Source: Halobaculum sp. MBLA0147
Lineage (GTDB): Archaea; Halobacteriota; Halobacteria; Halobacteriales; Haloferacaceae
Length of the DNA stretch: 64,000 bases
NCBI RefSeq assembly: GCF_041361345.1
Contig: NZ_JBGKAD010000001.1
Span: forward strand, 1,736,001 to 1,800,000
Direction of reading: 5' to 3'
Shown: in pieces, positions 1 to 64,000 of the stretch
Position numbering within the stretch: the stretch's first letter is position 1
Layout of the letters: every line of letters begins with the position of its first letter
The notes under the pieces: generated by a model
Seen by the model: the letters and a program-made list of their open reading frames with translations, nothing else
Told to the model about the DNA's origin: nothing
The model's database searches: none
Position numbers and translations under genes: made by a program

Positions 1-639
1 CTCGTTGAAGTCGTCGAACCGCCCCTCGGCCGCCTCCTCGTAGGCGAGTCGCTGGTTGTCGACCAACAGGATCCCGTCGACTACCGCTTCGAGTCTGTCG
101 AGTCCGTAGACGGCGTTCGACGCCTGCCGCCCCGCCGACACCGTCTCCTCGTCGTCGGCGTTCTGCCGCGTGATGTCGCCGCTGGTGTTGGGCAACACCG
201 CCACGCCGATCACGTCCGTCGTCTCCCCCGCGAACTCCGTCACCGCCTCGGCGACGTGTGGCGCGATCCCACAGCCGGTCCCGCCGCCGAGCCCCGCGAA
301 CACGAACGCGAACGAGGGTGTCCCCTCGCCGAACTGTTCTGCGAACGCCGACGCCAACGGCCCGACGAGGTCCGAGGCCGTCTCGTCGGCCACCTTCGGG
401 TCGCGTCCGAAGCCGCCGGACACCTTCTCCTCGAACCCCGCCTCGTCGCCCGGGACGAGCCCCTCGCGCTGTGAGATGCCGATCCACGACTCTTGGCCCA
501 CGTTCGAGAGATTCTGGAGGTCCCGGATCGTCGAGTTCACCGCGACCGGCGTCGCGAGTGTCGACACACGATCCACCTCGAAGACACTGTCGACGAGAGC
601 ACACCCCGCCTGTCCCGCGCCGACGAAGAGGTACGCCAT
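1..639 (-). CDS. Tubulin/FtsZ-superfamily GTPase, C-terminal part cut by window edge
   Basis: Only the first 213 codons are inside the window. The N-terminus holds a nucleotide-binding loop GAGQAG (residues 7-12), and GGGTGCG at about 118-124 matches the tubulin/FtsZ signature GGGTGSG with Cys for Ser. The family binds GTP and polymerises; the glycine-rich loops are visible, while the T7 catalytic loop lies outside the window. It resembles the CetZ-like or FtsZ-like branch more than canonical FtsZ, since it lacks the usual FtsZ N-terminal tail. It follows a helical protein gene and a second tubulin-like gene on the same strand, 293 bp away, and probably has its own promoter there. The ATG at 639 is the natural start. 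Polymer formation is inferred. Confidence 0.8.
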   Translation of the reverse strand, partial: MAYLFVGAGQAGCALVDSVFEVDRVSTLATPVAVNSTIRDLQNLSNVGQESWIGISQREGLVPGDEAGFEEKVSGGFGRDPKVADETASDLVGPLASAFAEQFGEGTPSFAFVFAGLGGGTGCGIAPHVAEAVTEFAGETTDVIGVAVLPNTSGDITRQNADDEETVSAGRQASNAVYGLDRLEAVVDGILLVDNQRLAYEEAAEGRFDDFNE

Positions 640-932
640 CTGTTACAACTTGGTACCCGGGGCAAAATCCTCTTAGTTCTACCGTATCCTTTCGCCGAGA
701 CGTGTCGGGAAACCGCGAGAGGGCACGACGCCCAACGAGCAGCCGTCGACGCGACCCGCGACAGTCTCCGAGGCGTCGCTCGTCAACGACCGGCCGAGTG
801 CTCGCGAGCGGCGCGGTGGTGTCCACCCGACGCACGGCGTCGGTCGAGCCTCGACCCACTCGCCGCCTCGACCGAGCCGGCAGTCTACGGACGGAACGGG
901 CCGAGTACTCCGGGGCACGACCCCGAGGTGAG

Positions 933-2234
933 TCACCCGCGGAGTCGTCGGAGCATCACGCTGTACTCGTTGCGCTCGTACAGCGACTCGACGGTGTCGA
1001 GCAGTTCCGCGGCCGCCTCGGCGGTGGCGGCCGCGCGGGTCGCGTCGCCGTCTGTCATCGCCGTCTCGGCCCGCTCCCGGAGCGTGTCCGCCGTCCGCAG
1101 GAACAACAGCGGGATCGAGTGGTTGTGGTCCTCGCGCCGGTTGACGTACAGCTCCGTGATCTCCCGCCGCCGCTCGGCCACGTCCGTCACCCGCTCGGAG
1201 ACGGGCGTGTCGGCGTCCGCCGCCGCCCCGTCCGTCCCGTCGCTCCACGTCTCGTCGGCCGTCGTCTCGTCGGCCGTCGGCTGGCCGGTCGCCTCCTCGG
1301 TGGCCCGCTCGGCCGCGGTGTCGGGAGTCGCGTCTGCCGCGGTGTCGGGAGTCGCGTCTGCCGCGGTGTCGGGAGTCGCGTCTGCAGCGGTGTCGGGAGT
1401 CGCGTCTGCCGCGGTGTCCGCCGGGCCGTCGTCGGCGTCGTCTCGCGTGTACGCGTCGTCCGCCGCTACCTCGTCGCCCTCCGTCGCCGCGAGCGCGTCG
1501 ATCAGCGTCTCGCGGTAGAACGTCGCCTCCGTCTGGACGGCGTACGCGAGCGGGCGGTTCGTCTCGTCGACGCGCTCGGCAAGCGACTGGAGTTCCGCGA
1601 GCCGGTCGCGGACCGCCGTCGCGGCCGGCGTGTCGCCGAGCGCCTCGGCCTCCGTCGTCGCCCCCGCGACGGCCCGACGCGCGCTCTCGCGACTCGCGTC
1701 CAGCGAGGCGACCGCGCCGGCGGCGTCGAACGCGTCGACGGCGTCCGCGAGCGCCGCCTCGACCGTCTCCCGGGAGCCGCCGTCCAGCGCGTCGAGCAGT
1801 CGTGTCGCGTCTCGCGAGAGTCCGTCGCGCCGCTCCGCGACTCGTCTGGCGGCCGTCGCGACCGCGTCCGACCCCTCGGCCGCGTCCGCCGAGGTGGCTC
1901 CCCGGTCCGGTTCGGCGGCGTCCGCGTCGCCGGCTCGTCCCGCTCCCGTGTCGGATCGTCCGCCCGCCGACCCACCGCCAACGGAGCGACTCGCCTCGCT
2001 GGCGGCGTCGCCGTCGTCGGTCACGACGAGTCGGTCGGTCTCCGCCGCGGCGGCGAGGTAGTCGACGCGCTCGCCCAGGTCGGCGTCGGGGGGCGGCGTC
2101 TCGCCGCCGTCGATCTGACTGGTGGCGCGGACGATTCCGGCCTTCACCGCCTCGAGTTCCGCACGGACCGCCGACGGGTCGGGCTCCGTCCCGACGAGGC
2201 GTGCGAGCGCCTCGACAGTGTCGTCGGCGGTCAT
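933..2234 (-). CDS. Helical, acidic partner protein of the tubulin-like genes
   Basis: A 433-residue soluble protein rich in Ala, Asp, Glu and Arg. I do not recognise a named family. Predicted helical stretches at the N-terminus, centre and C-terminus are separated by low-complexity acidic linkers, one built from an eight-residue repeat of type ADATPDTA. No signal peptide or membrane segment is visible. The ATG at 2234 is one base past the stop of the upstream tubulin-like gene (2236), so the two are almost certainly translationally coupled and co-transcribed. That arrangement suggests a partner or regulator of the polymer. The last 90 residues (helices with RRREITELYVNRRED) look most conserved and may be the interaction module. 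Function is unknown. Confidence 0.75.
   Translation of the reverse strand: MTADDTVEALARLVGTEPDPSAVRAELEAVKAGIVRATSQIDGGETPPPDADLGERVDYLAAAAETDRLVVTDDGDAASEASRSVGGGSAGGRSDTGAGRAGDADAAEPDRGATSADAAEGSDAVATAARRVAERRDGLSRDATRLLDALDGGSRETVEAALADAVDAFDAAGAVASLDASRESARRAVAGATTEAEALGDTPAATAVRDRLAELQSLAERVDETNRPLAYAVQTEATFYRETLIDALAATEGDEVAADDAYTRDDADDGPADTAADATPDTAADATPDTAADATPDTAADATPDTAAERATEEATGQPTADETTADETWSDGTDGAAADADTPVSERVTDVAERRREITELYVNRREDHNHSIPLLFLRTADTLRERAETAMTDGDATRAAATAEAAAELLDTVESLYERNEYSVMLRRLRG
1312..1419. repeat. In-frame 24-bp tandem repeat, four copies plus a partial
   Basis: Units begin at 1312, 1336, 1360 and 1384, and a partial copy follows. They are nearly identical; the fourth has one change (gcc to gca). 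Each encodes eight residues (ADATPDTA type) in an acidic linker of the helical tubulin-partner protein. The near identity suggests recent expansion by slippage, so length may vary between strains. Confidence 0.9.
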
Positions 2235-2235
2235 C

Positions 2236-3831
2236 TCACGACAGTCCGTCGCGCCCCAGACACTCGAACAGCGCCTCCACGTCGTCCCAGACGGCCTCGA
2301 CCTGCTCGGCCCGCCGGTTGTTCCCCTCCATCTGGAGCCGCTCGGCGTGGTCGTACATGTTCGCCAGCGACGGCATCTCCGGGTTCCACAGCGTCCCCCA
2401 CATGTGGAGGTCGTCGACGTGTGGCGTGACGATCTGGTACACCTGGATGTCGACGCTGCCGACACCCTGGACGGCGTCGGCGTCCAACAGCGACGGCCGA
2501 CGGAGGATGTCGTGGAGCGTCCCGTCGTCGACGTGCGTGGACACGTCGGCCATCTTCTCGGGGGGCCCGTAGACGATGAAGTTCCCACCCCACGCCGTCG
2601 ACGGGTCGAAGTCCGCCAACCGGTTCTGGTTGATCGTCTGTTGTGCGAGCAGTTCCAGCTTCGACTCCGTGATGTCGTCGAGGCGGAGCCGTCCCAGCGC
2701 CGGCGCCAACACGACCGCGGGGCGGCGGTCGTCGTCCATGCTCCGCGGGTACTTGTCCTCGACGAGTTTGAAGCCGTCCGCCACGTCGAACACGTCGCCC
2801 TTGATCGACTTCGTCGCGTCTCTGTCGATCAACCCCGGCGTCGACGACATCGTGAACGCCTCGAGGAAGGCGACGAGCGGCTTGTTCAACTGTGCGAACC
2901 GCTCGGTCGTGTACCGCGAGAGGCCGCTGATCCGGGGCGTGATGTCGGCGCTCGCCTCCTCCAACAGCCGGTTGTTGAACGGCACGATGGCGTCGACCGA
3001 CTGCGCGATCCGGGCGAGGCCGACCACGCCGTTCACCTTCGCACGCCCGCCGAGTTCCGACTGGTTCGACCCCTGTGAGGGGATGACGACGGAACTCAAC
3101 AGCGGCTTGTCGACGATGTAGTCGCCGGTCAACACCTCGTTGCGGATCTTCTCCGCGATCACCGGCGTCGAGCCACAGCCCGTCCCCTTGGTGACGCTGT
3201 GGATCATCATCACCGCCTGTGCGTCCCGCACGTCCGGCTTCGTCATGTCCCACCGCTCCCTGAACGGGTCTTTCTCGTCGGCGAAGTCCGCCGCCGCCAC
3301 CTCCTCGCCGTTGTCCCACCGGTACCCCATCCCGGCGTAGTCGTGGACCCCGAGCCCGATGATCGCGTTCGACAGCAGGTCGTTGCGCGAGTAGTCTTTC
3401 AGTTCCGTCGCGTAGTACGTCTCCTCCAACTCCGCGATGTTCGTGTTGAGCAGTCCGTACCCCGCCAGCCCACCGTTCCAGATCCGGGCACGCGACTCGT
3501 CGCTCGACGCGAGCGTGTCGCGGCGCAACAACACCGCGTCGAGGATGTTGTTCCCCGCGCCACCCACCCCGATCATGAACCACTTCTCGCCGATCATCGA
3601 GGAGCCGGTCCCGCCGCTGGCGGTCGGCGTCGGGTCGGCGTGGTCCCCGTCGTCCGGGGGCTCCGGCTCGCGGCTCGTCGCGTCGCCGTCGAACAGGTGG
3701 TCGAACCGGTCGTCGTACATCGCCGAGACCGACGCCTCCTGGTCGCCGTGCTCGGTGAGGATGTGGTCCTCCAGGCGGTCGGTACTCCACTCCGAGGCTC
3801 CCGTCAGACAGATCTTACACTGTTGTGGCAT
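2236..3831 (-). CDS. Tubulin-like GTPase with N-terminal C2H2 zinc finger
   Basis: A 531-residue protein of the divergent Tubulin_2/FtsZ-like type. Residues 5-28 form C-x2-C-x14-H-x4-H, a C2H2 zinc finger. An acidic linker follows (about 40-80). The GTPase starts with GVGGAGNN (88-95); the phosphate-binding loop is TKGTGCG (214-220) in place of GGGTGSG, and the T7-like loop GLIDRD is at about 333-338. The block PFNNRLLEE near 284-292 matches the FtsZ region that reads IPNDRLLE. The protein should bind GTP, but the altered T7 loop leaves hydrolysis uncertain. A 103-bp gap separates it from the membrane-protein gene upstream, and its stop is one base from the next start. The zinc finger suggests docking to DNA, RNA or protein. 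Confidence 0.85.
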   Translation of the reverse strand: MPQQCKICLTGASEWSTDRLEDHILTEHGDQEASVSAMYDDRFDHLFDGDATSREPEPPDDGDHADPTPTASGGTGSSMIGEKWFMIGVGGAGNNILDAVLLRRDTLASSDESRARIWNGGLAGYGLLNTNIAELEETYYATELKDYSRNDLLSNAIIGLGVHDYAGMGYRWDNGEEVAAADFADEKDPFRERWDMTKPDVRDAQAVMMIHSVTKGTGCGSTPVIAEKIRNEVLTGDYIVDKPLLSSVVIPSQGSNQSELGGRAKVNGVVGLARIAQSVDAIVPFNNRLLEEASADITPRISGLSRYTTERFAQLNKPLVAFLEAFTMSSTPGLIDRDATKSIKGDVFDVADGFKLVEDKYPRSMDDDRRPAVVLAPALGRLRLDDITESKLELLAQQTINQNRLADFDPSTAWGGNFIVYGPPEKMADVSTHVDDGTLHDILRRPSLLDADAVQGVGSVDIQVYQIVTPHVDDLHMWGTLWNPEMPSLANMYDHAERLQMEGNNRRAEQVEAVWDDVEALFECLGRDGLS

Positions 3832-3934
3832 CGGCTGTCGTACTCAACGTCTGGCTTGTGGTACCTGTATCTTTCCCGCCTCCTCGCACCACCGGGGGAG
3901 AAGTGTCGCCGCCGGGCACACCGGCCGTCCGTCG

Positions 3935-5806
3935 TTAGGTGTACTGGTCGCGGAACCGCTCGGTCGCGGTGTCGACGGCGGCCGCGACGGTCGTGTCGTC
4001 GGCCGCGGTCAGTTCCAGCCACCCCGGTGGCTCCGGGCTCTGGAGGTCGACCCGCGCGAACAGGTCGGACTGTCGTCTGACGAACCGGCGGACGTTCACG
4101 AGCACGTCCGGCACCGCTACCACCTCCGGGAGGTCCGCCAGGTTGTACTGTAACACGTCGTCGTCGTCCGCGGCCGTCTCCAGTTCTCGCAGGACGTACA
4201 ACACCTCGTCGACCACCTCGTCCGTCGGCACCGCCGACTCCACCTGGTCGCCGCCGGTCCCGGTGGTCGTGTCGTCCGCGGTGTCGTCTCCCGCCGCCGC
4301 GTCGGTGTCCGCGTCGGTGTCCGGCTCGTCCAGCCGCGTCACCTCGACGCGTCCCTCCGCCACGGAGACTCGCACGTCGCCGGTCGCCCGCTCGGCCGCC
4401 GTCGCCACCGTCTCGACGAGGTCCGTCGACAGTTCCGCCGGCACCGCCAGACTCCCGCCGTCGTCGAGGGTCGACGACAGCGTGGTCGCGAACTCGACCG
4501 CGACCGCGAGGGTGTCTGCCGCCTCGACGATCTCCTCGGCGTCGCGTCGGGCCGCGTCGAACTGGCAGTCGTGGAGCGTGCGCTTCACCTCCTCGATCCG
4601 GCGACGGAGTTCACGCGAGCCGGTCGCGGCCTCCGTCTGTCCGTCGACGACCACCTCGCGGAGTCGGTCCGCGAACCGCAGTCGGTCGTCCTCGATCCGC
4701 GACTCGGCGGTCGCGAGGTGGTCGGTGGCGTCCGCGACGGCCGTCGCGACCGGCTGTTCCCGCCGGTCGAGGTACGACTCCAGACGGTCGAACGCCTCGC
4801 CGGCCGCCGCGACCGCCTCCGCGAGTGTCCCCACCTCGGTGTCGCCACGGGCCGCGTCCGTCAGCGTCTCGCCGAGGTGGTTCACGTGGACCGGCCCGTC
4901 GACGCCCGGTAGGTCGAACTCTCTGTGCTCCGTCGGGAGGTTCTCCAGTCGGTAGACGCCACCGAACGTCGACGTGACCGTCGGGTCGTCGTACCGGTCC
5001 GCGAGGCGGTCGGCGAGGCGGTCACGGAACGTCCGCTCGGCACGGTCGAGCCGGCGGGACGCGTCGAGACGGTCGACCGCCGTCTCCACCTCCGCGACGC
5101 GTCGGTACCGCTCCTCGGAGTCGGACAGCGACCGACACGTCTCGATCCGGTCGTGCAGCTCCGTCGCCTCCGACTCGAAGTCGGAGCGCTCACCGCGGAG
5201 GTCTCGGACGGCGTCGGGTGCCACGTCCGCGAGCGTGTCGAGCGCCGACGCCGGGAACCGACGGTCGAACTCCGTGTCGAACGTCCGTTCGGTCTCCTCC
5301 AAGTCGGCCTCGACGGTCGCGAGGTCGGCGTTGGCCTCCTGTTCGACGACCCGTTCCCACGGGTAGTCGTAGGCCGCGTACACCATCGCCCCCGCGGCGA
5401 GGACGGGGACGAGCGTGAACCCGACCAGTTGGACTGCCGGGACGTCGGCCGAGTACAACGGCGCGTACACGCCGAAGAACAACGCCGCGAACAACACCGC
5501 CCCCAGTCCGACGGCACCGTACGTCGCCTCGCGGTGTTCGAAGAGGTACATCCCCGCGCCCTGTGCGGCCCACGCGGCGACGATCAACAGGAACAGCGCC
5601 ATCACGACGCCGGAGCTCGACTTGAACACCACCGCCGCCTCGAACAACACCGGGACGGACAACAGTGGATCGGCGACCGGTTCGACCCCCGCCGACTCGG
5701 AGGTGTAGCCGAACAACGCCATCAGCGTCTGGACCAAGGTCACGACGAGCGGGACACCCGCGACCCCCCACGCGACCAGTGGTCCCCTGTCGGAGACGGT
5801 GGACAT
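3935..5806 (-). CDS. Four-TM membrane protein with long helical cytoplasmic domain
   Basis: A 623-residue protein. Hydrophobic segments at about 10-33, 66-86, 95-117 and 122-143 predict four membrane helices. The remainder is charged and largely helical, with long coiled-coil-like stretches from about 150 to 430, an acidic linker rich in Asp and Thr near 485-520, and a folded tail. I used the ATG at 5806; an ATG seven codons upstream is possible but less natural. It is the first gene of the minus-strand group that continues with two tubulin-superfamily genes, which makes it a candidate membrane anchor or scaffold for those polymers. No enzymatic motif is seen. The family is not one I can name. 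Confidence 0.75.
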   Translation of the reverse strand: MSTVSDRGPLVAWGVAGVPLVVTLVQTLMALFGYTSESAGVEPVADPLLSVPVLFEAAVVFKSSSGVVMALFLLIVAAWAAQGAGMYLFEHREATYGAVGLGAVLFAALFFGVYAPLYSADVPAVQLVGFTLVPVLAAGAMVYAAYDYPWERVVEQEANADLATVEADLEETERTFDTEFDRRFPASALDTLADVAPDAVRDLRGERSDFESEATELHDRIETCRSLSDSEERYRRVAEVETAVDRLDASRRLDRAERTFRDRLADRLADRYDDPTVTSTFGGVYRLENLPTEHREFDLPGVDGPVHVNHLGETLTDAARGDTEVGTLAEAVAAAGEAFDRLESYLDRREQPVATAVADATDHLATAESRIEDDRLRFADRLREVVVDGQTEAATGSRELRRRIEEVKRTLHDCQFDAARRDAEEIVEAADTLAVAVEFATTLSSTLDDGGSLAVPAELSTDLVETVATAAERATGDVRVSVAEGRVEVTRLDEPDTDADTDAAAGDDTADDTTTGTGGDQVESAVPTDEVVDEVLYVLRELETAADDDDVLQYNLADLPEVVAVPDVLVNVRRFVRRQSDLFARVDLQSPEPPGWLELTAADDTTVAAAVDTATERFRDQYT

Positions 5807-5944
5807 AGTAGGGGGGTCGGCACACACTCACAAAATTGTTCGCCGTCGCGTCCCGTAGTCGTCGCGGTGAGCGTGTGAACGCGTTCCACGACGCCACGCA
5901 TCCGGAATCCTTAACTCCGATACGGCGGTACGTCGTGGTGACGC

Positions 5945-6017
5945 GCCGGTGTAGCTCAGCTGGTAGAGCGATTCCTTCGTAAGGAATAGGCCGAGGGTTC
6001 AAATCCCTCCACCGGCT
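5945..6017 (+). tRNA. tRNA-Thr (anticodon CGT)
   Basis: A complete 73-nt cloverleaf. The acceptor arms GCCGGTG and CACCGGC pair over seven bases, with discriminator T at 6017. The D-arm has GCTC/GAGC, the anticodon stem ATTCC/GGAAT closes the loop TTCGTAA, and the T-arm GAGGG/CCCTC closes TTCAAAT. The anticodon is CGT, reading ACG. CCA is not encoded. There is no intron. A TATA-like CCTTAACTCC lies about 30 bp upstream. Confidence 0.97.
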
Positions 6018-6119
6018 CTGTCCTTCCTCCCGAAGACGACCACGGTAGTTACGTCGCCGAGTTCGTTCCCGAACCGCACGCCCACCTCACACAGATTCTC
6101 GCACCGACACGGACGCACC

Positions 6120-8363
6120 TCAGAACCGCACCAGCGAGTCGTTCCGCCCGGTGGCGACGGCCGTCTCGACGTCGCCGAGGTCCCACCCGAGCGGCGAGAG
6201 GACGCTCGCGGTCGCACGCAGCGCCAGTCGCCGGTAGAACGCCGCGTCGTACCGCGTCCCCGGCTCGACCTCCGGCCGCAGACGCACCCGGTCGCTCGTC
6301 GCGGCGTCGTCGTCGACGACGAGGTACTGCACGTCCTGCCCCGGGTGAACCGAGCGCCCGAGACGCTCGGCCCGGCGGAGTGCGGCGACCGCCCGCGTCC
6401 GGTGGTCGTACGCGTCGGCCGTCTTCGTCACGCGCTGGCGGACGAGCAGGGCCCGTGCCGACACGTCGCCCGCCGCGAGGCTGCGGAGGTGCTCGGCGAG
6501 ACACCCGACCACCGCGTCGGCGTCGCGCGTCTCGTCGAGCGTCTCGATCAGATCCCGTTGTACGTCGGCGACCCACGAGGGTGTCGAGCGCTGTCTGGCC
6601 TCGATCCCGCGTGTCTTGTATCGATCCTCGTCCGGCCCGGGATCCGCCCGGCGGCCGACGTACCGCGTCAGTGCGCCGGCGTCGCCGTCCCGGCGAGTAC
6701 AGAACGCGACCCAGTCGAAGGCGCTCTCGTACTCGAGGTCGACCCCCACGTCGGCCGACACCCGTGCGGCGACGGCGTCGAGCGGCTCCTGCGTGGCCCC
6801 CTCGCGGGGTGTCACCCACAGGGAGTCGACGATCCCGTGGAGGACGCGCCAGCCGGCCGCCTCCAGCGTCTCCTTCGCGGTGAGGAGGATGTCGCGAGCG
6901 TAGGCGTTGATCGCCTCGTGGACCTCGATCCGGCCGAACTTCGCGTTCGAGAACCCCTGGTACCCGAAACACGACACCAGGATCCACTTGAGCGCACGCG
7001 ACCGTCCGGCGAGGCGGTCGCGCTCGGTCGCCGAGAGATCGTCCTCACGGAGGCGTCGCTTCGCCGCCGCGCGGTCGTCGACGATCGGTTCCAACACGTC
7101 CGGGAGGACGCCGTCGCGGTCACACACCGAGTAGCCGAGCTCGGGCACGTCGGCGCGGTCGTGACACCGACACCGGACCGTCTCCGGCGAGAGGTTGTGT
7201 CGGCAGATCACGTTCGGGTACAGCGACGCGAAGTCCAACTCGTGGACCGTCTCGTGGAGCCCCACTGCGGGGGCGAGCGTCGTCCCGCCGCGGTCGCCGG
7301 CGTGGAGTTGGCGTGCGGTCTTGAACCGTTCCGGGCGCCACGCGTGCCACTGGACGAGTACGTCGCGGGCTCGCGCCTCGCGGATCTGGATCGCGGTGAG
7401 CACGTTGCCGATGCTCGCCCACCCGAGTTCCTGGAGCGGCTTGCGCGACCGTGCGACGAGGTCGAGACAGCCCGCGAGGTTCGTCTCGTCGAGGAAGAAC
7501 GTGTTCGACCGGTCGAGGAGGACGCGCCCGGGGACATCGTACCGCGCCGGACTGTGGTGGCGCTGCCCGTACGACTCGAACGTCGATCGCTCGGCGAGTT
7601 GCCGGTAGGTGGGGACTACCTCGCGGTCGAGCCCGGTCGGGACCCGCGGCAGTCCGAGGTCGACGCCGAGCCGCTCGGCGCTGTCGGCCACCAGCGGGAC
7701 GACCGCCGCGCGGTTCACGACGAGCACGTCCGGGTCGAGCGTGTCGAGGCGAGCCGCGAGCGTCTCCAGTGCCGCTCGTGCCGTCTCCGCTGGCGTCGTC
7801 AGGGTGTCGGGGGCCTCGGCGACCGCGTCCGGGCCGGTCGTCGTGGTGGTGCCGAGACGGAGCCGCGAGAGGTCCTCGTCGGCCATCGCGCCGGACGGCA
7901 GTCGGAGCTCGTAGACCGTCGGGAGGCGGTCGGGGACGGGCGAGCGGTCCCGGTCCAGACAGAACCGGAACCCGGGCGAGAGGTCCACGTCGAACGCGCG
8001 GTAAGGAACCCGTCCGGGCGGTCCCCGATCCTCGACGAACGTCGCGACGCGTCGCACGCGACGCATCCGGTCGACGGCGACACGGAGCGTCGGCTGCTCG
8101 GCGAAGCGGTACCCCGGGCGACGCGTCTCGACGCGCTGGTCGACGACCGCCGGGTGGTCGGCCAGCGTCTCGCGCAGGTCGGCGAGTGCCGTCCGACACC
8201 GCTCCGGGTCGGGATCCGCGGCGGTCATCCCGTGGCGTGTCACGACGAACAGTGCCGGCCGGTACGACTCGTGGACGGTCGCAGCCCAGCCCGGGTCGGT
8301 GGGTGTCCCGGTCAGCGACCACGCGACGGGGTCGCCGTCGAGGACGTCGATGGCGTACGGCAT
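6120..8363 (-). CDS. polB2: Family B DNA polymerase, PolB2-like, with altered catalytic motifs
   Basis: A 747-residue family B polymerase. Motif A ([10 protein letters not shown]) is intact and motif B ([15 protein letters not shown]) keeps its Lys and the Tyr-Gly region. Motif C reads HGIVDS where active enzymes have YGDTDS, so the first of the two aspartates is replaced by Ile while the second, generally the more critical, is kept. In the exonuclease region the NxxxFD motif is replaced by NRAAVVPLV, so proofreading is probably lost. Archaeal PolB2-type enzymes are known for such disrupted sites. It is last in an operon after a small protein (2-bp gap) and a RadA-like protein. It may be a weak or translesion polymerase, or a structural factor. 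Confidence 0.85.
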
Positions 8364-8365
8364 CC

Positions 8366-8746
8366 TCACTCGGGTCCGTCGGTGGGTGTGTCGGCTGGAG
8401 CCTCGTCTGGTGCGTCGTCTGGTGCGTCCGCTGGCGCGTCGTCGAGGGTCGTCTGTGTCTCTTCCTCGTCCGTCGTCTCGCCGCGCTCGACCGGCTGGGT
8501 GAGACGAGTCTCCAGTTCGTCGATCCGTTGTTCCTGTGCGAGACAGATCCCGACGAGGAGTGGGACGACCGGCGACTCGTGGTTGAGGTGGCTCGCGGCG
8601 TCGGCGTGGTCGCGGCCGTACCGGAACAGGCGGTCGAACCGCTCCTGGTCGCCCCGACGGAGTGCGCGCCGGTACGGGCCCCAACGGTGTTCCAACGCCT
8701 GCAGGAGATCGCGGTAGGTGGGGTTAGTCCGGCCCACGATCACCAC
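8366..8746 (-). CDS. Small helical protein between RadA-like and PolB2 genes
   Basis: A 126-residue soluble protein. Residues 1-90 form a compact Arg-rich, probably helical domain (for example YRRALRRGDQERFDRLFRYG). The last 35 residues are an acidic, Asp/Ala/Pro-rich tail. I do not recognise a family. Its ATG overlaps the stop of the RadA-like gene by 7 bp, and its own stop is 2 bp before the polymerase start, so the three genes form one tightly coupled unit. A role as an adaptor between the other two is plausible but inferred. Confidence 0.75.
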   Translation of the reverse strand: MVIVGRTNPTYRDLLQALEHRWGPYRRALRRGDQERFDRLFRYGRDHADAASHLNHESPVVPLLVGICLAQEQRIDELETRLTQPVERGETTDEEETQTTLDDAPADAPDDAPDEAPADTPTDGPE

Positions 8747-9714
8747 CCCGCTCCCGGCGTCGGTGTCCTCGGGGACGCCGGCGACCCCGGCGACGCACGT
8801 GTCGGGTCACTCTCCGTCACCGTCGCGTGGCGGGCCCGGAGCAGTTCCCGCCAGAAGGCGAGCGTCGTCTGGACGGTCCCGTCCGCACCCGGGTACGCCA
8901 GCGTCTCGAACGCCACCTCGTCCCCGTGGAACCGCGGCCCGAACGGCGTCCGCTCGACGCCGATCCGCGTGCTCGCGGCCGCCAGCGGCTCGGAGAACGT
9001 CGTCGGCCGCGCCCGTGTGGTGAGGACCGGCACGTCGAGCGCCCGGACCACGCGACGGAGGAGCGCGACCGCCCGGACGAACAGTCGGCGACACGCCGCC
9101 TCGGGGCGGTCGCTGGCCCGGTAGAGCGCGTCGAGTGCGGGGGCGACGACGACCGCCAGACGCTCCGTCGCCGGACCACCGAACGGACTCGTCGCGCCGT
9201 CGTCGACCCAGCGTGCGAGCTGGGCGACGAGCGTGTGGTGTTGGTGAGCGGTGAACGCACGGGCGACGTGGACGCGATCCAACACGCGGTCCGTCGGTGC
9301 GACCCGCACCAGCGTCTGCGTGGTCGCGTACCCTTGTGCGTCGATCCAGACCACGTCACCACCCTCGTCCAGCGCCGTGTCCACCGCGAGGGTGTCGAGC
9401 GCGGTGAGGACGTCCCGCCGTCGCTCGCGTGGCGTCTCCGCGTCCGGATCGAGCCGGTAGATCTCGGCGTCCAACTCGGGCAGTTCGGCCGTCGGTGGCT
9501 CCGCGTCGAGGTCGCCGACGACCGGCGAGGCGTCGGCGGTGCGTCGGTCGTCGGCGTGACTCCCGAGCAGGGTTTCGGGACTCGGGCCGAGGCGCCGCGA
9601 GTCACCACGGGTCGCCACCGGCGGGCGGTCGGTGCGTCGGCTCGCAGCACCCGTCTCGGAACGGGTGCCGTCGGTCTGTATCTGCACACGCAACCGTCTC
9701 GGCGGCGGGCACAT
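8740..9714 (-). CDS. RadA/RecA-like protein lacking a Walker A motif
   Basis: A 324-residue protein. The block VVWIDAQGYA, followed by a segment reading DRVHVARAFTAHQHHTLV, matches the RadA core (IYIDTEG... VARAFNSNHQ). The expected GExxSGKT loop before it is missing; an Arg/Glu-rich helix occupies that place. The protein is therefore a degenerate recombinase fold unlikely to hydrolyse ATP. Residues 1-75 are a variable, charged leader. The ATG at 9714 was chosen because the frame upstream is low-complexity and crosses a palindromic control region. It is the first gene of the operon with a small protein and PolB2. By analogy with bacterial ImuA-ImuB-DnaE2 it could load or regulate the polymerase; this is inference. 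Confidence 0.75.
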   Translation of the reverse strand: MCPPPRRLRVQIQTDGTRSETGAASRRTDRPPVATRGDSRRLGPSPETLLGSHADDRRTADASPVVGDLDAEPPTAELPELDAEIYRLDPDAETPRERRRDVLTALDTLAVDTALDEGGDVVWIDAQGYATTQTLVRVAPTDRVLDRVHVARAFTAHQHHTLVAQLARWVDDGATSPFGGPATERLAVVVAPALDALYRASDRPEAACRRLFVRAVALLRRVVRALDVPVLTTRARPTTFSEPLAAASTRIGVERTPFGPRFHGDEVAFETLAYPGADGTVQTTLAFWRELLRARHATVTESDPTRASPGSPASPRTPTPGAGW

Positions 9715-9803
9715 AACCGCGACCGGGCCGTCGCCGGCTTTCCGCGTAGGACCGGCCGTCGGGTGTGACCCCGACGAGCCGCCGCGTCTCGGACGCGCGG
9801 TGG

Positions 9804-9857
9804 GTTTCCGGGTCGTTTCCGGAAACGGGGGTTCTCCGGGTCGTCTCCGGAGACGAC
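9804..9857. promoter_or_regulatory. Paired palindromes upstream of the RadA-like/PolB2 operon
   Basis: Two perfect palindromes lie 28 bp centre to centre. CGTTTCCGGAAACG is at 9814-9827, and GTCGTCTCCGGAGACGAC is at 9840-9857. Each is preceded by a matching half-site (TTTCCGGG at 9805 and TTCTCCGGG at 9832), so the block is a direct repeat of a half-site plus palindrome. It lies about 90-145 bp before the RadA-like start and just past the Orc1/Cdc6 gene stop. It may be an operator. The first copy, followed by GGGGG, also recalls an origin recognition box. Confidence 0.55.
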
Positions 9858-9914
9858 GGCGCCGAGTCTCGGGGGTCCAAACGGCGACCGGAGACACACC
9901 TGCCGTGGCCCTCC

Positions 9915-10937
9915 TCACTCCGTGGTCGAGTGAGCGGGGACGGCCGCGTACGTCCGACTCGGCCCCTCGCCGCTGGCGGCCACGAGGTCGTAGTGAGTGA
10001 GCTTCTGGAGCCACGAGCGCACCGTCCGCTTGGTCCGTGGGTCCTCGACCCGCTCGCGGTAGCGGTCGTACAGCTCCTTCGGGGCGAGTTCGCCCGCCTC
10101 GACGAGGATCTCGTACACCGTGCGTTGCTGTGGACGGAGCGCGTTCAGGTTCTTCGTCCGCACGTCGCGGTGCCCCTCGGGGATCGCCGCCTCGACGTGG
10201 TCGTCCGCGAGGCGGTCGACACCCGCCCGGTCGGCGCGGCGGGCGGCACTCCGGAGGATCGACAGCGCGACACGGGCGTCGCCCCCGCCGGCGTCGGCCA
10301 TCCTGTGGAGGTGCGCGTCGGTGACGGCGTCTCTGACCAGCCCGTGTTCGACGCGCGCCGCGAGGATGTCGACCAACTCCGCGGTGTGGTAGGCGTCGAC
10401 GTGGACCGTCTCGGCGGTGTGGAGCCGCGACCGGACGCGTTCGTCGAGCCCGGCGAGCAGTTCCGCCTCGTCGTTCGTGACGAGGACGATCGAGAACGTC
10501 GGGAGACGGTAGAGGTCGTACACGAGCCGGGAGTCTTCGAGTTGGTCGGCCTCGTCGAGCGTGACGATCACCGGCGGGCCGTCGTAGGCGGCGAGTCGGT
10601 CGAGTAGTTCGTCGTGGGGGGTCGAGCGCCGCCGGACGTCGACGCTCTCGCCGAGCGCGCCGAGGATCTCGTAGGTGGCCTTGAACCGGCTGTACGACTG
10701 CCAGCAGTTGAGGTGGACCGCCGCCACGTCGCGGACCGTCTCGCGGAGGCGCGAGACGACGAACTTCGTGATCGTCGTCTTTCCGGTCCCCGACGGGCCG
10801 GTGACGAGTGCGGGTTCCGTCGGCTCCCCGTCCGTGATCGGGCGGAGCACCCGCGACAACGAGTTGACCTCGTGGTCGCGGTGGACCACGTCGTTCGGGA
10901 CGAACCCCTCCCGGAGGACGCGGGCGTCCGTGATCAT
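9915..10937 (-). CDS. orc: Orc1/Cdc6-family replication initiator AAA+ ATPase
   Basis: A 340-residue protein of normal Orc1/Cdc6 length. Walker A GPSGTGKTT is at about 48-56, Walker B reads VTLDEADQL, and the sensor region LVTNDEAELLAGLDERVRSR is typical of the family. The C-terminal 90 residues form the winged-helix DNA-binding domain that recognises origin recognition boxes. Haloarchaea carry many paralogues, so this need not be the main initiator. I found no clear cluster of origin boxes upstream (10938-11050). Palindromes downstream of its stop are noted separately. The start is the ATG at 10937. Confidence 0.93.
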   Translation of the reverse strand: MITDARVLREGFVPNDVVHRDHEVNSLSRVLRPITDGEPTEPALVTGPSGTGKTTITKFVVSRLRETVRDVAAVHLNCWQSYSRFKATYEILGALGESVDVRRRSTPHDELLDRLAAYDGPPVIVTLDEADQLEDSRLVYDLYRLPTFSIVLVTNDEAELLAGLDERVRSRLHTAETVHVDAYHTAELVDILAARVEHGLVRDAVTDAHLHRMADAGGGDARVALSILRSAARRADRAGVDRLADDHVEAAIPEGHRDVRTKNLNALRPQQRTVYEILVEAGELAPKELYDRYRERVEDPRTKRTVRSWLQKLTHYDLVAASGEGPSRTYAAVPAHSTTE

Positions 10938-11050
10938 CGTCCGATCGGTACGGCCGGAGCCTCAAAGTACCGAGCCGTACGGACGGTGGAAGTGGAATCC
11001 ACCCGACGGAGCGGGGCGGCGGGGGTCGAACCCCGCCGGCCGGGGGCGAC

Positions 11051-12001
11051 TCAGGCGGGCGTCACGGGCGTGTACCGACCGGCGACACGACCCTCGACGA
11101 CCGGGACGGCGGGGAGTTCTCGCCACCCGTCGCCGCGACGGTGGAAGACGCCTCCGAGGTGTGTCACCGCGACGAGCGAGCCGTCGACCGTCGTCATCCC
11201 GGTCACCGTCTCGTCGTCGCGGGGCAGCGGAACGTGTCGCAGCCCGTCGCCGTCGACGGCGTACAGCGCCGGGTCCGCGTCCGGGTCGTTCCACGTCGAG
11301 GAGTTCGCCAGCGCCCCGGCGGCGTACACGGTGTCGCCGACCGCGTGGACCCGCCGGAAGTACCGCTGCGGGACGTCCTCGTCGAGTCGGTCCCACGTCT
11401 CGCCGGCGTCGTCGGTGCGGTACAGTCCCGAGCCGGTGGCGGCGACGTACGCACCCGGTCCGGTGACGGACAACTCGTGGACGTCGTCGTAGACACCCTC
11501 CGTCGACCGGTACGAGCCGTCCTCGCCGACCACGACGCCGCCGACCTCGACGCCGACGGCCAGGCGGTCCCCGTCGTACACGACATCGCGGATCTGTGCG
11601 AGGTCGTCGTGTCGCGGGAGGCGCCACTCGTCGCGCGACGGCAGTTCTTGGATCGCCGTGATTTCCGTCCACGCCGGGGTGTCGGCGACCGTGCCGTCGG
11701 CGGCGACCGCGTCCGCGACGTAGACGTGTGCCGGTCGCGTCCCCGCGAACAGTCGCCCGGTGGCCGGGTCACAGCCGACCGCGTACACCTGCTCTCGCGG
11801 GACGGACAGCGCCGTCCACTCGTCGCCGTCGCCGCCGTGGTACAGGCCACTCGACGTGGCCGCGAAGACGCCCTCGACACCGTCGAACCGCCGGAGTCGG
11901 TGGACGCGCCCGACTCCGAGCCGCTTGCGAACGCGGGCGGTACGCGAGCCGCTCGCCTCCCGGACGGCGTAGACGCCGTCGTCGGTTCCGACCAACAGCA
12001 T
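11051..12001 (-). CDS. BNR-type beta-propeller protein
   Basis: A 316-residue protein made of repeated blades such as GTDDGVYAV, AATSSGLYHGGD, AATGSGLYRTDDAGETWDRL and AVTHLGGVFHRRGDGW. The Asp-box pattern (S/T-x-D-x-G-x-T-W) marks the BNR/sialidase-like or photosystem-stability-factor-like propellers common in haloarchaea. There is no signal peptide or membrane helix, so it is probably cytoplasmic. The ATG at 12001 opens directly into the first blade. It is transcribed toward the orc gene, with a GC-rich hairpin (11018-11037) between them. The ligand is unknown. Confidence 0.8.
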   Translation of the reverse strand: MLLVGTDDGVYAVREASGSRTARVRKRLGVGRVHRLRRFDGVEGVFAATSSGLYHGGDGDEWTALSVPREQVYAVGCDPATGRLFAGTRPAHVYVADAVAADGTVADTPAWTEITAIQELPSRDEWRLPRHDDLAQIRDVVYDGDRLAVGVEVGGVVVGEDGSYRSTEGVYDDVHELSVTGPGAYVAATGSGLYRTDDAGETWDRLDEDVPQRYFRRVHAVGDTVYAAGALANSSTWNDPDADPALYAVDGDGLRHVPLPRDDETVTGMTTVDGSLVAVTHLGGVFHRRGDGWRELPAVPVVEGRVAGRYTPVTPA

Positions 12002-12219
12002 ACGTCGAGGGAGCCGCCGGAACGGCTTAAGCGACAGCGAGAGCGCGTTTGTGTTTCGACGCCGACAGGAACGTGGACGGTGGACGCGCCGTCGCGTGGA
12101 GCCGAGTGGGGGCGAGTCGGGCGCTCCTCGGTCACGGGTCGAGCGCGAGTCGGGAACGAGTCGCTGGCGGGAGCGGCGACCGCCGAAACGCTCAACAGAG
12201 TCCGTCCGAACGTGGGTGC

Positions 12220-12741
12220 GTGGATCTAGCGGACGACCCAGTCTGGACGGAGCGGTTCGAGCGGGCACGCGAGTACGTGGAGACACACACGGACCCGCTG
12301 GACGTGTTCCACATCGGGAGTACGGCGATCCCCGACCTGGCGGGGAAGCCGGAACTCGACGTGTTGGGCGTGTACGAGGACGTCGACGCGGTGCGGGCGG
12401 CGGGTGACGCACTCGTCGCCGGCGGCGACGAGTGGGAGCGGACCGACGCCGACGACGTGGTGGTCGTCTACCGGCGCGATCCGCCGGCGGGCGAGTTCCT
12501 GCGACTCCACACGGTCGCCGACGACGCCGTGCGCCAGCAGCTCGCCGTCCGCGAGTACCTCCGAGCGGACGCGGACGCACGCCGACGGTACGAGCGCGTC
12601 AAGCGGTCGGCCGCCGACGAACACGACGAGTTCGAGTCGTACCAGTCGGCGAAGCGGGCGACCGTCGAGACGCTGCTCGCGGAGGCACGCGAGGCGGGCC
12701 ACTTCGAACGGCTGCCGGCGAGCGTCCGGCGGGACGGGTGA
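12220..12741 (+). CDS. GrpB/UPF0157 family nucleotidyltransferase-like protein
   Basis: A 173-residue protein with the GrpB hallmark HIGSTAIPDLAGKPELDVLG near residues 30-49, where the GS and paired acidic residues resemble a nucleotidyltransferase active site. The C-terminal half is helical (YERVKRSAADEHDEFESYQ). Members are linked to dephospho-CoA kinase or act as minimal nucleotidyltransferases, but the substrate is not established. I chose GTG at 12220 because the upstream frame lacks conservation and the family begins about here. It is followed by a VapB antitoxin gene on the same strand. Confidence 0.85.
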   Translation: MDLADDPVWTERFERAREYVETHTDPLDVFHIGSTAIPDLAGKPELDVLGVYEDVDAVRAAGDALVAGGDEWERTDADDVVVVYRRDPPAGEFLRLHTVADDAVRQQLAVREYLRADADARRRYERVKRSAADEHDEFESYQSAKRATVETLLAEAREAGHFERLPASVRRDG

Positions 12742-12797
12742 CGGCCGTCACCCTCGGTCCCGTAACACTGAATCGGGTTGTGGAAGGACGTGTACAC

Positions 12798-13049
12798 ATG
12801 GCGACGAAGTCCGTTCGGATCGACGAGGACCTCTACCGGCGGATCGAGGCCTACAAGCGGGACGACGAGACGTTCTCGGAGGCCATCGACCGGCTCATCG
12901 ACGGGTGGTCGCTCCTCGACCTCGCCGACACACTCGATCCGGCGGAGGCAGACGCCCACCGGGAGGCCATCGAGGCTTCGGAGGCGGCGGGAGCCGAGGC
13001 CGTCGAGGAACGTCTCGAACGGCACTCGGTCTCGGATGACGGAGGGTGA
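12798..13049 (+). CDS. vapB: VapB-type antitoxin
   Basis: An 83-residue protein starting MATKSVRIDEDLYRRIEAYK, a short ribbon-helix-helix DNA-binding segment typical of haloarchaeal VapB antitoxins. The centre (FSEAIDRLIDG) continues the motif. The C-terminus is Ala/Glu-rich, as in toxin-binding tails. Antitoxins of this family neutralise a PIN-domain RNase and autoregulate the operon. Here the overlapping downstream frame is only a remnant of the toxin, so the antitoxin looks orphaned. The ATG at 12798 follows a plausible promoter region within 60 bp of the GrpB gene. Confidence 0.85.
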   Translation: MATKSVRIDEDLYRRIEAYKRDDETFSEAIDRLIDGWSLLDLADTLDPAEADAHREAIEASEAAGAEAVEERLERHSVSDDGG

Positions 13050-13212
13050 ACACGTCGCCAGTGAGGCGAAGCCTGCACTCGGGTTCGCCGACTCCGTCGT
13101 CGCCGCGACTGCACTGGTCGTCGACGAACCCGTGGTCACCGACGACACGAGCGACTTCGGGACCGTCGACGGACTCGACGTCGTGAACACGGCGACATCA
13201 TCGGACGATTGA
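13036..13212 (+). pseudogene. vapC: Truncated VapC (PIN-domain) toxin remnant
   Basis: Only 58 codons remain, overlapping the vapB stop by 14 bp. The frame reads FADSVVAATALVVDEPVVTD and then TSDFGTVDGLDVV, matching the C-terminal third of PIN domains (DALIAATA... LVTRD... DF... GL). The N-terminal half with the first catalytic aspartates is absent, although full-length VapC is about 130 residues. The gene position and strand are those expected for a toxin after vapB. It is unlikely to be an active RNase. An internal deletion is the simplest explanation. Confidence 0.65.
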
Positions 13213-13241
13213 GTGGCTCGCGTCCGCCGTGACGCACCGAC

Positions 13242-13841
13242 TCACCACTCGCCGAGTCGCGCCTGCCCACTCCCGTCGCCGTCACCCTCGCCCGCGAGCG
13301 TCGCCGCCTGCTGGATCGTCGACTCGAAGGTGTCCTGCTGGCTGCGGTCGTACAGCGTCGCGGCCGGGTGGACACAGACGAGTACGCGGTGACTCGTCTC
13401 GCCGAGGCGCGCGTCGTACACCTCGCCGGCCTCGTCGGTGACCGCTACGGACCGCTCCAGGAGGTTCTCGGCGGGCACCTTCCCCAGGGCGACGACGATC
13501 TCGGGGTCGATCGCCGCCAGTTCGGCGGCGAGGTAGCCGCGGCAGTTCTCGCGCTCGTCGACGTGTGGGTCGCGGTTCTCCGGCGGGCGACACCGGACGC
13601 TGTTCGTGATCCGTACGTCCGCCCGCGCGAGTCCGGCGTCGCGTAAGGCGTCGTCCAACACCGTCCCCGAGCGGCCGACGAACGGCTCGCCGCCCTCGTC
13701 CTCGTCTGCGCCCGGCGCCTCCCCGACGAAGACGATCTCGGCGTCCGCCGGCCCGACGCCGTTCACGATCCGCGACCGGGAGTCGACGAGTCGCGGACAC
13801 CGCTCGCAGTCGGTCACGCACAGCCCCTCGTCCAGTTCCAT
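13242..13841 (-). CDS. Family 4 uracil-DNA glycosylase
   Basis: A 199-residue enzyme that excises uracil from DNA in base-excision repair. The N-terminal cysteines (CVTDCERCPRL) and later cysteines fit the [4Fe-4S] cluster of family 4. The motif GEAPGADEDEGGEPFVG (near 40-56) holds the catalytic and uracil-binding loop. TNSVRCRPPENR and VCVHPAA supply the remaining conserved elements, the last being the HPAA loop. The ATG at 13841 starts just before the cysteine motif, as in homologues. It ends 29 bp from the VapC remnant, convergent with it. Confidence 0.93.
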   Translation of the reverse strand: MELDEGLCVTDCERCPRLVDSRSRIVNGVGPADAEIVFVGEAPGADEDEGGEPFVGRSGTVLDDALRDAGLARADVRITNSVRCRPPENRDPHVDERENCRGYLAAELAAIDPEIVVALGKVPAENLLERSVAVTDEAGEVYDARLGETSHRVLVCVHPAATLYDRSQQDTFESTIQQAATLAGEGDGDGSGQARLGEW

Positions 13842-13958
13842 ACGACCCCCTGGGACGCCGCCACCAAAGACACCTCGCCTCGCGAGGGCGGCGGGCACGC
13901 CACGTCACCGAGTCGCTCGGTCACTCCGTCACGTGCTCGCACCGGACCCATCACTCAC

Positions 13959-14567
13959 TCACTCGTCGTCGCCGCCGTACGTACGACCGGCACGCGCCGC
14001 GAGCCGCGCCACCCGCAGCGGTTCCGGCCGTCCGCTCCCCGCGGGCGTGTACGCTCGGACGACCGCGGCGGCCGTCTCGTGGTCACACCCGACGGCGCGC
14101 ACCCAGACCGCGTCGGCGGCGTCTGCGGAGCCCTCGCCCGTGCCGGTCTCCGCCGCGTCGGCGTCGAGGACGACGCGCCGCCGCGGAGGTTGGCGCTCGT
14201 AGATCGCGCGTCGCTCGGCGAGCGCGTCCCCGTCGAACTGCTCGCGGAGCGCGGGGTCGAGCCCCGGACTCGCCTCGAAGGACACCGACAGGACGGGACA
14301 GTCGGCACGCTCGTGGAGTCGGTGGAGATCCAGCAGGTTGAACCACGCCGGAGCGAGCCCGGCACACAGGACGTACTGGACGTCCGGTCTATCGGCGACG
14401 ACGGACAACGACGCGACGGTCGCGGTCGCGTCGGTGCCGCCGACGGTACACTCACCGAAGGCAAGTCCGTCGAGGACGCGGTCGGCGCGTACGACCGCAC
14501 CACAGACGGTCGCCGTCGTCTCCCCGTCCGAGACGGCGATTCCCGCCGCCCGCGTCCCGGATCGCAC
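13959..14567 (-). CDS. DUF99 (COG1628) endonuclease V-like protein
   Basis: A 202-residue protein. The block GECTVGGTDAT and the stretch VQYVLCAGLAPAWFNLLDL match DUF99, an archaeal family with an endonuclease V/RNase H-like fold. Activity of the family is not established. The C-terminal third carries an Ala/Asp-rich linker. The start is GTG at 14567, nine bp after the stop of a DUF5786-type gene, so the two are co-transcribed. It ends 117 bp before the glycosylase gene start, also minus strand, so a loose repair neighbourhood is possible. Confidence 0.85.
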   Translation of the reverse strand: MRSGTRAAGIAVSDGETTATVCGAVVRADRVLDGLAFGECTVGGTDATATVASLSVVADRPDVQYVLCAGLAPAWFNLLDLHRLHERADCPVLSVSFEASPGLDPALREQFDGDALAERRAIYERQPPRRRVVLDADAAETGTGEGSADAADAVWVRAVGCDHETAAAVVRAYTPAGSGRPEPLRVARLAARAGRTYGGDDE

Positions 14568-14576
14568 CGCTCGTGG

Positions 14577-14753
14577 CTACTCGTCTTTGATGTCCTGGAG
14601 CTTGTCCAGGAGTTCGTCGTTCGACGCCCCGATCTCGAACTCGACGTCCCCCTCGTGTGCGGCCGCACCCGCGTCGACCGTGTCCTCGTCGGCGATGTCC
14701 GAATCGAGTTCCTGGTTCTCCTGTTCGGACTCGTCGTAGCTGCCGAATCCCAT
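14577..14753 (-). CDS. DUF5786-type small acidic protein
   Basis: A 58-residue protein beginning MGFGSYDESEQENQ and ending in a short helix (ELLDKLQDIKDE). The strongly conserved start is what I recall for the haloarchaeal DUF5786 family. It has no membrane segment and no metal-binding cysteines. The function is unknown. It sits directly upstream of DUF99 with a nine-base gap and is first in the operon. Confidence 0.75.
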   Translation of the reverse strand: MGFGSYDESEQENQELDSDIADEDTVDAGAAAHEGDVEFEIGASNDELLDKLQDIKDE

Positions 14754-14978
14754 ACATCACGGTCTTACCGACTCTCGGCAAAAAGCGCACGGGTGGGCAC
14801 CACCCCACACACGCGAGTGGACAGTTCTGTGCGCCGTCGCCGGATACGTGTCCGGTTTCGGTGTTCAGTCCCGACCGAACGGACAGTTCTGTCCGCTCAC
14901 GACGGGTCGGACGGTCGGTCGCTGCACGTGCGAACGGGTCGGTCGTCTGCGGTCGCGGGTGGCTCCTCGTCGGCGCAC

Positions 14979-16379
14979 TCAGTCGTCCGCCGTCGCCGAC
15001 GACTCCTCGCCGGTCGCGTCGGCGTCGGCCACGAGCGGCGTCCCGTCGGCACGCGGGCCGAGTCGCGGGCCGTGTGGACCGTCGTCGGGGTCGATCTCGC
15101 GCCGTTGGCGGTAGTCCGTCGAGCGCTCCACCGGGCGCCGGCCGACGCTGGTGATCAACTCGACGTAGTCGTCGAACGACCGGAACTCCCCGTAGTCGCC
15201 GCCCGCTCGCTTCGTGATCTCCTCCGAGAGGATCGTCCCCATGAAGTCGTTCGCGCCGCAGGCGAGCGTCTCCAGCGCCTTCTCGTCGCCGTACTTCACC
15301 CAGGAGGTCTGGACGTTCTCGACGTTGTCCAGGAACAGCCGCGAGACGGCGATCAGCAGTTTGTCCTCGGCGTCGCTCGCGCCACCGGTCACGACCCCCT
15401 GCTCGTACAGCGGCGTCCGTTCGTGGACGAACGACAGCGGGACGAACTCCGTGATCCCGCCGGTGCGATCCTGGAGGTCTCGGACCCGCTCCAGGTGGAG
15501 CGCACGGTGACGCTCGTTGTCGACGTGACCGTACATGATCGTCGCCGTCACGTCCAGGCCCGCCTCGACGGCGGCTTCCATCGCGTCGAGCCACCCGTCG
15601 GTGTCGATCTTCCCCGGACAGATCACGTCGCGCACCTCGTCGACGAGGATCTCCGCGGCGGTGCCGGGCGCGGAGTCGAGGCCCGCGTCGGCGAGGCGGT
15701 CGTACACCTCGCGGTACGACCAGTCCGTGCCGCGGCGGGCGTGGTACGCCTCTTCGGGCGTCATCGAGTGGACGTGAACCCCGTCGACGGACATCGCGTC
15801 GATCTGTTCGACGTACGTCCCCGGGTCCGTCTCGTACCGGTCCGGCGGCTTGTAGTTCACCTCGCGGGCGGGGTGGTCGTAGCTCCGGAGGATCTCGTGG
15901 TGGTCCGCGTCGAGCGCGAACGCCGGGTGGAGGCCCGAGACGGAGCACACTTCGTACACGCCCATCGCGACGGCGTCTCGGACGATCTCGCGGGACTCGG
16001 CCGGCGTCTTCGTGAACCCCGGGTGAGACACGTCGCTGTCGCGTTCGAAGTTGCTGGCGGTGTCCTTGAAGTTGCAGAACAGACAGCCGGTGTTGCAGGC
16101 GGTGGTGACGTTGTTGTTGAGGTTGGCGACGAACGTCACGGCGTCGCCGACCACCTCGCGCCGGCGGTGGTCGGCGGCCGTGAGCACCGCCTCCATCCGC
16201 TCGCGGTCGATCCCCGCGGTGTCCGTGCCGGTCGTCAGCAGTTCCGTCGCGTCGTCGACGTCGAGGCGCACGCCGTCCCGGGCCTTCGCCAGTGCGTTCT
16301 CGAACGACTGGTCGGTCTCCGGGGTGTGCCGGAAGCCGAGGTCGTCCGCGTCGAGGTCCGCTGCGGACGGTCGATCCAT
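14979..16379 (-). CDS. cofH: CofH, subunit 2 of FO (deazaflavin) synthase
   Basis: A 466-residue radical-SAM enzyme. The cluster motif CNTGCLFC (C-x3-C-x2-C, near 99) is followed by NFKDTASNFERD, typical of CofH, which joins tyrosine to a ribityl-uracil precursor on the way to coenzyme F420. MYGHVDN and the region TEFVPLSFVHERTPLY also match. The last 60 residues are an acidic extension. CofG is not in the window, so the two FO synthase halves are encoded apart. The ATG at 16379 precedes the conserved HTPETD region by about 18 residues. Confidence 0.94.
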   Translation of the reverse strand: MDRPSAADLDADDLGFRHTPETDQSFENALAKARDGVRLDVDDATELLTTGTDTAGIDRERMEAVLTAADHRRREVVGDAVTFVANLNNNVTTACNTGCLFCNFKDTASNFERDSDVSHPGFTKTPAESREIVRDAVAMGVYEVCSVSGLHPAFALDADHHEILRSYDHPAREVNYKPPDRYETDPGTYVEQIDAMSVDGVHVHSMTPEEAYHARRGTDWSYREVYDRLADAGLDSAPGTAAEILVDEVRDVICPGKIDTDGWLDAMEAAVEAGLDVTATIMYGHVDNERHRALHLERVRDLQDRTGGITEFVPLSFVHERTPLYEQGVVTGGASDAEDKLLIAVSRLFLDNVENVQTSWVKYGDEKALETLACGANDFMGTILSEEITKRAGGDYGEFRSFDDYVELITSVGRRPVERSTDYRQRREIDPDDGPHGPRLGPRADGTPLVADADATGEESSATADD

Positions 16380-16498
16380 ACCCGCACCTGCCGCGCGAGC
16401 GTGAAAAACGGGTCGGTGACGGCAGTCGCAGGTGGTGTGGCGGGTCGGCCCCGCCATCGTAGGAGGCGCCCGGCGGTGTCCGTCGCGAGCCGCCGCCG

Positions 16499-16990
16499 TC
16501 ACCGCAGCGCGGCCGCGACGCCGACGGCCCCAGCGACGAGGAAGAAGACGGCGACGACGGGTTGCCCGCCGGTCGCGCCGGTGTAGACGCCGAACCCGAC
16601 CGTCGAGACGGCGACCCCGACGCCGAGGGTCGCGAGCGCGTGGACGGCGACGTTGCGCGTCGCGTCCGTGTCCCCGGAGAGCTGTTCGCCCAGTCCCAGT
16701 GCGTGCTCGCCGAAGTCCCAGAGGGCGACCGCGCCGACGGCACCGAGCAACAGCGGGAGCGGCGTCCCACCGGTCGCGCCGCCGACGACCACGCCCGCAC
16801 CGGCGAGCACGGCACCCCACCCGACAGTCCGTCGACTCGGCCGGAGGAGGCCGGCGAGCGCGAGGAGCGTGCCGAGTGCGGCGACGCCCGCGCCGGCCGG
16901 CGACGCCACGACCAGCGCCACCGTCGCGAGCGTGCCGGCGGCGGCGGTCGCCGCGACGCCCGCGACCGGCGGCGAGTGGTCGACGTTCAC
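16499..16990 (-). CDS. Multi-TM membrane protein of the DUF58 cluster (DUF7519-like)
   Basis: A 163-residue, strongly hydrophobic protein with about five membrane helices separated by short Gly/Thr-rich loops and one amphipathic loop (WDFGEHALGLGEQLSG). Starts at GTG 16990, which overlaps the DUF58 stop as GTGA, so translation is coupled. It is the last gene of a DUF4129, DUF7269-like, DUF58 series; in haloarchaea a membrane protein of this type normally closes such clusters. No catalytic motif is visible. Confidence 0.75.
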   Translation of the reverse strand: MNVDHSPPVAGVAATAAAGTLATVALVVASPAGAGVAALGTLLALAGLLRPSRRTVGWGAVLAGAGVVVGGATGGTPLPLLLGAVGAVALWDFGEHALGLGEQLSGDTDATRNVAVHALATLGVGVAVSTVGFGVYTGATGGQPVVAVFFLVAGAVGVAAALR

Positions 16991-18780
16991 CGCGACCACC
17001 GCCGTGCGCTGCGTTCCAGTTCCGGTTCCAGCGCCGTCTCCGCCCCCCAGTCGACCACGCGCAGTCCGGCACCACGCAACTCCGAGAGACGGTTCGCGCG
17101 TTCGACACGGGCGAACTGTCGCCCGGCACTCTCCTCGGTCGTCGGGTCGGGACTCACCACCGTCACCGCGTGACCGTAGGCGTCGAGTCGCCGCCCGACG
17201 GTCACCGCGAAGTCGTCGAGCACCGGCGAGAAGAACACCACCTGTGCGTCCGCCGGGATGCGACGCCGGAACCGCGTGAGCCACGCCGTCGGGAGGAACC
17301 GGTCCTCCGAGGGGGTCGCCGACAGCGCCGGGTGGCTGGTGAACAGCTCGCGAGCGGCAGCCTCGTGGTCCGCGCCGGTCCCCGGCGGGAGCCAACACTC
17401 GTCGGGACTCATCGCCGCGACACCGACGCGGTCGCCGGTGTCCGACAGCGCCGAGAAGGAGACGGTCGCCGCCTCCACGGCCCGCTCGACGGCGTTCGAT
17501 TCTTCCGGGCCGGGCGCCTGGTACGCCTGGACCCGCGCGTCGACGAGTAACACGACCGTGGCGGCACGCTCCTCGCGGAACTCCAGCGTGGACAACTCCC
17601 CCGTCCGGGCGAGACGCGCCCAGTTGATCCGCCGCACCGGGTCACCGTGGCGGTACTCGCGTGTCGCGTGGAACTCCAGCCCGCTGCCGCCCACGTCCGT
17701 CGGCACGCGCCCGCTGAACTGTGTCGTCAACCCACGCAGCGGGAGCGACGTACTCGCCGCCAGGTCCGGGTGACACCGCAGCGTCGTCGGCGTGTCGACG
17801 CGAGCCGTCGTCTCCCGCGAACCACTGGCGTTGCGAGCGACGACCGTCACCGGCTCCCAGTCGTGTTCGCCCCGCACCGCAGTCACGGTGTACTCGAAGG
17901 CCGCCGTCCGACCGGAGCGGAGAGCGGTCCCGAGTCGTGCCGACCCCTCGACGGCCAGCGCCGGCGGCACCCCGTCGATCACGCGGAGGTCGGCGAGGAA
18001 CCCGCCGTCGTTGTGGACGCGCACGGTGACGGTCACGTCGTCGCCGGGGTCCGGGTCCGGTGGCGACACCGTCCGCTCGACACGCACGTCGACTGCCGGG
18101 TCGCGGTTGCCGCGTGCGTACGCCGCGACGGCGACGCCGACGATCCCGGCCAACAGCAGTCCCGGCTGTCGGAGTACCAGTCCCGCACCGACCGGGAACA
18201 GCGCCGCCGCCGCGATGCCGGTCCACCGTCCCGTCTCCAGTACCTCCTCGACGCGCGTGTCCGCGCTCGTCGCGGTGCTCGCGTCCGTCGTCTCCGCTCC
18301 CGGCTCGGTCGCTGGAGTCCGGTCGTCCGTCTCGGTGTCGTCGGGGGTCGCTCCGTCCTCACCGACGCCGTCCGAGTCCACACCCTTCCCCTCGGTGTCG
18401 ACCGGTCCGTCGCCGCCGTCGCCGGGGCCGGTGTCGCCACCCGTCCCCGGTGTCACCGCCGGCTCGACGACACCCGGTCTGGTGTCGGGCGTGGCACCCG
18501 TCTCCGCCGTGGGCTCGGTTCCGCTCGTCTCGTCTCCCGGCTCGGTTCCGCTCGTCTCGTCTCCCGGCTCGGTTCCACTCGTCTCGTCTCCCGGCTCGGT
18601 TCCACTCGTCTCGTCTCCCGGCTCGGTTCCACTCGTCTCTTCGGTCCGTTCGTCCGTCTCGTGTGTCGTCGACACGCTCTCCTCCGTCTGTCGAGTCGCC
18701 GTCTCGTCGGCCGTCTCGCGCACTGCTCGCTCGTCGTCGGGACGCGACGCGTCGGCCGCGACACCGTCGGGGTCGCTCAC
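16987..18780 (-). CDS. DUF58 domain protein with repeat-rich acidic N-terminal region
   Basis: A 597-residue protein. Residues 1-190 are disordered and acidic, including a nine-residue repeat (ETSGTEPGD). Two adjacent membrane helices follow (about 195-232). Then come a beta-rich conserved domain and the DUF58 core, marked by GLEFHATREYRHGDPVRRINW and a vWA-like fold with VVLLVDAR. DUF58 proteins usually work with MoxR AAA+ ATPases and transglutaminase-like partners in envelope or complex assembly. The start is GTG at 18780, inside the preceding gene's stop (GTGA overlap). No moxR lies nearby. The N-terminal length is unusual for the family. Confidence 0.88.
   Translation of the reverse strand: MSDPDGVAADASRPDDERAVRETADETATRQTEESVSTTHETDERTEETSGTEPGDETSGTEPGDETSGTEPGDETSGTEPGDETSGTEPTAETGATPDTRPGVVEPAVTPGTGGDTGPGDGGDGPVDTEGKGVDSDGVGEDGATPDDTETDDRTPATEPGAETTDASTATSADTRVEEVLETGRWTGIAAAALFPVGAGLVLRQPGLLLAGIVGVAVAAYARGNRDPAVDVRVERTVSPPDPDPGDDVTVTVRVHNDGGFLADLRVIDGVPPALAVEGSARLGTALRSGRTAAFEYTVTAVRGEHDWEPVTVVARNASGSRETTARVDTPTTLRCHPDLAASTSLPLRGLTTQFSGRVPTDVGGSGLEFHATREYRHGDPVRRINWARLARTGELSTLEFREERAATVVLLVDARVQAYQAPGPEESNAVERAVEAATVSFSALSDTGDRVGVAAMSPDECWLPPGTGADHEAAARELFTSHPALSATPSEDRFLPTAWLTRFRRRIPADAQVVFFSPVLDDFAVTVGRRLDAYGHAVTVVSPDPTTEESAGRQFARVERANRLSELRGAGLRVVDWGAETALEPELERSARRWSR
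18512..18640. repeat. In-frame 27-bp tandem repeat, four copies plus a partial
   Basis: Units begin at 18512, 18539, 18566 and 18593, and a shorter copy starts at 18620. They encode ETSGTEPGD in the linker ahead of the membrane segment of the DUF58 protein. Copies differ only at one synonymous position (ccg or cca), so the array expanded recently. Confidence 0.9.
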
Positions 18781-19733
18781 TCGTCCACCTCCGAGGGGGG
18801 CCACACCGCGTCGCTCCCCGTCGCCCCGGCGTCGGCCACACGACCCGCACCGCCCGCCGGCGCCCCCTCGGCAGTCCCGTCACCGTCGCGCGACGCTCCG
18901 GGCCGCCGAGACCGACCACCACCGTCGGTGGGTCCGGGGTCCGCTCGTCGCGCCGGTCCGTCGGCCGCGTCCCCCGCGGCTCCCGACGAGTCGGCCGTCG
19001 ACTCGTCGGCACGGGCGATCCGGCCCGACTGCCCCGCGAGCGCGCCGTCGGGCCGGTCCGTCGGGCCGGCACCGCCGGTACTCGGGAGGCGTTCGGCGAG
19101 ACGGCCGATCTGTGTCGCGAGCCGGCGTTCGAGCCGGTCTGCGATTCCCCGCTCGCTCGCCGTCGCCACCGCCTCGGCGTCCTCGCCGCCAGTCTGGACG
19201 CGCCGGAGTGCGGCGACCGTCCGCCGCGTCGCGAACGAGAACTTCGAGTTCGAACCGAGCACGCCGCGGGCGCGGACCGCCCACGGCGGCTCCGGCGTCT
19301 CGCCGACGAACCACGCCGCGACCGGATCGTCCGTCCACGTTCCGGCGTCGACGGCCCGTTCCGCCGCCGTCGTCGTCGGGTACTCCCCGCGGGCGACCAG
19401 TGTCTCCAGCGTCGCCGCTCGCAGTCGCTCGTGGAAGTTGCGCCGCCGCGTCACACTGGCCCGCGAGAATCCCTCCGCGTCCGCCAACAGGCCGTCCACG
19501 TCCTCGCCGGGTGTCGGGAGTTCGTACCGCAGCTCCACGTCCGGCACGTCCGCAGCCTCCCGTGAGCCCTCGCGTGCCTCCGTGATCGCGTTCAACCCCA
19601 ACACGATCGCCACGACGCCGACGACGGTGACGAACAGGTACGAGAGGTCGAACAGTCCCGCGAGTCCGCGCGAGAACAGAGCCACGAATCCGACCGCGAC
19701 CGACACGACGCCCACGATCGCAGATCGTCTCAC
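18777..19733 (-). CDS. Membrane protein upstream of DUF58 (DUF7269-like)
   Basis: A 318-residue protein with two N-terminal membrane helices (about 4-22 and 28-48), then a soluble helical domain with VTRRRNFHERLRAATLETL and SNSKFSFATRRTVAALRRV. The C-terminal 110 residues are a low-complexity acidic tail. The start is GTG at 19733, four-base overlap (GTGA) with the DUF4129 stop; its own stop overlaps the DUF58 start in the same way. The position in the cluster supports the DUF7269-type assignment. The biochemical role is unknown. Confidence 0.75.
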   Translation of the reverse strand: MRRSAIVGVVSVAVGFVALFSRGLAGLFDLSYLFVTVVGVVAIVLGLNAITEAREGSREAADVPDVELRYELPTPGEDVDGLLADAEGFSRASVTRRRNFHERLRAATLETLVARGEYPTTTAAERAVDAGTWTDDPVAAWFVGETPEPPWAVRARGVLGSNSKFSFATRRTVAALRRVQTGGEDAEAVATASERGIADRLERRLATQIGRLAERLPSTGGAGPTDRPDGALAGQSGRIARADESTADSSGAAGDAADGPARRADPGPTDGGGRSRRPGASRDGDGTAEGAPAGGAGRVADAGATGSDAVWPPSEVDE

Positions 19734-20737
19734 CGTCGGTCACCTCCGTCGGTGCGGCCGTCTCGATCACTGGTACCGTCGGCTCCGTCCTCGGGGGCCC
19801 CCGACTCGTCGGCGTACGTCGCCTCGAGGTTCCGCAGTGCCTCGACCGCACGCCGCTCGCGGTCGGTGGTCACGTCCCGGTCGCCGTACCGCACCTCCTC
19901 GAACACCTCGGTGAGCGCGGTCACGTCCTCGCGAGCCATCCCCGCGTCGACGGCCGCCGCGGCGAACTCCGCCGGGGTCGAGGAGCGTGGGCGTGGGACG
20001 TCGAGGTGTGTCGTCATCTCGCGCCACGCACGGTACACCTCGTTCTCGACGTCCGCGTCGTCTTCGAGTCGATCCGCCGCCTCGCCGGCGACCGAGCCGA
20101 CCGCGGCGGCGCGGGTCTCCGAGAGTTGGTCGGACTCGTCGTCGTCCGCAGCCACCACGTCGTCACTCGTCGAGTACAACAGGAGTCCGACCGCACCGGC
20201 GGCCGCCAACAGCAACAGGACGGCGAGGAGGACCGTCGGCGTCGAGGCACTCGTCCCGCTCCCGGCGGCGCCCGCCGCACCGCCACCCTCCGGCAGGAAC
20301 CCGGAGGCGTTCTGCTGTGTGCCGGCGGCGAGATCGAGTTCCGTCGGCCCGCTGCAGCGAGTCAACGTGAAGTAGAAGAACAGGAACGGAGCCGAGATCG
20401 ACGCGACGGTGATCGTCGACAGGAACAGGGAGCCGGTCTCTCGGTAGAACAACAACAGGACGCCACCGATGAGTCCGGCGACGGCGATCCGTGCCGGGAG
20501 CGTGTTCAACAGGGGGATACACAGCCAGAACGACGGACTCTCGGCGCCGTCCTCGCTCGCCCCTGCACTCGAGGACTCGGAGGGACCCGTGCCGGCCTGG
20601 TCGCCGCTGGGCCCGACACCGAACCCGCTCGCCGTGTCGGTGCTCGTCGTCGATGTCAGCGTCGCCGCCGAGACACCCAACGCCAGGACGGCGGCGACCG
20701 CGAGGAGGGCGGTGGCGGCAGTGCGTCTGTCTACCAC
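19730..20737 (-). CDS. DUF4129 domain membrane protein, copy 2
   Basis: A 335-residue protein with four hydrophobic segments, two in the N-terminal third, and a cytoplasmic C-terminal DUF4129 domain. The signature is YRAWREMTTHLDVPRPRSST followed by TPAEFAAAAVDAG and EVFEEVRYG. GTG at 20737 is preferred because the paralogue at 21018-22028 starts with the same VVxxRRT pattern. It is upstream of, and overlaps, the DUF7269-like gene. DUF4129 domains frequently occur with DUF58, MoxR and transglutaminase-like proteins. It is clearly a duplicate of the next gene upstream. Confidence 0.85.
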   Translation of the reverse strand: MVDRRTAATALLAVAAVLALGVSAATLTSTTSTDTASGFGVGPSGDQAGTGPSESSSAGASEDGAESPSFWLCIPLLNTLPARIAVAGLIGGVLLLFYRETGSLFLSTITVASISAPFLFFYFTLTRCSGPTELDLAAGTQQNASGFLPEGGGAAGAAGSGTSASTPTVLLAVLLLLAAAGAVGLLLYSTSDDVVAADDDESDQLSETRAAAVGSVAGEAADRLEDDADVENEVYRAWREMTTHLDVPRPRSSTPAEFAAAAVDAGMAREDVTALTEVFEEVRYGDRDVTTDRERRAVEALRNLEATYADESGAPEDGADGTSDRDGRTDGGDRR

Positions 20738-21017
20738 GACACGGGTTAGCAGGAAACTCCGCTTAGACCTTTCGACGTGTCCGCGAACGGAGACCGTCGC
20801 AGTCGGGGACTCCGCCCCCTCGACCACCCGACACTCCCCGAGTCACACGGGAGTGGCGAACGTCGCCGCGTCTGACCGCGGCGGTCGTCGGCGGGTGTGT
20901 CACCGCGTCGACACGCTCGCGGCACCGTCACAGCTCCGGCACCGTCGGTGTGGCCGGTCACACGGAGCGGACGGTGAGGTCGCTACCCCAGTGAGCGGCT
21001 ACGGGCAGGGACCGGCT

Positions 21018-22028
21018 TCAGTCCTCGGAGATGTCCGTCTCCCGCTCTGTCGGAGTGGACTCTTCCGTCGTCTCGACGCTCGCTGCGTCGGGAACCCGGT
21101 CGTCGGGCGCGTCGGTCGCCTCCACGCGTCGCAGCGCCGCGACGGCACGCCGCCGTCGCTCGGGTGTCACGTCCCGGTCCCCGTACCGCACCTCCTCGAA
21201 CAACTCCGTGAGCGCGGTCACGTCCTCGCGTGGGACGCCCGCCTCGGTGGCGGCCGTCGCGAACTCCGCCGGCGTGGTGGTGTGCGGGTCGTCGACGTCG
21301 AGGTGAGCCGTCATCTCGTGCCACGCCCGGTACACCGTATTGTCGACGGCCGCGTCGTCCTCGAGCCGGTCCGCCGCCACACCGGCCGCGGCGGCCAACG
21401 AGTCCGGCCCGTCGGGTTCGGCGTCCGGGTCGGCCGCCGACGCGGCGTCGGGCCGCTCGTCGTCGCCCGTGGCGACGAACAGGAGGACGACGCTGGCGAG
21501 GACCGCGACGGCCAGGAGGAGACCGAGCCCGAGCGTCGGTGTCGTCACCGCCGTCTCGCCGCCGGCGATCCCGGTCGCACCCCCACCGGAGACGAGTCCC
21601 TCCGGTGTGGCACCGGTGAACCCGAAGCTGAACTGCACGTCACCGGTCGTACACTGTGTGAGCCCGGCGACGAGCAGCGCGAGCGGGAGCACCGCCCCGA
21701 GCGCAGCCAGTCCGGCCAGGCCGTGCGACCCGTCACGCCACAGGAACAGCACGTAGACGGCGGCACCGAGTGCGAGCAGCCGTGGGCCCAGGTCCTCGAC
21801 GACGACCAGACACGGCGGTCTGACGACCGTCCGTCCGGACTCCTCGGTGAGTTCGAGCCCACCGGACGCCAGGTCCCCGCCGCCCACCACGTCCGTCCGG
21901 TCGCCGACGCCGCTGCCACCCGGACTCGACTCCGAGACCGTCGTCTCCAGCGCCGCCGCGGCGAGTCCCAACGCCACCACCGCGAGCACCGCCAGCACAC
22001 CCACGAGGACCGTGCGTCTCGCTACCAC
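21018..22028 (-). CDS. DUF4129 domain membrane protein, copy 1
   Basis: A 336-residue paralogue of the downstream DUF4129 protein. It has an N-terminal signal-anchor-like helix, three further hydrophobic segments and a C-terminal domain with YRAWHEMTAHLDVDDPHTTT, TPAEFATAATEAG and ELFEEVRYGDRDVTPE. Start is GTG at 22028, analogous to the copy at 20737. A 280-bp non-coding gap separates the two, so copy 2 may have its own promoter. The periplasmic-side loops differ most, which suggests that the copies sense or bind different partners. Function is unknown. Confidence 0.85.
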   Translation of the reverse strand: MVARRTVLVGVLAVLAVVALGLAAAALETTVSESSPGGSGVGDRTDVVGGGDLASGGLELTEESGRTVVRPPCLVVVEDLGPRLLALGAAVYVLFLWRDGSHGLAGLAALGAVLPLALLVAGLTQCTTGDVQFSFGFTGATPEGLVSGGGATGIAGGETAVTTPTLGLGLLLAVAVLASVVLLFVATGDDERPDAASAADPDAEPDGPDSLAAAAGVAADRLEDDAAVDNTVYRAWHEMTAHLDVDDPHTTTPAEFATAATEAGVPREDVTALTELFEEVRYGDRDVTPERRRRAVAALRRVEATDAPDDRVPDAASVETTEESTPTERETDISED

Positions 22029-22271
22029 GACACCCCCTGCGACGAGACACCTGTTGTAGGTTACGCTACGGGGCCACCGGGACGGCGTCCGAACCGCCGG
22101 GTCTGGGCCGCGTCTGGGGGTGTCGTCGCCCGGGCACCCGGTCGAGAGACAACGAGTCACGGGGAGAGAGTGGCGTCCGACGCGCCCGTGTGTCAGCCGG
22201 TCGACAGGCGTGGCGAACCGAGGAGTCCATCTCCTGCCGAGACGACGTTCGTGTCGGGTCCGTCGACCGCC

Positions 22272-24542
22272 TCACTGGAAGGCGGCGCGGGCGTCCGTCG
22301 GGTCGTCTCTGGGCTCGTTGCGCTGGAACCGGGACTCGATCTCCTCGTAGCGCTCGCGGGTCTCCTCGGTGACGGAGGGCTGGACCTCCTCCAACGCCTC
22401 GTCGAAGTGCGCCTGCGTGATCCGGACGTTGCCGAGACTGCGCTCGAAGTCCTCGGGGTCCGTCGCCTCCTGCATGGAGGTGATGAACTCCCGGGAGGCG
22501 CTCATCGACGCCTCGCGGCACACCGCCTCCACGTCGGCGCCGACGTACCCCTCCGTGCGGGCCGCCAACTCGTCGAGGTCGATCCCGTCGGCGAGCGGCT
22601 TCTCGCGGGTGTGCACCTCGAAGATCTTCCGGCGCGCCGCCTCGTCGGGCACCGGCACGTGGACGTGTCTGTCCAGCCGACCCGGACGCAACAGCGCGTC
22701 GTCGATCAGGTCCGGCCGGTTCGTGGTGGCGACGACCACCACGTCCTCCAGCGACTCCAGCCCGTCGAGCTCCGTCAACAGCTGGGAGACGACGCGCTCG
22801 GAGACGCCCGAGTCGCCGGTGTTCTGGCCGCGCTCGGTCGCGATGGCGTCGATCTCGTCGAAGAACACCACCGTCGGGGCGTTCTCCCGAGCCTTCGAGA
22901 AGATCTCGCGGACCCCCTTCTCGGACTCCCCGACGTACTTGTCGAGCAGCTCCGGCCCCTTCACCGAGATGAAGTTTGAGTCGGCCTCGTTGGCGACCGC
23001 CTTCGCCAGCAGCGTCTTCCCGGTGCCGGGCGGGCCGTACAGCAGGACCCCCTTCGCGGCGTCCATGTCCATCGCGTCGAACACCTCGCCGTACTCCAAC
23101 GGCCACTGGATCGTCTCCGTCAGCCGCCGCTGGGTGTCTTCTAATCCACCGACCTGGTCCCAGGTCACGTCGGGCACCTCGACGAACACCTCGCGGAGCG
23201 CGGACGGCTCGATGCCGCGCATCGCCTCCTTGAGGTCGTCGTCGGTCACCTCGATCCGTTCGAGGATCTCGGCGTCGATCTCGTCGTCTTCGAGGTCGAT
23301 CTCCGGCCGGATGCGCCGCAGGGCGTTCATCCCGGCCTCCTTCGCCAACGACTCCAGGTCCGCACCCACGAACCCGTGGGTGTTGTCGGCGTAGGCGTCC
23401 AGGTCGATCTCCTCGGAGAGCGGCATGTTCCGCGTGTGGACCTGCATGATCTCCTTGCGGCCCTCGCGGTCCGGGACGCCGACCTCGATCTCGCGGTCGA
23501 AGCGCCCGCCACGCCGGAGTGCGGGGTCGATGGCGTCGACGCGGTTCGTCGCGCCGATCACGACGACCTCGCCGCGCTCTTCGAGTCCGTCCATCAGCGA
23601 CAGGAGTTGCGCGACGACGCGCCGCTCCACGTCACCCGAGGTCTCCTCGCGTTTGGGCGCGATGGAGTCCAACTCGTCCATGAAGATGATCGCGGGGGCG
23701 TTCTCCTGGGCCTCCTCGAACACCTCGCGGAGTTGCTCCTCGGATTCCCCGTAGTACTTCGACATGATCTCGGGGCCCGACAGCGTCTCGAAGTGCGCGT
23801 CGATCTCGTTGGCGACGGCCTTCGCGATCATCGTCTTCCCGGTCCCCGGCGGGCCGTGGAGCAACACGCCCTTCGGCGGCTCGATGCCGAGCCGGTTGAA
23901 CAGCTCCGGGTGCCGCATCGGCAGCTCGATCATCTCCCGGACCTGTTCTAGCTCCTCGTCGAGCCCACCGATGTCCTCGTAGGTCACGTCGGGGGTCTCG
24001 GCGCCGCCAGTCGCCGTCTCCTCGGCGATCTGCTCGGCGGGTTGTTCGCTGATCTGCACCTCCGTCGAGTCGGTGATGACGACCGTCCCCGACGGGGAGG
24101 TGGAGGCGACCTTCAGCGGCACCGCCTGCGAGTTGCCGCCCATCATGCCGAGGCCGAACGAGAACGGGAGCGTCTGGCCAGTCGTCACCGGCCGCCCGGA
24201 GAGTTTACTCCGGATGAGCGAGCCGATGTCGCCGCGCACCCCGAACTGCTGGGGGAGCGCGACCGTGATCCGCTCTGCGGGGGACACGTCGGCGGGTTCG
24301 ACCGCCACGGTGTCGTCGATGCCGGTGTCGGCTTCCTTCCGGAGTTGGCCGTCGATCCGGACGACACCCGTCCCGTCGTCTTCTGGGTAGCCGGGCCACA
24401 CCCGCGCGATGGCGGTCTCGTCACCCTCGACGGTGACGTAGTCCCCCGCCGAGAGGTCGAGTTCCTCGGCCGCCGCGCGGTCGACCGCCGCCAGCCGACG
24501 GCCGGCGTCCTTCTGCTTCAGCGGCTTGACGGTGAGCTTCAT
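22272..24542 (-). CDS. cdc48: Cdc48/VAT-type AAA+ ATPase
   Basis: A 756-residue hexameric unfoldase. The N-domain (residues 1-180) is a double-psi barrel plus a second subdomain. The D1 ATPase has Walker A GPPGTGKT near 229 and Walker [16 protein letters not shown]2 has GPPGTGKT near 504 and [14 protein letters not shown]. In archaea it unfolds substrates for the proteasome and other processes. The last 40 residues are a short acidic tail. The ATG at 24542 overlaps the stop of the small upstream gene (ATGA), a pairing common in haloarchaea. Length and both arginine-finger regions look normal. Confidence 0.97.
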
Positions 24543-24796
24543 CGGGCCACCTCCACGGTGACGACACCGTTGTTCGCCGTCGTCTCCGTCACCTCCCCGG
24601 GCACCTCGAACTCGAACGTCTCGCTGTCCGCCGCCGTCTCGACGACGACGATGGCCGTGCCGTCGACCGTGTCGACCGACACCGACCCGACGCCGTCCTC
24701 ACCACCCGTCACGTCCACCGCGAACACCGACCGGTCCGGGTAGTCGTACTGCCGCACGAGCCGCCCGTCGCCAGTCTGTCTGTGTCTCTGAGTCAT
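24539..24796 (-). CDS. Small beta-rich protein coupled to cdc48 (DUF7127-like)
   Basis: An 85-residue protein with alternating hydrophobic strands ([38 protein letters not shown]). The fold looks like an Hsp20/alpha-crystallin-type sandwich, though shorter. Its stop overlaps the cdc48 start by four bases. A good TATA element lies about 30 bp upstream (24825-24835), and the message is probably leaderless. A role as a Cdc48 cofactor is suggested by position only. DUF7127 is the name I recall for this haloarchaeal partner; I am not certain of it. Confidence 0.75.
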
Positions 24797-24824
24797 CTTT
24801 CGCTAACCAGAGGTAACAGTCGTA

Positions 24825-24835
24825 GGTATAAGAAC
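24825..24835 (-). promoter_or_regulatory. TATA element of the DUF7127-like/cdc48 operon
   Basis: On the minus strand this reads TTCTTATACC, about 30 bp before the ATG at 24796. This spacing fits an archaeal TATA box for a leaderless transcript. The flanking DNA is AT-rich compared with the rest of the window. Confidence 0.6.
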
Positions 24836-24973
24836 CTGTCGCCCACTAACCGCAGTACGGCGCGGGGGTGACGTTTCGAGAGTGGTGTAGCGGTTCACAT
24901 CGAGGTGCGTGTGTGAGTGGTCGGTGAGAGACCGAGTGGAGAGGGTGAGTGACGGCCGTCCGGGGGCCGACGA

Positions 24974-26200
24974 TCAGTCGTCGGCGGGTGTCGGCTCTTC
25001 GCCGGCGTCGGCAGGCGGGGCGACGCGCCCGTGGACGGTCTCGTGGACGCCGAGCACGAGCGCGGGGACGACGAACATGAAGAGGTGTTCTTCCAGCGGA
25101 ATCCCGAGGAGTTCCACGCCGGTTCGCATCGTGATCGCGAACACGCCGACTTCGAGGGTGTACCAGTCCCAGACGTACGCCAGCGGGTAGACGACGGCGA
25201 CGGTCACCAGCGCACGGCGGAGCGCGCGAGCCCGCACGAGCAGCCACACCGCCAGACTCCCGAAGACGACCTCCGTCGCGAGGTAGGTGTACGGCCCGAG
25301 GACGGTCACGTCCGGCAGCGGCACCCCGGCGAGCGGGCGGAAGAACACGGCGACGACCAGCCCCGCCAACAGGAGGTACGCCCCGCGGACGAGCAACATC
25401 GTCGCCGTCGCGGCGTCGCGGTCTGCCGCCAGCACCGCCACCGCGGCGAACGCGACCACACCGACGGGTGCCGACGGCGGGAACAGCCCGTCGACGGTGA
25501 ACGCCACGACGGCGAACAGCCCGCCGCCCATCAGCCAGTACGCCAAGCGCCGCGCCCGCCGCCGACCGAGGACCACCGCGACGGTTCGCTTGTCGATCGA
25601 TCGGTCGTACTCGTAGTCCGTCGCGTCGTCGATCACCTTCACGCCGGTCAACACCGCGAGGAACACGCCCGCGAACGCCAGCGGTGCCGGTGCGAGCGCG
25701 CCGGCCTGCGTCGCGTAGCCCCCACAGATCGCCAGCGCGATCCCGACCGGGTAGCCGGCGGTCGCCGTGATGGGGTTCGTGTCCAGTTGCGGCGCGTGGA
25801 GGTAGCCGATCACCCAGGTCGGCAGCGTGAGCACCGCCGCGAGCGGCCCCGCCAGCAGGACCACGCCCAGCGTCGCCGCCGCGAAGCCGACCCCTGCGCC
25901 GACGAGGCCGGCGAGACAGCCGCGGCGACTCATCGGGTGGGCGTCGTCCTCCCCGCGCACGTAGAAGTCGACGTAGCCGTCCTTCACGTGGGCCGTGTAC
26001 ACCGCACAGAAGATCGCCAGCGCGTGGACGCCCGCCGCCAGCGGCGCGAACGAGCCGTCGAGTGCCGGCACCGCGTCGGCCGCCAACACCGCGCCGAACA
26101 GCGACGCCGCCAGCGGCGGGAGCATGAAGACCGGGTGGACCTGCGAGGCGAACGCACTGAGGGCGGCGACCGGACCACTCGCGTCGCGGGCGACTGTCAC
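24974..26200 (-). CDS. UbiA-type prenyltransferase fused to lycopene cyclase domain
   Basis: A 408-residue polytopic membrane protein. Residues 1-270 form a UbiA prenyltransferase. The first Asp-rich loop is divergent (TAHVKDGYVDFYVRGEDDAH), the second is standard (DDATDYEYDRSIDKRT). Residues about 300-395 form a lycopene-cyclase-type domain of the CarR/CrtY heterodimer family (YTYLATEVVFGSLAVW, WDWYTLEVGVF, GIPLEEHLFMF). The N-terminal half would prenylate an isoprenoid or carotenoid, and the C-terminal half resembles beta-ionone ring-forming subunits. It could join bacterioruberin and retinal branches. GTG at 26200 starts just before the first membrane block. Reaction specificity is inferred. 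Confidence 0.8.
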   Translation of the reverse strand: MTVARDASGPVAALSAFASQVHPVFMLPPLAASLFGAVLAADAVPALDGSFAPLAAGVHALAIFCAVYTAHVKDGYVDFYVRGEDDAHPMSRRGCLAGLVGAGVGFAAATLGVVLLAGPLAAVLTLPTWVIGYLHAPQLDTNPITATAGYPVGIALAICGGYATQAGALAPAPLAFAGVFLAVLTGVKVIDDATDYEYDRSIDKRTVAVVLGRRRARRLAYWLMGGGLFAVVAFTVDGLFPPSAPVGVVAFAAVAVLAADRDAATATMLLVRGAYLLLAGLVVAVFFRPLAGVPLPDVTVLGPYTYLATEVVFGSLAVWLLVRARALRRALVTVAVVYPLAYVWDWYTLEVGVFAITMRTGVELLGIPLEEHLFMFVVPALVLGVHETVHGRVAPPADAGEEPTPADD

Positions 26201-26316
26201 GTATCGACCGACGGCAGGTGTGTGGTTAAGTGTCACGACGGGTGTGGGTGGTGGGACGTGGGTGGAGGCAGGTGAAAGTCGGGGAGAGACGACGAGTCGG
26301 ACGCCGAGAGGAACGA

Positions 26317-26598
26317 CTAGTTCCCGAGCGCGCCACGCGACTTGTCGTCCAGTGAGGGAATCGGATCGAGGTCGGAGACACGCCAATCCGGGTAGTCGAC
26401 ACCCTCACTCTCTAGTACCGCAGAGAAGCAGTCACCGTCGGTTAGTTCGTCGAGTGTGGCGATCACTCCCGGCTCGTGGTCGACATCTCGAACTGGGACG
26501 GAGCGGCGCATCCCCTCGTCGGGGCCGTGGAGAACACGGAGCCACAGGCGGTTCCCGCCTCGTCCGACCACCTCGAACTCAATCTCCTCGGTTCTCAC
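26317..26598 (-). CDS. Small uncharacterised beta-rich protein
   Basis: A 93-residue acidic protein, MRTEEIEFEVVGRGGNRLW at the start. The first half is probably a small beta-barrel (EFEVVGRGGNRLWLRVL, SVPVRDVDHEPGVIATLDEL). The second half includes GDCFSAVLES and ends DDKSRGALGN. I do not recognise a family. Codon usage and acidity fit a native gene. It stands alone between the UbiA fusion gene and a Yip1-like gene, all on the minus strand. There is no signal peptide or metal site. Confidence 0.6.
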   Translation of the reverse strand: MRTEEIEFEVVGRGGNRLWLRVLHGPDEGMRRSVPVRDVDHEPGVIATLDELTDGDCFSAVLESEGVDYPDWRVSDLDPIPSLDDKSRGALGN

Positions 26599-26673
26599 GT
26601 TTCGACGTGTGTTCGTTCAGCGTGTCAAATCTACGGCGGTGAACACGACGACAGACTGCTCACCTCCGACCCA

Positions 26674-27276
26674 CTACACCAGGCTACTCACGGTGAGCCC
26701 GACGGAGACGAGGATGGGCACGCTGGCGGCGATCGCCGCCTCCTTCGTCGTCACGTCGCGGGCGTGGCGAGTCGCGTACGTCAACAGGACACCCTGCCAC
26801 AGCGTGAACCCGACACCGGCGGCGCTCGACAGCCGGACGAGTTCGTGCGACTGGAGGCGCGCCTGTGCCGCTCCGAACTGCTGGATCGACGCCGGCGGCG
26901 CGATCGAGCCGAGCGCGACGTAGGTGGCACCCAGCCCGATCACGGACGAGACCAGTGCGGGGAGGAACGCCCACCCGGCGAGCCGGAGCGTCTCCCAGAA
27001 CGACCCCTCGCCGTCGAAGACCGCCGTGACGGCGTACAGCCAGACCGAGATCACCAGCCAGACGACCACCGGACTGAGTGCGGCCGCACCGATCCCGAAC
27101 GCGAGTGCGAACACCGCTCCGGCGCCGCCGAGCCCCGAGAAGAACTGCTGGATGGTCACCCACACCGTGAGCGCGCCGACGACCGTCGTCGCCAGCAACA
27201 ACAACACCGGCGAGAGCCAGTCCGTCTCGCGTGCCTGGTCGGCGAAGAACGCGTCCGGATCCGTCAGGAGGTTCAT
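26674..27276 (-). CDS. Yip1-family membrane protein
   Basis: A 200-residue protein with five predicted membrane helices (about 22-45, 55-80, 95-125, 145-165 and 175-195) and a short soluble N-terminus MNLLTDPDAFFADQA. The pattern DGEGSFWETLRLAGWAFLPAL is characteristic of Yip1-type domains found in archaea. In eukaryotes Yip1 relatives act in vesicle traffic; the archaeal role is unknown. I chose ATG 27276 over an upstream TTG because it starts right at the conserved segment. Confidence 0.8.
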   Translation of the reverse strand: MNLLTDPDAFFADQARETDWLSPVLLLLATTVVGALTVWVTIQQFFSGLGGAGAVFALAFGIGAAALSPVVVWLVISVWLYAVTAVFDGEGSFWETLRLAGWAFLPALVSSVIGLGATYVALGSIAPPASIQQFGAAQARLQSHELVRLSSAAGVGFTLWQGVLLTYATRHARDVTTKEAAIAASVPILVSVGLTVSSLV

Positions 27277-27424
27277 ACCGTCACTCGGTTCGGAGGGTGT
27301 GTTCAATCGTCGGCGTGTGTCTCACACCGTGAGACGGTGGCCGGACGGCGCCCTGGACGAGAGACGAGTCGTCGGGTCGTCCGACGATCGCCACGTCGCG
27401 TCGCCGCTCCCGACTTCCACCCCG

Positions 27425-29668
27425 TCACGCCGTCTCGTCCGCGTCGTCCGTCTCGACGGCGGGGTCGTGCGCGCGGAACCAGTCGTGGAGTTCCTCGATG
27501 CGTCTGGTGGTCCGACTCGGGTCGTCGACGTCGTGGTTCTCGCCGGTGTAGATCACCAGCTTCGCGTCGACACCCTGCTTGCGGACGCTGACGTAGAGCT
27601 GTTCGGCCTGCGTGGGCGGACACCGCCAGTCCTCCTCGCCGGCGGTGATCAGCAGTGGGGTGTCGACCGCGCCGACCCGCGACAGCGAGGAGATCTCGCG
27701 GTACGTCTCCGGGTTCTCCCACGGGACGCCGAACTCCCAGTCGTGCCAGTTGTGGTTGTCGTCCGTGCCGAAGTTGCCGTAGAAGTCGTAGATCCCGTGT
27801 TCCGGCGCGGCCGCCGCGAACTGGTCCGTGCGGGTGACGACGTGGGCCGTCGTGATCCCGCCGTACGAGAAGCCGGTACAGAACAGCCGATCCGGGTCGG
27901 CGACGCCGTCGGCGACCAACTCGTCCGTCAGCGACACCACGTCGTCCGTCTCCAACTCGCCGCGGGTGCCCGCCAACTGCTCCGCGAACGCGCGGCCGTA
28001 GGAGGTGGAGCCGCGGTAGTTCGGCTTCGCGACGACGTAGCCGTGGCTCGTCCAGTAGGCCACGTCGAAACGGAACGTCGGCGCGTCGTAGCTCATCGGC
28101 CCGCCGTGGATGGCGACCACCGTCGGCCGCGGGTCGTCCGTCTCCGGGTCGTAGTCTGCCGGGTAGTACGTCACGGCCTCGATCTCCTCGCCGTCGCTGT
28201 TCTCGTAGCGCCGGACCTCGGCGTCCGGCAGCGGGCGATCCGTCGCCCAGTCCTCGTTGAACGCGGTGACACGCGCGAGCGGCCCGCCGGTCTCGTCGGG
28301 GCGCAACTCCCCGGCGTCCAACGCGTACACCTCCGGCGGGGCGTCGGGGCGTGCCAGTCCCAGCGCGACCGTGTCGCCGGTGAGGTCGAACGCCTCGATC
28401 TCGCGGTGGCGCCCCTGCCGGTCGTACGCGCGTCGCGGTTCCCCGTCGACCGGGAGGACCGCGAGTCGCGTCCACGCCTCGTCGGCGATCGGCACGACCA
28501 CCGTCTCGTCGTCGAGCCACGCCAGCGTCCCCTCCCGCGCCACCGTGCGGTCGAGGGCCGCCGACAGCGACTCGTAGTCGCCGTCACCGGGCGCGACGCC
28601 CGTGTCCTCGGGGCCGTCGCCGGGCGCAACGCTCGTGTCCTCGGGGCCGTCGCCGACCGCGTGGGTGGGGTCGTCCGTCAGGTGGAACACCTCGGCCGGA
28701 CGGTACCAGTTCTCGTGGTCGCGTCCGACGACGGCGAGCGTGTCGCCGTCGGGTGACCACGTCGGCTGGGCGAACGCCCGCGCGCCGTCGGTGAGACGGC
28801 GGGCGTCGGTGCCGTCCGGGGCGATCGTGAACACGTCGTACGCGCCGGAGTCGTCCGGCCACGCGGCGGCGTTGCGACAGAACGCGATTCGGTCGGTCGG
28901 CCCCCACGCGGGCTGGAGGCCCGCCAGCGGTTCGACCGCGCCGGCGCCGTAGGCGTCGTCGAGTCGCGTCGGGTCGAACTCGTCGTCGAGCGAGCAGACG
29001 AACAGGTACGTCGTCACGTCGTCGAGCCACCCGACGCCGTCGGCCTTGTGCTGGAGTCGTGTCACCTCGATCGGCCCGTCGTCCTCGCGACGCTGGCGGA
29101 GGTACTCGCGGTCCGTCGCCGTCGGATCGCGGGCGGCCGCGACGAGTCGTTCCCCGTCCGGGGCCAAGTCGAACCCGGAGACACCCTCCGGGAACGCCGT
29201 CACCCGTCTGGCGTCGCCCCCGAGCGCGAGGTCGTACACCCACACCTGCGGGCGCGGTCCCTCGCCGATCCGCTCGTCGCCGTCGTCGGTCTCGTCGCCG
29301 GCGTCGGCGTCACCGGCGGCGTCGATCTCGTCGTCACCGGCAGCGTCGGCGTCACCGCGGTCGCCGTCGTCACCGTCGCCACCGTCGCCGTTGCCCCACT
29401 CGTGACCGAGGTCGTCGTCGCGTGCCGCGAGGAACGCCAGGCGGTCACCGTCCGGCCCCCACGTCGGGCTCGCGGCGCTCGACGCACGCGAGAGACGGTG
29501 CGGGTCGCGCGAGCCGTCGGTCGGAGCGACGTACAGTGCGGTCCGCGTCTCGTCGGCCTCGGGGTCGGACTCCTCGACGACGACCGCGACGCGGTCGCCG
29601 CTCGGCGAGAGTGACACCTCCGTCACCGGTCGGAGGTCGTGTACCGCAGTCAGGTCGATCTCGTCCAT
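27425..29668 (-). CDS. S9 family peptidase (acylaminoacyl/prolyl oligopeptidase type)
   Basis: A 747-residue cytoplasmic serine peptidase. The first 480 residues form a beta-propeller with TolB-like repeats (WSPDGDTLAVVG, APDGERLVAAARD). The catalytic alpha/beta-hydrolase domain follows, with oxyanion segment HGGPMSYD, nucleophile GFSYGG, Asp in GEEDWRCPP and His in GENHD. Such enzymes hydrolyse short peptides or blocked N-termini. Two acidic low-complexity inserts interrupt the propeller; one contains an 11-residue duplication (GDGPEDT type). ATG at 29668 gives the family's usual N-terminus. Expression seems independent of neighbours. Confidence 0.93.
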   Translation of the reverse strand: MDEIDLTAVHDLRPVTEVSLSPSGDRVAVVVEESDPEADETRTALYVAPTDGSRDPHRLSRASSAASPTWGPDGDRLAFLAARDDDLGHEWGNGDGGDGDDGDRGDADAAGDDEIDAAGDADAGDETDDGDERIGEGPRPQVWVYDLALGGDARRVTAFPEGVSGFDLAPDGERLVAAARDPTATDREYLRQRREDDGPIEVTRLQHKADGVGWLDDVTTYLFVCSLDDEFDPTRLDDAYGAGAVEPLAGLQPAWGPTDRIAFCRNAAAWPDDSGAYDVFTIAPDGTDARRLTDGARAFAQPTWSPDGDTLAVVGRDHENWYRPAEVFHLTDDPTHAVGDGPEDTSVAPGDGPEDTGVAPGDGDYESLSAALDRTVAREGTLAWLDDETVVVPIADEAWTRLAVLPVDGEPRRAYDRQGRHREIEAFDLTGDTVALGLARPDAPPEVYALDAGELRPDETGGPLARVTAFNEDWATDRPLPDAEVRRYENSDGEEIEAVTYYPADYDPETDDPRPTVVAIHGGPMSYDAPTFRFDVAYWTSHGYVVAKPNYRGSTSYGRAFAEQLAGTRGELETDDVVSLTDELVADGVADPDRLFCTGFSYGGITTAHVVTRTDQFAAAAPEHGIYDFYGNFGTDDNHNWHDWEFGVPWENPETYREISSLSRVGAVDTPLLITAGEEDWRCPPTQAEQLYVSVRKQGVDAKLVIYTGENHDVDDPSRTTRRIEELHDWFRAHDPAVETDDADETA
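28587..28652. repeat. In-frame 33-bp duplication in the S9 peptidase gene
   Basis: Two imperfect copies of a 33-bp unit encode 11-residue segments of type GDGPEDTSVAP. They sit in a loop of the propeller domain. They resemble the other short in-frame repeats of this window and are probably structurally neutral. Confidence 0.7.
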
Positions 29669-29774
29669 GCCCCGTCCGTCGGGCGGTCGCTCACTTGGTC
29701 GTTCGGGTAGCGGGTCTCGCCGCGAGACACTGCCGGCGGTGCCGTTATGCCGCGGCGGCCGGTACGCCGGACGG

Positions 29775-30671
29775 ATGGCGGACACAGCGGGAGGAACGGC
29801 GAACACCACCGAGCATACGACCACCAGACGCCGGGCACTCCGACGACTCGGCACCGGTCTCGGCGTCGGCGCCGGGACGACCCTCGCCGGCTGCGTCGGG
29901 GGCGGCGACGCGGTGGTGTCGGTGCTCGCGGCCGGGAGCCTCCAGTACGCGCTCGACACGCGCCTCCGCGAACGGACGGACCGGCAGCTCAGCGTGGAGA
30001 CGCGCGGCTCGGCGGCCTGTGCACGCATGGTGGCGGAGGGGCTGCGCGACCCGGACGTGTTGGCGCTGGCCGATCCGCGGCTGTTCGACGGGCTCGCGAC
30101 GCGGTACACTGCCTTCGCGACGAACGCGCTGGTCGTCGCGTACGCGCCCGACACGAGTGTCGGGGCGCGCGTCGCCGAGGCCGACGTGCCGTTCGACCCG
30201 CTGTTTTCCGCCGATGCACGACTGGGCCGGACGGACCCGGACGCCGACCCACTCGGCTACCGCACGCTGTTCGCGCTGCGACTCGCCCGCGACCGGTGGG
30301 GGCGCGACTACCCGTCGCTGCTCGCGCCCGAGCAGGTGGTCCCCGAGACGGAGTTGCTCGCGACGCTCGCGACCGGCTCACTCGACGCGGTCGTCGCCTA
30401 CCGCAACATGGCCGTCGACCACGACCAGCCGTTCCGGACGCTCCCGGCGACCGTCGACCTCTCGACACCGCGTCACGCCGCCGAGTACCGCCAGTACACG
30501 TACGAACTCCCAGACGGGCAGGTGGTTCGGGGGGCGCCGATCACGTACGGTGCGACGCTGCGCCACGAGCGGCCCGCGACGCGGGCGGTCTTCGAGACGC
30601 TCGTCGCCGGCGACTGGCTGGGCGGGGGGTTCGACGTGCCGGCGGCGTACCCGACCGAGCGGTCGGTGTGA
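29775..30671 (+). CDS. Tat-exported solute-binding lipoprotein (WtpA/ModA-like)
   Basis: A 298-residue protein. The N-terminus has twin arginines (TTRRRALRRLG) followed by a hydrophobic stretch and lipobox LAGC, so it should be exported folded by Tat and anchored by a lipid. The mature part has VSVLAAGSLQYALDTRLRE, the start of tungstate/molybdate-type binding proteins, and VVAYRNMAVDHDQPFRTLP in the second lobe. The anion specificity is inferred. No permease or ATPase lies next to it. The ATG at 29775 fits the signal peptide length; the gene is divergent from the S9 peptidase with about 106 bp between. Confidence 0.82.
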   Translation: MADTAGGTANTTEHTTTRRRALRRLGTGLGVGAGTTLAGCVGGGDAVVSVLAAGSLQYALDTRLRERTDRQLSVETRGSAACARMVAEGLRDPDVLALADPRLFDGLATRYTAFATNALVVAYAPDTSVGARVAEADVPFDPLFSADARLGRTDPDADPLGYRTLFALRLARDRWGRDYPSLLAPEQVVPETELLATLATGSLDAVVAYRNMAVDHDQPFRTLPATVDLSTPRHAAEYRQYTYELPDGQVVRGAPITYGATLRHERPATRAVFETLVAGDWLGGGFDVPAAYPTERSV

Positions 30672-30712
30672 GTGGAGACGCGAGACCCAGTACGGGAGAC
30701 GCGACACCGTCG

Positions 30713-31744
30713 TCAGAGGCCGTCGAGCACCGTCTCCGCGACGTGGGCGACGGCACGACTCCGGCGGCGACGCGTCTCGAAGGCTGCCCGAGCGTCGGCG
30801 ACGGCGTAGTCGTCGCGCTCGAACGCCACGTCCGGGTAGTCCACGCCGGTCAACACGAGCGGCTCGGGCGGCGCGGGTGGGACACCCTCGTGGGTCGCCA
30901 CCGGCTCCGGGTCGAGCAGTCGTCGGACGCGGTCGAGCGTCGTCTCCCCGGTCGCGACGCCGCGGACGACGGTCGCCAGTCGCCGCACGAGTTGCCGGGG
31001 GAACCCGTCGGCCGCGACCCGGAGCACGAGTCCGTCGACCGCACCCGCCTCGCCGCCGGTCGTGTCACTCCCTCGCGTCGCCGTGTCTCCACTGGTCACC
31101 GCGTCTGCCCGCGAGATCCCGCCGACCGGGTCGACGGAACACGACAGCGTCCGTTCCGTCCCCGTCTCGTCGGGCGTGAGATCGGCGAAGTCGTGGGTGC
31201 CCGACACCGCCTCGGCGGCGGCCCGTGCTCGGTCGAGTGACAGTCCCGACTCGGGTGTCGTCTCGCCGGTGGGCCGCTCCGCCGTCGGGTCGAGCGAGCC
31301 GTGTGGCCCGACGAGGTGGTAGCGGTAGCGCCGTCGCGTCGCGTCGTGTGTGGCGTGAAAGTCGTCGGGTACGTCGGCGGCCGCCCAGACGTGGACCGCG
31401 TCGGGGAGGTGGGCGTTCAGCGGGCGGGGAGCGAGCCAGTCGGGCGCGTCGAAAGCGACGGTCTGTGCGACCGCCGACACGCCCGCGTCCGTCCGTCCAG
31501 CCGCCGCGTACCCCGACGGCGTCGGGCGGGAGGCGGACGACGCCGACGGCGCGTCGGCGGTCTCGGCCGCCGGCGGCGCGTCGGACTCGTCGCTCGCGGC
31601 TGTCGAGTGAGGGTCGTCGGGCGACGCCAGCAACTCCAGCGAGACGAGTGCGTCGAGGATCGCGTCCGACACCGTCGGCACGTCCGGCTGGCGCTGGAAC
31701 CCGTGGAACGGCCGGCCGTCGTACGCCACGCGGTAGGCGCGCAC
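30713..31744 (-). CDS. truA: tRNA pseudouridine synthase A
   Basis: A 343-residue enzyme that converts uridines in the tRNA anticodon arm to pseudouridine. AGRTDAGVSA carries the catalytic Asp (near residue 75), and RRYRYHL plus GTHDFADLTPDE are family blocks. Haloarchaeal acidic inserts (SDESDAPPAAETADAPS and a Gly/Thr loop before GLVLRVAADGFPRQLVRR) make it longer than bacterial TruA (about 270). GTG at 31744 gives the expected VRAYRVAYDGRPFHGFQRQ start. It converges with the lipoprotein gene, leaving 41 bp. Confidence 0.92.
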   Translation of the reverse strand: MRAYRVAYDGRPFHGFQRQPDVPTVSDAILDALVSLELLASPDDPHSTAASDESDAPPAAETADAPSASSASRPTPSGYAAAGRTDAGVSAVAQTVAFDAPDWLAPRPLNAHLPDAVHVWAAADVPDDFHATHDATRRRYRYHLVGPHGSLDPTAERPTGETTPESGLSLDRARAAAEAVSGTHDFADLTPDETGTERTLSCSVDPVGGISRADAVTSGDTATRGSDTTGGEAGAVDGLVLRVAADGFPRQLVRRLATVVRGVATGETTLDRVRRLLDPEPVATHEGVPPAPPEPLVLTGVDYPDVAFERDDYAVADARAAFETRRRRSRAVAHVAETVLDGL

Positions 31745-31901
31745 ACTCGTCGTCGGCCGGCGAGTGTGAAGAGTCGTGTGGGCGACGCCCGCGGACGGCG
31801 AGCGTCGAGAGTGGTCTGGGCGAGGACGGTGAACCCGAGTTCGGAGTCGGCGAGAACGCCAGACACGACGACGAGTCACCTCGTCCCCGATCCGAGAGCA
31901 G

Positions 31902-33578
31902 TCAGTCGTCGGCCGTCGGCGCTGGGGGACCACCGCCCTGCGTGCCCCCCGTCGTGGCGTGCTCGGACAACTCGAACGCGTCGAGCCGGTCTTCGAGCCC
32001 GTCGACGGCGTCCGTCAGGTCGGCGGTGCGGTCGGCGAGACGGGCGACCCGGTCGGCCTGCGCCTCGCCGGCCGCGACGGCGTCGTCCGCGTCGCTGGCC
32101 GTCTCGCGGGCGAGCGTGGCGACGCTCTCGGCGACGCTGGCGACCTCCTCGGCCGTCGCCGCCTGATCGTCCGTCGCGTCGTCGACGGAGTCGACACTCG
32201 CACGGACCTCCTCGACCGTCGCGACCACCTCGTCGAGGCGCCCGACCACCGTCTCGACCGTCGCGACACCCTCGTCGACGTGGTCGTCCGTCCGCTCGAT
32301 GGCCGCCGCCGTCGCCTCCGTCGCCGCCCGCGTGTCGGCGACCGTGGCGGCGATCTCCTCGGTCGCGTCGCTCGCCTCCTCCGCGAGACTCTTGACCTCG
32401 TCGGCGACGACCGCGAACCCGTCGGCCGCACCGTCGTCGACGCCGCCGTCCCCGCCGGCTCGGGCCGCCTCGACGTTCGCGTTCAGCGCCAACATGTTCG
32501 TCTGGTCGGCCACGTCCTCGATCAGTTCGACCAACTCGCCGATCTCGCCGACGGTGGTCTGGAGCCGCTCCACCTCGGCCGCGGTCGCGTCCATCTCCGC
32601 GCGGATCGCGTCCATCTCGTCGATCGCCTCGCCGGCCGCCTCGGCGGCCGCCTCGCCGCGGTCGGCCGCCGTCGCCGTCCGGTCGGCGATCTCGCCCGCC
32701 GAGGCGGCGACCTCCTCGACCGTCGCCGACAGCGAACTCACCTCGTCGCTCACCTGCGCGAGTCGCTCCTCCTGTTCGTCGGCCGCCTCGCTGATCTGGG
32801 TGACCGCCACGACCGTCCGCTCGTTGTCGCTCGCGAGGTGGTCCGTCTCCGTCTCGAAGGTGTCGGCCGTCGTCTCCACCTCCTCCGCGAACGCCCGCAC
32901 CTCGCCGACGGTCCGTTCCAGCCGGGCGAGCGTCTCGTTGGTCTCGTCGGCGAGCCGCGCCAGCGCCTCGTGGTCGGTGTCGGCGTCGAGGCGAACGGTC
33001 AGGTCGCCGGCCGCCGCGTCGTCCAACGTCTCTCCGAACTCGTCGGCGACGGTCCGCATCTCCGCCGCCAGCCGCTCCGCCTCCTCGCGGGCCGCCTCCG
33101 CCTCGCGCTCGGCGTCCTCGGCGGCCTCGATCCGTGCCTGGAGGTCGTCGCGCAAGCCGTCGAGTGCGTCCGCCAGCGAGCCGAGTTCGTCGCGCCGTCC
33201 CTCGTCGAACGTCACGTCGAAGTCGCCGTCTGCGAGTCGGTGGACCCGTGCGGTGAGTTGGTTCGAGGCGCCGATGAGTGTGAGCGCGACGACGACGAGC
33301 GTCGCGAACAACACCGCGAAGACGGCCGTCCCGGCGACCAGCGCGGGGACGAACCCGGCCGTCCCCGGCGGGTAGACGACACCGAGCACGACCGCCGCGA
33401 CGAGTCCCCCGGCCGCGAGGTACGTGACGACCACCTGTCGGACCATCCGCCGCTGGACCGCGACCGGGTAGAGTCGTTCGAGTCCCAGGTCGACGAAGAA
33501 CCGCTCGACCGCGCTCAACTCGGCGGTGGTCCCGCCGTCCGTCCGTGGGTCGCCCCCGGTGCGACCAGTTCGAGACAT
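31902..33578 (-). CDS. Methyl-accepting chemotaxis transducer (Htr type)
   Basis: A 558-residue transducer. Two adjacent membrane helices (about 48-68 and 74-98) leave almost no extracellular domain, so it probably senses an internal cue or a membrane partner. A HAMP domain (ASNQLTARVHRLADGDFDV) and a coiled-coil region precede the signalling hairpin, whose tip reads VADQTNMLALNANVEAARAG. Between this and GFAVVADEVKSLAEEA there is an insertion of about nine residues (GDGGVDDGAAD). It should couple to CheA/CheW, which are not in the window. ATG at 33578; a TATA-like CATTTATTGC is just upstream. Confidence 0.93.
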   Translation of the reverse strand: MSRTGRTGGDPRTDGGTTAELSAVERFFVDLGLERLYPVAVQRRMVRQVVVTYLAAGGLVAAVVLGVVYPPGTAGFVPALVAGTAVFAVLFATLVVVALTLIGASNQLTARVHRLADGDFDVTFDEGRRDELGSLADALDGLRDDLQARIEAAEDAEREAEAAREEAERLAAEMRTVADEFGETLDDAAAGDLTVRLDADTDHEALARLADETNETLARLERTVGEVRAFAEEVETTADTFETETDHLASDNERTVVAVTQISEAADEQEERLAQVSDEVSSLSATVEEVAASAGEIADRTATAADRGEAAAEAAGEAIDEMDAIRAEMDATAAEVERLQTTVGEIGELVELIEDVADQTNMLALNANVEAARAGGDGGVDDGAADGFAVVADEVKSLAEEASDATEEIAATVADTRAATEATAAAIERTDDHVDEGVATVETVVGRLDEVVATVEEVRASVDSVDDATDDQAATAEEVASVAESVATLARETASDADDAVAAGEAQADRVARLADRTADLTDAVDGLEDRLDAFELSEHATTGGTQGGGPPAPTADD

Positions 33579-33680
33579 ACCGTCCGGAAGAGTGAGAACT
33601 GCAATAAATGTCGCGTTGTTCGCGGAGCCGCGAGAAGTCGAGACGTCCCGCTCGTGGGGTCGGTCGCTCCGAGTGACGAC

Positions 33681-34937
33681 TCAGGGCCAGTTGCCGGAGT
33701 TCTCGTAGGCGTCGACGACGCGCTGGATCGCGACGACGTACGCCGCGGTCCGGAGGTTCGGCGCGTCGGTGTCCTCGAAGGCGTCGATCATGTCGTCGAA
33801 GCCGTCCGTGATGTGCCGTTCCAGTTCCTCGTTGACCTTCTCCTCGGTCCAGTAGAAGCGCTGGCGGTTCTGGACCCACTCGAAGTACGAGACGGTGACA
33901 CCGCCCGCGTTCGCGAGGATGTCCGGGACGACGTAGGTGTCGGACTCCGCGAGCACGTCGTCGGCCTCGGGGGTCAGCGGCCCGTTGGCGGCCTCGACGA
34001 TCACGTCCGCCTGCACGTCCGTCGCGAGGTCACCGTCGATGGCGTTCTCGAGAGCCGCCGGCACCAGCAGGTCCACGTCCAGCGTCAGCAGGTCCTCGTT
34101 GGTCAGCTCCTCGGCGGCACCCTCGTAGCCGCTGACGGACCCGGTCTCGCGTTTGAACTCCTTGACGGCGACCGCGTCGAGTCCGTCGGGGTCGTGGATC
34201 GCGCCGCTGGAGTCGGAGACGGCGACGACGGTGCCGCCCTGCCGTTCGATCAACTTCGCGGCGATCCAGCCGGCGTTGCCGTACCCCTGCACGGCGACCG
34301 TCGCGTCCGCGAGGTCGCGGTCGAGGTACTCGAAGATCTCGCGGCTGGCGAACATCGTCGAGCGGCCGGTCGCCTCGACGCGACCGGCACTCCCGCCGTT
34401 GTCCGGTGCCTTGCCGGTGATGACGCCCGGCGCGGTCGTGTTCTCCAGCGTCTCGTAGGTGTCTTTGATCCAGTTCATCTCCCGCTGGCCCGTGTTCACG
34501 TCCGGCGCGGGCACGTCGCGGTCGACCCCGATCAGCGGGCGGAGTTCCTTCCCGAACGACCGCGTGAGCCGTTCGAGTTCGCTCTCGGAGTACTCCGACG
34601 GGTCGACGACGATGCCACCCTTCCCACCGCCGTAGGGGACGTTCGCGATGGCACACTTGTACACCATCCAGCCGGACAGCGCCTTCACCTCGTCGCGCGT
34701 GACGCCCGGGTGGTAGCGGATCCCGCCCTTGTACGGCCCGCGGTCGCCGTTGAACTGCGAGCGGAACGCCTCGAACACCTCGATGGTGCCGTCGTCGAGT
34801 TCCACCGAGAGGTTCGTCTCCAGTACGCGCTCGGGGTGTTTCAGCCGCGCGAGCACGTCGTCGGCCACGTCGAGGTGACGCGCCGCGTCGTCGATCTGCT
34901 CTTGGAGACTCTCGAACGGGTTCGCCTCGTCGGACAT
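33681..34937 (-). CDS. gdh: Glutamate dehydrogenase
   Basis: A 418-residue hexameric-type enzyme interconverting glutamate and 2-oxoglutarate plus ammonium. [13 protein letters not shown] and [14 protein letters not shown] contain the substrate-binding lysines, and [16 protein letters not shown] is the Rossmann nucleotide loop; the final third has [17 protein letters not shown]. Coenzyme preference cannot be read with certainty. Length is normal. ATG at 34937. It lies downstream of, and on the same strand as, a CitE-like lyase gene, 302 bp away, so 2-oxoglutarate/glutamate supply to a neighbouring CoA pathway is possible. Confidence 0.96.
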
Positions 34938-35239
34938 ACCTCACGGAGAGTGACCACCCCCCGTAAGCGTGTCGAATCAATAGCATACCCAGTCCTATTA
35001 CGCCCTTAGTTGCCTTCCCCTCGTGTACCTGTCTCGTGGGAGACCGCCCCGCTCGGCGCCGGAGACCGCCGAATCGTGGACTCGGAATCGAGTAGTCGTC
35101 TGGGTCCGACGGGTCGGCAGGTGTGTCAACAGTGTGGTACGTCGGGGACTACTCCGTCGGCACTCGCGGACTACTCCGGCGGTCCGTCGGGGGCTGCTCC
35201 GGTGGTACGTCGCGGACTACTCCACTGGTACGTCGGGAC
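34938..35239. other. Non-coding region before gdh
   Basis: Roughly 300 bp lacks a supportable gene. The part nearest gdh is AT-richer, with TATA-like sequences around 34975-35005 (for example ATAGCATACC), and probably holds its promoter. The rest holds an imperfect 23-bp repeat array described separately. Confidence 0.5.
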
Positions 35240-35249
35240 CTACTCTCCC
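35136..35249. repeat. Five imperfect 23-bp tandem repeats
   Basis: Units of type ggtacgtcggggactactcc begin at about 35136, 35159, 35181, 35204 and 35227; spacing is 22-23 bp. The last unit runs over the stop codon and final codons of the CitE-like gene. Copies are diverged, so the array is older than the in-frame repeats. It lies about 200-310 bp upstream of gdh. Confidence 0.75.
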
Positions 35250-36106
35250 GGCTCGAACGCTCGTCCGGCGGCGAGTGCGCGGTCGCGGACGCGTTCGGCC
35301 TGTGCGATCAGGGGTGCGTCGATCATCTCGCCGTCGACCTCGAAGACGCCGCGTCCCTCGGCGGCGGCGCGGTCGCGGGCCGCCAACACCCGTTCGGCCC
35401 ACGCGATCCGGTCGTCGTCGGGGGTGAACGCCTCGTTGATCGGCCCGACCTGCGACGGGTGGATCGCCATCTTCCCGTCGTAGCCGAACTCGACGGCCGT
35501 CCGGGTGTCCTCGCGGAGTCCCGCCTCGTCGGAGAAGTCCGTGTAGAGGGTGTCGACGGCGTCGATTCCCGCCGCGGCGGCGGCGGTCACCACGCGCTGG
35601 CGGGCGTACAGCACCTCCGTCCCCGCGTCCGTGCGGGTCGCGCCCACGTCGGCCGCCAGATCCTCCGCGCCGAACACCAGCGCGTCCGTCGCCGGCTCGT
35701 CGGCGACGGAGACGGCGTTCACGACGCCGCGTGCGGTCTCCAACAGTGCGAGCACCGGACAGTCGAAGCCGTGGATCGACAGCAGGTCGGCCGTCTCCGC
35801 GACCGTCTCGGCGTCGGCCACCTTCGGTACCATCACGGAGTCCGGCACCGCGTCGGCGTCTGCCAGCGCCGCGAGGTCGGCGTCGCGAGCCTCGGGTGTC
35901 CCGCCGAGTCTGACGCACACCTCCGCGTCCGGGTCGAACTCGGGGTCCGTCAGGACGGCGGCGACCGCCTCGCGGGCCGCCGGGCGGGCGTCGGGTGCGA
36001 CGGCGTCCTCGAGGTCGATCGCGATCACGTCCGGGTCCGCACGCGGGGCCTTGCGGACCAGGTCGGGCTGGTCGCCGGGCGAGAACAGGAGACTACGTCT
36101 GGGCAC
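35240..36106 (-). CDS. CitE-like HpcH/HpaI family CoA-ester lyase
   Basis: A 288-residue TIM-barrel lyase. RRSLLFSPGDQPD at the start, AIDLEDAVAP near 30-39, and GAEDLAADVG in the middle (metal ligands Asp/Glu) are CitE hallmarks. Family reactions cleave malyl-CoA, methylmalyl-CoA or citramalyl-CoA. Haloarchaea use one such enzyme in the methylaspartate cycle. The MaoC gene next to it, divergently transcribed, would supply or remove the hydroxyacyl-CoA. GTG at 36106 matches the usual family start; an in-frame TTG ten codons upstream is less likely. The exact substrate is not determined from sequence. Confidence 0.88.
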   Translation of the reverse strand: MPRRSLLFSPGDQPDLVRKAPRADPDVIAIDLEDAVAPDARPAAREAVAAVLTDPEFDPDAEVCVRLGGTPEARDADLAALADADAVPDSVMVPKVADAETVAETADLLSIHGFDCPVLALLETARGVVNAVSVADEPATDALVFGAEDLAADVGATRTDAGTEVLYARQRVVTAAAAAGIDAVDTLYTDFSDEAGLREDTRTAVEFGYDGKMAIHPSQVGPINEAFTPDDDRIAWAERVLAARDRAAAEGRGVFEVDGEMIDAPLIAQAERVRDRALAAGRAFEPGE

Positions 36107-36249
36107 ACCCGGGGTGTGTGCCGGTGACGGCTTCAACCATGTGGTCGGGGGTCCCCGAGTGCGAGTCTCACCCGACGGGTCACCCGTGTCTGAACACTAC
36201 CGAGCGGCGACCCGGAAGACTCTCGGCGGTCGTCGCCGACGGCTCGCGT

Positions 36250-36792
36250 GTGACCGGCAAGTACTACGAGGAGTTCACGGTCGGAGAGACGATCACCCAC
36301 GAGAAGCGGCGGACGATCAGCGAGCGGGACAACCAGGTGTTCTGTGACACGACGATGAACCAGCAGCCGCTGCACCTGGACGCCGACTTCGCCGCCGACA
36401 CCCAGTTCGGGGAGCGTCTGGTCAACGGGTTGCTCACGATGAGTACCGCCGTCGGGCTCTCGATCCCGGACACGACGGACGGCACCATCGTCGCCAACCT
36501 CTCGTACGACGACGTGACCCACCCGAACCCGGTGTTCCACGGCGACACGATCTACGCCCGTTCGACGGTGACGGACAAGCGGGAGACCAGCGACGGCGAG
36601 CGCGGCGTGGTCACGATGCGCGTCGAGGCGTTCGTCGTCGCCGACGCCGACCCGGAGACCGGGGCGGTCGGCGATGACGCCGCCCGCGACGCCGTCGATC
36701 CCGACGAGGTGACCGACGACGGCGACGTGTTGGTGTGCGAGTTCGAGCGGACCGTCCTCTCGTTGAAGCGGCCCGCCGCGGACGCGGACTGA
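36250..36792 (+). CDS. MaoC-like hot-dog dehydratase
   Basis: A 180-residue single hot-dog domain. The active-site block is DTTMNQQPLHLDADFA, with Asn and His in the D-x3-N-x4-H type hydratase pattern, followed by FGERLVNGLLTMSTAVGLS and TIVANLSYDDVTHPNPVFHGDTIYA. It would hydrate an enoyl-CoA such as mesaconyl-CoA. The known two-domain mesaconyl-CoA hydratases are longer, so the assignment is open. The GTG at 36250 precedes the conserved KYYEEFTVGET. It is divergent from the CitE-like gene across 143 bp, implying a shared control region. Confidence 0.85.
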   Translation: MTGKYYEEFTVGETITHEKRRTISERDNQVFCDTTMNQQPLHLDADFAADTQFGERLVNGLLTMSTAVGLSIPDTTDGTIVANLSYDDVTHPNPVFHGDTIYARSTVTDKRETSDGERGVVTMRVEAFVVADADPETGAVGDDAARDAVDPDEVTDDGDVLVCEFERTVLSLKRPAADAD

Positions 36793-36937
36793 GTCGGGTG
36801 TCGTCCGGGTGGTCGTGGTCGAGTCGGGTCGGTGGCGGTCGGGACCACGACTCTCGTCCCGAGCACGATGAGGAGTGGCGGGGACACCACCGGGGGCGCC
36901 CCCCGGACCGGTGCTGCCCTCCCGTCCCCGTCGTCAA

Positions 36938-36990
36938 CCTGTCAGTTACATTATCACAAGTGAACAGAATTTTTCCTCTACTACAAGTCG
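36938..36990 (+). promoter_or_regulatory. AT-rich promoter island of the cysteine-rich peptide gene
   Basis: About 50 bp far richer in A and T than the surroundings precede the small gene at 37012. It holds TTACATTATC (about 36946) and GAATTTTTCC (36967-36976). The second is roughly 40 bp before the ATG, which would leave a short leader. I cannot tell which TATA is used. Confidence 0.45.
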
Positions 36991-37011
36991 TTTCCGTGCC
37001 TCGAAGGTCGT

Positions 37012-37287
37012 ATGCGACGGAGAACACTCCTCCGACGTACCGGACAGTTCGGCGCACTGGCGGTCGGCGGGGCCGGCTTGGCGGCCGCGTCCGACGGCGA
37101 CTACTCTCACGTCGTCTACGAGACCGAAGCCGGCGACCGTGAAGTGGTGCCCGTCGCGGAGTTCCGCGACCGCGACGGGCCGGCCCGTGCAGCCTGTGAC
37201 GAAATCGAGTGCACCGTCTACGACTGTGACGACTGTCCCGAGAGCTGTTACGACACCTGTGGTGGGTGTCTCTGCAGTTCGCCCTGA
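37012..37287 (+). CDS. Tat-exported small cysteine-rich protein
   Basis: A 91-residue precursor. The N-terminus MRRRTLLRRTGQFGALAVGG is a Tat-like signal, with probable cleavage after about residue 26 (GLAAAS). A short strand-forming middle follows (YSHVVYETEAGDREVVPV). The C-terminal 30 residues hold eight cysteines spaced C-x4-C-x4-C-x2-C-x3-C-x3-C-x2-C-x1-C. Such density suggests disulfide knots or metal binding outside the cell. It has no recognised family; a microhalocin-like or matrix role is possible. A DoxX-like membrane gene follows 56 bp downstream on the same strand. Confidence 0.75.
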   Translation: MRRRTLLRRTGQFGALAVGGAGLAAASDGDYSHVVYETEAGDREVVPVAEFRDRDGPARAACDEIECTVYDCDDCPESCYDTCGGCLCSSP

Positions 37288-37342
37288 GACGAGTGGGCTG
37301 GGACCGCCGCCGTTTTTCACCCGACGCGTTCGAGAGACGCCC

Positions 37343-37819
37343 GTGTCCCGTCGCAGCGACGGTAGGGAGTCCGGAACCGCCGCCCGTCTGTGGGTTCACG
37401 GCACCACCCTCGCGACGCGCGTGGCGGCGGCGCTGGCCGCTCGCCTCCCGGCGACGGCGACGCTCGCGCGGTGGGGGTTGGCGGCGATGCTCGTCGCCGC
37501 CGGCGTCCACAAACTGCTCCAGCCCGCCGACTGGGCGGTGTACGTCACCGACTGGCTCGCGCCGTGGCTCGTCGTCTCGCCAGTCACGTTCATGTTGGTC
37601 AACGGGTGGCTGGAACTGGGGTTCGCGGCGCTCCTACTCGCGGACCGCTACACCGCGGTCGCCGCGACGGTCGCGTGGGTGTCGCTGCTCGCGACGATCG
37701 CGTACCTCTGTGTCGTGTGGGTCACCACCGGCCGGTTCGGGGACGTGATCGCCCGCGACGTGGGCCTGCTCGCGCTGGCCCTCGTCGTGTTCGCCGACGC
37801 AGTACGAGCGTCGTCGTGA
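37343..37819 (+). CDS. DoxX-like membrane protein
   Basis: A 158-residue protein with four predicted membrane helices: ARWGLAAMLVAAGVHKLL, SPVTFMLVNGWLELGFAALLL, TAVAATVAWVSLLATIAYLCVV and DVGLLALALVVFADAV. The first helix with GVHKLLQPADW is the usual DoxX/DoxD-type start. Members occur in oxidoreductase and thiosulfate metabolism, but many are uncharacterised. GTG at 37343 is assigned because upstream residues are not conserved. Being 56 bp behind a disulfide-rich exported protein raises the possibility of a redox link, which is speculative. Confidence 0.75.
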   Translation: MSRRSDGRESGTAARLWVHGTTLATRVAAALAARLPATATLARWGLAAMLVAAGVHKLLQPADWAVYVTDWLAPWLVVSPVTFMLVNGWLELGFAALLLADRYTAVAATVAWVSLLATIAYLCVVWVTTGRFGDVIARDVGLLALALVVFADAVRASS

Positions 37820-37927
37820 TCGCCGACAGGCCGCGTTGCTGGACTCTGCTCGGGCGTCCCGTCACCGCGGTCGACTTCCAGTCGTGCCTGGCGAGTATTT
37901 GTACCCGAAGACGGCCCACGTACACAC

Positions 37928-38071
37928 ATGGCAACGGACGACGGTCGGATCGACCGCCTGGAGGGCTGTATCACCGACGAGACGGTCGCCGACGGGTCGC
38001 TAGATCCACACGCGCTCGAACTCGAAGGACTGTGGATCGACGACCTTCCCGTAGGCGGGCGAGACTCGTGA
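37928..38071 (+). CDS. Small hypothetical acidic protein (47 aa)
   Basis: A 47-residue frame, MATDDGRIDRLEGCITDET at the start, ending DDLPVGGRDS. The acidic composition and the ATG right after a TATA-like TATTTGTACC (about 25 bp upstream) support a real leaderless gene. It contains one cysteine and no membrane segment. No homologue comes to mind. It stops 34 bp before the convergent acyl-CoA carboxylase gene. Confidence 0.5.
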   Translation: MATDDGRIDRLEGCITDETVADGSLDPHALELEGLWIDDLPVGGRDS

Positions 38072-38105
38072 TCTGCGTCGACGGAAATCGGTCCGTTGGA
38101 GAGCG

Positions 38106-39872
38106 CTACAGGATCGTCCCGTGCTTCTTGTCCGGCACGCTCTTCTCGATGTCGGCGTAGAAGTCGAAGCGGTTGACCAGTTCCTCGCGGAGTCGCGAGG
38201 GTTCGACCACCTCGTCGATCACGACCTCGCTGGCCATCCGGTGGATGTCGATGTCGCGGCGGTACTCCTCGCGGAGCTCCTGTTCGCGCTCGGCGCGGGC
38301 CTCCTCGTCGTCGATGTCGGCGAGTTCGTTCGCGTAGACGGCGTTGATCGCCGCCTCCGGGCCCATGATCCCGATCTCGCCCGACGGGAGTCCGATCACC
38401 GACTCCGGCTCGTAGGCCGGGCCACCCATCGCGTAGATCCCCGCGCCGTACGCCTTCCGGACGACGACGGTCTGTTGGGGCACCGTCGCCGAGGAGGTGG
38501 CGTAGATGAACTTCTTCCCCTTCTCCAGGATGGCGTCCTTCTCGACGGAGGAGCCGGCCATGAACCCCGGCGTGTCACAGAGGTACAACAGCGGGATCTC
38601 GTAGGCGTCACACGTCCAGACGAACTCCGCGGCCTTCTCGGCGGCGTCCGGGAAGATCGCCCCCGACCGCTGGGCGGGCTGGTTGGCGACGATCCCGACC
38701 GGCCGGCCGTCGATCCGCGCGAAGGCCGTGACGATCTCCTTGCCGTACTCCGGTTTCAACTCGAAGACCGAGTCGGCGTCGACGACGCGGTCGAGCAGAT
38801 CCGTCACGTCGTACGCGCGGTTCGGCTCGTCGGGGATCACCGCGTCCGTCCCACGCGGGTCGAGTGCGGGCGGCGTCGGGTCGGCGCGTGGCGGGTCCTC
38901 GCCGGCCACGTCCGGGAGGTACGACACCAACTGCGCGACGAGTTCGCGGGCGTGTTCCTCGTCGTCGGCGACGAGGTCCGCGCTGCCGGAGTACTTCGCG
39001 TGGACCGCCGGCCCACCCAACTCGTCCATCTCGATCTCCTCGCCGGTGACCATCTGGACCATCCGCGGGGAGGCGATCGCCATCGCGGACATCCCCTCGA
39101 CCATGATGGTGAAGTCCGCGAACACCGGGGTGTACGCCGCCCCGGCGATACACGGCCCGTACAACACACAGATCTGCGGGACGCGCCCCGACAGCATCGA
39201 GTGGTTGTAGTAGTACTTCCCGATCCCCTCGCGGTTGGCGAAGAAGCCCGTCTGCTGGTCGATCCGGCCGCCCGAGGAGTCCATCAGGTAGAGGACGGGT
39301 TTGCCGTTCTTCAACGCGCGCTGTTGCATCCGGAGGAACTTCTCGACTCCCTTCGCGGCCATCGACCCCGCCTTGACGGTGAAGTCGTTGGCCATGACGT
39401 GCATGTCGCGGCCCTCGAACTCCGCCGCGCCGGTGATCAGTCCGTCCGCGGGGATCCGGTCGCTCTCGTCGTAGTCGTCCCCGTCCGGGGAGTCGGGGTG
39501 CCACTCGTCGAAGTTGGCGAACCGGCCGTCCTCGAAGGTGAGCGCGTCGCCCGGGTCGCCGTCCGCGTCGCCGAACCAGAGGTTGAGTCGGTCGCGGACG
39601 AACAGTTTCCCCTGGTCGGGGAGTCGGTCCTTGTACTTCTGGGGGCCACCCTGGAGGATGTCGGCGATCTCCTCGCGGAGTCGCTGCTCGCGCTCACCGG
39701 GACGTTCCCCGTCGTCGACGGGGTAGTCAGGTTCGGGCGCGGTCGCCGTCGCCGTCGGCTCCTCGCCGTCGCCCGCGACGACCTCGACGTCGACCGCGAG
39801 GTGTTCCGCCAGCGCCGAGGCGATGGCGGACGCCTCCTCCGTGGTCGCACCCTCTCCGACGTGGACTCGCAT
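38106..39872 (-). CDS. Acyl-CoA carboxylase carboxyltransferase with N-terminal epsilon-like domain
   Basis: A 588-residue biotin-dependent carboxyltransferase, probably for propionyl-CoA or acetyl-CoA. Two crotonase folds are visible: GSMAAKGVEKFLRMQQRAL, DSSGGRIDQQ and GPCIAGAAYTPVFADF, then QPAQRSGAIF, CDTPGFMAGSS and the oxyanion block AYGAGIYAMGGPA. Residues 1-60 are unusual: RVHVGEGATTEEASAIASAL resembles the small epsilon subunit of actinobacterial acyl-CoA carboxylases. A biotin carboxylase/BCCP subunit is not in the window. ATG at 39872. The gene is divergent from the AbrB-like gene. Confidence 0.9.
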   Translation of the reverse strand: MRVHVGEGATTEEASAIASALAEHLAVDVEVVAGDGEEPTATATAPEPDYPVDDGERPGEREQRLREEIADILQGGPQKYKDRLPDQGKLFVRDRLNLWFGDADGDPGDALTFEDGRFANFDEWHPDSPDGDDYDESDRIPADGLITGAAEFEGRDMHVMANDFTVKAGSMAAKGVEKFLRMQQRALKNGKPVLYLMDSSGGRIDQQTGFFANREGIGKYYYNHSMLSGRVPQICVLYGPCIAGAAYTPVFADFTIMVEGMSAMAIASPRMVQMVTGEEIEMDELGGPAVHAKYSGSADLVADDEEHARELVAQLVSYLPDVAGEDPPRADPTPPALDPRGTDAVIPDEPNRAYDVTDLLDRVVDADSVFELKPEYGKEIVTAFARIDGRPVGIVANQPAQRSGAIFPDAAEKAAEFVWTCDAYEIPLLYLCDTPGFMAGSSVEKDAILEKGKKFIYATSSATVPQQTVVVRKAYGAGIYAMGGPAYEPESVIGLPSGEIGIMGPEAAINAVYANELADIDDEEARAEREQELREEYRRDIDIHRMASEVVIDEVVEPSRLREELVNRFDFYADIEKSVPDKKHGTIL

Positions 39873-40075
39873 ACGGATCCGGTGGCAGGTTTTGCGGAAA
39901 ACCGTTTCTATGCCTCGTGGCCGACCACCACCGGAACGGTCCGTCGTGTCCGTGTGGTGTGTGGCGGGAGGCACGTCCGTGTGGCGGGAGGACGGGAGAC
40001 GCGCCGGGCGGCGCGAGAGGTCGTAAACCAACACTTTTGTATCTCGTACGGCGAACATCAAGGCAACTCAGGTCG

Positions 40076-40273
40076 ATGGTCCGGAAGAAGACGCTCAGCC
40101 CGAGTGGGGCCAAGGACGAAGACGGGGAGTACCACAACGTACACGTCAACATCCACGAGGACGAGCTCGCCGTCGCCGGGATGGACATCGGCGACGAGGT
40201 GTTCGTCCGCGTCCGCGACGGGAAGATCATCATCCAGAAGGCCGACCCCGAGGACGTCGAACACGACTTCTGA
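40076..40273 (+). CDS. AbrB-like swapped-hairpin protein
   Basis: A 65-residue protein. The core NVHVNIHEDELAVAGMDIGD followed by VFVRVRDGKIIIQKAD has the two-hairpin pattern of AbrB/MazE/SpoVT domains. These dimerise and bind DNA, either as transition-state regulators or antitoxins. No toxin gene is adjacent. A TATA-like TTTTGTATC lies about 35 bp upstream. The neighbour across the divergent gap is an acyl-CoA carboxylase gene, so it might regulate that; this is inferred from position only. Confidence 0.75.
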   Translation: MVRKKTLSPSGAKDEDGEYHNVHVNIHEDELAVAGMDIGDEVFVRVRDGKIIIQKADPEDVEHDF

Positions 40274-40388
40274 GGCACGTGACGCGCGACCACTCCCCGC
40301 CGTCGGACGCGACTCCAGCGCCAGAAGACGCCACGACACCGGAGCCGCCGCAGGCCCGCCAGCGTGGCCGTTCCCGGGGTGGTCGACG

Positions 40389-41447
40389 GTGACCCTCTAC
40401 GACGTGGTGAAGCCGGCGGCGTTCGCGTTGCCGCCGGAGACGGCCCACGGACTCACCCACCGTCTGATGCGAGCGGTCCAGGACACACCCGTCCAGTCGG
40501 CGCTCGCGTCGCGGCTGTCCGTGCGGGACCCGCGGCTCCGGACGGAGTTGTGGGACCTCGAGTTCCCGACGCCGGTCGGCGTCGCGGCGGGGTTCGACAA
40601 GAACGCCCACGTGCCGCGGTTCCTCGCGGCACTGGGGTTCGGCCACGTCGAGATCGGCGGCGTCACCGCCGAGCGCCAGTCGGGGAACCGGCGGCCGCGG
40701 ATGTTCCGGCTCCCGGACGACGAGGCGGTCGTCAACCGGATGGGGTTCAACAACGAGGGCGCCGACGCCGTCGGCCGGCGACTCGCCGCCGAGCCCGCGC
40801 CGGACGTGCCGGTCGGGTTGAACGTCGGGAAGTCGAAGACGACGCCGCTGTCGGAGGCACCCGCGGACTACCGCTACACCTACGAGCGCGTCGGCACGCA
40901 CGTCGACTACACCGTCGTCAACGTCTCCAGTCCGAACACGCCGGGACTGCGGTCGCTCCAGCACCGCGACAGTCTGACCGCGATCCTCGAAGAACTCCGG
41001 GAGGCGGGTGCCGACCCGCTGTTGGTGAAACTCTCGCCGGACCTCTCGACGGACGCGACGGAGGACGCGCTGGCGGTCGTCCGGGAGTTGGACCTCGACG
41101 GCGTGGTCGTGACGAACACCACGACCGACCGGCCGTCGTCGTTGTCGGACCTGGACGCCGCCGAGCGCGGGGGCCTGTCCGGACGGCCGATCGAGGACCG
41201 CGCGACGGAGTTGGTCCGGTTCGTCGCCGAGCGCGTCGACGTGCCGGTGATCGGCGTCGGCGGCGTGCGCGACGCCGCGGGGGCGTACGCGAAGATCCGC
41301 GCCGGTGCCAGCGTCGTCCAGTTGTACACCGCGCTCGTCTTCGAGGGGCCGACGGTGGCCCGCGACATCAACCGCGGCCTGGTGGAGTTGCTGGAGCGCG
41401 ACGGGTTCGACTCCGTACGCGAGGCCGTCGGCGTCGACCTGGAGTGA
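40389..41447 (+). CDS. pyrD: Dihydroorotate dehydrogenase (quinone), class 2
   Basis: A 352-residue flavoenzyme oxidising dihydroorotate to orotate in pyrimidine synthesis and passing electrons to quinone. The block VAAGFDKNAH binds FMN, GHVEIGGVTAERQSGNRRPR is class-2 specific, and NVSSPNTPGLRSLQ contains the catalytic Ser region. VVVTNTTTDR and the phosphate loop VIGVGGVRDAAGAY close the barrel. An N-terminal helical arm (YDVVKPAAFALPPETAH) fits membrane association. GTG at 40389. Tandem copies of its 3' end follow the stop codon. Confidence 0.95.
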   Translation: MTLYDVVKPAAFALPPETAHGLTHRLMRAVQDTPVQSALASRLSVRDPRLRTELWDLEFPTPVGVAAGFDKNAHVPRFLAALGFGHVEIGGVTAERQSGNRRPRMFRLPDDEAVVNRMGFNNEGADAVGRRLAAEPAPDVPVGLNVGKSKTTPLSEAPADYRYTYERVGTHVDYTVVNVSSPNTPGLRSLQHRDSLTAILEELREAGADPLLVKLSPDLSTDATEDALAVVRELDLDGVVVTNTTTDRPSSLSDLDAAERGGLSGRPIEDRATELVRFVAERVDVPVIGVGGVRDAAGAYAKIRAGASVVQLYTALVFEGPTVARDINRGLVELLERDGFDSVREAVGVDLE

Positions 41448-41463
41448 CGGGGACCGGGACCCG

Positions 41464-41636
41464 CGACGCCGATCCGGAGTGACGGAGAGCGGGACCGCCG
41501 GTGCCGACTCGGAGTGACCGGGTGCGAGACTCTCGACGCCGATCCGGAGTGACGGAGAGCGGGACCGCCGGTGCCGACTCGGAGTGACCGGATGCGAGAC
41601 TCTCGACGCCGATCCGGAGTGACGGAGAGCGGGACC
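41464..41636. repeat. 70-bp tandem repeat following pyrD
   Basis: Two full units (41464-41533 and 41534-41603) and a partial third (41604-41636) are almost identical. Each contains two diverged halves, and every half ends in GGAGTGAC, the same bases as the last codons and stop of pyrD (41442-41449). The array therefore appears to be amplified from the gene's 3' end. It has no gene of its own. Confidence 0.88.
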
Positions 41637-41678
41637 GGGCGGAACCACTTTTGTCGGTCCCACTCGGAGGTGTGTGTG

Positions 41679-42824
41679 ATGAGCGACTCGGACGTCGACG
41701 ACGGCGACGACCCGGACGAGTACGCGGCGGCGTTCGCGGCGCTGTCGGACCCGAATCGCGTCGCCGTCTTGCGGGCGCTGTGGGACGCCGACGGCCACGA
41801 GGCGACGTTCTCGGAGTTGCGCCACGCCGTCGGGATGCGCGACTCCGGACAGTTCAACTACCACCTCGGGAAGTTGTGTGACACGTTCGTCCGCCAGACC
41901 GAGGCGGGCACCTACGAACTCCGGATGGCCGGGCTCTACACCGTCGGTTCCCTGCTGGCGGGGACGTACACCGACGACCGTACCGTCGGCCCACGTCCGG
42001 CCGGCGAGTCGTGTCCCGAGTGTGGCGCGGAGGCGACCTTCGAGTACGACGGCGACTGGTTCCGACTGTACTGTACGGCGTGTGGGACGGAGGAGGGAGA
42101 CGGCGAGACGCGGAACGGGGACGTTGCGAGCGACGAGGCCCCAGACGGCGAGACGCCGGACGACGAGGCCCCAGACGGAGTGGCGGACGGCGAGTCGCCG
42201 GAGCCGTTCGCACAGATGCCCGTCCCGGGCGGGGTGTTCGCGGACTACGAGGCCGAGAGCGTCCCGCAGGTGGCGATCGACCACGCCGACGCGACGCTCC
42301 AGACGGCGCGACGCGGGTTCTGTCCGTTCTGTCACGGCCCGACCACGACGACGGTCCACGTGGAGACGTACGACGAGGACGAGGTGGTGACACGTCCGCG
42401 AGACGCCCAGCGGCGAGCAGACGAGGCCGACCGGTCACTCGCGGCGACGAGCGTGCCGTACACGCCGACCGACGGCGCGGACGACACGGACCACGAGGAG
42501 CGACCCGAGACGGCACCGACCCCGAGTGTCCCACACGCCGAGTTCACGTGCGAGCGATGTGGGGAGGCGCTCCAGGCCGGACTCGGCGTGTCGCTGTTGG
42601 ACCACCCGCTCGTCGGATCACTGTACTACGATCACGGGCGGGACGTGCGTGAGGCGTCGCTCGTCGACGTGTTCACCCTCGACCCGACGCGGGCGTGGAT
42701 CGTCCAGACGGAGCCGCTGCGGGCCGTCGTGCGCTACGTCGTCGACGACGAGGCGGTCGAGTTGGTCGTCGACGACTCGTTAGAGGTGGTCGAGACGTAC
42801 CGTGGGCCGGCGTCAGAAGCGTAG
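41679..42824 (+). CDS. ArsR-type winged-helix regulator with zinc-binding inserts
   Basis: A 381-residue protein. Residues 15-85 form a winged helix of the ArsR/HTH_20 type (FAALSDPNRVAVLRALW, FSELRHAVGMRDSGQFNYHLGKL). Three cysteine pairs follow: CPECGAEATFEYDGDWFRLYC-x2-C near 110-130, CPFCHG near 212, and CERCGEAL near 292. These fit zinc ribbons. The C-terminal part is a long regulatory domain of a haloarchaeal type. It likely binds DNA as a dimer, and the ligand is unknown. ATG at 41679 follows the pyrD-derived repeat array and a TATA-like CCACTTTTG. Confidence 0.85.
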   Translation: MSDSDVDDGDDPDEYAAAFAALSDPNRVAVLRALWDADGHEATFSELRHAVGMRDSGQFNYHLGKLCDTFVRQTEAGTYELRMAGLYTVGSLLAGTYTDDRTVGPRPAGESCPECGAEATFEYDGDWFRLYCTACGTEEGDGETRNGDVASDEAPDGETPDDEAPDGVADGESPEPFAQMPVPGGVFADYEAESVPQVAIDHADATLQTARRGFCPFCHGPTTTTVHVETYDEDEVVTRPRDAQRRADEADRSLAATSVPYTPTDGADDTDHEERPETAPTPSVPHAEFTCERCGEALQAGLGVSLLDHPLVGSLYYDHGRDVREASLVDVFTLDPTRAWIVQTEPLRAVVRYVVDDEAVELVVDDSLEVVETYRGPASEA

Positions 42825-42947
42825 TCTCACCTCCTCGACCTGGACACAGTCTCACCTCCGATACGGGGTGTCGTCGAGGAGTTTCCGGGTGATCGACTGC
42901 TGTTGGTATCGAAACAGTGATTCGTCCTAGTATCCTGCTCCGGAACG

Positions 42948-43745
42948 ATGTCGAGTGGGACCCCGTTCGCACTGAATGCCCTGTACCTCGTCTTTCTCCT
43001 CGTTCCGGGGTACGCCTCGCTGGTCGGCTACCTCTGGTCGACCGTCCAGTTGGACACCGTCTCCCGGCTCGACAAGATCCTCCGAGCCGTCGTCGGCGGC
43101 AGCGTCACGCTCGGCGTGTTCCTGCTCGCGTACCGGTTCGGGATTCCGCAGACAGTCTTGAGGTCGGTCGAGACACTCTGGACCGGCGGGTCGAACTGGC
43201 TCGTGTTCGACCCCCTGGGGTACCGGGCTAGTCGGACGATCACTGCACGGACGGTCGGGTCGACTCCGGCGCTGACACTGCTCGCCGTGATCGCGAGCCA
43301 GTCAGTCGTCGGGTACGTGTTGGGGTACGGACTCGGGACCGTCGTCCACGTTCGCTACAACGACCGCGAGAAGTCGCAAGAGGACTTAGAGCAACCGTGG
43401 GAGACGGCCGTCAGACAGACCGCACTCGGAGACCGCGTGACGGTCGTCACGAACGACGGTGTCGAGATCAGTGGACGACTGTACCGAGTCGGATCTCCCT
43501 CGGAAGACTACGACCTGCTCCTCTCTGGTGCCGTCCGTGTCGTGCGAGGTGGAGACGACGAATCGCTCGGGATGACCTACCACCACTACGACGATGTCGC
43601 TCGTGTTCACTTCGAACGGATGCGCCCCGAAGAGATCGGACGGGAGGCCAACTGGCTCGTGAGACAGTGGGAGAGAGGGTCAACCGCTGTCAGACGAGTC
43701 GGTGTGCTCGGTGACGACTCCAGCGACGACGACAGTGATCAGTAG
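42948..43745 (+). CDS. DUF6338-like membrane protein
   Basis: A 265-residue protein with three predicted membrane helices (about 9-30, 44-62 and 100-125) and a C-terminal soluble domain containing VTVVTNDGVEISGRLYRVGS, a small beta-barrel (SH3/LSm-like). The layout matches DUF6338, though I am not certain of the name. Codon third positions are less GC-biased than in neighbours (frequent tct, aga, aca), a hint of acquisition from another source. It converges with and overlaps by seven bases a winged-helix gene. Confidence 0.65.
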   Translation: MSSGTPFALNALYLVFLLVPGYASLVGYLWSTVQLDTVSRLDKILRAVVGGSVTLGVFLLAYRFGIPQTVLRSVETLWTGGSNWLVFDPLGYRASRTITARTVGSTPALTLLAVIASQSVVGYVLGYGLGTVVHVRYNDREKSQEDLEQPWETAVRQTALGDRVTVVTNDGVEISGRLYRVGSPSEDYDLLLSGAVRVVRGGDDESLGMTYHHYDDVARVHFERMRPEEIGREANWLVRQWERGSTAVRRVGVLGDDSSDDDSDQ

Positions 43746-44227
43746 AAGACGCTGTTCTCCGCGTACTTCGGGTACTCGTCGTATACGTGGTCGATGAGGT
43801 TCGACACCGGCATCTCGGCGAAGTCGCCGGTGACGCGGTCTGCGACGTGCTCGATACACCGGAACCGGTCCGTCCCGTCCGACACGTCTTCCGGTTCGTT
43901 CGACTCGTCCCACTCCTCGTTCGGTCTGTTGTCCTCGTACGTCTCGTGACCGCGTTGGGTGAGCCGGTAGTCGTACCGCTCTTTCCCGCCGAACGTCTTC
44001 CGGCGCGTGATCTCGACGAGGCCCTCCGCTTCGAGGGACTCCGTCTCCTCAAGCAGTGACTTGCTGAACGGGCCGTAGTCGTACGCGACGAAGTCGTACG
44101 CGTCGACGTCCCACCGATCCAGTTCCCGCTCGCTCAGGAACGCGAGTTTCTGGAACCGCGTCTTGCCGCGGATCTCTCCGCCGGCGGTGTACAACAGCGC
44201 CAGCGGCAGGAACTGTTTGGCTTCCAT
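43739..44227 (-). CDS. Winged-helix protein, Panacea/YwgA-like
   Basis: A 162-residue protein. LYTAGGEIRGKTRFQKLAFL followed by YDFVAYDYGPFSKSLLEET and LTQRGHETYED matches the pattern (KTRLQKLxFL... YGPFS... LTxxG) of the YwgA-type and Panacea/DUF4065 winged-helix proteins. Several relatives are antitoxins or regulators in mobile or defence loci. ATG at 44227; a TATA-like GCATATTGCC precedes. It converges with the DUF6338-like gene. A toxin partnership is conceivable but unproven. Confidence 0.65.
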   Translation of the reverse strand: MEAKQFLPLALLYTAGGEIRGKTRFQKLAFLSERELDRWDVDAYDFVAYDYGPFSKSLLEETESLEAEGLVEITRRKTFGGKERYDYRLTQRGHETYEDNRPNEEWDESNEPEDVSDGTDRFRCIEHVADRVTGDFAEMPVSNLIDHVYDEYPKYAENSVFY

Positions 44228-44498
44228 CTGTGTGTGGTGAGTTTCGGCGCCTTCGTTCGACGGTTCTGTCTTCGGTCGAAGATACGAGACGCGGAGGCAA
44301 TATGCTTTCCGCCATCGTGCGCGGCCGTCGTGTCGTGTCTCGCAGATGCGGTCCGTGACACCACGGAGACGTGCGAACAGAGAGTCCACGCGTGACGTGC
44401 GGCGTTCTGGTACAAAACGTTCCGACGGGTGTGTCGTACGTGCCGAGAACGTGCACACGGATCACGACGTGTCTGCTACCCGACTCGCAGCAGTGTCC

Positions 44499-45398
44499 TC
44501 AGCGCGCGTCGTTGCAGACGGCCACCAACTCGTCGACGACCGACACCTGCGCGGGTCGCTGTGGCGTGTGGAGCGGAGAGACGGCGATCTCGCCGTCCAC
44601 GACCGCGGCGCGGTCGGACCACGGGGGGTAGTTGGCCTCCGTGTCGGCGGGCGTCGGGAACCGCTCCTCGCGCGAGACGACCGCCCAGTAGTCGTTCGCG
44701 AGTCGCACGTCGTCGGCCGGAGCGGACGCGTCCTGCCGGTCACTCTCGTCACTAGCCGCGGCGTCACCCCCGTCGTCGGCCGCGGAGGCGTCGGCAGCCT
44801 CACCGCCGTCACTTCCCGCCTCCGTGGCCGTCGACTCGGCCGCCACGGCGTAGTCCGCGAGCGGTCGGGTGACCCGGTACGTCGCCTCCGTCTCGACGGG
44901 GACGTTCACGCTCAGGTAGTCGACGTGGTCGAAGACGCCGCGGTCGGTGCCGTGCTCGACCAGTCGACGAGTCGCCGTCGCCGGGACGTGGTAGGTGAAC
45001 CCCTCCGGCGGGAACAACTCCTCGCGGTGGTACCCTGAGACGGCGACGCCGGGTACCCCGAGGAACGCCCCCTCGACGACCGCGCCGACGGTGCCGGAGT
45101 GGCCCATCACGTACGCGCCGCAGTTCGGGCCGAGGTTGCAGCCGGAGACCACGAGGTCGAACGCCGTGTCGAGACCGTCGACGCCGTAGGCGACACAGTC
45201 CGCGGGTGTCCCGTCGACGACGTACCCCCACTCGTGGTCGTCGACGGCGACGCTGCGCGAGCGGGCGCGGCCGACGCCGCTGTGATCCTCGGCGGGCGCG
45301 ACGACGGTCACGTCCGCGACCGCTCGGAGTTCCTCGTACAGCGCCGCCAGTCCCGGCGACTCTACGCCGTCGTCGTTCGTCAGGAGGACGCTGGTCAC
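44499..45398 (-). CDS. surE: SurE 5'/3'-nucleotidase
   Basis: A 299-residue metal-dependent phosphatase acting on nucleoside monophosphates. The N-terminal LLTNDDGVESPGL carries the paired Asp metal ligands; PAEDHSGVGRARS and VSGCNLGPNCGAYVMGHSGTV complete the active site. A 50-residue acidic insert (about 195-245, rich in Ala/Asp/Ser) interrupts the C-terminal domain, making it longer than typical SurE (about 250). GTG at 45398 gives the family's exact N-terminus. Confidence 0.94.
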   Translation of the reverse strand: MTSVLLTNDDGVESPGLAALYEELRAVADVTVVAPAEDHSGVGRARSRSVAVDDHEWGYVVDGTPADCVAYGVDGLDTAFDLVVSGCNLGPNCGAYVMGHSGTVGAVVEGAFLGVPGVAVSGYHREELFPPEGFTYHVPATATRRLVEHGTDRGVFDHVDYLSVNVPVETEATYRVTRPLADYAVAAESTATEAGSDGGEAADASAADDGGDAAASDESDRQDASAPADDVRLANDYWAVVSREERFPTPADTEANYPPWSDRAAVVDGEIAVSPLHTPQRPAQVSVVDELVAVCNDAR

Positions 45399-45441
45399 GA
45401 GCCGTGCGAGACACCCCGCGCCGAAGGGTGCGTCGGTTCCG

Positions 45442-45487
45442 GCGACGACTGGTCGCTGGCGACGACTGGTCGCTGGCGACGAGTGGG
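45442..45487. repeat. 17-bp direct repeats between surE and a RecA-fold gene
   Basis: Two perfect copies of GCGACGACTGGTCGCTG (45442 and 45459) and a partial third (45476) lie in the 207-bp divergent intergenic region. The remaining bases show further degenerate relatives (GCGACTGGGAGCGAGTGG). They could be a slippage product or an operator. Confidence 0.7.
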
Positions 45488-45605
45488 AGCCACTAGCGAC
45501 TGGGAGCGAGTGGTGACGACCGACGACTGTCGGCACTCGATGGCGACCGACCACTCTCGGCACGCGGACGGACAAGCTAAACCCTCCCCGCCCGAACGAC
45601 AGGGT

Positions 45606-46295
45606 GTGACAGACGACGCGCCGGACCCGGGAGCCGTCGAGTCGCCGCGACGGACGGACACGACGCCCTCGCCGCTGGACCCGACGGCGGTCGCGCCCGG
45701 CACGAGTGTCCTCGTCGCCGGGCCGGCGATGACCGGGAAGCGACGGCTCGCCTTCCAGTTGCTCGGTGGCTCCGCCTCGCGGACGGGCTGTCTGGTGACG
45801 ACGAAGGCGCGCGCCCAGCGGGTGCGGTCGTGGGTGGAGGCGGTCGTCGGGGACACGAGCGACTGGGACCTCTCGGTCGTCGACTGCGTCGCACAGAGTA
45901 CGAGTTTCGGCGAACGCGAGACGGAGCCGGACGTTGCCTACGTCTCCTCGCCGGCGGACCTCACCGGGATCGGGATCGAGCTGACGCGGCTGTTCTCGGG
46001 GTGGCACGCCGACGCGGTACGGGACCCGCGGCTGGCGGTCCACTCGCTGTCGACGCTGTTGATGTACGCGAGTCTGAAACAGGTGTACCGGTTCCTCTAC
46101 GTCGTCACCGGCCGCCTCCGGGTGGTCGACGGCGTCGGCGCGTACACCCTCGACACGAACACGGGGAGTAGCGAGGTGCTCGACACCCTCACGCAGGTGT
46201 TCGACGCGCTCGTGGAGGTCCGCGACGAGGGCGAGCGGCCGGAGGTGCGCGTCCGCGGCGCCGACTTCGGGCCGCAGGCGTGGACGCCGTTCTGA
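45606..46295 (+). CDS. RecA/KaiC-fold protein (DUF7504-like)
   Basis: A 229-residue protein. VLVAGPAMTGKRRLAFQLL near 42-60 is a P-loop (GxxxxGK with Arg for Thr/Ser at the next place). TRLFSGWHADAVRDPRLAVHSLSTLLMYASLKQVYRFL follows the KaiC-like second half, and the end GADFGPQAWTPF is conserved among haloarchaeal relatives. Such proteins usually accompany sensory or HoxA-like regulators and may signal rather than recombine. GTG at 45606; a TATA-like GCTAAACC lies about 32 bp upstream, fitting a leaderless mRNA. Confidence 0.75.
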   Translation: MTDDAPDPGAVESPRRTDTTPSPLDPTAVAPGTSVLVAGPAMTGKRRLAFQLLGGSASRTGCLVTTKARAQRVRSWVEAVVGDTSDWDLSVVDCVAQSTSFGERETEPDVAYVSSPADLTGIGIELTRLFSGWHADAVRDPRLAVHSLSTLLMYASLKQVYRFLYVVTGRLRVVDGVGAYTLDTNTGSSEVLDTLTQVFDALVEVRDEGERPEVRVRGADFGPQAWTPF

Positions 46296-46961
46296 TCACG
46301 TCACGGTGTACTCGAGTAAGACGACGCCGCCGTCGTCTGACTCGCGAGTCCAGACTACTTTGATCGTGTCACCGGTCGTCAACTGAATCGCCGTACCGTC
46401 GACACCTGCGAAGAACGGATCACGGTTCTGGACGTACAGTGAGCCGTCCACGTCGTCGGGAACGCTTGGGAACACGTCTTGATCCGGTGCGGTGTAGCCG
46501 ACTCCGTCCGCCGTGGCCGAGGAGTTCTTGTGCACGACCGTGATCGAGTCACCGGCTGTGACCGTCTCGGAGTCGTTCCAGAGTGTCCGCGCGCAGTTCG
46601 CCCCCGTGACCCACCCGTTCGGTCCGGCAGCGGCACAGGGGTCGTCGCTAGCGTTGACGCCGTACGCTGGTTCACCGTTGACGAGTACCTCGAGTCGGTC
46701 GTGTCGGATACTGTCGCCGCCTCTGTGCGTAATCGTCACCGCCGTGAACGACCGGTTCAACCCACCGGTCGCGACGACGAACGCCTCGGTCTGCTCGGAT
46801 GTCAACGACACCGTCGGCGGCGGTTCGGACGTGTCACCGAGAACGAACACGAACGCCCCAACGGTGCCCGCGATCACGACCGTGACCGCGACGAGTAGTA
46901 CCACAGCGACCACTGGCGAAACACCCCTCGCGACACCGTTCGACTCGCATGTACCCCCCAC
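46296..46961 (-). CDS. Type IV pilin-like protein
   Basis: A 221-residue protein with an archaeal class III signal: RG/VSPVVAVVLLVAVTVVIAG, in which prepilin peptidase would cut before VSPVV. The hydrophobic helix would form the pilus core, and the remaining 185 residues are the beta-rich, Thr/Asn-rich head with two cysteines (PCAAAGPNGWVTGANCAR) that may form a disulfide. I chose GTG 46961 over GTG 46976 because the TATA element at 46985-46994 sits about 29 bp from it. No pilus assembly genes are nearby, as is common for dispersed haloarchaeal pilins. Confidence 0.85.
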   Translation of the reverse strand: MGGTCESNGVARGVSPVVAVVLLVAVTVVIAGTVGAFVFVLGDTSEPPPTVSLTSEQTEAFVVATGGLNRSFTAVTITHRGGDSIRHDRLEVLVNGEPAYGVNASDDPCAAAGPNGWVTGANCARTLWNDSETVTAGDSITVVHKNSSATADGVGYTAPDQDVFPSVPDDVDGSLYVQNRDPFFAGVDGTAIQLTTGDTIKVVWTRESDDGGVVLLEYTVT

Positions 46962-47263
46962 GTGCTTACGGATCACAGTCGAGGTACTATTAGTTGACGG
47001 AGGCACAGCCGTGATATTCGGACCGTGTGATTCGACACAAACGCAGTCGACGGAACTACTCGAGGTCGGCGTCTGCGCAGTGTTGTCAAAACAATCGAGC
47101 GTCTGAGACGTCGTGCGTCGACGGGTGATCTCGTGAACGGACCAGAGTCGTGTACACCCCCGGATCTCGCCTCTCGCTTCACGAGTCCTGTGTTGGTTCG
47201 GTCGACACGCCGGCCGAGACGTGCGGCTTCGGGCACAGGTCAACGCCGCGCCAGCCGCCGCAC
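46962..47263. other. Non-coding region upstream of the pilin gene
   Basis: About 300 bp with AT-rich patches. It holds the pilin promoter and, around 47082-47096, the short imperfect inverted sequence TTGTCAAAACAA. I see no supportable gene, RNA or repeat array in it. Confidence 0.5.
46985..46994 (-). promoter_or_regulatory. TATA element of the pilin gene
   Basis: The minus strand reads ACTAATAGTA, centred about 29 bp before GTG 46961. The position decides the start codon by pointing to a leaderless transcript. Confidence 0.55.
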
Positions 47264-47719
47264 TCAGAAGAACTGACTCGCGAGTGCGGCCAGCGACTCC
47301 GTCGTCCGGTCGAAGGTGAAGACGAGTCCGGTCCACTCGGAGACGGGAACGTGGGCGACGACGGCCTCGTCGTACCAGCGGACGGTTGCGTCCAACTCCC
47401 CGAAGTCGTACAGCGTTCCCTCGCGTTCCGGCTCGCCCATCCCCTGCATGACGAACGTCTCGACGCGCGTGGTCAGTTCCGGCTCGGAGAACCCCTCGGT
47501 CACGTCGTCGCGGGCGTACACGACCTCGTAGTCGCCCCGGTCGTAGCGGGCGACGAGTCGGAGGGTGTCGCCGCCTTCCTCGAGGATGCGGTCGATCAGC
47601 TCCCGGACTGGCTCGTCGAGGCTGTCCACGTCGCGGTCGATCTCGTCCGGTTCGGCCACGTCGCTGGCGTCGTCGACGACGTGGCCGTCCGCGAGTTCCG
47701 TCTCCTCGATGTCGTCCAT
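47264..47719 (-). CDS. Uncharacterised haloarchaeal protein (about 151 aa)
   Basis: A soluble acidic protein. Its first 45 residues are a charged leader (MDDIEETELADGHVVDDAS). A compact domain follows with LIDRILEEGGDTLRLVARYD, YEVVYARDDV and VRWYDEAVVAHVPVSEWTG, probably an alpha/beta fold; the C-terminus FTFDRTTESLAALASQFF is typical of a group of haloarchaeal proteins seen near light or redox sensing genes. No catalytic residues are evident. ATG at 47719 is two codons inside an alternative GTG. Confidence 0.7.
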   Translation of the reverse strand: MDDIEETELADGHVVDDASDVAEPDEIDRDVDSLDEPVRELIDRILEEGGDTLRLVARYDRGDYEVVYARDDVTEGFSEPELTTRVETFVMQGMGEPEREGTLYDFGELDATVRWYDEAVVAHVPVSEWTGLVFTFDRTTESLAALASQFF

Positions 47720-47888
47720 ACCCACACGGTCGACGCGCGAGGGGTTAAATCGTCCGTGCGGTCTCCCTCCGACGCGTCCACGTGGTGGCTCCTCTCCCGG
47801 TCACCCACCGGCGCACTCGCCGTGGCCTCCCCTCGATCCACTCGCCGCGGTCGGTACACTCTCGGCGGCGGCGCACCACGATTGGGAC

Positions 47889-48515
47889 ATGGAGGTCCAC
47901 ACCGTCACCGCCGATGCGACGGAGTTCACCTGTAACGCGTACCTGTTGCCGGGCGAGCCGACGACGCTGATCGACGCCGGCACGATGCCCGGGGTCACGG
48001 ACGTGATCGCCGACCACGTCGACACGCTCGACCGCGTCGTCTTGACCCACCAGCACGGGGACCACGTCGGCGAGTTGGACGCGGTTCTCGACGAGTTCGA
48101 CGCGGAGCTGTACGCCTTCGGCGACCACCCGCGGCGTGCCGTCGCGTTGGCCGACGGCGACGAGATCGCCGTCGGCCCGGAGACGGCGGAGGTGGTCCAC
48201 ACGCCCGGCCACGCCGCCGACCACGTGAGTCTGGTCGGGGAGACGGCGCTGTTCTCGGGTGACGTGGTCGTCTACGAGGACGGCGCCTTCGACGACGGCT
48301 CCTTCGGCCGGACGGACATGGCCGGGCAGTCGCGCGAGACGCTGATCGAGAGCCTCCGGACACTCCTCGACCGGCTGCCGGCGTCGGTGACGACGATGTA
48401 CGCCGGGCACGGCGACCCGTTCGACGCGACGAAGAGCGCGGAGAGCGTCCGCGACGTGATCGAGCGCGCACTGGAACGCGCCGACCGACGCGAACCGAAG
48501 TACCCCGACGAGTAG
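47889..48515 (+). CDS. Metallo-beta-lactamase-fold hydrolase
   Basis: A 208-residue enzyme. LTHQHGDHVGELD provides the H-x-H-x-D-H metal motif (near 53-59), HTPGHAADHVSL the next His, LFSGDVV the bridging Asp and YAGHGDPF the last His. This is the glyoxalase II-like subgroup, acting on a thioester or similar ester. The substrate cannot be read from sequence. ATG at 47889. The stop is followed by a minisatellite-like repeat array. Confidence 0.92.
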   Translation: MEVHTVTADATEFTCNAYLLPGEPTTLIDAGTMPGVTDVIADHVDTLDRVVLTHQHGDHVGELDAVLDEFDAELYAFGDHPRRAVALADGDEIAVGPETAEVVHTPGHAADHVSLVGETALFSGDVVVYEDGAFDDGSFGRTDMAGQSRETLIESLRTLLDRLPASVTTMYAGHGDPFDATKSAESVRDVIERALERADRREPKYPDE

Positions 48516-48577
48516 GGCGACGCGGTGGCGACGACGGGCAGCGGCGGTGCGGTGGGGTCACAACGCGGCACCGTCAC

Positions 48578-48766
48578 GGCGAGACGACGGCGCCGCGGCG
48601 AGACGACAGCATCGCGGTCAGACGACGGCGCCGCGGCGAGACGACAGCATCGCGGTCAGACGACGGCGCCGCGGCGAGACGACAGCATCGCGGTCAGACG
48701 ACGGCGCCGCGGCGAGACGACAGCATCGCGGTCAGACGACGGCGCCGCGGCGAGACGCACCGCTCG
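48578..48766. repeat. 38-bp tandem array made of two 19-bp halves
   Basis: Four full 38-bp units start at 48601, 48639, 48677 and 48715, with partial copies at both ends. Each unit is two related 19-mers, AGACGACAGCATCGCGGTC and AGACGACGGCGCCGCGGCG. Units are essentially identical, so expansion is recent. The array fills the space between the convergent MBL hydrolase and L40e genes. It has no spacers and is not CRISPR. Confidence 0.92.
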
Positions 48767-48800
48767 TCGGTGACTGTGTGCCGAGAAGGGACCGACGAGA

Positions 48801-48950
48801 TCAGGCCGCGCGGGTCTCTTTGGCCTTCGGGCGCAGGTTCTTGTACCCGCACTTCCGGCAACTCGTCGCACGCGGGGAGTTGCGTGCGTTACACCGCATA
48901 CAGATCTGTCGGTCCAACGTCCGCTGTTCTGCGGCCTCGAACTTCGCCAT
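48801..48950 (-). CDS. rpl40e: Ribosomal protein L40e
   Basis: A 49-residue zinc-ribbon protein of the large ribosomal subunit, [20 protein letters not shown] at the start. Cysteine pairs C-x2-C (CMRC) and C-x2-C (CRKC) hold zinc, and the Arg/Lys-rich tail ([13 protein letters not shown]) binds rRNA. The archaeal form is not fused to ubiquitin, unlike the eukaryotic one. The length is normal for archaea. It lies just past the 38-bp repeat array. Confidence 0.95.
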
Positions 48951-49064
48951 ACCCGACACAGCGGGCTACCGGCTGTTAACGCTTGCGAGACACACGCGCA
49001 GCGACGGGCGACACCGCCGAGGCCGAGTTCCGGGCGACGCCGTGTGACCAGCGGGATCTCGGGG

Positions 49065-49331
49065 TCAGGCGCCGGCGTTCGACAGCGCCTCTTCGAGGTC
49101 CTCGCGCTGTGTGACGCCGACGAACCGTTCGACGACGCCGTCGTCGTTCTCGACGATCAGCGTCGGCAGCGAGCGGACGGAGTACTGGTTGGCGACGTCC
49201 TGCTCCTCTTCGACGTCGACCTTCTCGAAGCTCACGTCCGGGTAGTCCTCCTCGAGTTCCTCGAGGATCGGGTCTTGCGTCTTGCACGGGCCACACCAGT
49301 CCGCGTAGAAGTCCTTGAGTCGGACAGCCAT
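49065..49331 (-). CDS. Thioredoxin-like protein
   Basis: An 88-residue minimal thioredoxin. The redox motif WCGPC is at residues 12-16 and the cis-proline block is RSLPTLIV near 53-60. It lacks the first strand and helix of full thioredoxin (about 105 residues), as do short archaeal forms. It would reduce disulfides in the cytoplasm. ATG at 49331. Confidence 0.92.
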   Translation of the reverse strand: MAVRLKDFYADWCGPCKTQDPILEELEEDYPDVSFEKVDVEEEQDVANQYSVRSLPTLIVENDDGVVERFVGVTQREDLEEALSNAGA

Positions 49332-49505
49332 ACCCAGTCCTTACCGCTGGACCGCCGATAAGCGTTACTCAAGCGGACACGGGGGCGCACGACCGCCCGG
49401 ACGAGCGGCTCGCGAGCGGCTCGTGACCACCGAGACGCGCCGAGCGCCGCGACACGCGACGGCGACTCCGAAAGGCTTACGCACCGATCCGGTCAACCAG
49501 AGGGT

Positions 49506-49667
49506 ATGAGCAGCGGCCAGAACAGCGGCGGCCTGATGTCCAGTGCCGGTCTCGTCCGGTACTTCGACGCCGAAGACCGGAACGCGATCAAACTCGACCC
49601 GCGGACGGTCGTCGCCGTCGGCATCCTCTTCGGCATCCTGATCATCATCCTCCAGGCCACGGTCTGA
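49506..49667 (+). CDS. Sec61 beta (SecG-type) translocon subunit
   Basis: A 53-residue tail-anchored membrane protein, [20 protein letters not shown] at the start. The block [20 protein letters not shown] is the conserved cytoplasmic part, and [19 protein letters not shown] is the membrane helix. It is the small subunit of the SecYE-beta protein-conducting channel. Its length is normal for archaea. Confidence 0.95.
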
Positions 49668-49865
49668 GGCTCCTCGTGGCCGTCCGGATCGCGTCCGACG
49701 AGCCGTGGCCGTCTCCTCCTCGCCGTTCGGGTCGCGTCCGACGAGCCACCGCAACGCGCCACTCTGCGGCGCGTCACCGACGTCGACGTGGATCACGCCC
49801 GACCGACACCGGCACGGACGGCACTCGTCGGAAGGTTTTCGCCCGCGCGCCGCCCAGCGTTCGGT

Positions 49866-50534
49866 ATGAGAGCTGGCGTCATCGCCGTGCAGGGCGACGT
49901 GTCCGAGCACGCGACGGCGATCCGGGACGCCGCCGCGTCCCACGGTATCGAGGCGGAGGTGGTCGAGGTGCGCGAGGCCGGGGTCGTCCCGGACTGTGAC
50001 GCGCTCCTCCTCCCGGGTGGGGAGTCGACGACCATCTCGCGACTGCTCGCCGACGAGGGGATCGACGAGGAGATCCGTGCCCACGTCGCCGCCGGCAAGC
50101 CCGTACTGGCGACGTGTGCGGGGCTGATCGTCGCCTCGACGGACCCAAAGGACGACCGCGTGACGGAGTTGGACGTGCTCGACGTGACCGTCGACCGCAA
50201 CGCGTTCGGGCGGCAGGCGGACTCCTTCGAGGCACCGCTCCCGGTCGCCGGGCTCGACGAACCGTTCCACGCCGTGTTCATCCGCGCCCCCGTGATCGAC
50301 GAGGTGGGCGAGGACGTGACTGTCCTGGCGCGGTGGGACGGCGACGCCGTCGCGGTCCGGCAGGGTCCCGTGCTCGCGACCTCCTTCCACCCCGAGTTGA
50401 CCGGCGACCACCGGATCCACGACCTCGCCTTCTTCGCCGAGGAACGCGCCGACGGCGAGGGTGCGTCGTCTGACGACGGGGACGAGGGTGCCGACGCGGC
50501 GGACACGGACGCGAGCCCGGAGGTGTCGACGTGA
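49866..50534 (+). CDS. pdxT: PdxT, glutaminase subunit of PLP synthase
   Basis: A 222-residue class I glutaminase releasing ammonia for PdxS in pyridoxal phosphate synthesis. LPGGESTTISRLL binds glutamine's site region, the nucleophile is Cys in VLATCAGLIV, and the His/Glu pair is in FHPELTGDHR. A 30-residue acidic tail follows. PdxS is not in the window. Its stop overlaps the hisE start by four bases (GTGA), so the two are translationally coupled. Confidence 0.95.
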   Translation: MRAGVIAVQGDVSEHATAIRDAAASHGIEAEVVEVREAGVVPDCDALLLPGGESTTISRLLADEGIDEEIRAHVAAGKPVLATCAGLIVASTDPKDDRVTELDVLDVTVDRNAFGRQADSFEAPLPVAGLDEPFHAVFIRAPVIDEVGEDVTVLARWDGDAVAVRQGPVLATSFHPELTGDHRIHDLAFFAEERADGEGASSDDGDEGADAADTDASPEVST

Positions 50535-50887
50535 CCGACGCGAGCGAGACGGCCGACTCGGACCCGGACACCGACACGGATACAGACACCGACACGGCGA
50601 CCGACGAGACGCTGGCGGAGCTGTTCGCCACGATCGAGGACCGCAAACGCGAGTTGCCAGAGGACTCGTACACGGCGTCGTTGTTCACCCACGAGAAGGG
50701 CGCGAACGCGGTGTTGGAGAAGCTCGGGGAGGAGACGACGGAACTCGTCCTGGCGGCGAAGGACGGCGACGAGGCTGAGATCCGCCACGAGAGCGCCGAC
50801 ATCGTCTACCACCTGCTCGTCCTGCTGGCGATGGAGGACATGACACTGGCGGACCTCGACGCGGAACTGCGCGAGCGGTTCGCCTGA
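50531..50887 (+). CDS. hisE: Phosphoribosyl-ATP pyrophosphatase
   Basis: A 118-residue protein for the second step of histidine synthesis. The all-alpha MazG-like domain spans about 30-118: FTHEKGANAVLEKLGEETTE, then KDGDEAEIRHESADIVYHL with the metal-binding acidic residues. An acidic Thr/Asp leader (residues 10-22) is a haloarchaeal addition. The GTG start overlaps the pdxT stop. Confidence 0.95.
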   Translation: MTDASETADSDPDTDTDTDTDTATDETLAELFATIEDRKRELPEDSYTASLFTHEKGANAVLEKLGEETTELVLAAKDGDEAEIRHESADIVYHLLVLLAMEDMTLADLDAELRERFA

Positions 50888-51022
50888 GCTGCGTCGGCGC
50901 TGGCTGTGTGGCGTCGAGTGCCGTCGGGTGGCCTGTCGGGGAGCGCTCCCGTCGCAGTGTCCCACACGGCAGTGTAACCGAGAGCGGCGGCTACTTACCG
51001 GCGGGGTGGCAACGACGAGGCG

Positions 51023-51673
51023 ATGAGCGACAGTGACGTGGCGGTCGTCGTGGTGGACTACGGGCTCGGGAACCTCAGGAGCGTCACCCGCGGGTTGGAG
51101 CGGGCCGGCGCGGACGTGACCGTCTCGGAGGACCCGGCCGCGATCCACGACGCCGACGGCGTGGTGCTCCCCGGCGTGGGCGCGTTCCGCGAGGGGATGG
51201 ACAACGCCGGGCCGTACCGCGAGGCGCTCGCGGAGTACGCCGCCGCCGGCCGCCCGCTGTTCGGGATCTGTCTCGGGATGCAGATGCTGTTGTCCACCAG
51301 CGAGGAGGCCGAACGCGAGGGCCAGGGTGACGCCGAGGGACTCGACCTGATCCCGGGGCGGAACGTCCGCTTCCGCGAGGCCGAGCCGATCCCGCAGATG
51401 GGGTGGAACGAACTCGACGTGGAACGGGAGCACCCGCTCGTCGAGGGTGTCGACGGGGAGTACGCCTACTTCGTCCACTCCTACTACGCCGTGCCGGACG
51501 ACGACGGCGCCGTCGTGACGACCACCGACTACGACGGCGAGCCGTTCGCCTCCATCGTCGCGAACGACGCCGGCAACGTGTTCGGCACGCAGTTCCACCC
51601 GGAGAAGAGCGGCGAGACCGGCCTCCGCATCCTCGAGAACTTCGTCGAGATCTGCGCCGACAGCGACGCCTGA
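51023..51673 (+). CDS. hisH: Imidazole glycerol phosphate synthase glutaminase subunit
   Basis: A 216-residue class I glutaminase that feeds ammonia to HisF in histidine synthesis. VDYGLGNLRSV starts the family pattern, the Cys nucleophile is in FGICLGMQMLL, and the His/Glu pair is in GTQFHPEKSG. It lies 135 bp after hisE on the same strand, and other his genes are not in the window. ATG at 51023. Confidence 0.96.
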   Translation: MSDSDVAVVVVDYGLGNLRSVTRGLERAGADVTVSEDPAAIHDADGVVLPGVGAFREGMDNAGPYREALAEYAAAGRPLFGICLGMQMLLSTSEEAEREGQGDAEGLDLIPGRNVRFREAEPIPQMGWNELDVEREHPLVEGVDGEYAYFVHSYYAVPDDDGAVVTTTDYDGEPFASIVANDAGNVFGTQFHPEKSGETGLRILENFVEICADSDA

Positions 51674-51761
51674 CCTCGTGACCGTCCCCCTCGACGGCGA
51701 CGCCGTCGCCACGACGACCGACAGCGTTTCCTCCCCGCCGCCGACAGTGTGAGTCAATCAC

Positions 51762-52367
51762 ATGACCGACGAGGAGCGTGCCGCCGACGAGGGGGTGGGA
51801 GCCGGCCGCGAGGCGGCTGACGAATCGGGAGACGAGAGTGAGACGCCGGGAGAGGCGACGGCGGCGGCCACGGCGACCGCCGCGGAGACGGCGACGGTGT
51901 TGTCGATCCTCCGTGAGAACGCCCGGACGAGCGTCGCGGACCTCGCCAGACAGACCGGGCTCGACGAGGCGACCGTCGAGACGGTGATCGAGGAGTTGGA
52001 GGCCGCGGACGTGATCCGCGGTTACCGGGCGGTCGTCGACTGGGACGCCGCCGACGCAGAGCGAGTGCGTGCGGCCGTCGAGTTGGACGTGGAGTTGGAC
52101 CGCGAGACGGGGTACGGCGACGTGGCCGAACGGATCGCGCGGTTCCCCGAGGTGGAGGCGTTGCGTCTCGTCAGCGGCGACTACGACCTGCTCGTCGAGG
52201 TCGAGGGGGACTCGATGAGCGAGGTGTCGTCGTTCGTCGGCGAGCGCGTCGCACGCCTCCCGGCGGTGACGAACACGGTCACCCACTACGTGATGGACAC
52301 CTACGCCGAGGCGGGGATCCTGTTCGGCGACGGTGACGACGACGACCGCCGCTCCGTCACGCCATGA
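51762..52367 (+). CDS. Lrp/AsnC-family regulator
   Basis: A 201-residue protein. An acidic 45-residue leader precedes a winged helix (TVLSILRENARTSVADLARQ, LDEATVETVIEELEAADVIRG) and a RAM ligand-binding domain (VEALRLVSGDYDLLVEVEG). Lrp proteins oligomerise and respond to amino acids. Its stop overlaps the aminotransferase start (ATGA), a coupling that suggests control of, or response to, an amino acid handled by that enzyme. Confidence 0.92.
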   Translation: MTDEERAADEGVGAGREAADESGDESETPGEATAAATATAAETATVLSILRENARTSVADLARQTGLDEATVETVIEELEAADVIRGYRAVVDWDAADAERVRAAVELDVELDRETGYGDVAERIARFPEVEALRLVSGDYDLLVEVEGDSMSEVSSFVGERVARLPAVTNTVTHYVMDTYAEAGILFGDGDDDDRRSVTP

Positions 52368-53518
52368 CCGTCGATCCCGCCGAACGCGTCGAGCGCGTAC
52401 CACCCTCCGGGATCAGACGCTTCTTCGAGCTCGCGGAGGAGCGCGACGACGTGATCTCGCTCGGCGTCGGCGAACCGGACTTCTCGGCGCCGTGGGCCGC
52501 TCGCGAGGCGGCCGTGACCGCACTGGAACGTGGGCGGACGGCCTACACCGCCAACCGCGGCCGCACGGACCTCCGGCGGGCCATCGCCGACCACGTCGAG
52601 CGGGCGTACGACCTCTCGTACGACCCCGCCGAGGAGGTGTTGGTGACCGCCGGCGCGAGCGAGGGGATCGACCTCGCGTGTCGCGCGTTCGTCGACCCCG
52701 GCGACACGGTCGCGGTCGTCCAGCCGACGTACGTCTCCTACGTCCCGACGGTGACGTTCGCGGGCGGGGAGGTGCTCGACGTGCCGACGGACCCCGCCGA
52801 CGACTACGCGCCGACGCGGACGGCGCTGGCGGCCGCCGGCGCCGAAGAGGCGGACGTCCTGTTGTACTGTGACCCGAACAACCCGACGGGCGCGGCGGCG
52901 AGCGAGGAACAACTCCGCGGCGTGGCGGCGTTCGCCCGCGAGCACGACCTCCTCGTGTTGGCCGACGAGATCTACGCCGGGTTGCGGTACGACGGCGAGC
53001 ACACCTCCATCGCGACGCTGCCGGGGATGCGCGAGCGGACCGTCGTGTTCGGCGGGTTCTCGAAGACGTACGCGATGACGGGGATGCGACTCGGCTACCT
53101 CCTCGGCCCACCCGAGGCGGTGCGGGCCGCGAACCGCATCCACCAGTACACGATGCTGTCCGCCCCGACGACGGCCCAGGCGGCGGCCGTCGAGGCACTG
53201 CGCTCGTGTGACGACGCGGTGGCGGAGATGCGGGCGGCGTACGACCGCCGCCGGGAGTACCTGCTGTCCCGGTTCGCGGAGTTGGGGATCGACTGTCCGC
53301 GACCGAAGGGGGCGTTCTACGCGTTCCCGGCGGCACCGGGCGGGGACGGCGAGGCGTTCGCGGAGGCGCTGCTCGAGGAGGCCGGCGTCGCGGTCGTCCC
53401 CGGCGACGTGTTCGGTGCCGGCGGCGAGGGGCGGCTGCGAGTGTCGTACGCCACCGGCCTCGACCAGTTGAAGACCGCGACCGCGCGACTGGAGGCGTTC
53501 CTCGACGAGGAGTGGTAG
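52364..53518 (+). CDS. Class I/II aminotransferase (PLP enzyme)
   Basis: A 384-residue fold-type I aminotransferase. YCDPNNPTGAA, LADEIYAGLRYDG and the PLP-lysine block FGGFSKTYAMTGMRLGYL are all present, and the C-terminal Arg for the substrate carboxylate lies in GGEGRLRVSYA. The likely substrates are aspartate or alanine type amino acids; sequence alone does not fix which. It is coupled to an Lrp regulator by a four-base overlap. Confidence 0.94.
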   Translation: MTVDPAERVERVPPSGIRRFFELAEERDDVISLGVGEPDFSAPWAAREAAVTALERGRTAYTANRGRTDLRRAIADHVERAYDLSYDPAEEVLVTAGASEGIDLACRAFVDPGDTVAVVQPTYVSYVPTVTFAGGEVLDVPTDPADDYAPTRTALAAAGAEEADVLLYCDPNNPTGAAASEEQLRGVAAFAREHDLLVLADEIYAGLRYDGEHTSIATLPGMRERTVVFGGFSKTYAMTGMRLGYLLGPPEAVRAANRIHQYTMLSAPTTAQAAAVEALRSCDDAVAEMRAAYDRRREYLLSRFAELGIDCPRPKGAFYAFPAAPGGDGEAFAEALLEEAGVAVVPGDVFGAGGEGRLRVSYATGLDQLKTATARLEAFLDEEW

Positions 53519-53609
53519 CGGCGGCGTCACGGGGAAGGCGGCACCCTCGGGAGTCAGCGAACGCCAACGTTCTCGCGGACGACCCGCGGACGGCGGCGTG
53601 AGGTGAGAG

Positions 53610-54773
53610 TCACCCGTCCGCGCTACGCGGCGTCCAGCCCCGGAGCGTGGCGGCGGCGACGCCACCGACGACGAACGCGACCGGGAGCGCGGTCGTCCGG
53701 ACGACGAGCACGGCGGCGGTGGCCGCACTCGCCGGGACGGCGACGACGGCGACGATCGCGCCGACGAGCAACAGGTCGTACGCGCCCACGCTGCCCGGGA
53801 TCGGGACGACGCTGGCGACCTGCGGGAGCGGCACCAACGCCACGAGCGGGACGTACGCGGCCGTGCTGCCGGTACCGGCGAGAGCGACCCACAGCGCCCC
53901 CGCCGTGAGCAGCTGTTCGGCGACGCCCGCGACCGCGATGGTGCCCAGCAGCCGCGGCCGCTCGCCGAACACCAGTGCGCGTCCCCAGAACCGGTCGACC
54001 GCCGCGACGACCGCCGCGCGCCCGTACGGCTCCGCCCGCCAGAGTCCGGAGAGTCGACGGACGACGGGTGTCAGAACGGCGACGACCAGTCGTGACAGCG
54101 CGCCACGCGCCCGAACCGCCGCGATCCCGACGAGGATGAGTCCGACCGTGGCGGCGACGAGCGTGCCCACGATGACGGCCGCCGAGGGGCCGCTCGGGGC
54201 GGTCGCCGTCGCAGTGTTCGTCCCGCTCGCCGTCGCGTCCGCTGCGGTAGTCGTCCCGGTCCCCGTCGGGACGCTCCCAGTCGCGACCACCAGTACGCCG
54301 AGTGCAGCCGAGACCGCCAACTGCGAGCCGGACTTGACGTACTTCGCCGTCGAGCGCACGCCCAGGGCGTCAGCGTAGCCGGTCCCCGTCGCCACGGAGA
54401 GGAACCGCGCGACGATGGGTTCGGAACTCACCGGGCCGGCCGGACTGACGGTGTCGAAGAAGTCGCCGGCGAGCGCGAACCGGAGGCTGTCGCGGCCGTC
54501 GAGCCCCGACCCGAGCGGCTGGGTGGAGGCCCACACGCCGAGCCCGTCGACGAGCGCCTCGGAGACGACGAGCGCGACGACGGCGACGAGCGCCCACGCG
54601 GCGAGGCGGCGGGCACGCGCCACCACGTCCGCGACGCCGACGAACTGGACGGTGACCACCAGCGCCGCGAGCCCGACGCCGAGTCCGACGAGGAACCGCG
54701 CGAGACGGCGCACGCCCCGCGGTGTGGGGCGGACGGCGGAGAGGGTTTCGGAGACGGCTCCGCTCGTCGCCAC
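53610..54773 (-). CDS. Flippase-like (UPF0104/LPG synthase TM-type) membrane protein
   Basis: A 387-residue protein with about eight membrane helices. The motif PAGPVSSEPIVARFL after the second or third helix and PLPQVASVVPIPGSVGAYDLLLVGA near the end are hallmarks of the flippase-like domain family. Related proteins move or transfer lipid-linked groups, and archaeal roles are unsettled. An Ala/Thr-rich loop (about 185-205) is a low-complexity insert. GTG at 54773 lies five bases past the stop of the MoeA/substrate-binding gene, so it is last in that operon. Confidence 0.85.
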   Translation of the reverse strand: MATSGAVSETLSAVRPTPRGVRRLARFLVGLGVGLAALVVTVQFVGVADVVARARRLAAWALVAVVALVVSEALVDGLGVWASTQPLGSGLDGRDSLRFALAGDFFDTVSPAGPVSSEPIVARFLSVATGTGYADALGVRSTAKYVKSGSQLAVSAALGVLVVATGSVPTGTGTTTAADATASGTNTATATAPSGPSAAVIVGTLVAATVGLILVGIAAVRARGALSRLVVAVLTPVVRRLSGLWRAEPYGRAAVVAAVDRFWGRALVFGERPRLLGTIAVAGVAEQLLTAGALWVALAGTGSTAAYVPLVALVPLPQVASVVPIPGSVGAYDLLLVGAIVAVVAVPASAATAAVLVVRTTALPVAFVVGGVAAATLRGWTPRSADG

Positions 54774-54778
54774 CCGAC

Positions 54779-56866
54779 TCAGGTCGCGTCGAGTCCGTAG
54801 CCGGGGAGGGCCGCGAGGATCGCGTCACTGTCGGCCAGCACCGCGCGCAGCCGGTCGACACCGGGCTTCGACTGGCGGTCCGTGGCAGCCCACAGCCGGA
54901 CCCGCTGGGTGCCGACGGAGACGAACCCGGCGTCGAGGCGGTCGGCGGTGGCGCGCAACCCCAGCCCGACGTCGGCGTCGCCGGCCAGCACTCGACGGGC
55001 GGGCGACTCGTGAGCGCGGACGGCGCGGTCGAAGCCGTCGATGGACGCGACGAGCGCGCGGCGGACGGTGTCGCGCTCGTCGGCCAGGTCCGCGACCGCG
55101 TTCCCGAAACTCGTCCGCAGGCCGGAGTCGCCGTCCCGGTTGACGAAGCGTAACTCGCGGTCGACGAGGTCCGCGACGCCCGTCACGTCGGCCGGGTTGC
55201 CCGGCGGGACGATCAACCCCCACTCGCGGCGCCAGCCGCCGAGTTCGACGCCAGGTGGCTCCCGGTCGAGTGGCCCGGCCGTCACCGCGACGTCCGGGAC
55301 GCCCGCGCGGAGTTCGCGGAGGCCGCGACGGCTCCCCTCGGGGAGGTACCGCGGGCGGTCGAGTCGGTCGAGCAGTCGCGACAGCGCCGGGTCGTCTTCG
55401 CCGACGCCGAACAGCGTCGGTGGACGGACGCTCGGCGAGAACAGTTCCACCTCGACGGTCTCCCCGGCCGCGAGGAAGGCCGTGTCGGGATCCACCGGCA
55501 CGACGCCGTCGGCGTCGACGAGACTCGTCGTCGCCCCCGACCCCTTGTCGACCGGGTAGACGAGCGTCTCCCCGTCCCCGTCGGTCACGAGCCCGACCGG
55601 GACGAGCCGGCGACGCCCACCCTCGTACCGCTCCTCGACGGCCATCTCGCCCGTCACCGTCGCCGTCGCCGGCGCCGGGAGCCCCGCGGCCTCGCGGATC
55701 GCCGGCGCGACGAACGTCCGGAAGATCGTCAGTGCCGACACCGGGTACCCCGGGAGGCCGACGTACGCGCCGTCACCGATCCGGCCGACGAGCGTCGGTT
55801 TCCCGGGTTTGACCGCGACGCCGTGCAAGAGGAGCTCCCCGCGGTCCTCGATCACGCGGTAGATCACGTCCACGGCGCTCGCGGAGGTGGACCCGGAGGA
55901 CAACACCAGATCACACTCCTCGCTGGCCTCGATCAGGAGTCGCTCCATCTCCTCGTAGTCGTCGCCCGCGTGCGGGTACAGTCGCGGCTCGCCCCCCGCC
56001 TCCGCGACGCCGGCAGCGATCGTGTAGCTGTTCACGTCGTAGATCTCCCCGCGCGCGTCGTCGAGCGGCTCCCCCGGCCGGACGAGTTCGTCACCGGTCG
56101 AGACGATGCCGACCGTGGGCTGACCACGGACGGGCACCTCGTCGACCCCGAGCGCGGACAGGAGCCCGATCTCGCGCGGGGTGAGCTCCGTTCCCGGGCC
56201 GAGCGCGCGGGCGCCGGCCGCCACGTCCGCACCGGCGAACATCACGTTCTCGCCGGGTGCGACGGCGCTGCGAACCGCGACGGCCGTCCCGTCACCGGAC
56301 GCCTCGTCGTCACCGGCCACTCCCTCGTCACCACTGGACGCCTCGCCGTCACCGGCCACTCCCTCGTCACCACTGGACGCCTCGTCGTCACCGGCCACTC
56401 CCCCGTCACCACTGGACGCCTCGTCGTCGCCACCGGACGCACCGTGCGCGTCGGCACCGCCCTCGTCCGGCAGCCGGTGGGCGGGAACTTCGTCCGTCTC
56501 CTCGACGATCACGACGGCGTCGGCGCCGGGCGGGAGCACCGCCCCGGTCGACACCTCGACACAGGTGCCCGACTCGACGGTCGCGTCGGGTTCGCTGCCG
56601 GCGTGAACGGTCCCGACCTGTCGGAGCACGGCCGGGGCGGCCTCGTCCGCGCCGAAGGTGTCGGCGGCTCGCACCGCGTAGCCGTCCATCGACGCGCGGT
56701 CGAAGCCGGGCACGTCGCGGTCGGCGTCGACACGCTCGGCGAGGACGCGACCGCGCGCCTCGGCCAACGGGACACGCTCGGGTGTCCCCGAGAGGTCCAG
56801 CGAGGCGATCGTCTCCCGTAGCGTCTCCGGCTCCGCGAGGTCGCGGAACTCGCGGCGGTCGCTCAC
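54779..56866 (-). CDS. moeA: MoeA-type protein fused to substrate-binding (PBP-like) domain
   Basis: A 695-residue fusion. Residues 1-470 form MoeA, the molybdenum insertase, with RASMDGYAVRAADTFG, GIVSTGDELV, LVLSSGSTSAS (the Ser replaces the usual Gly of GGxS) and GLPGYPVSALTIF. The last 200 residues resemble a LysR-type or molybdate-binding periplasmic-like domain (SRRGLRELRAGVPDVAV, GLIVPPGNPADVTG, DVGLGLRA). The fusion is known in archaea. A 39-bp repeat expands an acidic loop near 150-200. GTG at 56866 overlaps the preceding moeA stop. Confidence 0.92.
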   Translation of the reverse strand: MSDRREFRDLAEPETLRETIASLDLSGTPERVPLAEARGRVLAERVDADRDVPGFDRASMDGYAVRAADTFGADEAAPAVLRQVGTVHAGSEPDATVESGTCVEVSTGAVLPPGADAVVIVEETDEVPAHRLPDEGGADAHGASGGDDEASSGDGGVAGDDEASSGDEGVAGDGEASSGDEGVAGDDEASGDGTAVAVRSAVAPGENVMFAGADVAAGARALGPGTELTPREIGLLSALGVDEVPVRGQPTVGIVSTGDELVRPGEPLDDARGEIYDVNSYTIAAGVAEAGGEPRLYPHAGDDYEEMERLLIEASEECDLVLSSGSTSASAVDVIYRVIEDRGELLLHGVAVKPGKPTLVGRIGDGAYVGLPGYPVSALTIFRTFVAPAIREAAGLPAPATATVTGEMAVEERYEGGRRRLVPVGLVTDGDGETLVYPVDKGSGATTSLVDADGVVPVDPDTAFLAAGETVEVELFSPSVRPPTLFGVGEDDPALSRLLDRLDRPRYLPEGSRRGLRELRAGVPDVAVTAGPLDREPPGVELGGWRREWGLIVPPGNPADVTGVADLVDRELRFVNRDGDSGLRTSFGNAVADLADERDTVRRALVASIDGFDRAVRAHESPARRVLAGDADVGLGLRATADRLDAGFVSVGTQRVRLWAATDRQSKPGVDRLRAVLADSDAILAALPGYGLDAT
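56302..56430. repeat. In-frame 39-bp tandem repeat, three copies plus a partial
   Basis: Units start at 56302, 56341 and 56380, and a shorter fourth starts at 56419. They encode 13-residue acidic blocks (SSGDEGVAGDDEA type) in a surface loop of the MoeA fusion protein. Only a few substitutions distinguish them. Confidence 0.88.
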
Positions 56867-58248
56867 GCCGACGCACCCCCTGCGACCGCCGTCGCCGCGT
56901 CCGGCCCGCTCCACAGTTGTACGTCCACCGTCGTGCCGGCCGGGAACCCCTCTCGGGACTCCGGCACCACCACCCAGCCGTCCGCGAGCGCGACCGACGA
57001 GAGCACCCCCGCGCCGGCCGCCCGCACCGGCTCCGCCGAGCAGTTGTCGTCTGCCGGCGTCGAGTCCGTCGGCGTCCAGTCGCCCGTCGACGAGCCGGAA
57101 CTGGATGTCCCGTCGCGCTCCGCCCCGTCCGCCGTCTGGAGCCGGACACGTGCGAACGTCCGCGTGCCGGGCTCGGAGGCGACCTTCCGAGTGAGCGTCG
57201 CGCGTCGTATCGGGAACCGCGCGACGCTGCCGCCGGCGAGGCGCCCGACCGTCGGTCGCAGGAACTGCGTCGCGACGACGAGACAGGCGACCGGGTAGCC
57301 CGGCAGCGACACCACCGGCGTGTCGTCGACGACACCCAACGCGGCCGGGTGGCCCGGCTCCAGCGCGAGGCCGTGGACCGACACCTCGCCCACCTCGGCG
57401 ATCGCCTCGGGTACCAGGTCGCGCTCGCCGACGGCGGAGCCGCCGGTGGTGACGACGGCGTCGGCGTCCGTCGCCGCCGCGAGCGCCGCCCGCAGTCGTT
57501 CGGGGTCGTCGGGGACGGGGTCGCGGCGGGTCGCCACGCCACCCCAGCGGGCGACGAACTGCGCGAGGGTGTGGCCGTTCGTCTCGACGGTCTCCCCCGA
57601 GCCCGGGTCCTCGGCGACGAGCTCCTCGCCGGTGGGGATGACGGCCACCGCGGGGCGCTCTGCGACCGGGACACGCGAGACCCCGGTGGCACGGAGGAGG
57701 CCGAGGTCCGCCGGGCGGAGCCGGTGGCCGGCGTCGTACAGCGGCTGGTCGGCGGTCACGTCCTCCCCAGCGCTGGCGACGTTCGCACCCGTCGTCACCG
57801 CCGTCTCGACCGCGAGTTCTGTCGCGTCGTCCGCGGTCGGGGCGGAGTCGCGTCGCGAGACGCGCTCGACACGGACGACGGCGTCGGCACCCGCGGGCAG
57901 CGGCTCGCCGGTGTCGACGCGGCGAGCCTCCCCCGAACGGACTGTGGGTCCGGTGGTGTCGTCGGGCGTCTCTCCCGGTCGTGTGACGACACGGAGCGTC
58001 GCCGGAGACCGGACGTTCGCGCCGAAGGTGTCGGCGGCCCGCACCGCGTAGCCGTCCATCGCGGCGCGATCCTCGTGGGGGACGGGCCGGTCCGCGGCGA
58101 CCGGCGCGGCGAGCGTCCGGCCGTCGGCGGCCGCGAGCGGCACCCGCTCGGTCCGGCCGTGGGGGTCGACGTGCTCGCGCAGCGTCGCGAGCGCGTCCGC
58201 GACCCGGGTAGTCTCCTTGAACCCGGTCGTCGTGCGGTCGTGACTCAT
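56863..58248 (-). CDS. moeA: Molybdopterin molybdotransferase MoeA
   Basis: A 461-residue MoeA without the extra tail. RAAMDGYAVRAADTFGAN, VIPTGEELV, VVTTGGSAVGERD and SLPGYPVACLVV are the domain markers; Asp of DGYAVRAAD and the GGxSxGxxD loop bind molybdate/molybdopterin-AMP. It joins molybdenum to the pterin. Downstream, the stop overlaps the second MoeA-type gene, so the two paralogues are made together. An acidic Ser/Thr insert (about 385-415) is present. ATG at 58248. Confidence 0.94.
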   Translation of the reverse strand: MSHDRTTTGFKETTRVADALATLREHVDPHGRTERVPLAAADGRTLAAPVAADRPVPHEDRAAMDGYAVRAADTFGANVRSPATLRVVTRPGETPDDTTGPTVRSGEARRVDTGEPLPAGADAVVRVERVSRRDSAPTADDATELAVETAVTTGANVASAGEDVTADQPLYDAGHRLRPADLGLLRATGVSRVPVAERPAVAVIPTGEELVAEDPGSGETVETNGHTLAQFVARWGGVATRRDPVPDDPERLRAALAAATDADAVVTTGGSAVGERDLVPEAIAEVGEVSVHGLALEPGHPAALGVVDDTPVVSLPGYPVACLVVATQFLRPTVGRLAGGSVARFPIRRATLTRKVASEPGTRTFARVRLQTADGAERDGTSSSGSSTGDWTPTDSTPADDNCSAEPVRAAGAGVLSSVALADGWVVVPESREGFPAGTTVDVQLWSGPDAATAVAGGASA

Positions 58249-58361
58249 ACCGTCGGGTTCGGGCGCGCCGGTGTTGGCACTGTCGGCTGTCGACCGGCGA
58301 CACCACGGTGGCGTCGGGAGAGCGGCGGAACGGCGGCGACGGCCGACCCCGAGCCCCACGT

Positions 58362-59351
58362 TCACAGCAGATCGCGCGAGCGGAACAGGACGAGCCCGAC
58401 GACGGGGACCACGCAGGCCCACGCGAGTAACACCGCGGCCGCGAACCCCGGCGAAGTGGCGACCGTCGAGACACCCTCGTCGGGGCGCGCCAACAGCGGG
58501 TGGTACTCGAGCGCGCCGCCGAAGCCGGCGGTGAGTCTCACGTAGGCGTTGATCGGGTTGAGACGGCCCGTCCAGTAGAACCACGTCGGCTTCGGGTACG
58601 GGTTGTCGAGGAGCGCGACGGCGAGGAACCGGACCGCGGTCCAGCCGACGCGCAAGACGAGGAACGCCGTGACGCTGACCGCGACCGCACGAGCGGTCGT
58701 CTCTGCGTACGCCGAGGCGGCCAACCCGATCCCGACGAACAACACGACGTACGGCACCGACACGACCGCGATCCCGAGCGCGGCGACGACCCCGCCGCCC
58801 TCGAAGAACGCCGGTACCAGCACGGCGGCCAACAACAGCCCACCCAACAGCGGGAGGAGGACGACCAGCGTCCGACTCAGTAATTTCCCGAGGTAGGCGT
58901 CGTCGCGCGAGTTCGGGAGTCCGAGCAGGAACCGCACACTCCCCGTCTCTCGCTCGCGGACGAACGCGCCGTAACTCGCCAACAGTGCGACGACGGGGAC
59001 GAGGAACGACAGCGCTCCGCCGAGGGCCGTCACCGCCCCAGACACCTCCGGGGTGTACTGGTCGCGCAGCGGACTGCCGGTCGGGGCGAGCAACACGAAC
59101 CCGGTCGCCGCCAGCGTGAACGTCACCGTCAGTCCCGCGACGGCTCGCGGGCGGCCGGTGACGACGAGCGCCGCCAGCGTCACGAGCGTGAACACGCCGA
59201 CGACGCCGCCGAGGATCGCCGCCTCGTTCGACAGCGCGAGCAGGCCGACGCCGACGACCGTCGCCAGCGCCATCACCGCCGCCGCGCCCGCGCCGATCCG
59301 CGACCGGTAGACGCTCGTGAGGTCGCGCTCCATCACGGTCCGCCACGTCAC
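58362..59351 (-). CDS. ABC-2 type permease
   Basis: A 329-residue membrane protein with six hydrophobic segments. The cytoplasmic block SFLVPVVALLASYGAFVRERETGSVRFLLGLPNSRDDAYLGK (positions about 113-155) holds the RERETGSVRFLLGLP pattern of NosY-type ABC-2 permeases. GTG at 59351 overlaps the ATPase stop (GTGA). With the ATPase it would form an exporter; the substrate is unknown. NosY-like systems act in copper-enzyme maturation, but no such genes are seen here. Confidence 0.9.
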   Translation of the reverse strand: MTWRTVMERDLTSVYRSRIGAGAAAVMALATVVGVGLLALSNEAAILGGVVGVFTLVTLAALVVTGRPRAVAGLTVTFTLAATGFVLLAPTGSPLRDQYTPEVSGAVTALGGALSFLVPVVALLASYGAFVRERETGSVRFLLGLPNSRDDAYLGKLLSRTLVVLLPLLGGLLLAAVLVPAFFEGGGVVAALGIAVVSVPYVVLFVGIGLAASAYAETTARAVAVSVTAFLVLRVGWTAVRFLAVALLDNPYPKPTWFYWTGRLNPINAYVRLTAGFGGALEYHPLLARPDEGVSTVATSPGFAAAVLLAWACVVPVVGLVLFRSRDLL

Positions 59352-60562
59352 GCGCGATCACCCCCGTCTGCGGCCGGTTTTCGCTGCGCCGCCGTCTCGT
59401 CGTCACCGTCTGCCCTGGCTGACGAGACGGGATCGCCCGCCGACGAGACGGCGTCGTCGGTCCCGTCCGCCGTCACTGGACCACCCTCGGCAGTGTACCG
59501 CGAGAACACGTCGTCGAGCGAGGCGCGATCCACGGTGAAGTCGCGGTAGACGCCCGCGTCCGCGACCGTCTCCAACACGGCGAGTTTCGTCTCCCCGTCG
59601 CCGCGACACCGCACGCGAATCCGGTCGTCGCGCGCACGGACCGCGGCGACGCCCTCCTGTCGGCGGAGTCGTCGCAACAACGCGTCGGGCGTCCCCGTGA
59701 CGGTGACGGTGAGCTCCGTCCCGGTGTCGAACCGCTCGCGGAGGTCGGCGAGACTCCCCTCCGCGATCAACTCCCCGTCGGCGAGGATGCCGACGCGGTC
59801 CGCGACGGCCTCCACCTGGTCGAGGATGTGCGACGAGAAGAAGACGGCCGTCCCGTCGCGCGCCTCCTCGCGGACGATCTCCCGGAGCGTCCGGGCGCCG
59901 TTCGGGTCGAGTCCGGTGGAGGGTTCGTCGAACACGAGCAACTCGGGGTCGCCGACGAGTGCCACCGCCAACGCCATCCGCTGGCGCATCCCCTTCGAGT
60001 AGTCGCCCGCCGGGCGGTCGGCGGCGTCCCGTAACCCGACGCGGGCCAGCAGTTCGTCGGGGTCGTCGGCGGCGTCCTTCGTCTCGGTGGCGTGTTCGAC
60101 GTGTTCGCGCCCGGTGAGCCGCGGGTACGCGCCGAACCCCTCCAGGAGGAGGCCGACGCGCCGGCGGACCGCGACCGGTTCTGTCGCCGGGTCGAGTCCG
60201 AGGACGCGCACGTCGCCGGCCGTCGGGGAGACGAACTGGAGCGCGGCGTTGATCGTCGTCGACTTCCCCGCCCCGTTCGGGCCGAGGAACCCGTACACCT
60301 CCCCACGCTCGACCGTGATCGAGAGGTCCTCGACCGCGGCCAGGTCGCCGTACCGCTGTGTCAGCCCGTCGATCTCGAGTGCTGGCGCGTCGGCGGCCTC
60401 GGTGGTGGCCGCGTCGGCGGACTCGGCGGTGGGCGCGGCGGCGGACCCGGCGGTGTCGTCGCCGGTGGCTCGGGTGGTGTCACCGGCGTCTCGGGTGGTG
60501 TCGCGGTCGCCGTCGTCGGTCGGATCGCCGTCGCTCCGCCGATCCGGTGGAGGCGTGGACAT
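59348..60562 (-). CDS. ABC transporter ATP-binding protein
   Basis: A 404-residue ATPase. Walker A is GPNGAGKST (about 94-102), the signature region YSKGMRQRMALA, Walker B LLVFDEPSTGLD and the switch His in SSHILDQVE. Residues 1-50 are an unusual low-complexity Asp/Thr/Ala leader, and the last 50 are likewise disordered. It belongs to the NosF/CcmA-like group of ABC-2 exporters and pairs with the overlapping permease gene. ATG at 60562. Confidence 0.94.
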   Translation of the reverse strand: MSTPPPDRRSDGDPTDDGDRDTTRDAGDTTRATGDDTAGSAAAPTAESADAATTEAADAPALEIDGLTQRYGDLAAVEDLSITVERGEVYGFLGPNGAGKSTTINAALQFVSPTAGDVRVLGLDPATEPVAVRRRVGLLLEGFGAYPRLTGREHVEHATETKDAADDPDELLARVGLRDAADRPAGDYSKGMRQRMALAVALVGDPELLVFDEPSTGLDPNGARTLREIVREEARDGTAVFFSSHILDQVEAVADRVGILADGELIAEGSLADLRERFDTGTELTVTVTGTPDALLRRLRRQEGVAAVRARDDRIRVRCRGDGETKLAVLETVADAGVYRDFTVDRASLDDVFSRYTAEGGPVTADGTDDAVSSAGDPVSSARADGDDETAAQRKPAADGGDRA

Positions 60563-60948
60563 GGAGGGCTCTGCCGGAGTGGGGTGTCGCCGGTGAGGTA
60601 AGTCTTGTTGCGTCGCGAGACGGTGCGACGAGGCGAGGCGGCGGCGAGTCCGTGTACCGGGAACCGTCCGCGGCTACGCGAGGTGTCGTCCCCGGACGGT
60701 CGAGTGCATCTCTCCTCTCCGTACACCACGGGCCGATGATCGTTGGCTCGATCTGGCTCTCACACGATCACGTCACGATCACCTGTCGTCGCTCGTCGAC
60801 CGCCCGTTCGCGGGCTCGGTGGTCGTCGTGGGGTGCCAGAACGTTCCAGCGAAGGGTGTGTCGGTGAACGGAGATCTCGTCGACGACTCGATGCGGAGGG
60901 GCTGTGTCGTCGGTGACCTGCAGGGACTTCACAAACTCAAGGAGGAAG
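60563..60948. other. Non-coding region upstream of an IS-type hairpin
   Basis: About 390 bp with no supportable gene. It holds the promoter region of the ABC exporter (TAAGTCTTGTTG near 60600). From about 60760 a plus-strand frame runs to a stop at 60969-60971, ending LHKLKEEAHDFSRG. That could be the decayed 3' end of a transposon-coded frame, but nothing recognisable precedes it. Confidence 0.4.
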
Positions 60949-60968
60949 CCCACGACTTCAGTCGTGGG
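60949..60968 (+). mobile_element. Right-end hairpin of an IS200/IS605 (IS1341-type) element, solitary
   Basis: CCCACGAC-TTCA-GTCGTGGG is a perfect eight-pair stem with a four-base loop. This sequence and the preceding AAGGAGGAAG are what I recall at the right end of haloarchaeal tnpB elements, where the hairpin also belongs to the 3' part of the omega RNA. No TnpB or TnpA gene is intact nearby, so this is a remnant or a MITE-like relic. Confidence 0.6.
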
Positions 60969-60976
60969 TAACTGAC

Positions 60977-61144
60977 CTATCCATCTCGAACGGCACGGAC
61001 CGTCTGGATCAGTGAACCAAGGTAGCCGAATACTGCCGTGAGACCGCCGACGAGGACCAGTAGTCCGTTTCCTTCCGGGGTGTTGTTCATCCCGATGACG
61101 AGCACCGCCAACCCGAACAGGAGTGTGTCTCTTGTGAGACTCAC
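60977..61144 (-). CDS. Small two-TM membrane protein (55 aa)
   Basis: A 55-residue frame. Two hydrophobic stretches, TLLFGLAVLVIGMN and GLLVLVGGLTAVFGYLGSLI, are joined by a short polar turn (NTPEGNG). The pattern and the drop in GC around it support a real gene. GTG at 61144 is the only good start. Its stop lies eight bases from the IS-type hairpin. I cannot name a family. Confidence 0.55.
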   Translation of the reverse strand: MSLTRDTLLFGLAVLVIGMNNTPEGNGLLVLVGGLTAVFGYLGSLIQTVRAVRDG

Positions 61145-61306
61145 ATTTCTCTCAACTCACGACGGTGTGGAACTCTTTGTGGTTCGCTCTCGTGTGATCC
61201 TACAGACGGCCAAAGCGAATCCAACGGGATCGTCCGTTCGGAACGTACTCGCTACCGACCGCCCTCCACCGCCGACGGGCTACACGGGACCGGTACGACC
61301 GAAACC

Positions 61307-61315
61307 GTTAGATAC
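61307..61315 (+). promoter_or_regulatory. TATA-like element of a 48-residue frame
   Basis: GTTAGATAC lies 22-30 bp before the ATG at 61337, the spacing of a leaderless haloarchaeal transcript. Confidence 0.4.
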
Positions 61316-61336
61316 TGACCCGTGTTACCGATCCAC

Positions 61337-61483
61337 ATGGAACGGGTGAGCGGAGACGCGGCGACCGAGACACGAACCGACGACCACACGGAGACACGAG
61401 GACGGGTCGTCCGCGAACCGTCTGCCGACGGCGACACGACCGGCGACGTGCGTGCGTGGGTCGAGAGCCTGTTCGTTCGGTGA
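61337..61483 (+). CDS. Small hypothetical protein (48 aa)
   Basis: MERVSGDAATETRTDDHTET opens a short hydrophilic frame that ends DVRAWVESLFVR. The amphipathic tail and acidic composition are typical of haloarchaeal proteins, and a TATA-like element is correctly spaced. There is no other support. Confidence 0.4.
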   Translation: MERVSGDAATETRTDDHTETRGRVVREPSADGDTTGDVRAWVESLFVR

Positions 61484-61675
61484 GTCGGATGGGGGCTGTT
61501 CGTGCGGTGACGATCCCGAGCCTCGTTCGCCCGACGATCCCGAACTCCGTTCGTCTCGTGACGAGCCCGGGAGTCTGTCGTCTCGCCGGGCAGTCGAGCC
61601 ACGAGTAGCCGCCGGACCGCAGCCCCCGGCCCGAAGGGGTTTACCCGTCGGGCGCCACGCACACGGTACGACGCG

Positions 61676-62419
61676 ATGGAAGAGAGCATCTCCGGCTTCG
61701 AGGTTCGTGGCGACTGGGGCGACGTGGTGGAACACGGCGAGCGGATCACCCACGCGCTCAGAGAGGTCGGTGTCACCGACGGGGAGTGGGACGAGGCGGA
61801 GACCGACTACGCCGCGGCCTTCGAAGAGTGGGACGAGTGGCGGCCGAAGGCACACGAGCGACTCGGCGAGGACGTCGAACAGAAGACCGCCGAGCAGGCC
61901 AGCGTCGCCGAGGGTGAGGGCGAGAAGGCCGGCGAGGAGCCGTCGGACGACCTCCGGACCGCGGGCGAGAAGCTCTCGGAGTCGTACGAGCAGGTGGCCG
62001 CCGGGGACGACCGCGGCGCGCTCGAACGGTGGCAAGACTCCATCGACCACGTGGTGCGTGCCGCCGACTCGGCCGGCCGGCGGGCGGTCCGGTCCGTCGA
62101 GGACACCGTCTACCGGCGCGTGATGACGCAGTTGGCCCCCTACTACTTCGACAACGCGCTCGTCTCCGCGAACGTCCAGAAGACGACCCGCGGCGACGAG
62201 GACGGGCCGGTGTTCGTCTTCGAGGTGAACGTCAACGACGACGACCTCAAGGCCGCCGTCTCGGACCGGTTGGCCGAGTTCGACGAGACCGTCGACCGCT
62301 GGCACGTCGACACCCAGAAGGACGTCGACGTGGCCGAGGCCGCCGAGGGTGTCGAACCGCCGACCGACAGCACCGACGGTGACGGCACCGCCGACCGCTC
62401 GGAGTCGACGACGAACTGA
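61676..62419 (+). CDS. DUF5828-type haloarchaeal protein
   Basis: A 247-residue acidic, mostly helical protein. MEESISGFEVRGDWGDVVEHG at the start and YRRVMTQLAPYYFDNALVSAN in the middle look strongly conserved; the latter leads into a beta-strand pair (VFVFEVNVNDDDLKAAVSDRL). I recall this as DUF5828; function is unknown. There is no membrane helix. The last 20 residues are low complexity and are duplicated past the stop codon (see the 33-bp repeat). Confidence 0.75.
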   Translation: MEESISGFEVRGDWGDVVEHGERITHALREVGVTDGEWDEAETDYAAAFEEWDEWRPKAHERLGEDVEQKTAEQASVAEGEGEKAGEEPSDDLRTAGEKLSESYEQVAAGDDRGALERWQDSIDHVVRAADSAGRRAVRSVEDTVYRRVMTQLAPYYFDNALVSANVQKTTRGDEDGPVFVFEVNVNDDDLKAAVSDRLAEFDETVDRWHVDTQKDVDVAEAAEGVEPPTDSTDGDGTADRSESTTN

Positions 62420-62458
62420 GCGGGCGACCGCTCGGAGTCGACGACGACCCGAGCGGGC
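62393..62458. repeat. 33-bp tandem duplication spanning a stop codon
   Basis: Copy one (62393-62425) contains the last codons and TGA stop of the DUF5828-type gene; copy two (62426-62458) is the same sequence with the stop changed to CGA. The duplication arose after the gene's end was fixed, as in pyrD. Confidence 0.85.
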
Positions 62459-62521
62459 GGTTGTGGCACCGGCGAGAACGCGAGGGACGACCCCCGGACG
62501 CCGTCACGCCGGCTCTCACCG

Positions 62522-62923
62522 TCACGCCGTCGCGCCGGCCTTCAACTCGACGCGGTAGCCGAACGGGTCCCGGAGGTACACCGCGTCGGCGGTGCCGGTC
62601 GCGCCGAGCGGCTCGTCGAGTCGGCTCTCGACCGCGAGGTCGTTCTCTTCGAGCGTCGCGACGATCTCGTCGATCCCGGCGTCGACGAGCAGCGCCACGT
62701 GGTCGTAGTTGGTCGCCTCGGGGCGGTCGAACTCCGAGGTGGGCCAGAGGTGGATCACGTGTGCCGGCGCGAGTCGCACGTCGAAGAACGGCTTCTCGTC
62801 GTCGCGGTAGCGGTCCAACCCCTCGATCTCGAGGTCCAACCCGTCGCGGTAGAACGCGAGCGCGTCGTCGACGCCGTCCGCCGGAATCCGGAGGTTCACG
62901 TGGTCGATGGCTGTGACGTTCAC
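62522..62923 (-). CDS. VOC-family (glyoxalase/dioxygenase fold) protein
   Basis: A 133-residue protein. IDHVNLRIPADGVDDALAFY with His near residue 7, a second His in AHVIHLWP or NYDHVALLV, and Glu in YRVELK form the metal site of the vicinal oxygen chelate fold. Such enzymes act as lyases, dioxygenases or resistance proteins. The substrate is unknown. GTG at 62923 starts at the conserved first strand. Confidence 0.88.
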   Translation of the reverse strand: MNVTAIDHVNLRIPADGVDDALAFYRDGLDLEIEGLDRYRDDEKPFFDVRLAPAHVIHLWPTSEFDRPEATNYDHVALLVDAGIDEIVATLEENDLAVESRLDEPLGATGTADAVYLRDPFGYRVELKAGATA

Positions 62924-63002
62924 GGCTCCGTGTCGGGGCGCGACGCGCAACAATCTGTCTCTAGGCCGTGTCGTCTGTCAACCCAAAGTGGTTTACAGCC
63001 CG

Positions 63003-63010
63003 GATATAAA
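63003..63010 (+). promoter_or_regulatory. TATA element of the SatD-type operon, flanked by inverted repeats
   Basis: GATATAAA lies 25-32 bp before the ATG at 63035. It is bracketed by TGTCAAC (62976-62982) and GTTGACA (63020-63026), an inverted pair 37 bp apart that could bind a repressor. Confidence 0.6.
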
Positions 63011-63034
63011 GTGTATTCTGTTGACACGCTCACG

Positions 63035-63682
63035 ATGACGGAGACTGCCTGGATCCTGCTCGGCGACGTGATCGACTCCCGAGAGATAGCCGACAGAGAT
63101 GCGTTCGAGACGAGGCTCACGGGCACACTTCGGCGGGTTGCCGACGAGTACGAGGAGGACGTGATCGAGGCGCCGAGACGCATCAAGGGGATCGACGAGA
63201 TCGCGGGCGTGCTCGGCTCCGTGGAGAACGTCGTCGGCGTCCAACGACAGATCTCGCTGGGCGTTCACCCGGAACGAATCCGTCTCGTCGTCGTCCGTGG
63301 TGACGTGGAACGGGTCGGCGCCGGCGACGTGACCGAGATGCGTGGGGCCGGGTTCGCCGACGCCGCCGACGAACTCGACCGCGTCGAGGCGGCGGGAGAG
63401 ACGTTCTCGCTCGTCGGGCTCCCGAGACGGGCAGCGTCACTGTCGGCGACGGTGAACTTGCTCGACTACGTCCGGAGCACGTGGACCGAACGACGCGTCG
63501 AGGTGCTCCGCGCGGTCGAGACGCACGGTAGTCAGGCAGCGGCAGCGTCGGAACTCGGCGTCTCTCGACAGGCCATCAACGGACACCTCACCGACGAGTC
63601 GGTCAAGACGGTCGATGCGGTCGAACGTACGCTCTCCGAGGAGTTGTCCTCGCTGGCTGCCACCAGTTCGACAGAAATTTGA
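63035..63682 (+). CDS. SatD-family DNA-binding protein
   Basis: A 215-residue protein. AWILLGDVIDSREIADRD at the start and LGVHPERIRLVVVRGDVERVG match SatD, a family first seen in an acid-stress locus and widespread in archaea. The C-terminus is a helix-turn-helix (GSQAAAASELGVSRQAINGHL) that may bind its own operator; inverted repeats flank the promoter. A membrane-protein gene follows 24 bp downstream. Confidence 0.82.
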   Translation: MTETAWILLGDVIDSREIADRDAFETRLTGTLRRVADEYEEDVIEAPRRIKGIDEIAGVLGSVENVVGVQRQISLGVHPERIRLVVVRGDVERVGAGDVTEMRGAGFADAADELDRVEAAGETFSLVGLPRRAASLSATVNLLDYVRSTWTERRVEVLRAVETHGSQAAAASELGVSRQAINGHLTDESVKTVDAVERTLSEELSSLAATSSTEI

Positions 63683-63706
63683 CTATTCTTGGCAGCAGCC
63701 GTACCG

Positions 63707-64000
63707 ATGCCTCCGTCGTTGTTGTTCGAGAGTGTCGTCACCGCCCCGGTCGCAGCGGTTCTGATCGTCTCTGTCGCGCTGATCGTCTTGCTCGTGACGA
63801 GTGGTGTGGTGGTCAACGCCGCACTCGGGTTGGCCGGGGTCGATCCAGAGACCCCGAGAGCCGACAGTAGCGAAGGTGGTGACGACTCGGAAGCGACCCA
63901 ACGACGTGTCGACACGGGCAGAGTGATCGGGAAGGTGGAGAACGTTCTCGTCGTCACCCTCACACTCGTCGGTGGGTACACTGCACTCGGCGTGATCTTC
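63707..64000 (+). CDS. Membrane partner of SatD, truncated by window end
   Basis: The first 98 codons are visible: helix one is TAPVAAVLIVSVALIVLLVTSG, then an acidic loop, then GRVIGKVENVLVVTLTLVGGYTALGVIF. The GKxEN motif followed by a hydrophobic helix is what I recall for the usual neighbour of archaeal SatD. It probably sits in the cell membrane with SatD as a cytoplasmic regulator. ATG at 63707. Confidence 0.75.
   Translation, partial: MPPSLLFESVVTAPVAAVLIVSVALIVLLVTSGVVVNAALGLAGVDPETPRADSSEGGDDSEATQRRVDTGRVIGKVENVLVVTLTLVGGYTALGVIF

Follow-up and report, generated by a model that had tools for sequence, protein, structure and literature searches.

Do the tubulin-like genes at one edge of the 64,000-nucleotide stretch of the Halobaculum sp. 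MBLA0147 genome analysed here (the window) belong to a system of their own, or are they additional copies of known cytoskeletal genes? Archaeal relatives of tubulin have been studied as FtsZ (division), CetZ (shape) and rare true tubulins. The initial annotation of the window had proposed that two tubulin-like GTPases, a helical protein and a four-segment membrane protein form a cytoskeletal or membrane-shaping system separate from FtsZ1/FtsZ2 and CetZ.

Gene order and extent of the locus

ORF calls on the window confirmed the four minus-strand genes, for which we have coined the names used here, as for all other proteins of the locus. TM4 (3935-5806; the longest ORF begins at a GTG at 5827) encodes 624 aa, with four hydrophobic N-terminal segments predicted to cross the membrane followed by an acidic helical cytosolic part. 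TubA (2236-3831) is a divergent tubulin-superfamily GTPase of 531 aa. The ATG of Hel (933-2234) at 2234 lies one base past the TubA stop codon (TGA, 2238-2236), as the initial annotation had it. Hel is an acidic protein of 433 aa with a conserved C-terminal part of about 100 aa and a low-complexity middle, in which the in-frame repeat DTAADATP occurs about four times (around 1315-1425). The ORF at 1-639 corresponds to the first 213 codons of TubB, a 393-aa protein whose full gene lies at G000:C1:1735458-1736639 (window positions plus 14000 give L002 positions, and these plus 1722000 give G000:C1 positions).

Actually, about two thirds of the locus are located outside the window, including a third tubulin-like gene and at least seven further conserved genes. 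Reading the genome past the window edge gave the same-strand order TM4–TubA–Hel–TubB–(small)–E–F–TubC–H–J–I, opposed by a convergent arm, K–AAA–D237–D336–D382, on the plus strand. The genes beyond the edge, called as ORFs on fetched genome stretches like all genes here, encode E (402 aa), F (695 aa), TubC (404 aa), H (1021 aa), J (429 aa) and I (at most 1198 aa, the longest ORF). The small protein between TubB and E, found in most loci examined, contains hydrophobic segments. The proposal of a distinct conserved set thus stood, and its size did not: instead of four genes with two tubulins, the system has approximately 10 to 16 genes with three.

On the other side, just past TM4 (window 5945-10937), there are a tRNA-Thr(CGT) and genes for a family-B DNA polymerase and Cdc6/Orc1, a stretch that resembles part of some other element. 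The polymerase and Cdc6 genes (window 6-11 kb) were rejected as possible partners, since neither has a homolog next to any other copy of the locus. The boundary of the locus is thus sharp at this point.

Three divergent tubulin families

In the window genome TubB (43-47 bits; 47.1 for the part at 1-639) and TubA (38.4 bits) score above the PF00091 cut-off of 33 bits, confirming two different tubulin/FtsZ-like GTPases within the window, and TubC scores 29.9 bits, under this cut-off. At E<=0.001 the same model matched all members of the three families, i.e. 16 of 16 TubC (best 1.8e-12), 10 of 10 TubA and every TubB scanned. Against the FtsZ equivalog TIGR00065 (cut-off 295.2 bits), TubB and TubA reached only 39.8 and 26.1 bits, and TubC had no match in the NCBIfam equivalog scan. 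In a maximum-likelihood tree TubA, TubB, TubC, CetZ and FtsZ appeared as five separate groups, each with 99-100% support (100/100 for TubA). The 18 CetZ sequences formed one clade, and the three families of the locus fell outside it on long stems; the deep joins between the groups reflect long branches and are not trusted. TubA, TubB and TubC are three separate clades, and are not FtsZ, CetZ or FtsZl1/Tubulin_2.

The nucleotide-binding loop T4 contains an invariant GGGTG in TubB and TubC. In TubB of the window it reads GGGTGCG (268-288, minus strand), with G118-G122 and G124 invariant across archaea. TubA has TKGTGCG instead (3172-3192, minus strand; invariant in A3/A7), with the first two glycines replaced. 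The acidic residues of the T7 loop are also kept. D-x-x-D was found in 37 of 37 rows of the three families, the TubA alignment being less sure, and in the same alignment CetZ shows D-x-x-E and FtsZ D-x-x-D. D245/D248 of TubB and D234/D237 of TubC are invariant from haloarchaea to a micrarchaeon. The candidate T7 loop of TubA, VFDVAD (2776-2793, minus strand; D349 and D352), aligned with the T7 acids of CetZ and FtsZ in the multiple alignment of 57 rows only, since hhalign did not place it. Some TubB relatives of about 300-313 aa (L118 8719-9660, L119 3433-4368 and L122 8630-9529) do not have the GGGTG loop (e.g. GLGDSNIT) and still adjoin F; they are apparent pseudo-GTPases. In addition, the micrarchaeal TubB (L114 14812-16434) carries an extra C-terminal domain that resembles, by eye, carboxypeptidase-regulatory or PEGA-like domains, possibly a fusion with an H-like domain.

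Of the three tubulins, TubA is by far the most divergent. Its similarity to solved tubulins was weak (E about 1e-3), and its AlphaFold2 model, built from an 18-row alignment, had low confidence (pLDDT 43.7). The longest confidently modelled stretch was residues 1-50, which hold a putative zinc-binding element, CxxC...H(x4)H (3748-3819, minus strand), whose four residues (C5, C8, H23 and H28) were invariant in 18 orthologs.

The nearest solved structures of TubB and TubC are CetZ1 and CetZ2 (4b46 and 4b45, E 1e-10 and 6e-14), with an acid at the same T7 position, and RefSeq names TubA and TubB of Halobacterium salinarum R1 "cell division protein FtsZ" (TubC is a "hypothetical protein"). Both facts could be taken to mean that the proteins are just paralogs of FtsZ or CetZ whose gene neighbours have nothing to do with them. 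This reading is contradicted by the tree and by synteny and has next to no probability in our judgement: the similarity to CetZ lies mostly in the GTPase half, the three clades stand well apart from CetZ and FtsZ, the neighbours are conserved across archaea, and the window genome has its own FtsZ, CetZ and FtsZl1-type genes elsewhere, among nine tubulin-superfamily matches in total. The separation from FtsZ1/FtsZ2 and CetZ proposed in the initial annotation is thus supported. CetZ (Duggin 2015; Brown and Duggin 2023) has been suggested to have links to the cell surface, and the CetZ neighbourhoods described in the portions of PMC9856176 compared here include type IV pili, cofactor biosynthesis and sugar epimerase genes, which are not genes of this locus.

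Distribution across archaea

Haloarchaea of five families share the ten main proteins in a conserved order. The order TM4-TubA-Hel-TubB-E-F-TubC-H-I was identical in nearly all complete haloarchaeal neighbourhoods fetched, and J, the tenth main gene, was recognised between H and I through profile searches. The exceptions were contig ends and three loci (G002, G053 and G124) without TM4-TubA-Hel. TM4 orthologs came first in every TubA-bearing haloarchaeal locus not cut by a contig end, and the Hel ortholog sits between TubA and TubB. A TubC query recovered full-length orthologs (43-74% identity) from about 20 of 148 genomes in the family. Among 392 haloarchaeal genomes TubC was present in 37 (16 of 95 genera, five families) and TubA also in 37, with 35 in common and two discordant genomes on each side; this association is far beyond chance (Fisher p about 4e-45), so that the tubulins of the locus co-occur in more than the few genomes that would suit a chance neighbourhood. 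At the level of the phylum, full-length TubB and TubC were found in exactly the same 10 of 393 genomes, and around 40 further genomes lacked TubC at the same threshold and had TubB relatives that were weaker and, for the most part, partial.

A TubC scan of named genomes gave 58 loci. These include Halobaculum, Halorussus, Halorubrum, Haloarchaeobius, Haloquadratum and Natronomonas and, outside the haloarchaea, Methanoperedens, ANME-2, Hydrothermarchaeota/Pyrohabitans, Altarchaeum and a micrarchaeon. The core (TubB, F and TubC, usually with H, J and I) extends to Methanoperedens and Hydrothermarchaeota, where TubB-F-TubC is kept and, on contigs that are long enough, is accompanied by J-I (divergent) and H. 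In the micrarchaeon F-TubC is kept with TubB a few kilobases off, and in ANME-2c and Altarchaeum TubC is found away from the other core genes with a TubB relative elsewhere in the genome (in Altarchaeum, L109 10001-11332 and other loci, apart from F, H, J and I). Each of the 19 TubC-bearing genomes tested from distant archaea has a TubB relative, although the match in one (L107) is weak and might represent some other tubulin relative. TubB-F-TubC is the part most widely shared. No relatives were found in viral contigs.

A complete locus of about 15 genes in the same order is carried by plasmid PHS2 (NC_010369.1) of H. salinarum R1, from OE_RS12000 to OE_RS12075. The arm comprises D382 (OE_RS12000), D336 (12005), D237 (12010), AAA (12015) and K (12020), followed on the opposite strand by I (12025), J (12030), H (12035), TubC (12040), F (12045), E (12050), the small protein (12055), TubB (12060), Hel (12065), TubA (12070) and TM4 (12075). 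Plasmid-borne loci were also found in three Halobaculum and a Natrinema. The plasmid record of Halobaculum halobium (NZ_CP126159.1) contains two copies (L037 and L041), 99.975% identical over 19.9 kb and close to both ends of the record, one of them with frameshifts in TubA and TubB; this duplication is probably an unresolved overlap of a circular plasmid. The patchy presence (9% of the sampled haloarchaeal species) together with the plasmid location in several species indicates that the system is dispensable to the group, and argues against an essential role in division.

Plasmid location is also what would be expected of a partition system of the TubZ kind, since the plasmid tubulins TubZ/RepX are tubulin-superfamily GTPases as well. 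We consider this highly improbable given that the companions here are secreted and membrane proteins of the envelope, that there is no evident small DNA-binding partner, and that in the window genome the locus is on a 3.0-Mb main contig. The same patchy and often plasmid-borne distribution would fit an anti-virus defence or conflict system, and the AAA+ ATPase of the arm (PF00004, 107.6 bits) matched the PADLOC IetA models with 2e-26 (L053 12509-14125). All of this match is confined to the AAA+ core, the same part matched by TRIP13 models; the nine other locus proteins tested against PADLOC had no match, and the core, an ancient set that includes surface proteins, is conserved. We regard a defence role as very unlikely.

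Predicted envelope partners and relation to FtsZl1 systems

By their predicted topology, the core proteins other than the tubulins are membrane-anchored or secreted. E, H, I and J have predicted signal peptides and large extracellular domains. H would expose one region outside the cell, cross the membrane once and have carboxypeptidase-regulatory-like and helical parts in the cytosol. I would have Ig-like extracellular domains and J a helical-looking extracellular part, in both cases followed by one C-terminal membrane segment and a short cytosolic tail. A motif in these tails (acid, spacer, G-D/N-x-L/V-L/V) was present in 32 of 35 tails of I (2.3 in shuffled tails), in 20 of 41 of J (2.8 expected) and in none of the 29 tails of E taken as control; the motif was written after inspecting the tails, and these counts illustrate it rather than test it. 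Hydropathy places a membrane hairpin at the N-terminus of F, with two segments in most members and a single clear one in others, followed by a long, charged stretch that would be cytosolic. The F of Pyrohabitans was modelled confidently (pLDDT 89.8) as a hairpin, a helical rod and a small C-terminal domain. Foldseek found nothing significant for this model in the PDB (best E 0.24), so no known anchor can be named, and an EzrA-like or spectrin-like identity is not claimed. No Pfam or NCBIfam name was obtained above cut-off for E, F, Hel and TM4, nor for J in NCBIfam. K, in the arm, is a large protein whose H. salinarum counterpart is named PQQ-like beta-propeller in RefSeq.

The signal peptides and large extracellular domains, together with the AAA+ ATPase and the beta-propeller protein, might also suggest a machine for secretion or for assembling surface appendages. 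The tubulin-like proteins would then be GTP switches or assembly factors and not load-bearing filaments. Similar archaeal clusters with Ig-like secreted proteins have been predicted to be secretion systems (PMC5898192). We regard this as unlikely, although to be taken seriously, since the core showed no recognisable secretion pore, pilin, peptidase or known export ATPase, and its most widespread part consists of GTPases and a membrane-anchored cytosolic rod.

The closest parallel among known systems is FtsZl1/Tubulin_2 (PF13809), for which a role in membrane remodelling was predicted by Makarova and Koonin 2010 (PMC2875224), also with a divergent tubulin-superfamily GTPase in an operon with membrane proteins. 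The proteins of the locus differ from it in length, approximately 390-530 aa vs about 1000 aa in FtsZl1, and do not have the extended coiled coil that is characteristic of FtsZl1 after the GTPase domain. TubB scored 20.1 bits against PF13809 (N-terminal part; cut-off 27), and weak matches at E<=0.001 were found in 4 of 11 TubB, 2 of 10 TubA and none of 16 TubC. Pfam scans of the window locus recognised no vWA protein, protein kinase or P-loop GTPase as neighbours, which are those defining FtsZl1 systems, and a membrane protein with a P-loop-like motif occurs only beside the FtsZl1 variant. Conversely, F, H, J and I are not described as partners in the portions of PMC2875224 compared here. The window genome has a genuine FtsZl1 gene on another contig (G000:C2:190082-190780; L003 7056-10298), coding for 1080 aa with 46.7 bits to PF13809, and flanked upstream by an AAA-like gene and downstream by one for a membrane protein; it is a second tubulin-type system of this genome.

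FtsZl1 modules are nevertheless associated with those of the locus in some genomes. In G002 and two Halobellus genomes (G053 and G124) the TubB-to-I module adjoins an FtsZl1 module and TM4-TubA-Hel is missing, and in G022 (L123) FtsZl1 is found opposite TM4-TubA-Hel without TubB or TubC. The three former genomes had suggested TubA and FtsZl1 as strict alternatives, an idea that was rejected because G022 has both. In some of the genomes where FtsZl1 adjoins TubB-TubC or TubA modules, the K protein lies between them. Furthermore, in three non-haloarchaeal genomes a degenerate TubB accompanies F, and two of these also have an FtsZl1-like protein close by. These arrangements indicate that the modules exchange, and this ties the system by context to the membrane-remodelling systems predicted by Makarova and Koonin. 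Hence, the Tubulin_2 link drawn in the initial annotation holds for the gene context in some genomes, and fails for the three proteins themselves, all under the Tubulin_2 cut-off. The system is related to, yet distinct from, the predicted FtsZl1 systems.

Non-canonical tubulin-family proteins with patchy distribution have been noted in archaea (PMC9856176), as have the likewise patchy and divergent "Halo.Tub" proteins, whose genes are described as occurring in quasi-tandem copies and as having coiled-coil neighbours (PMC9871819). Compared by description and not by sequence, the portions of both papers considered here contain no account of the conserved locus, of TubB paired with TubC or of their partners in the envelope, and in the literature found, to the extent its text was available, there was no description of a three-tubulin system.

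On balance we lean, if only slightly, towards an ancient archaeal GTP-driven cytoskeletal machine spanning the cell envelope, based on the conserved order, the TubB-TubC pairing, the kept T7 acids and the predicted membrane topology; a membrane-shaping role is what we infer from anatomy and context. In such a machine TubB and TubC would probably polymerise at the cytosolic membrane face, either as one polymer or as two running alongside each other, and their T7 acids would drive GTP hydrolysis. F, with its hairpin and rod, may anchor the filaments, as may the portions of H, I and J that lie in the cytosol; in I and J, the conserved short tails beside the last membrane segment are the probable docking peptides. 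Outside the cell, the Ig-like, helical and propeller domains of these three proteins would link the machine to the cell surface. In haloarchaea it would be extended by TM4-TubA-Hel, as the third tubulin module, and by a soluble arm that includes the beta-propeller K and the AAA+ ATPase. In some genomes the FtsZl1 GTPase module may replace TubA, as an exchangeable additional GTPase module. The likely job would be bending, holding or remodelling a patch of the envelope, rather than essential cell division. Polymerisation, co-polymerisation, docking and envelope shaping are all readings of sequence. That an obligate pair of two tubulins, membrane-coupled to surface proteins and with interchangeable third-tubulin modules, amounts to an undescribed ancient cytomotive system is a more tentative proposal, and the pair is possibly a heteropolymer evolved independently of alpha/beta-tubulin.

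The locus adds to the archaeal tubulin relatives three further families that may act as a set, with a paired core across distant archaeal lineages and likely physical partners that would cross the envelope. There is also a consequence for annotation, with two H. salinarum proteins now labelled as FtsZ. The complete plasmid copy in H. salinarum R1, a tractable laboratory strain, makes deletion and tagging feasible, so that a role as a membrane-linked cytoskeleton is directly testable. For the FtsZl1-type systems, to which gene context has lent a predicted function since 2010, the locus would provide a testable cousin and, if the proposed role is true, multi-tubulin machines would have evolved outside eukaryotes.

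Follow-up and report, generated by a model that had tools for sequence, protein, structure and literature searches.

The archaeal B-family DNA polymerase PolB2 has been placed in one predicted operon with an inactivated RadA (arCOG07763 in haloarchaea) and a small protein of arCOG07300, often together with an arORC2 gene (Makarova 2014, PMC4104785). The two partner proteins have since been named iRadA and PPB2, and the PolB2 mutasome has been modelled as a heteropentamer of PolB2, iRadA and three PPB2 subunits (Timinskas 2025, PMC11791011). The window considered here, a stretch of 64,000 nucleotides from Halobaculum sp. MBLA0147, carries three open reading frames at 6120-9714, arranged head to tail on the minus strand in the order iRadA, small protein, PolB2; all three are where the original prediction, made from the DNA letters, had put them. 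That prediction regarded them as a possible mutasome-like unit for damage tolerance, analogous to the bacterial ImuA-ImuB-DnaE2 cassettes. Our analysis supports their identification as the PolB2 mutasome genes; the mutasome-like idea was right and matches the reading of this operon already in print (PMC4104785, PMC11791011).

The locus shares with the described PolB2 mutasome its three protein families and their gene order, the MGRT arm, a D(K/R) motif, the Orc1/Cdc6 neighbor, and the loss of both the exonuclease site and Walker A. It differs in two respects, both absent from PMC11791011 and PMC4104785: a promoter element shared with Orc genes and a PIP-like tail that is nearly universal among haloarchaeal PolB2 proteins, whereas according to PMC11791011 few PolB2 proteins have PCNA motifs. 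The ImuA-ImuB-DnaE2 cassette likewise joins a RecA/Rad51-type partner to a polymerase for damage tolerance, but the window encodes no DnaE2 or Y-family protein; its polymerase belongs to family B and its small protein, which has no Pfam or NCBIfam match of note, is not polymerase-like, ruling out membership of that family. A further parallel, drawn in PMC11791011, is E. coli Pol V (UmuD'2C-RecA), in which a polymerase is combined with a RecA-type protein and a small oligomeric subunit whose N-terminal arm is inserted; there, however, the polymerase is of the Y family, the RecA is active and the small subunit is a different one. Closest in possible regulation is the Dpo2/Orc1-2 pair of Sulfolobus, where a damage-inducible, mutagenic PolB2 is accompanied by an Orc1 paralog that binds its own and damage-response promoters (PMC7390963, PMC8764526, PMC9738581), and where PolB2 is an active mismatch extender required for damage-induced mutagenesis. 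The Orc1-2 element is ANTTTC, whereas the haloarchaeal one consists of tandem YCGGAA at a fixed distance from TATA, and in many haloarchaeal genomes the Orc gene adjoins the PolB2 operon; the likeness is drawn here as an analogy.

Table 1. Features of the PolB2 locus, numbered from the first letter of the window.
Feature	Position	Strand	Description
PolB2	6120..8363	minus	747 aa; B-family polymerase, PolB2 group
PPB2 (arCOG07300-like)	8366..8737	minus	123 aa from GTG 8737
iRadA	8740..9714	minus	RadA/Rad51-like, without Walker A
TTAT	9713..9716	minus	putative TATA-like element of the operon promoter
Single CGGAA	9740..9744	minus	lies 23 bp before TTAT, as the distal half-site does in the conserved element
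Tandem CGGAAACGACCCGGAA	9806..9821	minus	candidate operator within the 200 bp separating Orc and iRadA; repeats spaced by 11 bp
Orc1/Cdc6 paralog	9915..10937	minus	340 aa; both Walker A (GPSGTGKT) and Walker B are intact

That this is a genuine unit is confirmed far beyond chance by the score of its PolB2 against NF004418 (971 bits, cut-off 692) and by the recurrence of its gene order across haloarchaea. An Orc1/Cdc6 gene 200 bp upstream of the iRadA operon is a neighbor typical of PolB2 operons. The 2-bp gap described between the small gene and PolB2 is correct; the 7-bp overlap with iRadA, in contrast, is probably an artefact of taking the first GTG. The middle frame is open from GTG 8746, and its fourth codon, GTG 8737, begins (M)GRTNPTYRD. 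Because relatives share this arm, starting with MGRTNPTYRD or nearly so, GTG 8737 is most likely the true start, leaving 2 bp on either side of the gene and giving a product of 123 rather than the proposed 126 residues. Within the arm, MGR..T.RD with Arg3 and Arg9, residues M1, G2, R3, T7 and R9 are invariant in 38 sequences. The acidic C-terminal tail of the window PPB2 is absent from its relatives, and a PCNA motif considered in it, QTTLDD, was dropped as this tail is not conserved.

Aligned to the replicative PolB3 of the same genome, the window PolB2 lacks Exo I DxE, Exo II NxxxFD and Exo III YxxxD, and its motif C reads HGIVDS, as the original prediction had noted for motif C and NxxxFD. 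The first Asp of motif C is gone and the second, Asp513, is kept; together with Asp377 of motif A it is invariant in 38 sequences, and motif B retains Lys459 and Gly-Tyr. In B-family polymerases the catalytic metals are carried by the motif-A Asp and the second motif-C Asp. The Sulfolobus enzyme Dpo2 carries IID instead of DxD; it is robustly active, has no proofreading and extends mispaired ends (PMC8764526; PMC11791011). Since the catalytic Asp residues are kept and Dpo2 is active, 'degenerate' applies to proofreading and not to synthesis, and to call the polymerase damaged is misleading. A D(K/R)-type loop motif is found at D284-R285 within LLDRSNTF; D284 is invariant in one alignment and conserved in at least 90 percent of the other, with DE or DT in some relatives. 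The predicted model has a complete B-family fold (mean pLDDT 86.4).

The RadA-like protein by itself gives a weak Pfam Rad51 match (E 0.0015), and a profile of 42 iRadA sequences matches RadA/Rad51 at 1.5e-12; by fold, the predicted model matches Rad51, RadA and the XRCC3 complex (3.5e-11). The reported lack of Walker A was borne out: GxxxxGK[TS] occurs neither in the window iRadA nor in any of the 42 aligned sequences. In the predicted model, residues 1-63 are mostly disordered and form no N-terminal helical domain. A conserved QTT[LIWF]x[FY]W was considered as a PIP box and set aside, since the RadA fold runs on through it and its spacing is not canonical. The ATG at 9714 overlaps the TTAT at 9716-9713; should TTAT be the TATA box, the start of iRadA would instead lie near GTG 9687, possibly as a leaderless start.

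At its C-terminus the window PolB2 carries a PIP-like NDSLVRF, and the PolB3 of the same genome ends in EIESGQEQTGLGDWG (QTGLGDW). The pattern [LIVM]xx[FYW] lies within the last 16 residues of 114 of 118 distinct PolB2 C-termini, against a mean of 23.5 and a maximum of 35 in shuffles, a comparison whose significance is overstated because the sequences are related. The tail lacks the canonical Gln of the PCNA box. By this resemblance to the PCNA box of PolB3 minus its Gln, the tail may bind PCNA.

NF004418 has matches in 163 of 242 haloarchaeal genomes, spread over 64 of 74 genera, and none in the single further genome searched from the window's genus. The conservation of the triad proposed as a check holds: iRadA and PPB2 accompany PolB2 at 106 of 131 loci (80 from named organisms), in some cases with PPB2 a few kilobases away from PolB2, while 25 loci, a few of them cut by contig ends, lack iRadA, PPB2 or both. 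In Haloarcula rara (L134), PPB2 and PolB2 form a single open frame. The genome of the window itself carries a further PolB2 copy, on contig C4 (226 kb); we rejected its reading as a pseudogene, the TGA in question preceding its likely start. This copy, like some others, has no iRadA or PPB2 alongside, contrary to a model in which PolB2 works with these partners.

We consider it highly probable that the three proteins form a PolB2 mutasome, in which a polymerase without exonuclease extends mispaired ends past lesions, held by iRadA and PPB2; control by Orc at CGGAA after damage may belong to this picture. In such a scenario, the partner Orc paralog would, once damage has occurred, act at CGGAA repeats belonging both to its own gene and to the mutasome operon, as Orc1-2 does at ANTTTC (PMC9738581). 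PolB2 with iRadA and PPB2 would then extend distorted or mispaired primer ends past the lesion, with iRadA perhaps serving as a Rad51-fold scaffold that is unable to use ATP and holds PolB2, and with PPB2 as a small helical oligomer whose MGRT arm might reach toward polymerase and DNA. An improbable alternative is that PolB2 is catalytically dead and the complex acts as a structural or regulatory module at stalled forks. The missing first motif-C Asp and the missing exonuclease site would suit it, and inactivation was predicted in older work (PMC4104785), but the invariance of Asp377 and Asp513 and the robust activity of Dpo2 argue against it. Still more remote is the notion that the three genes have no role and are what is left of a decaying replication cassette. 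The patchy spread, with absence from the one congeneric genome searched, and the inserted DNA that splits some copies are in its favor; set against these, the frames are open, the motifs are invariant, and the promoter is kept at about 50 percent protein identity across families. Contrary genetic data come from several organisms: polB2 is dispensable in Halobacterium (PMC1906834) and can be deleted in H. volcanii (PMC7776575), and on S. islandicus polB2 mutants laboratories disagree (PMC7390963 versus PMC8100216, the latter with little damage sensitivity). The literature searched holds no assay of a haloarchaeal PolB2, and we infer its function in haloarchaea, as we do mutasome assembly, lesion bypass, PCNA binding and Orc control at CGGAA in the window organism.

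The operator common to PolB2 operons and one Orc clade is the new part of this study, the triad itself being already in print; no earlier report of the CGGAA element was found in the openly accessible literature searched. Upstream of PolB2-linked operons the element has a fixed geometry, with the consensus YGGAA-N3-6-YGGAA-N15-TTA[T/A]. The tandem YGGAA-N3-6-YGGAA occurs in 44 of 96 dereplicated promoters (mean 1.0 and largest count 4 over 60 rounds of shuffling), and the repeat at a fixed distance to TTA[TA], in a form that also permits the distal half-site to vary at two positions, in 33 of 96 (shuffled mean 0.0, largest 1). YGGAA and TTA[TA] are 15 apart in 41 cases, and a smaller peak at 23-24 represents the distal repeat; the repeats begin 8-9 or 12 bp apart. 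As controls on the same promoters, the reverse complement gave 4 matches and the backward reading none. A stricter form, run against 242 whole genomes, hit 65 times in 52 genomes, and its backward reading hit once. Thirty of 64 distinct sites lie directly before an Orc1/Cdc6 gene and 16 before iRadA; two more, cut by the end of the stretch, are at known iRadA promoters, four are upstream of an integrase-like gene as judged by eye, and the rest are at Orc remnants or unexplained. Similar promoters precede PolB2 copies standing alone.

The window is a weak example of the element: the 11-bp spacing of its tandem is off the consensus and only one CGGAA is near TTAT. Its tandem is not significant alone (a match in 18 of 100 window shuffles), and the promoter of the window's own Orc gene has no such element. 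In the whole 4.29-Mb genome there are 37 loose tandem sites, two of them overlapping, and five tandem places precede iRadA, the second PolB2 or three Orc genes. Two Orc1/Cdc6 paralogs of the genome bear the tandem.

Linkage to Orc genes is seen at several levels. Element and TATA precede 20 of 32 Orcs linked upstream of the operon versus 2 of 19 other Orcs at the same loci, and both of these exceptions adjoin their operon or sit just past its distance limit. Among 1,020 ORFs of PolB2 loci, all 26 element matches, assigned to genes by position, are at gene starts: those of Orc, of iRadA and, in one case, of PolB2. A tree of 103 rows places 34 operon-upstream Orcs, 29 element-bearing Orcs and four paralogs of this genome, including that of the window, on one side, and nearly all initiator-type and plasmid Orcs on the other, with SH-aLRT values of 97 and 98 for the split in what is a quick tree with long branches. 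The window Orc thus shares a clade with the PolB2-linked Orcs elsewhere. Because the element is common only to PolB2 operons and the genes of one Orc subfamily, these observations suggest, by analogy with Sulfolobus Orc1-2, an Orc-type regulator of PolB2 operons.

A second promoter type, TT[TC]CA[CG]TT[TC]CA, occupies the same place as the CGGAA element in 11 of 96 promoters, mostly of Halorubrum (shuffled mean 0.05), and occurs together with it in only one. It is close to the motif TTTCACTTTCA that precedes radA1 and other UV-B-induced genes of Halobacterium (Boubriak, PMC2556686). Counting the other way, polB2 was not seen among the UV-B-induced genes tabulated in that paper. The motif occurs three times in the genome of the window, once before radA. 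The use of either a radA1-type UV element or CGGAA within one operon family would fit damage control, though only indirectly.

What acts at the element is a matter of several competing readings. We tentatively propose, with confidence somewhat short of even, an SOS-like switch in which a non-origin Orc1/Cdc6 paralog reads tandem YCGGAA at its own gene, at the PolB2 mutasome and at some integrases, coupling fork damage to mutagenic bypass, with the radA1-type UV-B element replacing CGGAA in another set of operons, mostly of Halorubrum. It is also quite possible, if rather doubtful, that some other transcription factor binds the element and that the Orc gene is merely a co-regulated target. The second, unrelated UV-B-type element serving some PolB2 operons and the four sites before integrase-like genes would agree with this, whereas the parallel with Orc1-2, whose binding targets are its own promoter and others of the damage response (PMC9738581), and the common clade of element-bearing and PolB2-linked Orcs speak for the Orc itself. 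A serious rival, even so an unlikely one, takes the tandem as an origin recognition box for replication initiation at an Orc-linked origin, not for gene regulation, considering that Orc genes often adjoin their origins, that a published haloarchaeal ORB-like element includes CGGAAAC (PMC3528665), and that one tandem of this genome precedes an initiator-type Orc (C5:156551). Against an origin box, the repeats stand a fixed 15 bp from a TATA-like box in a single orientation to the gene, and they are also present before iRadA operons without an Orc neighbor and before PolB2 copies without iRadA.

The triad confirms wide occurrence in haloarchaea of the recently proposed PolB2 mutasome. Good genetics is available for haloarchaea (Haloferax volcanii, Halobacterium), while work on the biology of PolB2 has until now been done in Sulfolobus. 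The shared operator offers a direct way to test how archaea outside the Sulfolobales might, with no LexA, sense damage and turn on mutagenic bypass. If the Orc1/Cdc6 paralog is the switch, a second archaeal phylum would employ a replication initiator in damage regulation.

The genome of the window carries a second PolB2, encoded on a 226-kb contig that also holds an Orc1/Cdc6 gene, which shares ~51 percent identity with the PolB2 of the window, has Tyr replaced by Phe in motif A (DFGSMFP), and has neither iRadA nor PPB2 adjoining it. Tandem CGGAAACCCGGAA lies immediately upstream of this gene, and on another contig a triple repeat precedes an Orc1/Cdc6 paralog of the same clade as the window Orc. 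The UV-B motif is found also upstream of a gene encoding a 341-residue protein of unknown function. Directly downstream of the window PolB2 gene, and convergent with it, we recognised by eye a tRNA-like sequence.

Features and their coordinates (G000, genome of the window; C, contig; L, stretch examined)
Feature	Location	Strand	Sequence
tRNA-like sequence	window 5950-6020	plus	GTAGCTCAGCTGGTAGAGC...GGTTCAAATCC
Second PolB2	L058 (G000:C4:143000-156000), 4153-6429	minus	
Triple repeat	G000:C2:195951-195971		CGGAAACCCGGAAACCCGGAA
UV-B motif	L237 (G000:C1:364547)		TTTCACTTTCA
PPB2-PolB2 frame	L134 (Haloarcula rara), 4668-7097		

In L117, L118, L133, L144, L145, L150, L152 and L157, PPB2 and PolB2 are separated by insertions that measure 0.7 to 4.4 kb. 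Some partnerless PolB2 copies, those of L010, L016 and L035, have TnpB-like genes directly upstream. In Haloarcula rara a single open frame spans PPB2 and PolB2; two parts of the mutasome are fused here. In L195, L196, L197 and L205, integrase-like genes are preceded by the same CGGAA-TATA promoter element as mutasome operons; integrated elements may thus move in response to damage.

What the first reader, a model, noticed from the sequence alone, without database searches (positions are those of the whole stretch)
37012..37287. Tat-exported peptide with eight clustered cysteines
Seen: twin-arginine signal and C-x4-C-x4-C-x2-C-x3-C-x3-C-x2-C-x1-C in the last 30 residues. Known: microhalocins such as halocin C8 are Tat-exported and cysteine-rich, but the spacing here is not the same. 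Its promoter region is strikingly AT-rich. It may be a new small secreted peptide (antagonist, matrix or redox protein).
Basis: partly seen in the sequence, partly recalled or inferred. Interest (0 to 1): 0.62.

Follow-up and report, generated by a model that had tools for sequence, protein, structure and literature searches.

The report
Secreted cysteine-rich haloarchaeal peptide family
This salt-loving archaeon carries a small gene for an exported peptide rich in cysteines, one member of an unrecognised family whose front halves are alike but whose cysteine-rich ends differ from locus to locus, which makes it a candidate for a new set of secreted archaeal effector peptides.

Summary
In detail: 37012-37287(+) encodes 91 residues with a Tat-type signal and exactly the stated eight-cysteine spacing, behind the most AT-rich stretch of the window. 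No Pfam, NCBIfam, PHROGs or PADLOC family fits. Profile searches place it in an unnamed haloarchaeal family: Tat signal, short pro-region, C-terminal cysteine-rich core. I collected 31 members; all 31 cores have an even cysteine number, orthologues are under purifying selection, and upstream regions are AT-rich. Full-length members occur in 12 of 28 genomes of another family (mostly one genus, very probably Halorussus) but in 1 of 170 genomes of the window's own family: this one. It lies between MaoC and DoxX genes that nearly touch in its three genus-mates, in a block that is a hotspot for these peptides elsewhere. Its leader resembles hotspot members, its core resembles members from a pilus locus, so leader and core have separate histories. 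Best reading: a Tat-exported, disulfide-bonded effector peptide, perhaps antagonistic. Export, disulfides and function are inferred; no immunity gene accompanies it. By the features tested it is neither a halocin C8 nor a LanM lanthipeptide.

The parts
37012..37287 (+). gene of the 91-aa Tat-exported cysteine-rich peptide (P0001)
   Evidence: relatives; purifying selection in relatives
37012..37089 (+). Tat-type signal, residues 1-26 (M-RRR-TLLRR ... LAAA); cleavage after AAA inferred
   Evidence: sequence; M1, R3, R4 invariant in the 19- and 24-member alignments
37090..37194 (+). pro-region, residues 27-61; residues 27-59 closest to hotspot peptides of genomes G185 and G416
   Evidence: Smith-Waterman 52 and 51, z 8.0 and 6.8
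37195..37275 (+). cysteine core C62-C88; closest to the pilus-locus peptides of G198, G195, G415
   Evidence: scores 90, 86, 77; z 5.8, 4.7, 4.4 with cysteines held fixed
36929..37011 (+). AT-rich upstream region holding the window's lowest-GC 40- and 60-mers
   Evidence: family-wide AT-rich upstream regions
36793..37342 (.). 550-bp stretch absent between MaoC and DoxX in the three genus-mates and in G010, G040, G005
36250..36792 (+). MaoC-type dehydratase (mesaconyl-CoA hydratase-like), conserved left neighbour
   Evidence: Pfam PF01575, PF19315; synteny
37343..37819 (+). DoxX-family membrane protein, conserved right neighbour
   Evidence: Pfam PF07681 above cut-off, PF07291 MauE below cut-off; synteny
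35240..36136 (-). CitE-like lyase (name by eye), conserved in the hotspot block
33681..34937 (-). glutamate dehydrogenase-like gene (name by eye), conserved in the hotspot block
38106..40061 (-). propionyl-CoA carboxylase-like gene (name by eye; 5' end uncertain), right edge of the hotspot block

Best explanation
P0001 is the precursor of a small extracellular peptide. The twin-arginine signal sends it out through Tat (inferred from sequence), the acidic pro-region acts as a leader (inferred), and the cysteine-rich core is oxidised to disulfides, probably four, giving a compact, resistant peptide (inferred from even cysteine numbers in 31 of 31 family members). The family keeps its leaders and varies its cores between loci, and here the core is shared with peptides that carry another leader. 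That is what a set of secreted effectors with different targets would look like, so I judge an antagonistic (archaeocin-like) role the most likely single function, ahead of signalling, metal binding or a surface-structure role. Shown: the gene, the family, the hotspot, the leader/core discordance, purifying selection. Inferred: export, disulfides, maturation. Not shown: activity.
For: Tat-type N-terminus with two invariant arginines in the alignments. Even cysteine count in 31 of 31 cores, in 11 sequence groups at 50% identity, with sizes 6, 8, 10, 12, 14 and 16. 52 of 465 pairs have similar leaders and unrelated cores; 34 have both similar. The window's leader goes with hotspot peptides and its core with pilus-locus peptides. 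Relatives evolve under purifying selection: pN/pS in the core 0.04-0.44 in the 12 of 13 relative pairs with a defined ratio. Patchy distribution: 12 of 28 genomes of family f17, 1 of 170 of the window's family; several genomes hold 2-3 different intact peptides in one block. Upstream AT-richness and a CTAGA motif (16 of 31 versus 1 of 124 control genes) suggest shared regulation, although the window copy lacks CTAG.
Against: No activity data. No immunity gene travels with it: the 550-bp insertion holds one credible ORF, and recurrent neighbours in other genomes are housekeeping genes that also occur without the peptide. Low pN/pS within orthologues is not the arms-race signal some toxins show. 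Members also lie beside superoxide dismutase, a thioredoxin-reductase-like gene and DoxX, which could point to a redox role. The window core is acidic (8 acidic, 0 basic residues), unlike cationic antimicrobials.
Confidence: 0.45

Rival explanations
1. Exported metal-binding peptide (metallothionein-like): cysteines bind Zn, Cu or Ag and Tat exports the folded, metal-loaded form.
For: Cysteine density and CxC/CxxC/CC motifs; Tat exports folded proteins (general knowledge).
Against: Even cysteine number in 31 of 31 cores, including 6, 10 and 14, which do not divide into Cys4 sites; no adjacent metal transporter or regulator recognised in the loci read (by eye); no Pfam/NCBIfam metal-binding model.
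Confidence: 0.15
2. Signalling, surface or pilus-associated peptide: it acts on the producer's own population or binds type IV pili or the S-layer.
For: Core relatives of the window peptide lie beside TadC-like and/or pilus-ATPase genes in G198, G195 and G415 (gene names by eye), and another member lies next to a type IV leader peptidase (FlaK-like) in G185. No immunity gene is needed in this reading.
Against: The window member and most others are not near pilus genes.
Confidence: 0.2
3. Extracellular redox or disulfide-exchange peptide.
For: Neighbours DoxX (window), Mn superoxide dismutase (G185) and a thioredoxin-reductase-like protein (G414, G423, G421).
Against: DoxX is conserved at the locus in genus-mates without the peptide; no constant CxxC active site in the alignment.
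Confidence: 0.1
4. Substrate of a LanM lanthipeptide synthetase.
For: G000 encodes a LanM about 227 kb away; 11 of 13 genomes with a peptide have a LanM match against 2 of 7 peptide-free genomes of genus g44. In G198 a LanM lies about 0.6 kb from the peptide gene.
Against: G414 (complete) has peptides and no LanM match, while G001-G003 have LanM matches and no peptide. Cores average 9.8 Cys but 2.7 Ser+Thr, and five have none; the leader motif Kx(Y/F)(D/E)xx(F/Y) is in 0 of 31. In G195 a LanM has its own short precursors, one containing the published PelA core.
Confidence: 0.04
5. Chance ORF without function.
For: Third-position GC 0.75, lower than neighbours; no close relative in the single-sequence searches.
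Against: Homologous core and leader in other genomes, purifying selection in relatives.
Confidence: 0.02

Closest known systems
Halocin C8 (ProC8 / HalC8 microhalocin)
   Same: Haloarchaeal, Tat-exported precursor (Tat, 283-aa precursor and 76-aa product: passages of PMC11509114); its many cysteines are recalled, not from a call.
   Different: Larger Tat precursors with halocin C8-like tails (named by eye) turned up separately in G143, G103 and G015.
Archaeal class II lanthipeptides (archalans, pellan)
   Same: Small ribosomal peptides containing cysteine, patchy, found in Halorussus (passages of PMC10105419 and PMC12144867).
   Different: Their precursors are short and have no Tat signal where I saw them (G195); the present cores are poor in Ser/Thr and occur in a genome without LanM.
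HmHapP (HFX_0892) protease-activated antagonistic precursor of Haloferax mediterranei
   Same: Secreted haloarchaeal precursor that releases an antagonistic peptide (abstract and passages, PMC12893001).
   Different: There the active part is the helical N-terminus, and a text search found no mention of cysteine or disulfide.
Conotoxin-type precursors (recalled analogy only)
   Same: Conserved signal and pro-region with different cysteine frameworks in paralogues.
   Different: No homology claimed; here orthologous cores are conserved.

Membership tests
Halocin C8 family | Tat-type signal | tested here: met
   sequence; Tat export of ProC8 from PMC11509114
Halocin C8 family | long immunity part fused before the halocin (283-aa precursor) | tested here: not met
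   precursor is 91 aa; size of ProC8
Halocin C8 family | HalC8 core / family profile match | tested here: inconclusive
   P0001 matches nothing at E up to 10 in NCBIfam and Pfam, but three larger proteins with halocin C8-like tails (by eye) also match no halocin model, so the libraries may lack a usable model
Halocin C8 family | antimicrobial activity | not testable with these tools
   needs a bioassay
Class II lanthipeptide | LanM in the genome / next to the precursor | tested here: inconclusive
   LanM in G000 but about 227 kb away; no match in complete G414, which has peptides
Class II lanthipeptide | archaeal LanA leader motif Kx(Y/F)(D/E)xx(F/Y) | tested here: not met
   0 of 31 members; motif as quoted in PMC10105419
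Class II lanthipeptide | Ser/Thr to pair with Cys | tested here: inconclusive
   31 cores: mean 9.8 Cys, 2.7 Ser+Thr; only 6 of 31 have Ser+Thr at least half of Cys, but the window core (5 against 8) is one of them
Tat-exported disulfide-rich peptide family described here | Tat signal, pro-region, C-terminal core with even Cys number | tested here: met
Tat-exported disulfide-rich peptide family described here | homology to other members | tested here: met
   the last 37 residues alone found G198 at E 0.008; searches give z up to 8.0 for the leader and 5.8 for the core. The E 5e-13 is by construction, since P0001 is a row of A5
Tat-exported disulfide-rich peptide family described here | CTAG motif upstream (frequent, not defining) | tested here: not met
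   23 of 31 members have CTAG within 80 nt, the window copy does not

The most novel reading that the evidence does not exclude
Haloarchaea of the Halorussus type hold a modular secreted-peptide arsenal: conserved Tat leaders combined with exchangeable disulfide-bonded cores, kept as single-gene cassettes with a common type of AT-rich promoter in a few chromosomal hotspots, and passed between families. The window gene is a transferred cassette whose core came from a different locus than its leader.
Probability: 0.4. Interest if true: 0.8.

Novelty: new variant of a known kind. Interest (0 to 1): 0.62.

Why it matters
Secreted disulfide-rich peptides with one kind of leader and many cores are well known in animals (recalled) and little described in archaea. 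If real, this family gives a searchable handle (leader, even cysteine count, promoter) on archaeal effectors that libraries do not name, and one carrier genome appears to be Halorussus pelagicus, a cultured species, so secretion, disulfides and inhibition can be tested directly.

Tried and rejected
Close-relative searches found nothing and were misleading on their own: genome contigs, viral contigs, plasmids, phages, 60 relatives (its best non-self hits end in the Tat or pro-region of longer frames, and L003 overlaps another gene). The PDB gave one meaningless hit at E 0.71.

The exact cysteine pattern matched 7 of 391 genomes; outside the window all matches are CTG/TGC-type low-complexity repeats by eye. 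The genome contigs pattern scan returned 117 stretches (80 listed) from a truncated scan; I used all 117 only as a biased control (2 false hits in 857 kb, against 27 in 650 kb of haloarchaeal loci, many of which were fetched because they match) and did not study them.

Single-sequence folding gave mean pLDDT 58, so no fold search was made. No mobile-element signature, long repeats or Rfam family at the insertion; no second genomic copy of the DNA (only short or weak matches besides self). The sigma-70 and terminator scan found nothing and does not fit archaea.

Lanthipeptide hypothesis raised by the LanM beside the G198 peptide: rejected. Hits with '1 TGA' inside looked like recoding but are the normal stop aligned past. 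Arms-race positive selection: not seen.

Rows dropped: a degenerate peptide copy in G415 (L259 4898-5197), two longer Tat proteins with cysteine tails (L220, L326), and all Tat-signal-only matches. My full-length criterion (match reaching position 91 or more of 101 in a short frame) was applied by eye to the listed rows. A possible extra copy in G422 (C115, with an internal TAG) was not followed up. G416's peptide is labelled 'Mao' but lies between the DUF5658 gene and PCC.

Full report
OBSERVATION. Window 37012-37287(+) encodes 91 residues starting MRRRTLLRR, with cysteines at 62, 67, 72, 75, 79, 83, 86 and 88. The cysteine-codon pattern occurs once in the window and never in 100 shuffles. 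Only this frame has a positive codon score, although third-position GC is 0.75 against 0.91-0.96 in the larger neighbours. The lowest-GC 40- and 60-mers of the window lie directly upstream.

LOCUS. The order GDH, CitE-like, MaoC, DoxX, PCC is conserved in relatives (only MaoC and DoxX lie on the short G003 contig). In genus-mates G001, G002 and G003, and in G010, G040 and G005, MaoC and DoxX nearly touch or overlap. In the window 550 bp lie between them, holding the AT-rich region and this gene. MaoC and DoxX are supported by Pfam; GDH, CitE-like and PCC are named by eye. G051 and G021 have other genes in the gap.

FAMILY. A search of 391 class genomes with the last 37 residues found one real relative, in G198...CEENPDCCVYDCSDCPYDCYDGCRCAG with a Tat signal. 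An alignment of two found G195 and G185; an alignment of four found many more in family f17. I assembled 31 distinct peptides, the window's included. In the listed rows, 12 of 28 f17 genomes hold full-length members: 11 of 18 in genus g44, 1 of 9 in g74, 0 of 1 in g99. In the window's own family only G000 of 170 does; in the 391-genome class sample only G000 plus G151, G185, G195 and G198. G195 encodes a peptide containing STGCYISDKPVCI, the PelA core that PMC12144867 assigns to H. pelagicus RC-68 (passage), so g44 is very probably Halorussus. That naming is an inference.

HOTSPOT. In f17 the GDH-PCC block holds several of these genes: three intact plus one degenerate copy in G415, three in G422, three in G195, two each in G185, G423, G414 and G417, one each in G416, G198, G419 and G151. 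Other members sit beside pilus ATPase or TadC-like genes, menB and a thioredoxin-reductase-like gene, a thermosome gene, Mn superoxide dismutase, and a FlaK-like peptidase (TadC, pilus ATPase and thermosome named by eye).

LEADER AND CORE HAVE SEPARATE HISTORIES. The pro-region of the window peptide matches the hotspot peptides of G185 (score 52, z 8.0) and G416 (51, z 6.8); the next best score is 32. Its core matches pilus-locus peptides of G198 (90, z 5.8), G195 (86, 4.7) and G415 (77, 4.4) with cysteines fixed during shuffling, but not G185 (22, z -1.7) or G416 (32, z 1.3). Over all 465 pairs, 52 have similar leaders (z 5 or more) and unrelated cores (z below 1.5), 34 have both similar, and 5 have similar cores with unrelated leaders, three of which involve the window peptide. 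Synonymous sites are highly diverged in these comparisons (pS 0.46-0.85), so any exchange is old; replacement of the core in the G185/G416 lineage would look the same.

DISULFIDES. All 31 cores have even cysteine numbers: 18 with 8, five with 14, four with 10, two with 16, one each with 6 and 12. The 31 are not independent; grouped at 50% core identity there are 11 groups (naive p 0.0005), at 40% only 4 (p 0.06). I read this as paired cysteines.

SELECTION AND REGULATION. pN/pS is below 1 in signal, pro-region and core of the 13 relative pairs wherever it is defined (core 0.04-0.44; pro-region up to 0.96). The window-to-G416 core comparison gives 1.21, as expected of unrelated cores. Upstream 80-nt GC averages 0.379 for the 31 peptides and 0.626 for 124 other genes of the same loci (30 of 31 against 8 of 124 at 0.47 or less); CTAGA occurs in 16 of 31 against 1 of 124. 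The window copy lacks CTAG.

KNOWN FAMILIES. No family in Pfam, NCBIfam, PHROGs or PADLOC beyond weak generic or chance matches, mainly Tat-signal models (PADLOC was given P0001 and two neighbours only). Halocin C8 differs in precursor size and has no usable model here. LanM substrates are disfavoured. Literature searches for the family listed no description that I recognised, but the library lacks most subscription papers, and a 2019 mBio survey of archaeal antimicrobial peptides that I recall is not held, so prior mention cannot be excluded.

MECHANISM. Tat export, leader function, oxidation of the core and release are inferred. An antagonistic role fits patchiness, multiplicity and core diversity, but no immunity gene accompanies the window gene and orthologous cores are conserved. 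I therefore give that role 0.45, and a secreted disulfide-bonded peptide of whatever role about 0.75.

Noticed in passing
window 37928-38071 (+): A 47-residue acidic ORF (MATDDGRIDRLEGCITDETVADG..., read by eye) between DoxX and PCC; possible small gene, conservation not tested.
   Followed up: no
L183 251-3496 and L179 965-1174 (genome G198): A LanM gene lies next to the peptide, beside a truncated copy of the 5' end of the TadC-like gene, as if it had been inserted there.
   Followed up: partly
L264, L267, L278, L306, L326, L220: Longer Tat precursors (about 200-380 aa) with cysteine-rich C-termini; several look like halocin C8-type precursors, and all six match no specific family model, only Tat-signal or chance matches.
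   Followed up: partly
G000:C1:1999831-2002833 (L338): The window's genome encodes its own class II LanM synthetase in a frame of 1239 codons; no precursor was identified next to it.
   Followed up: partly
L259 4898-5197 (genome G415): A degenerate copy of the peptide family: pro-region and 12-cysteine core (counted by eye) but no signal in frame, suggesting gene decay in the hotspot.
   Followed up: no
L339 13859-14011 and 14171-14323 (genome G195): Two short lanthipeptide precursors, one containing the published PelA core, within about 10 kb of the pilus-locus peptide gene.
   Followed up: no
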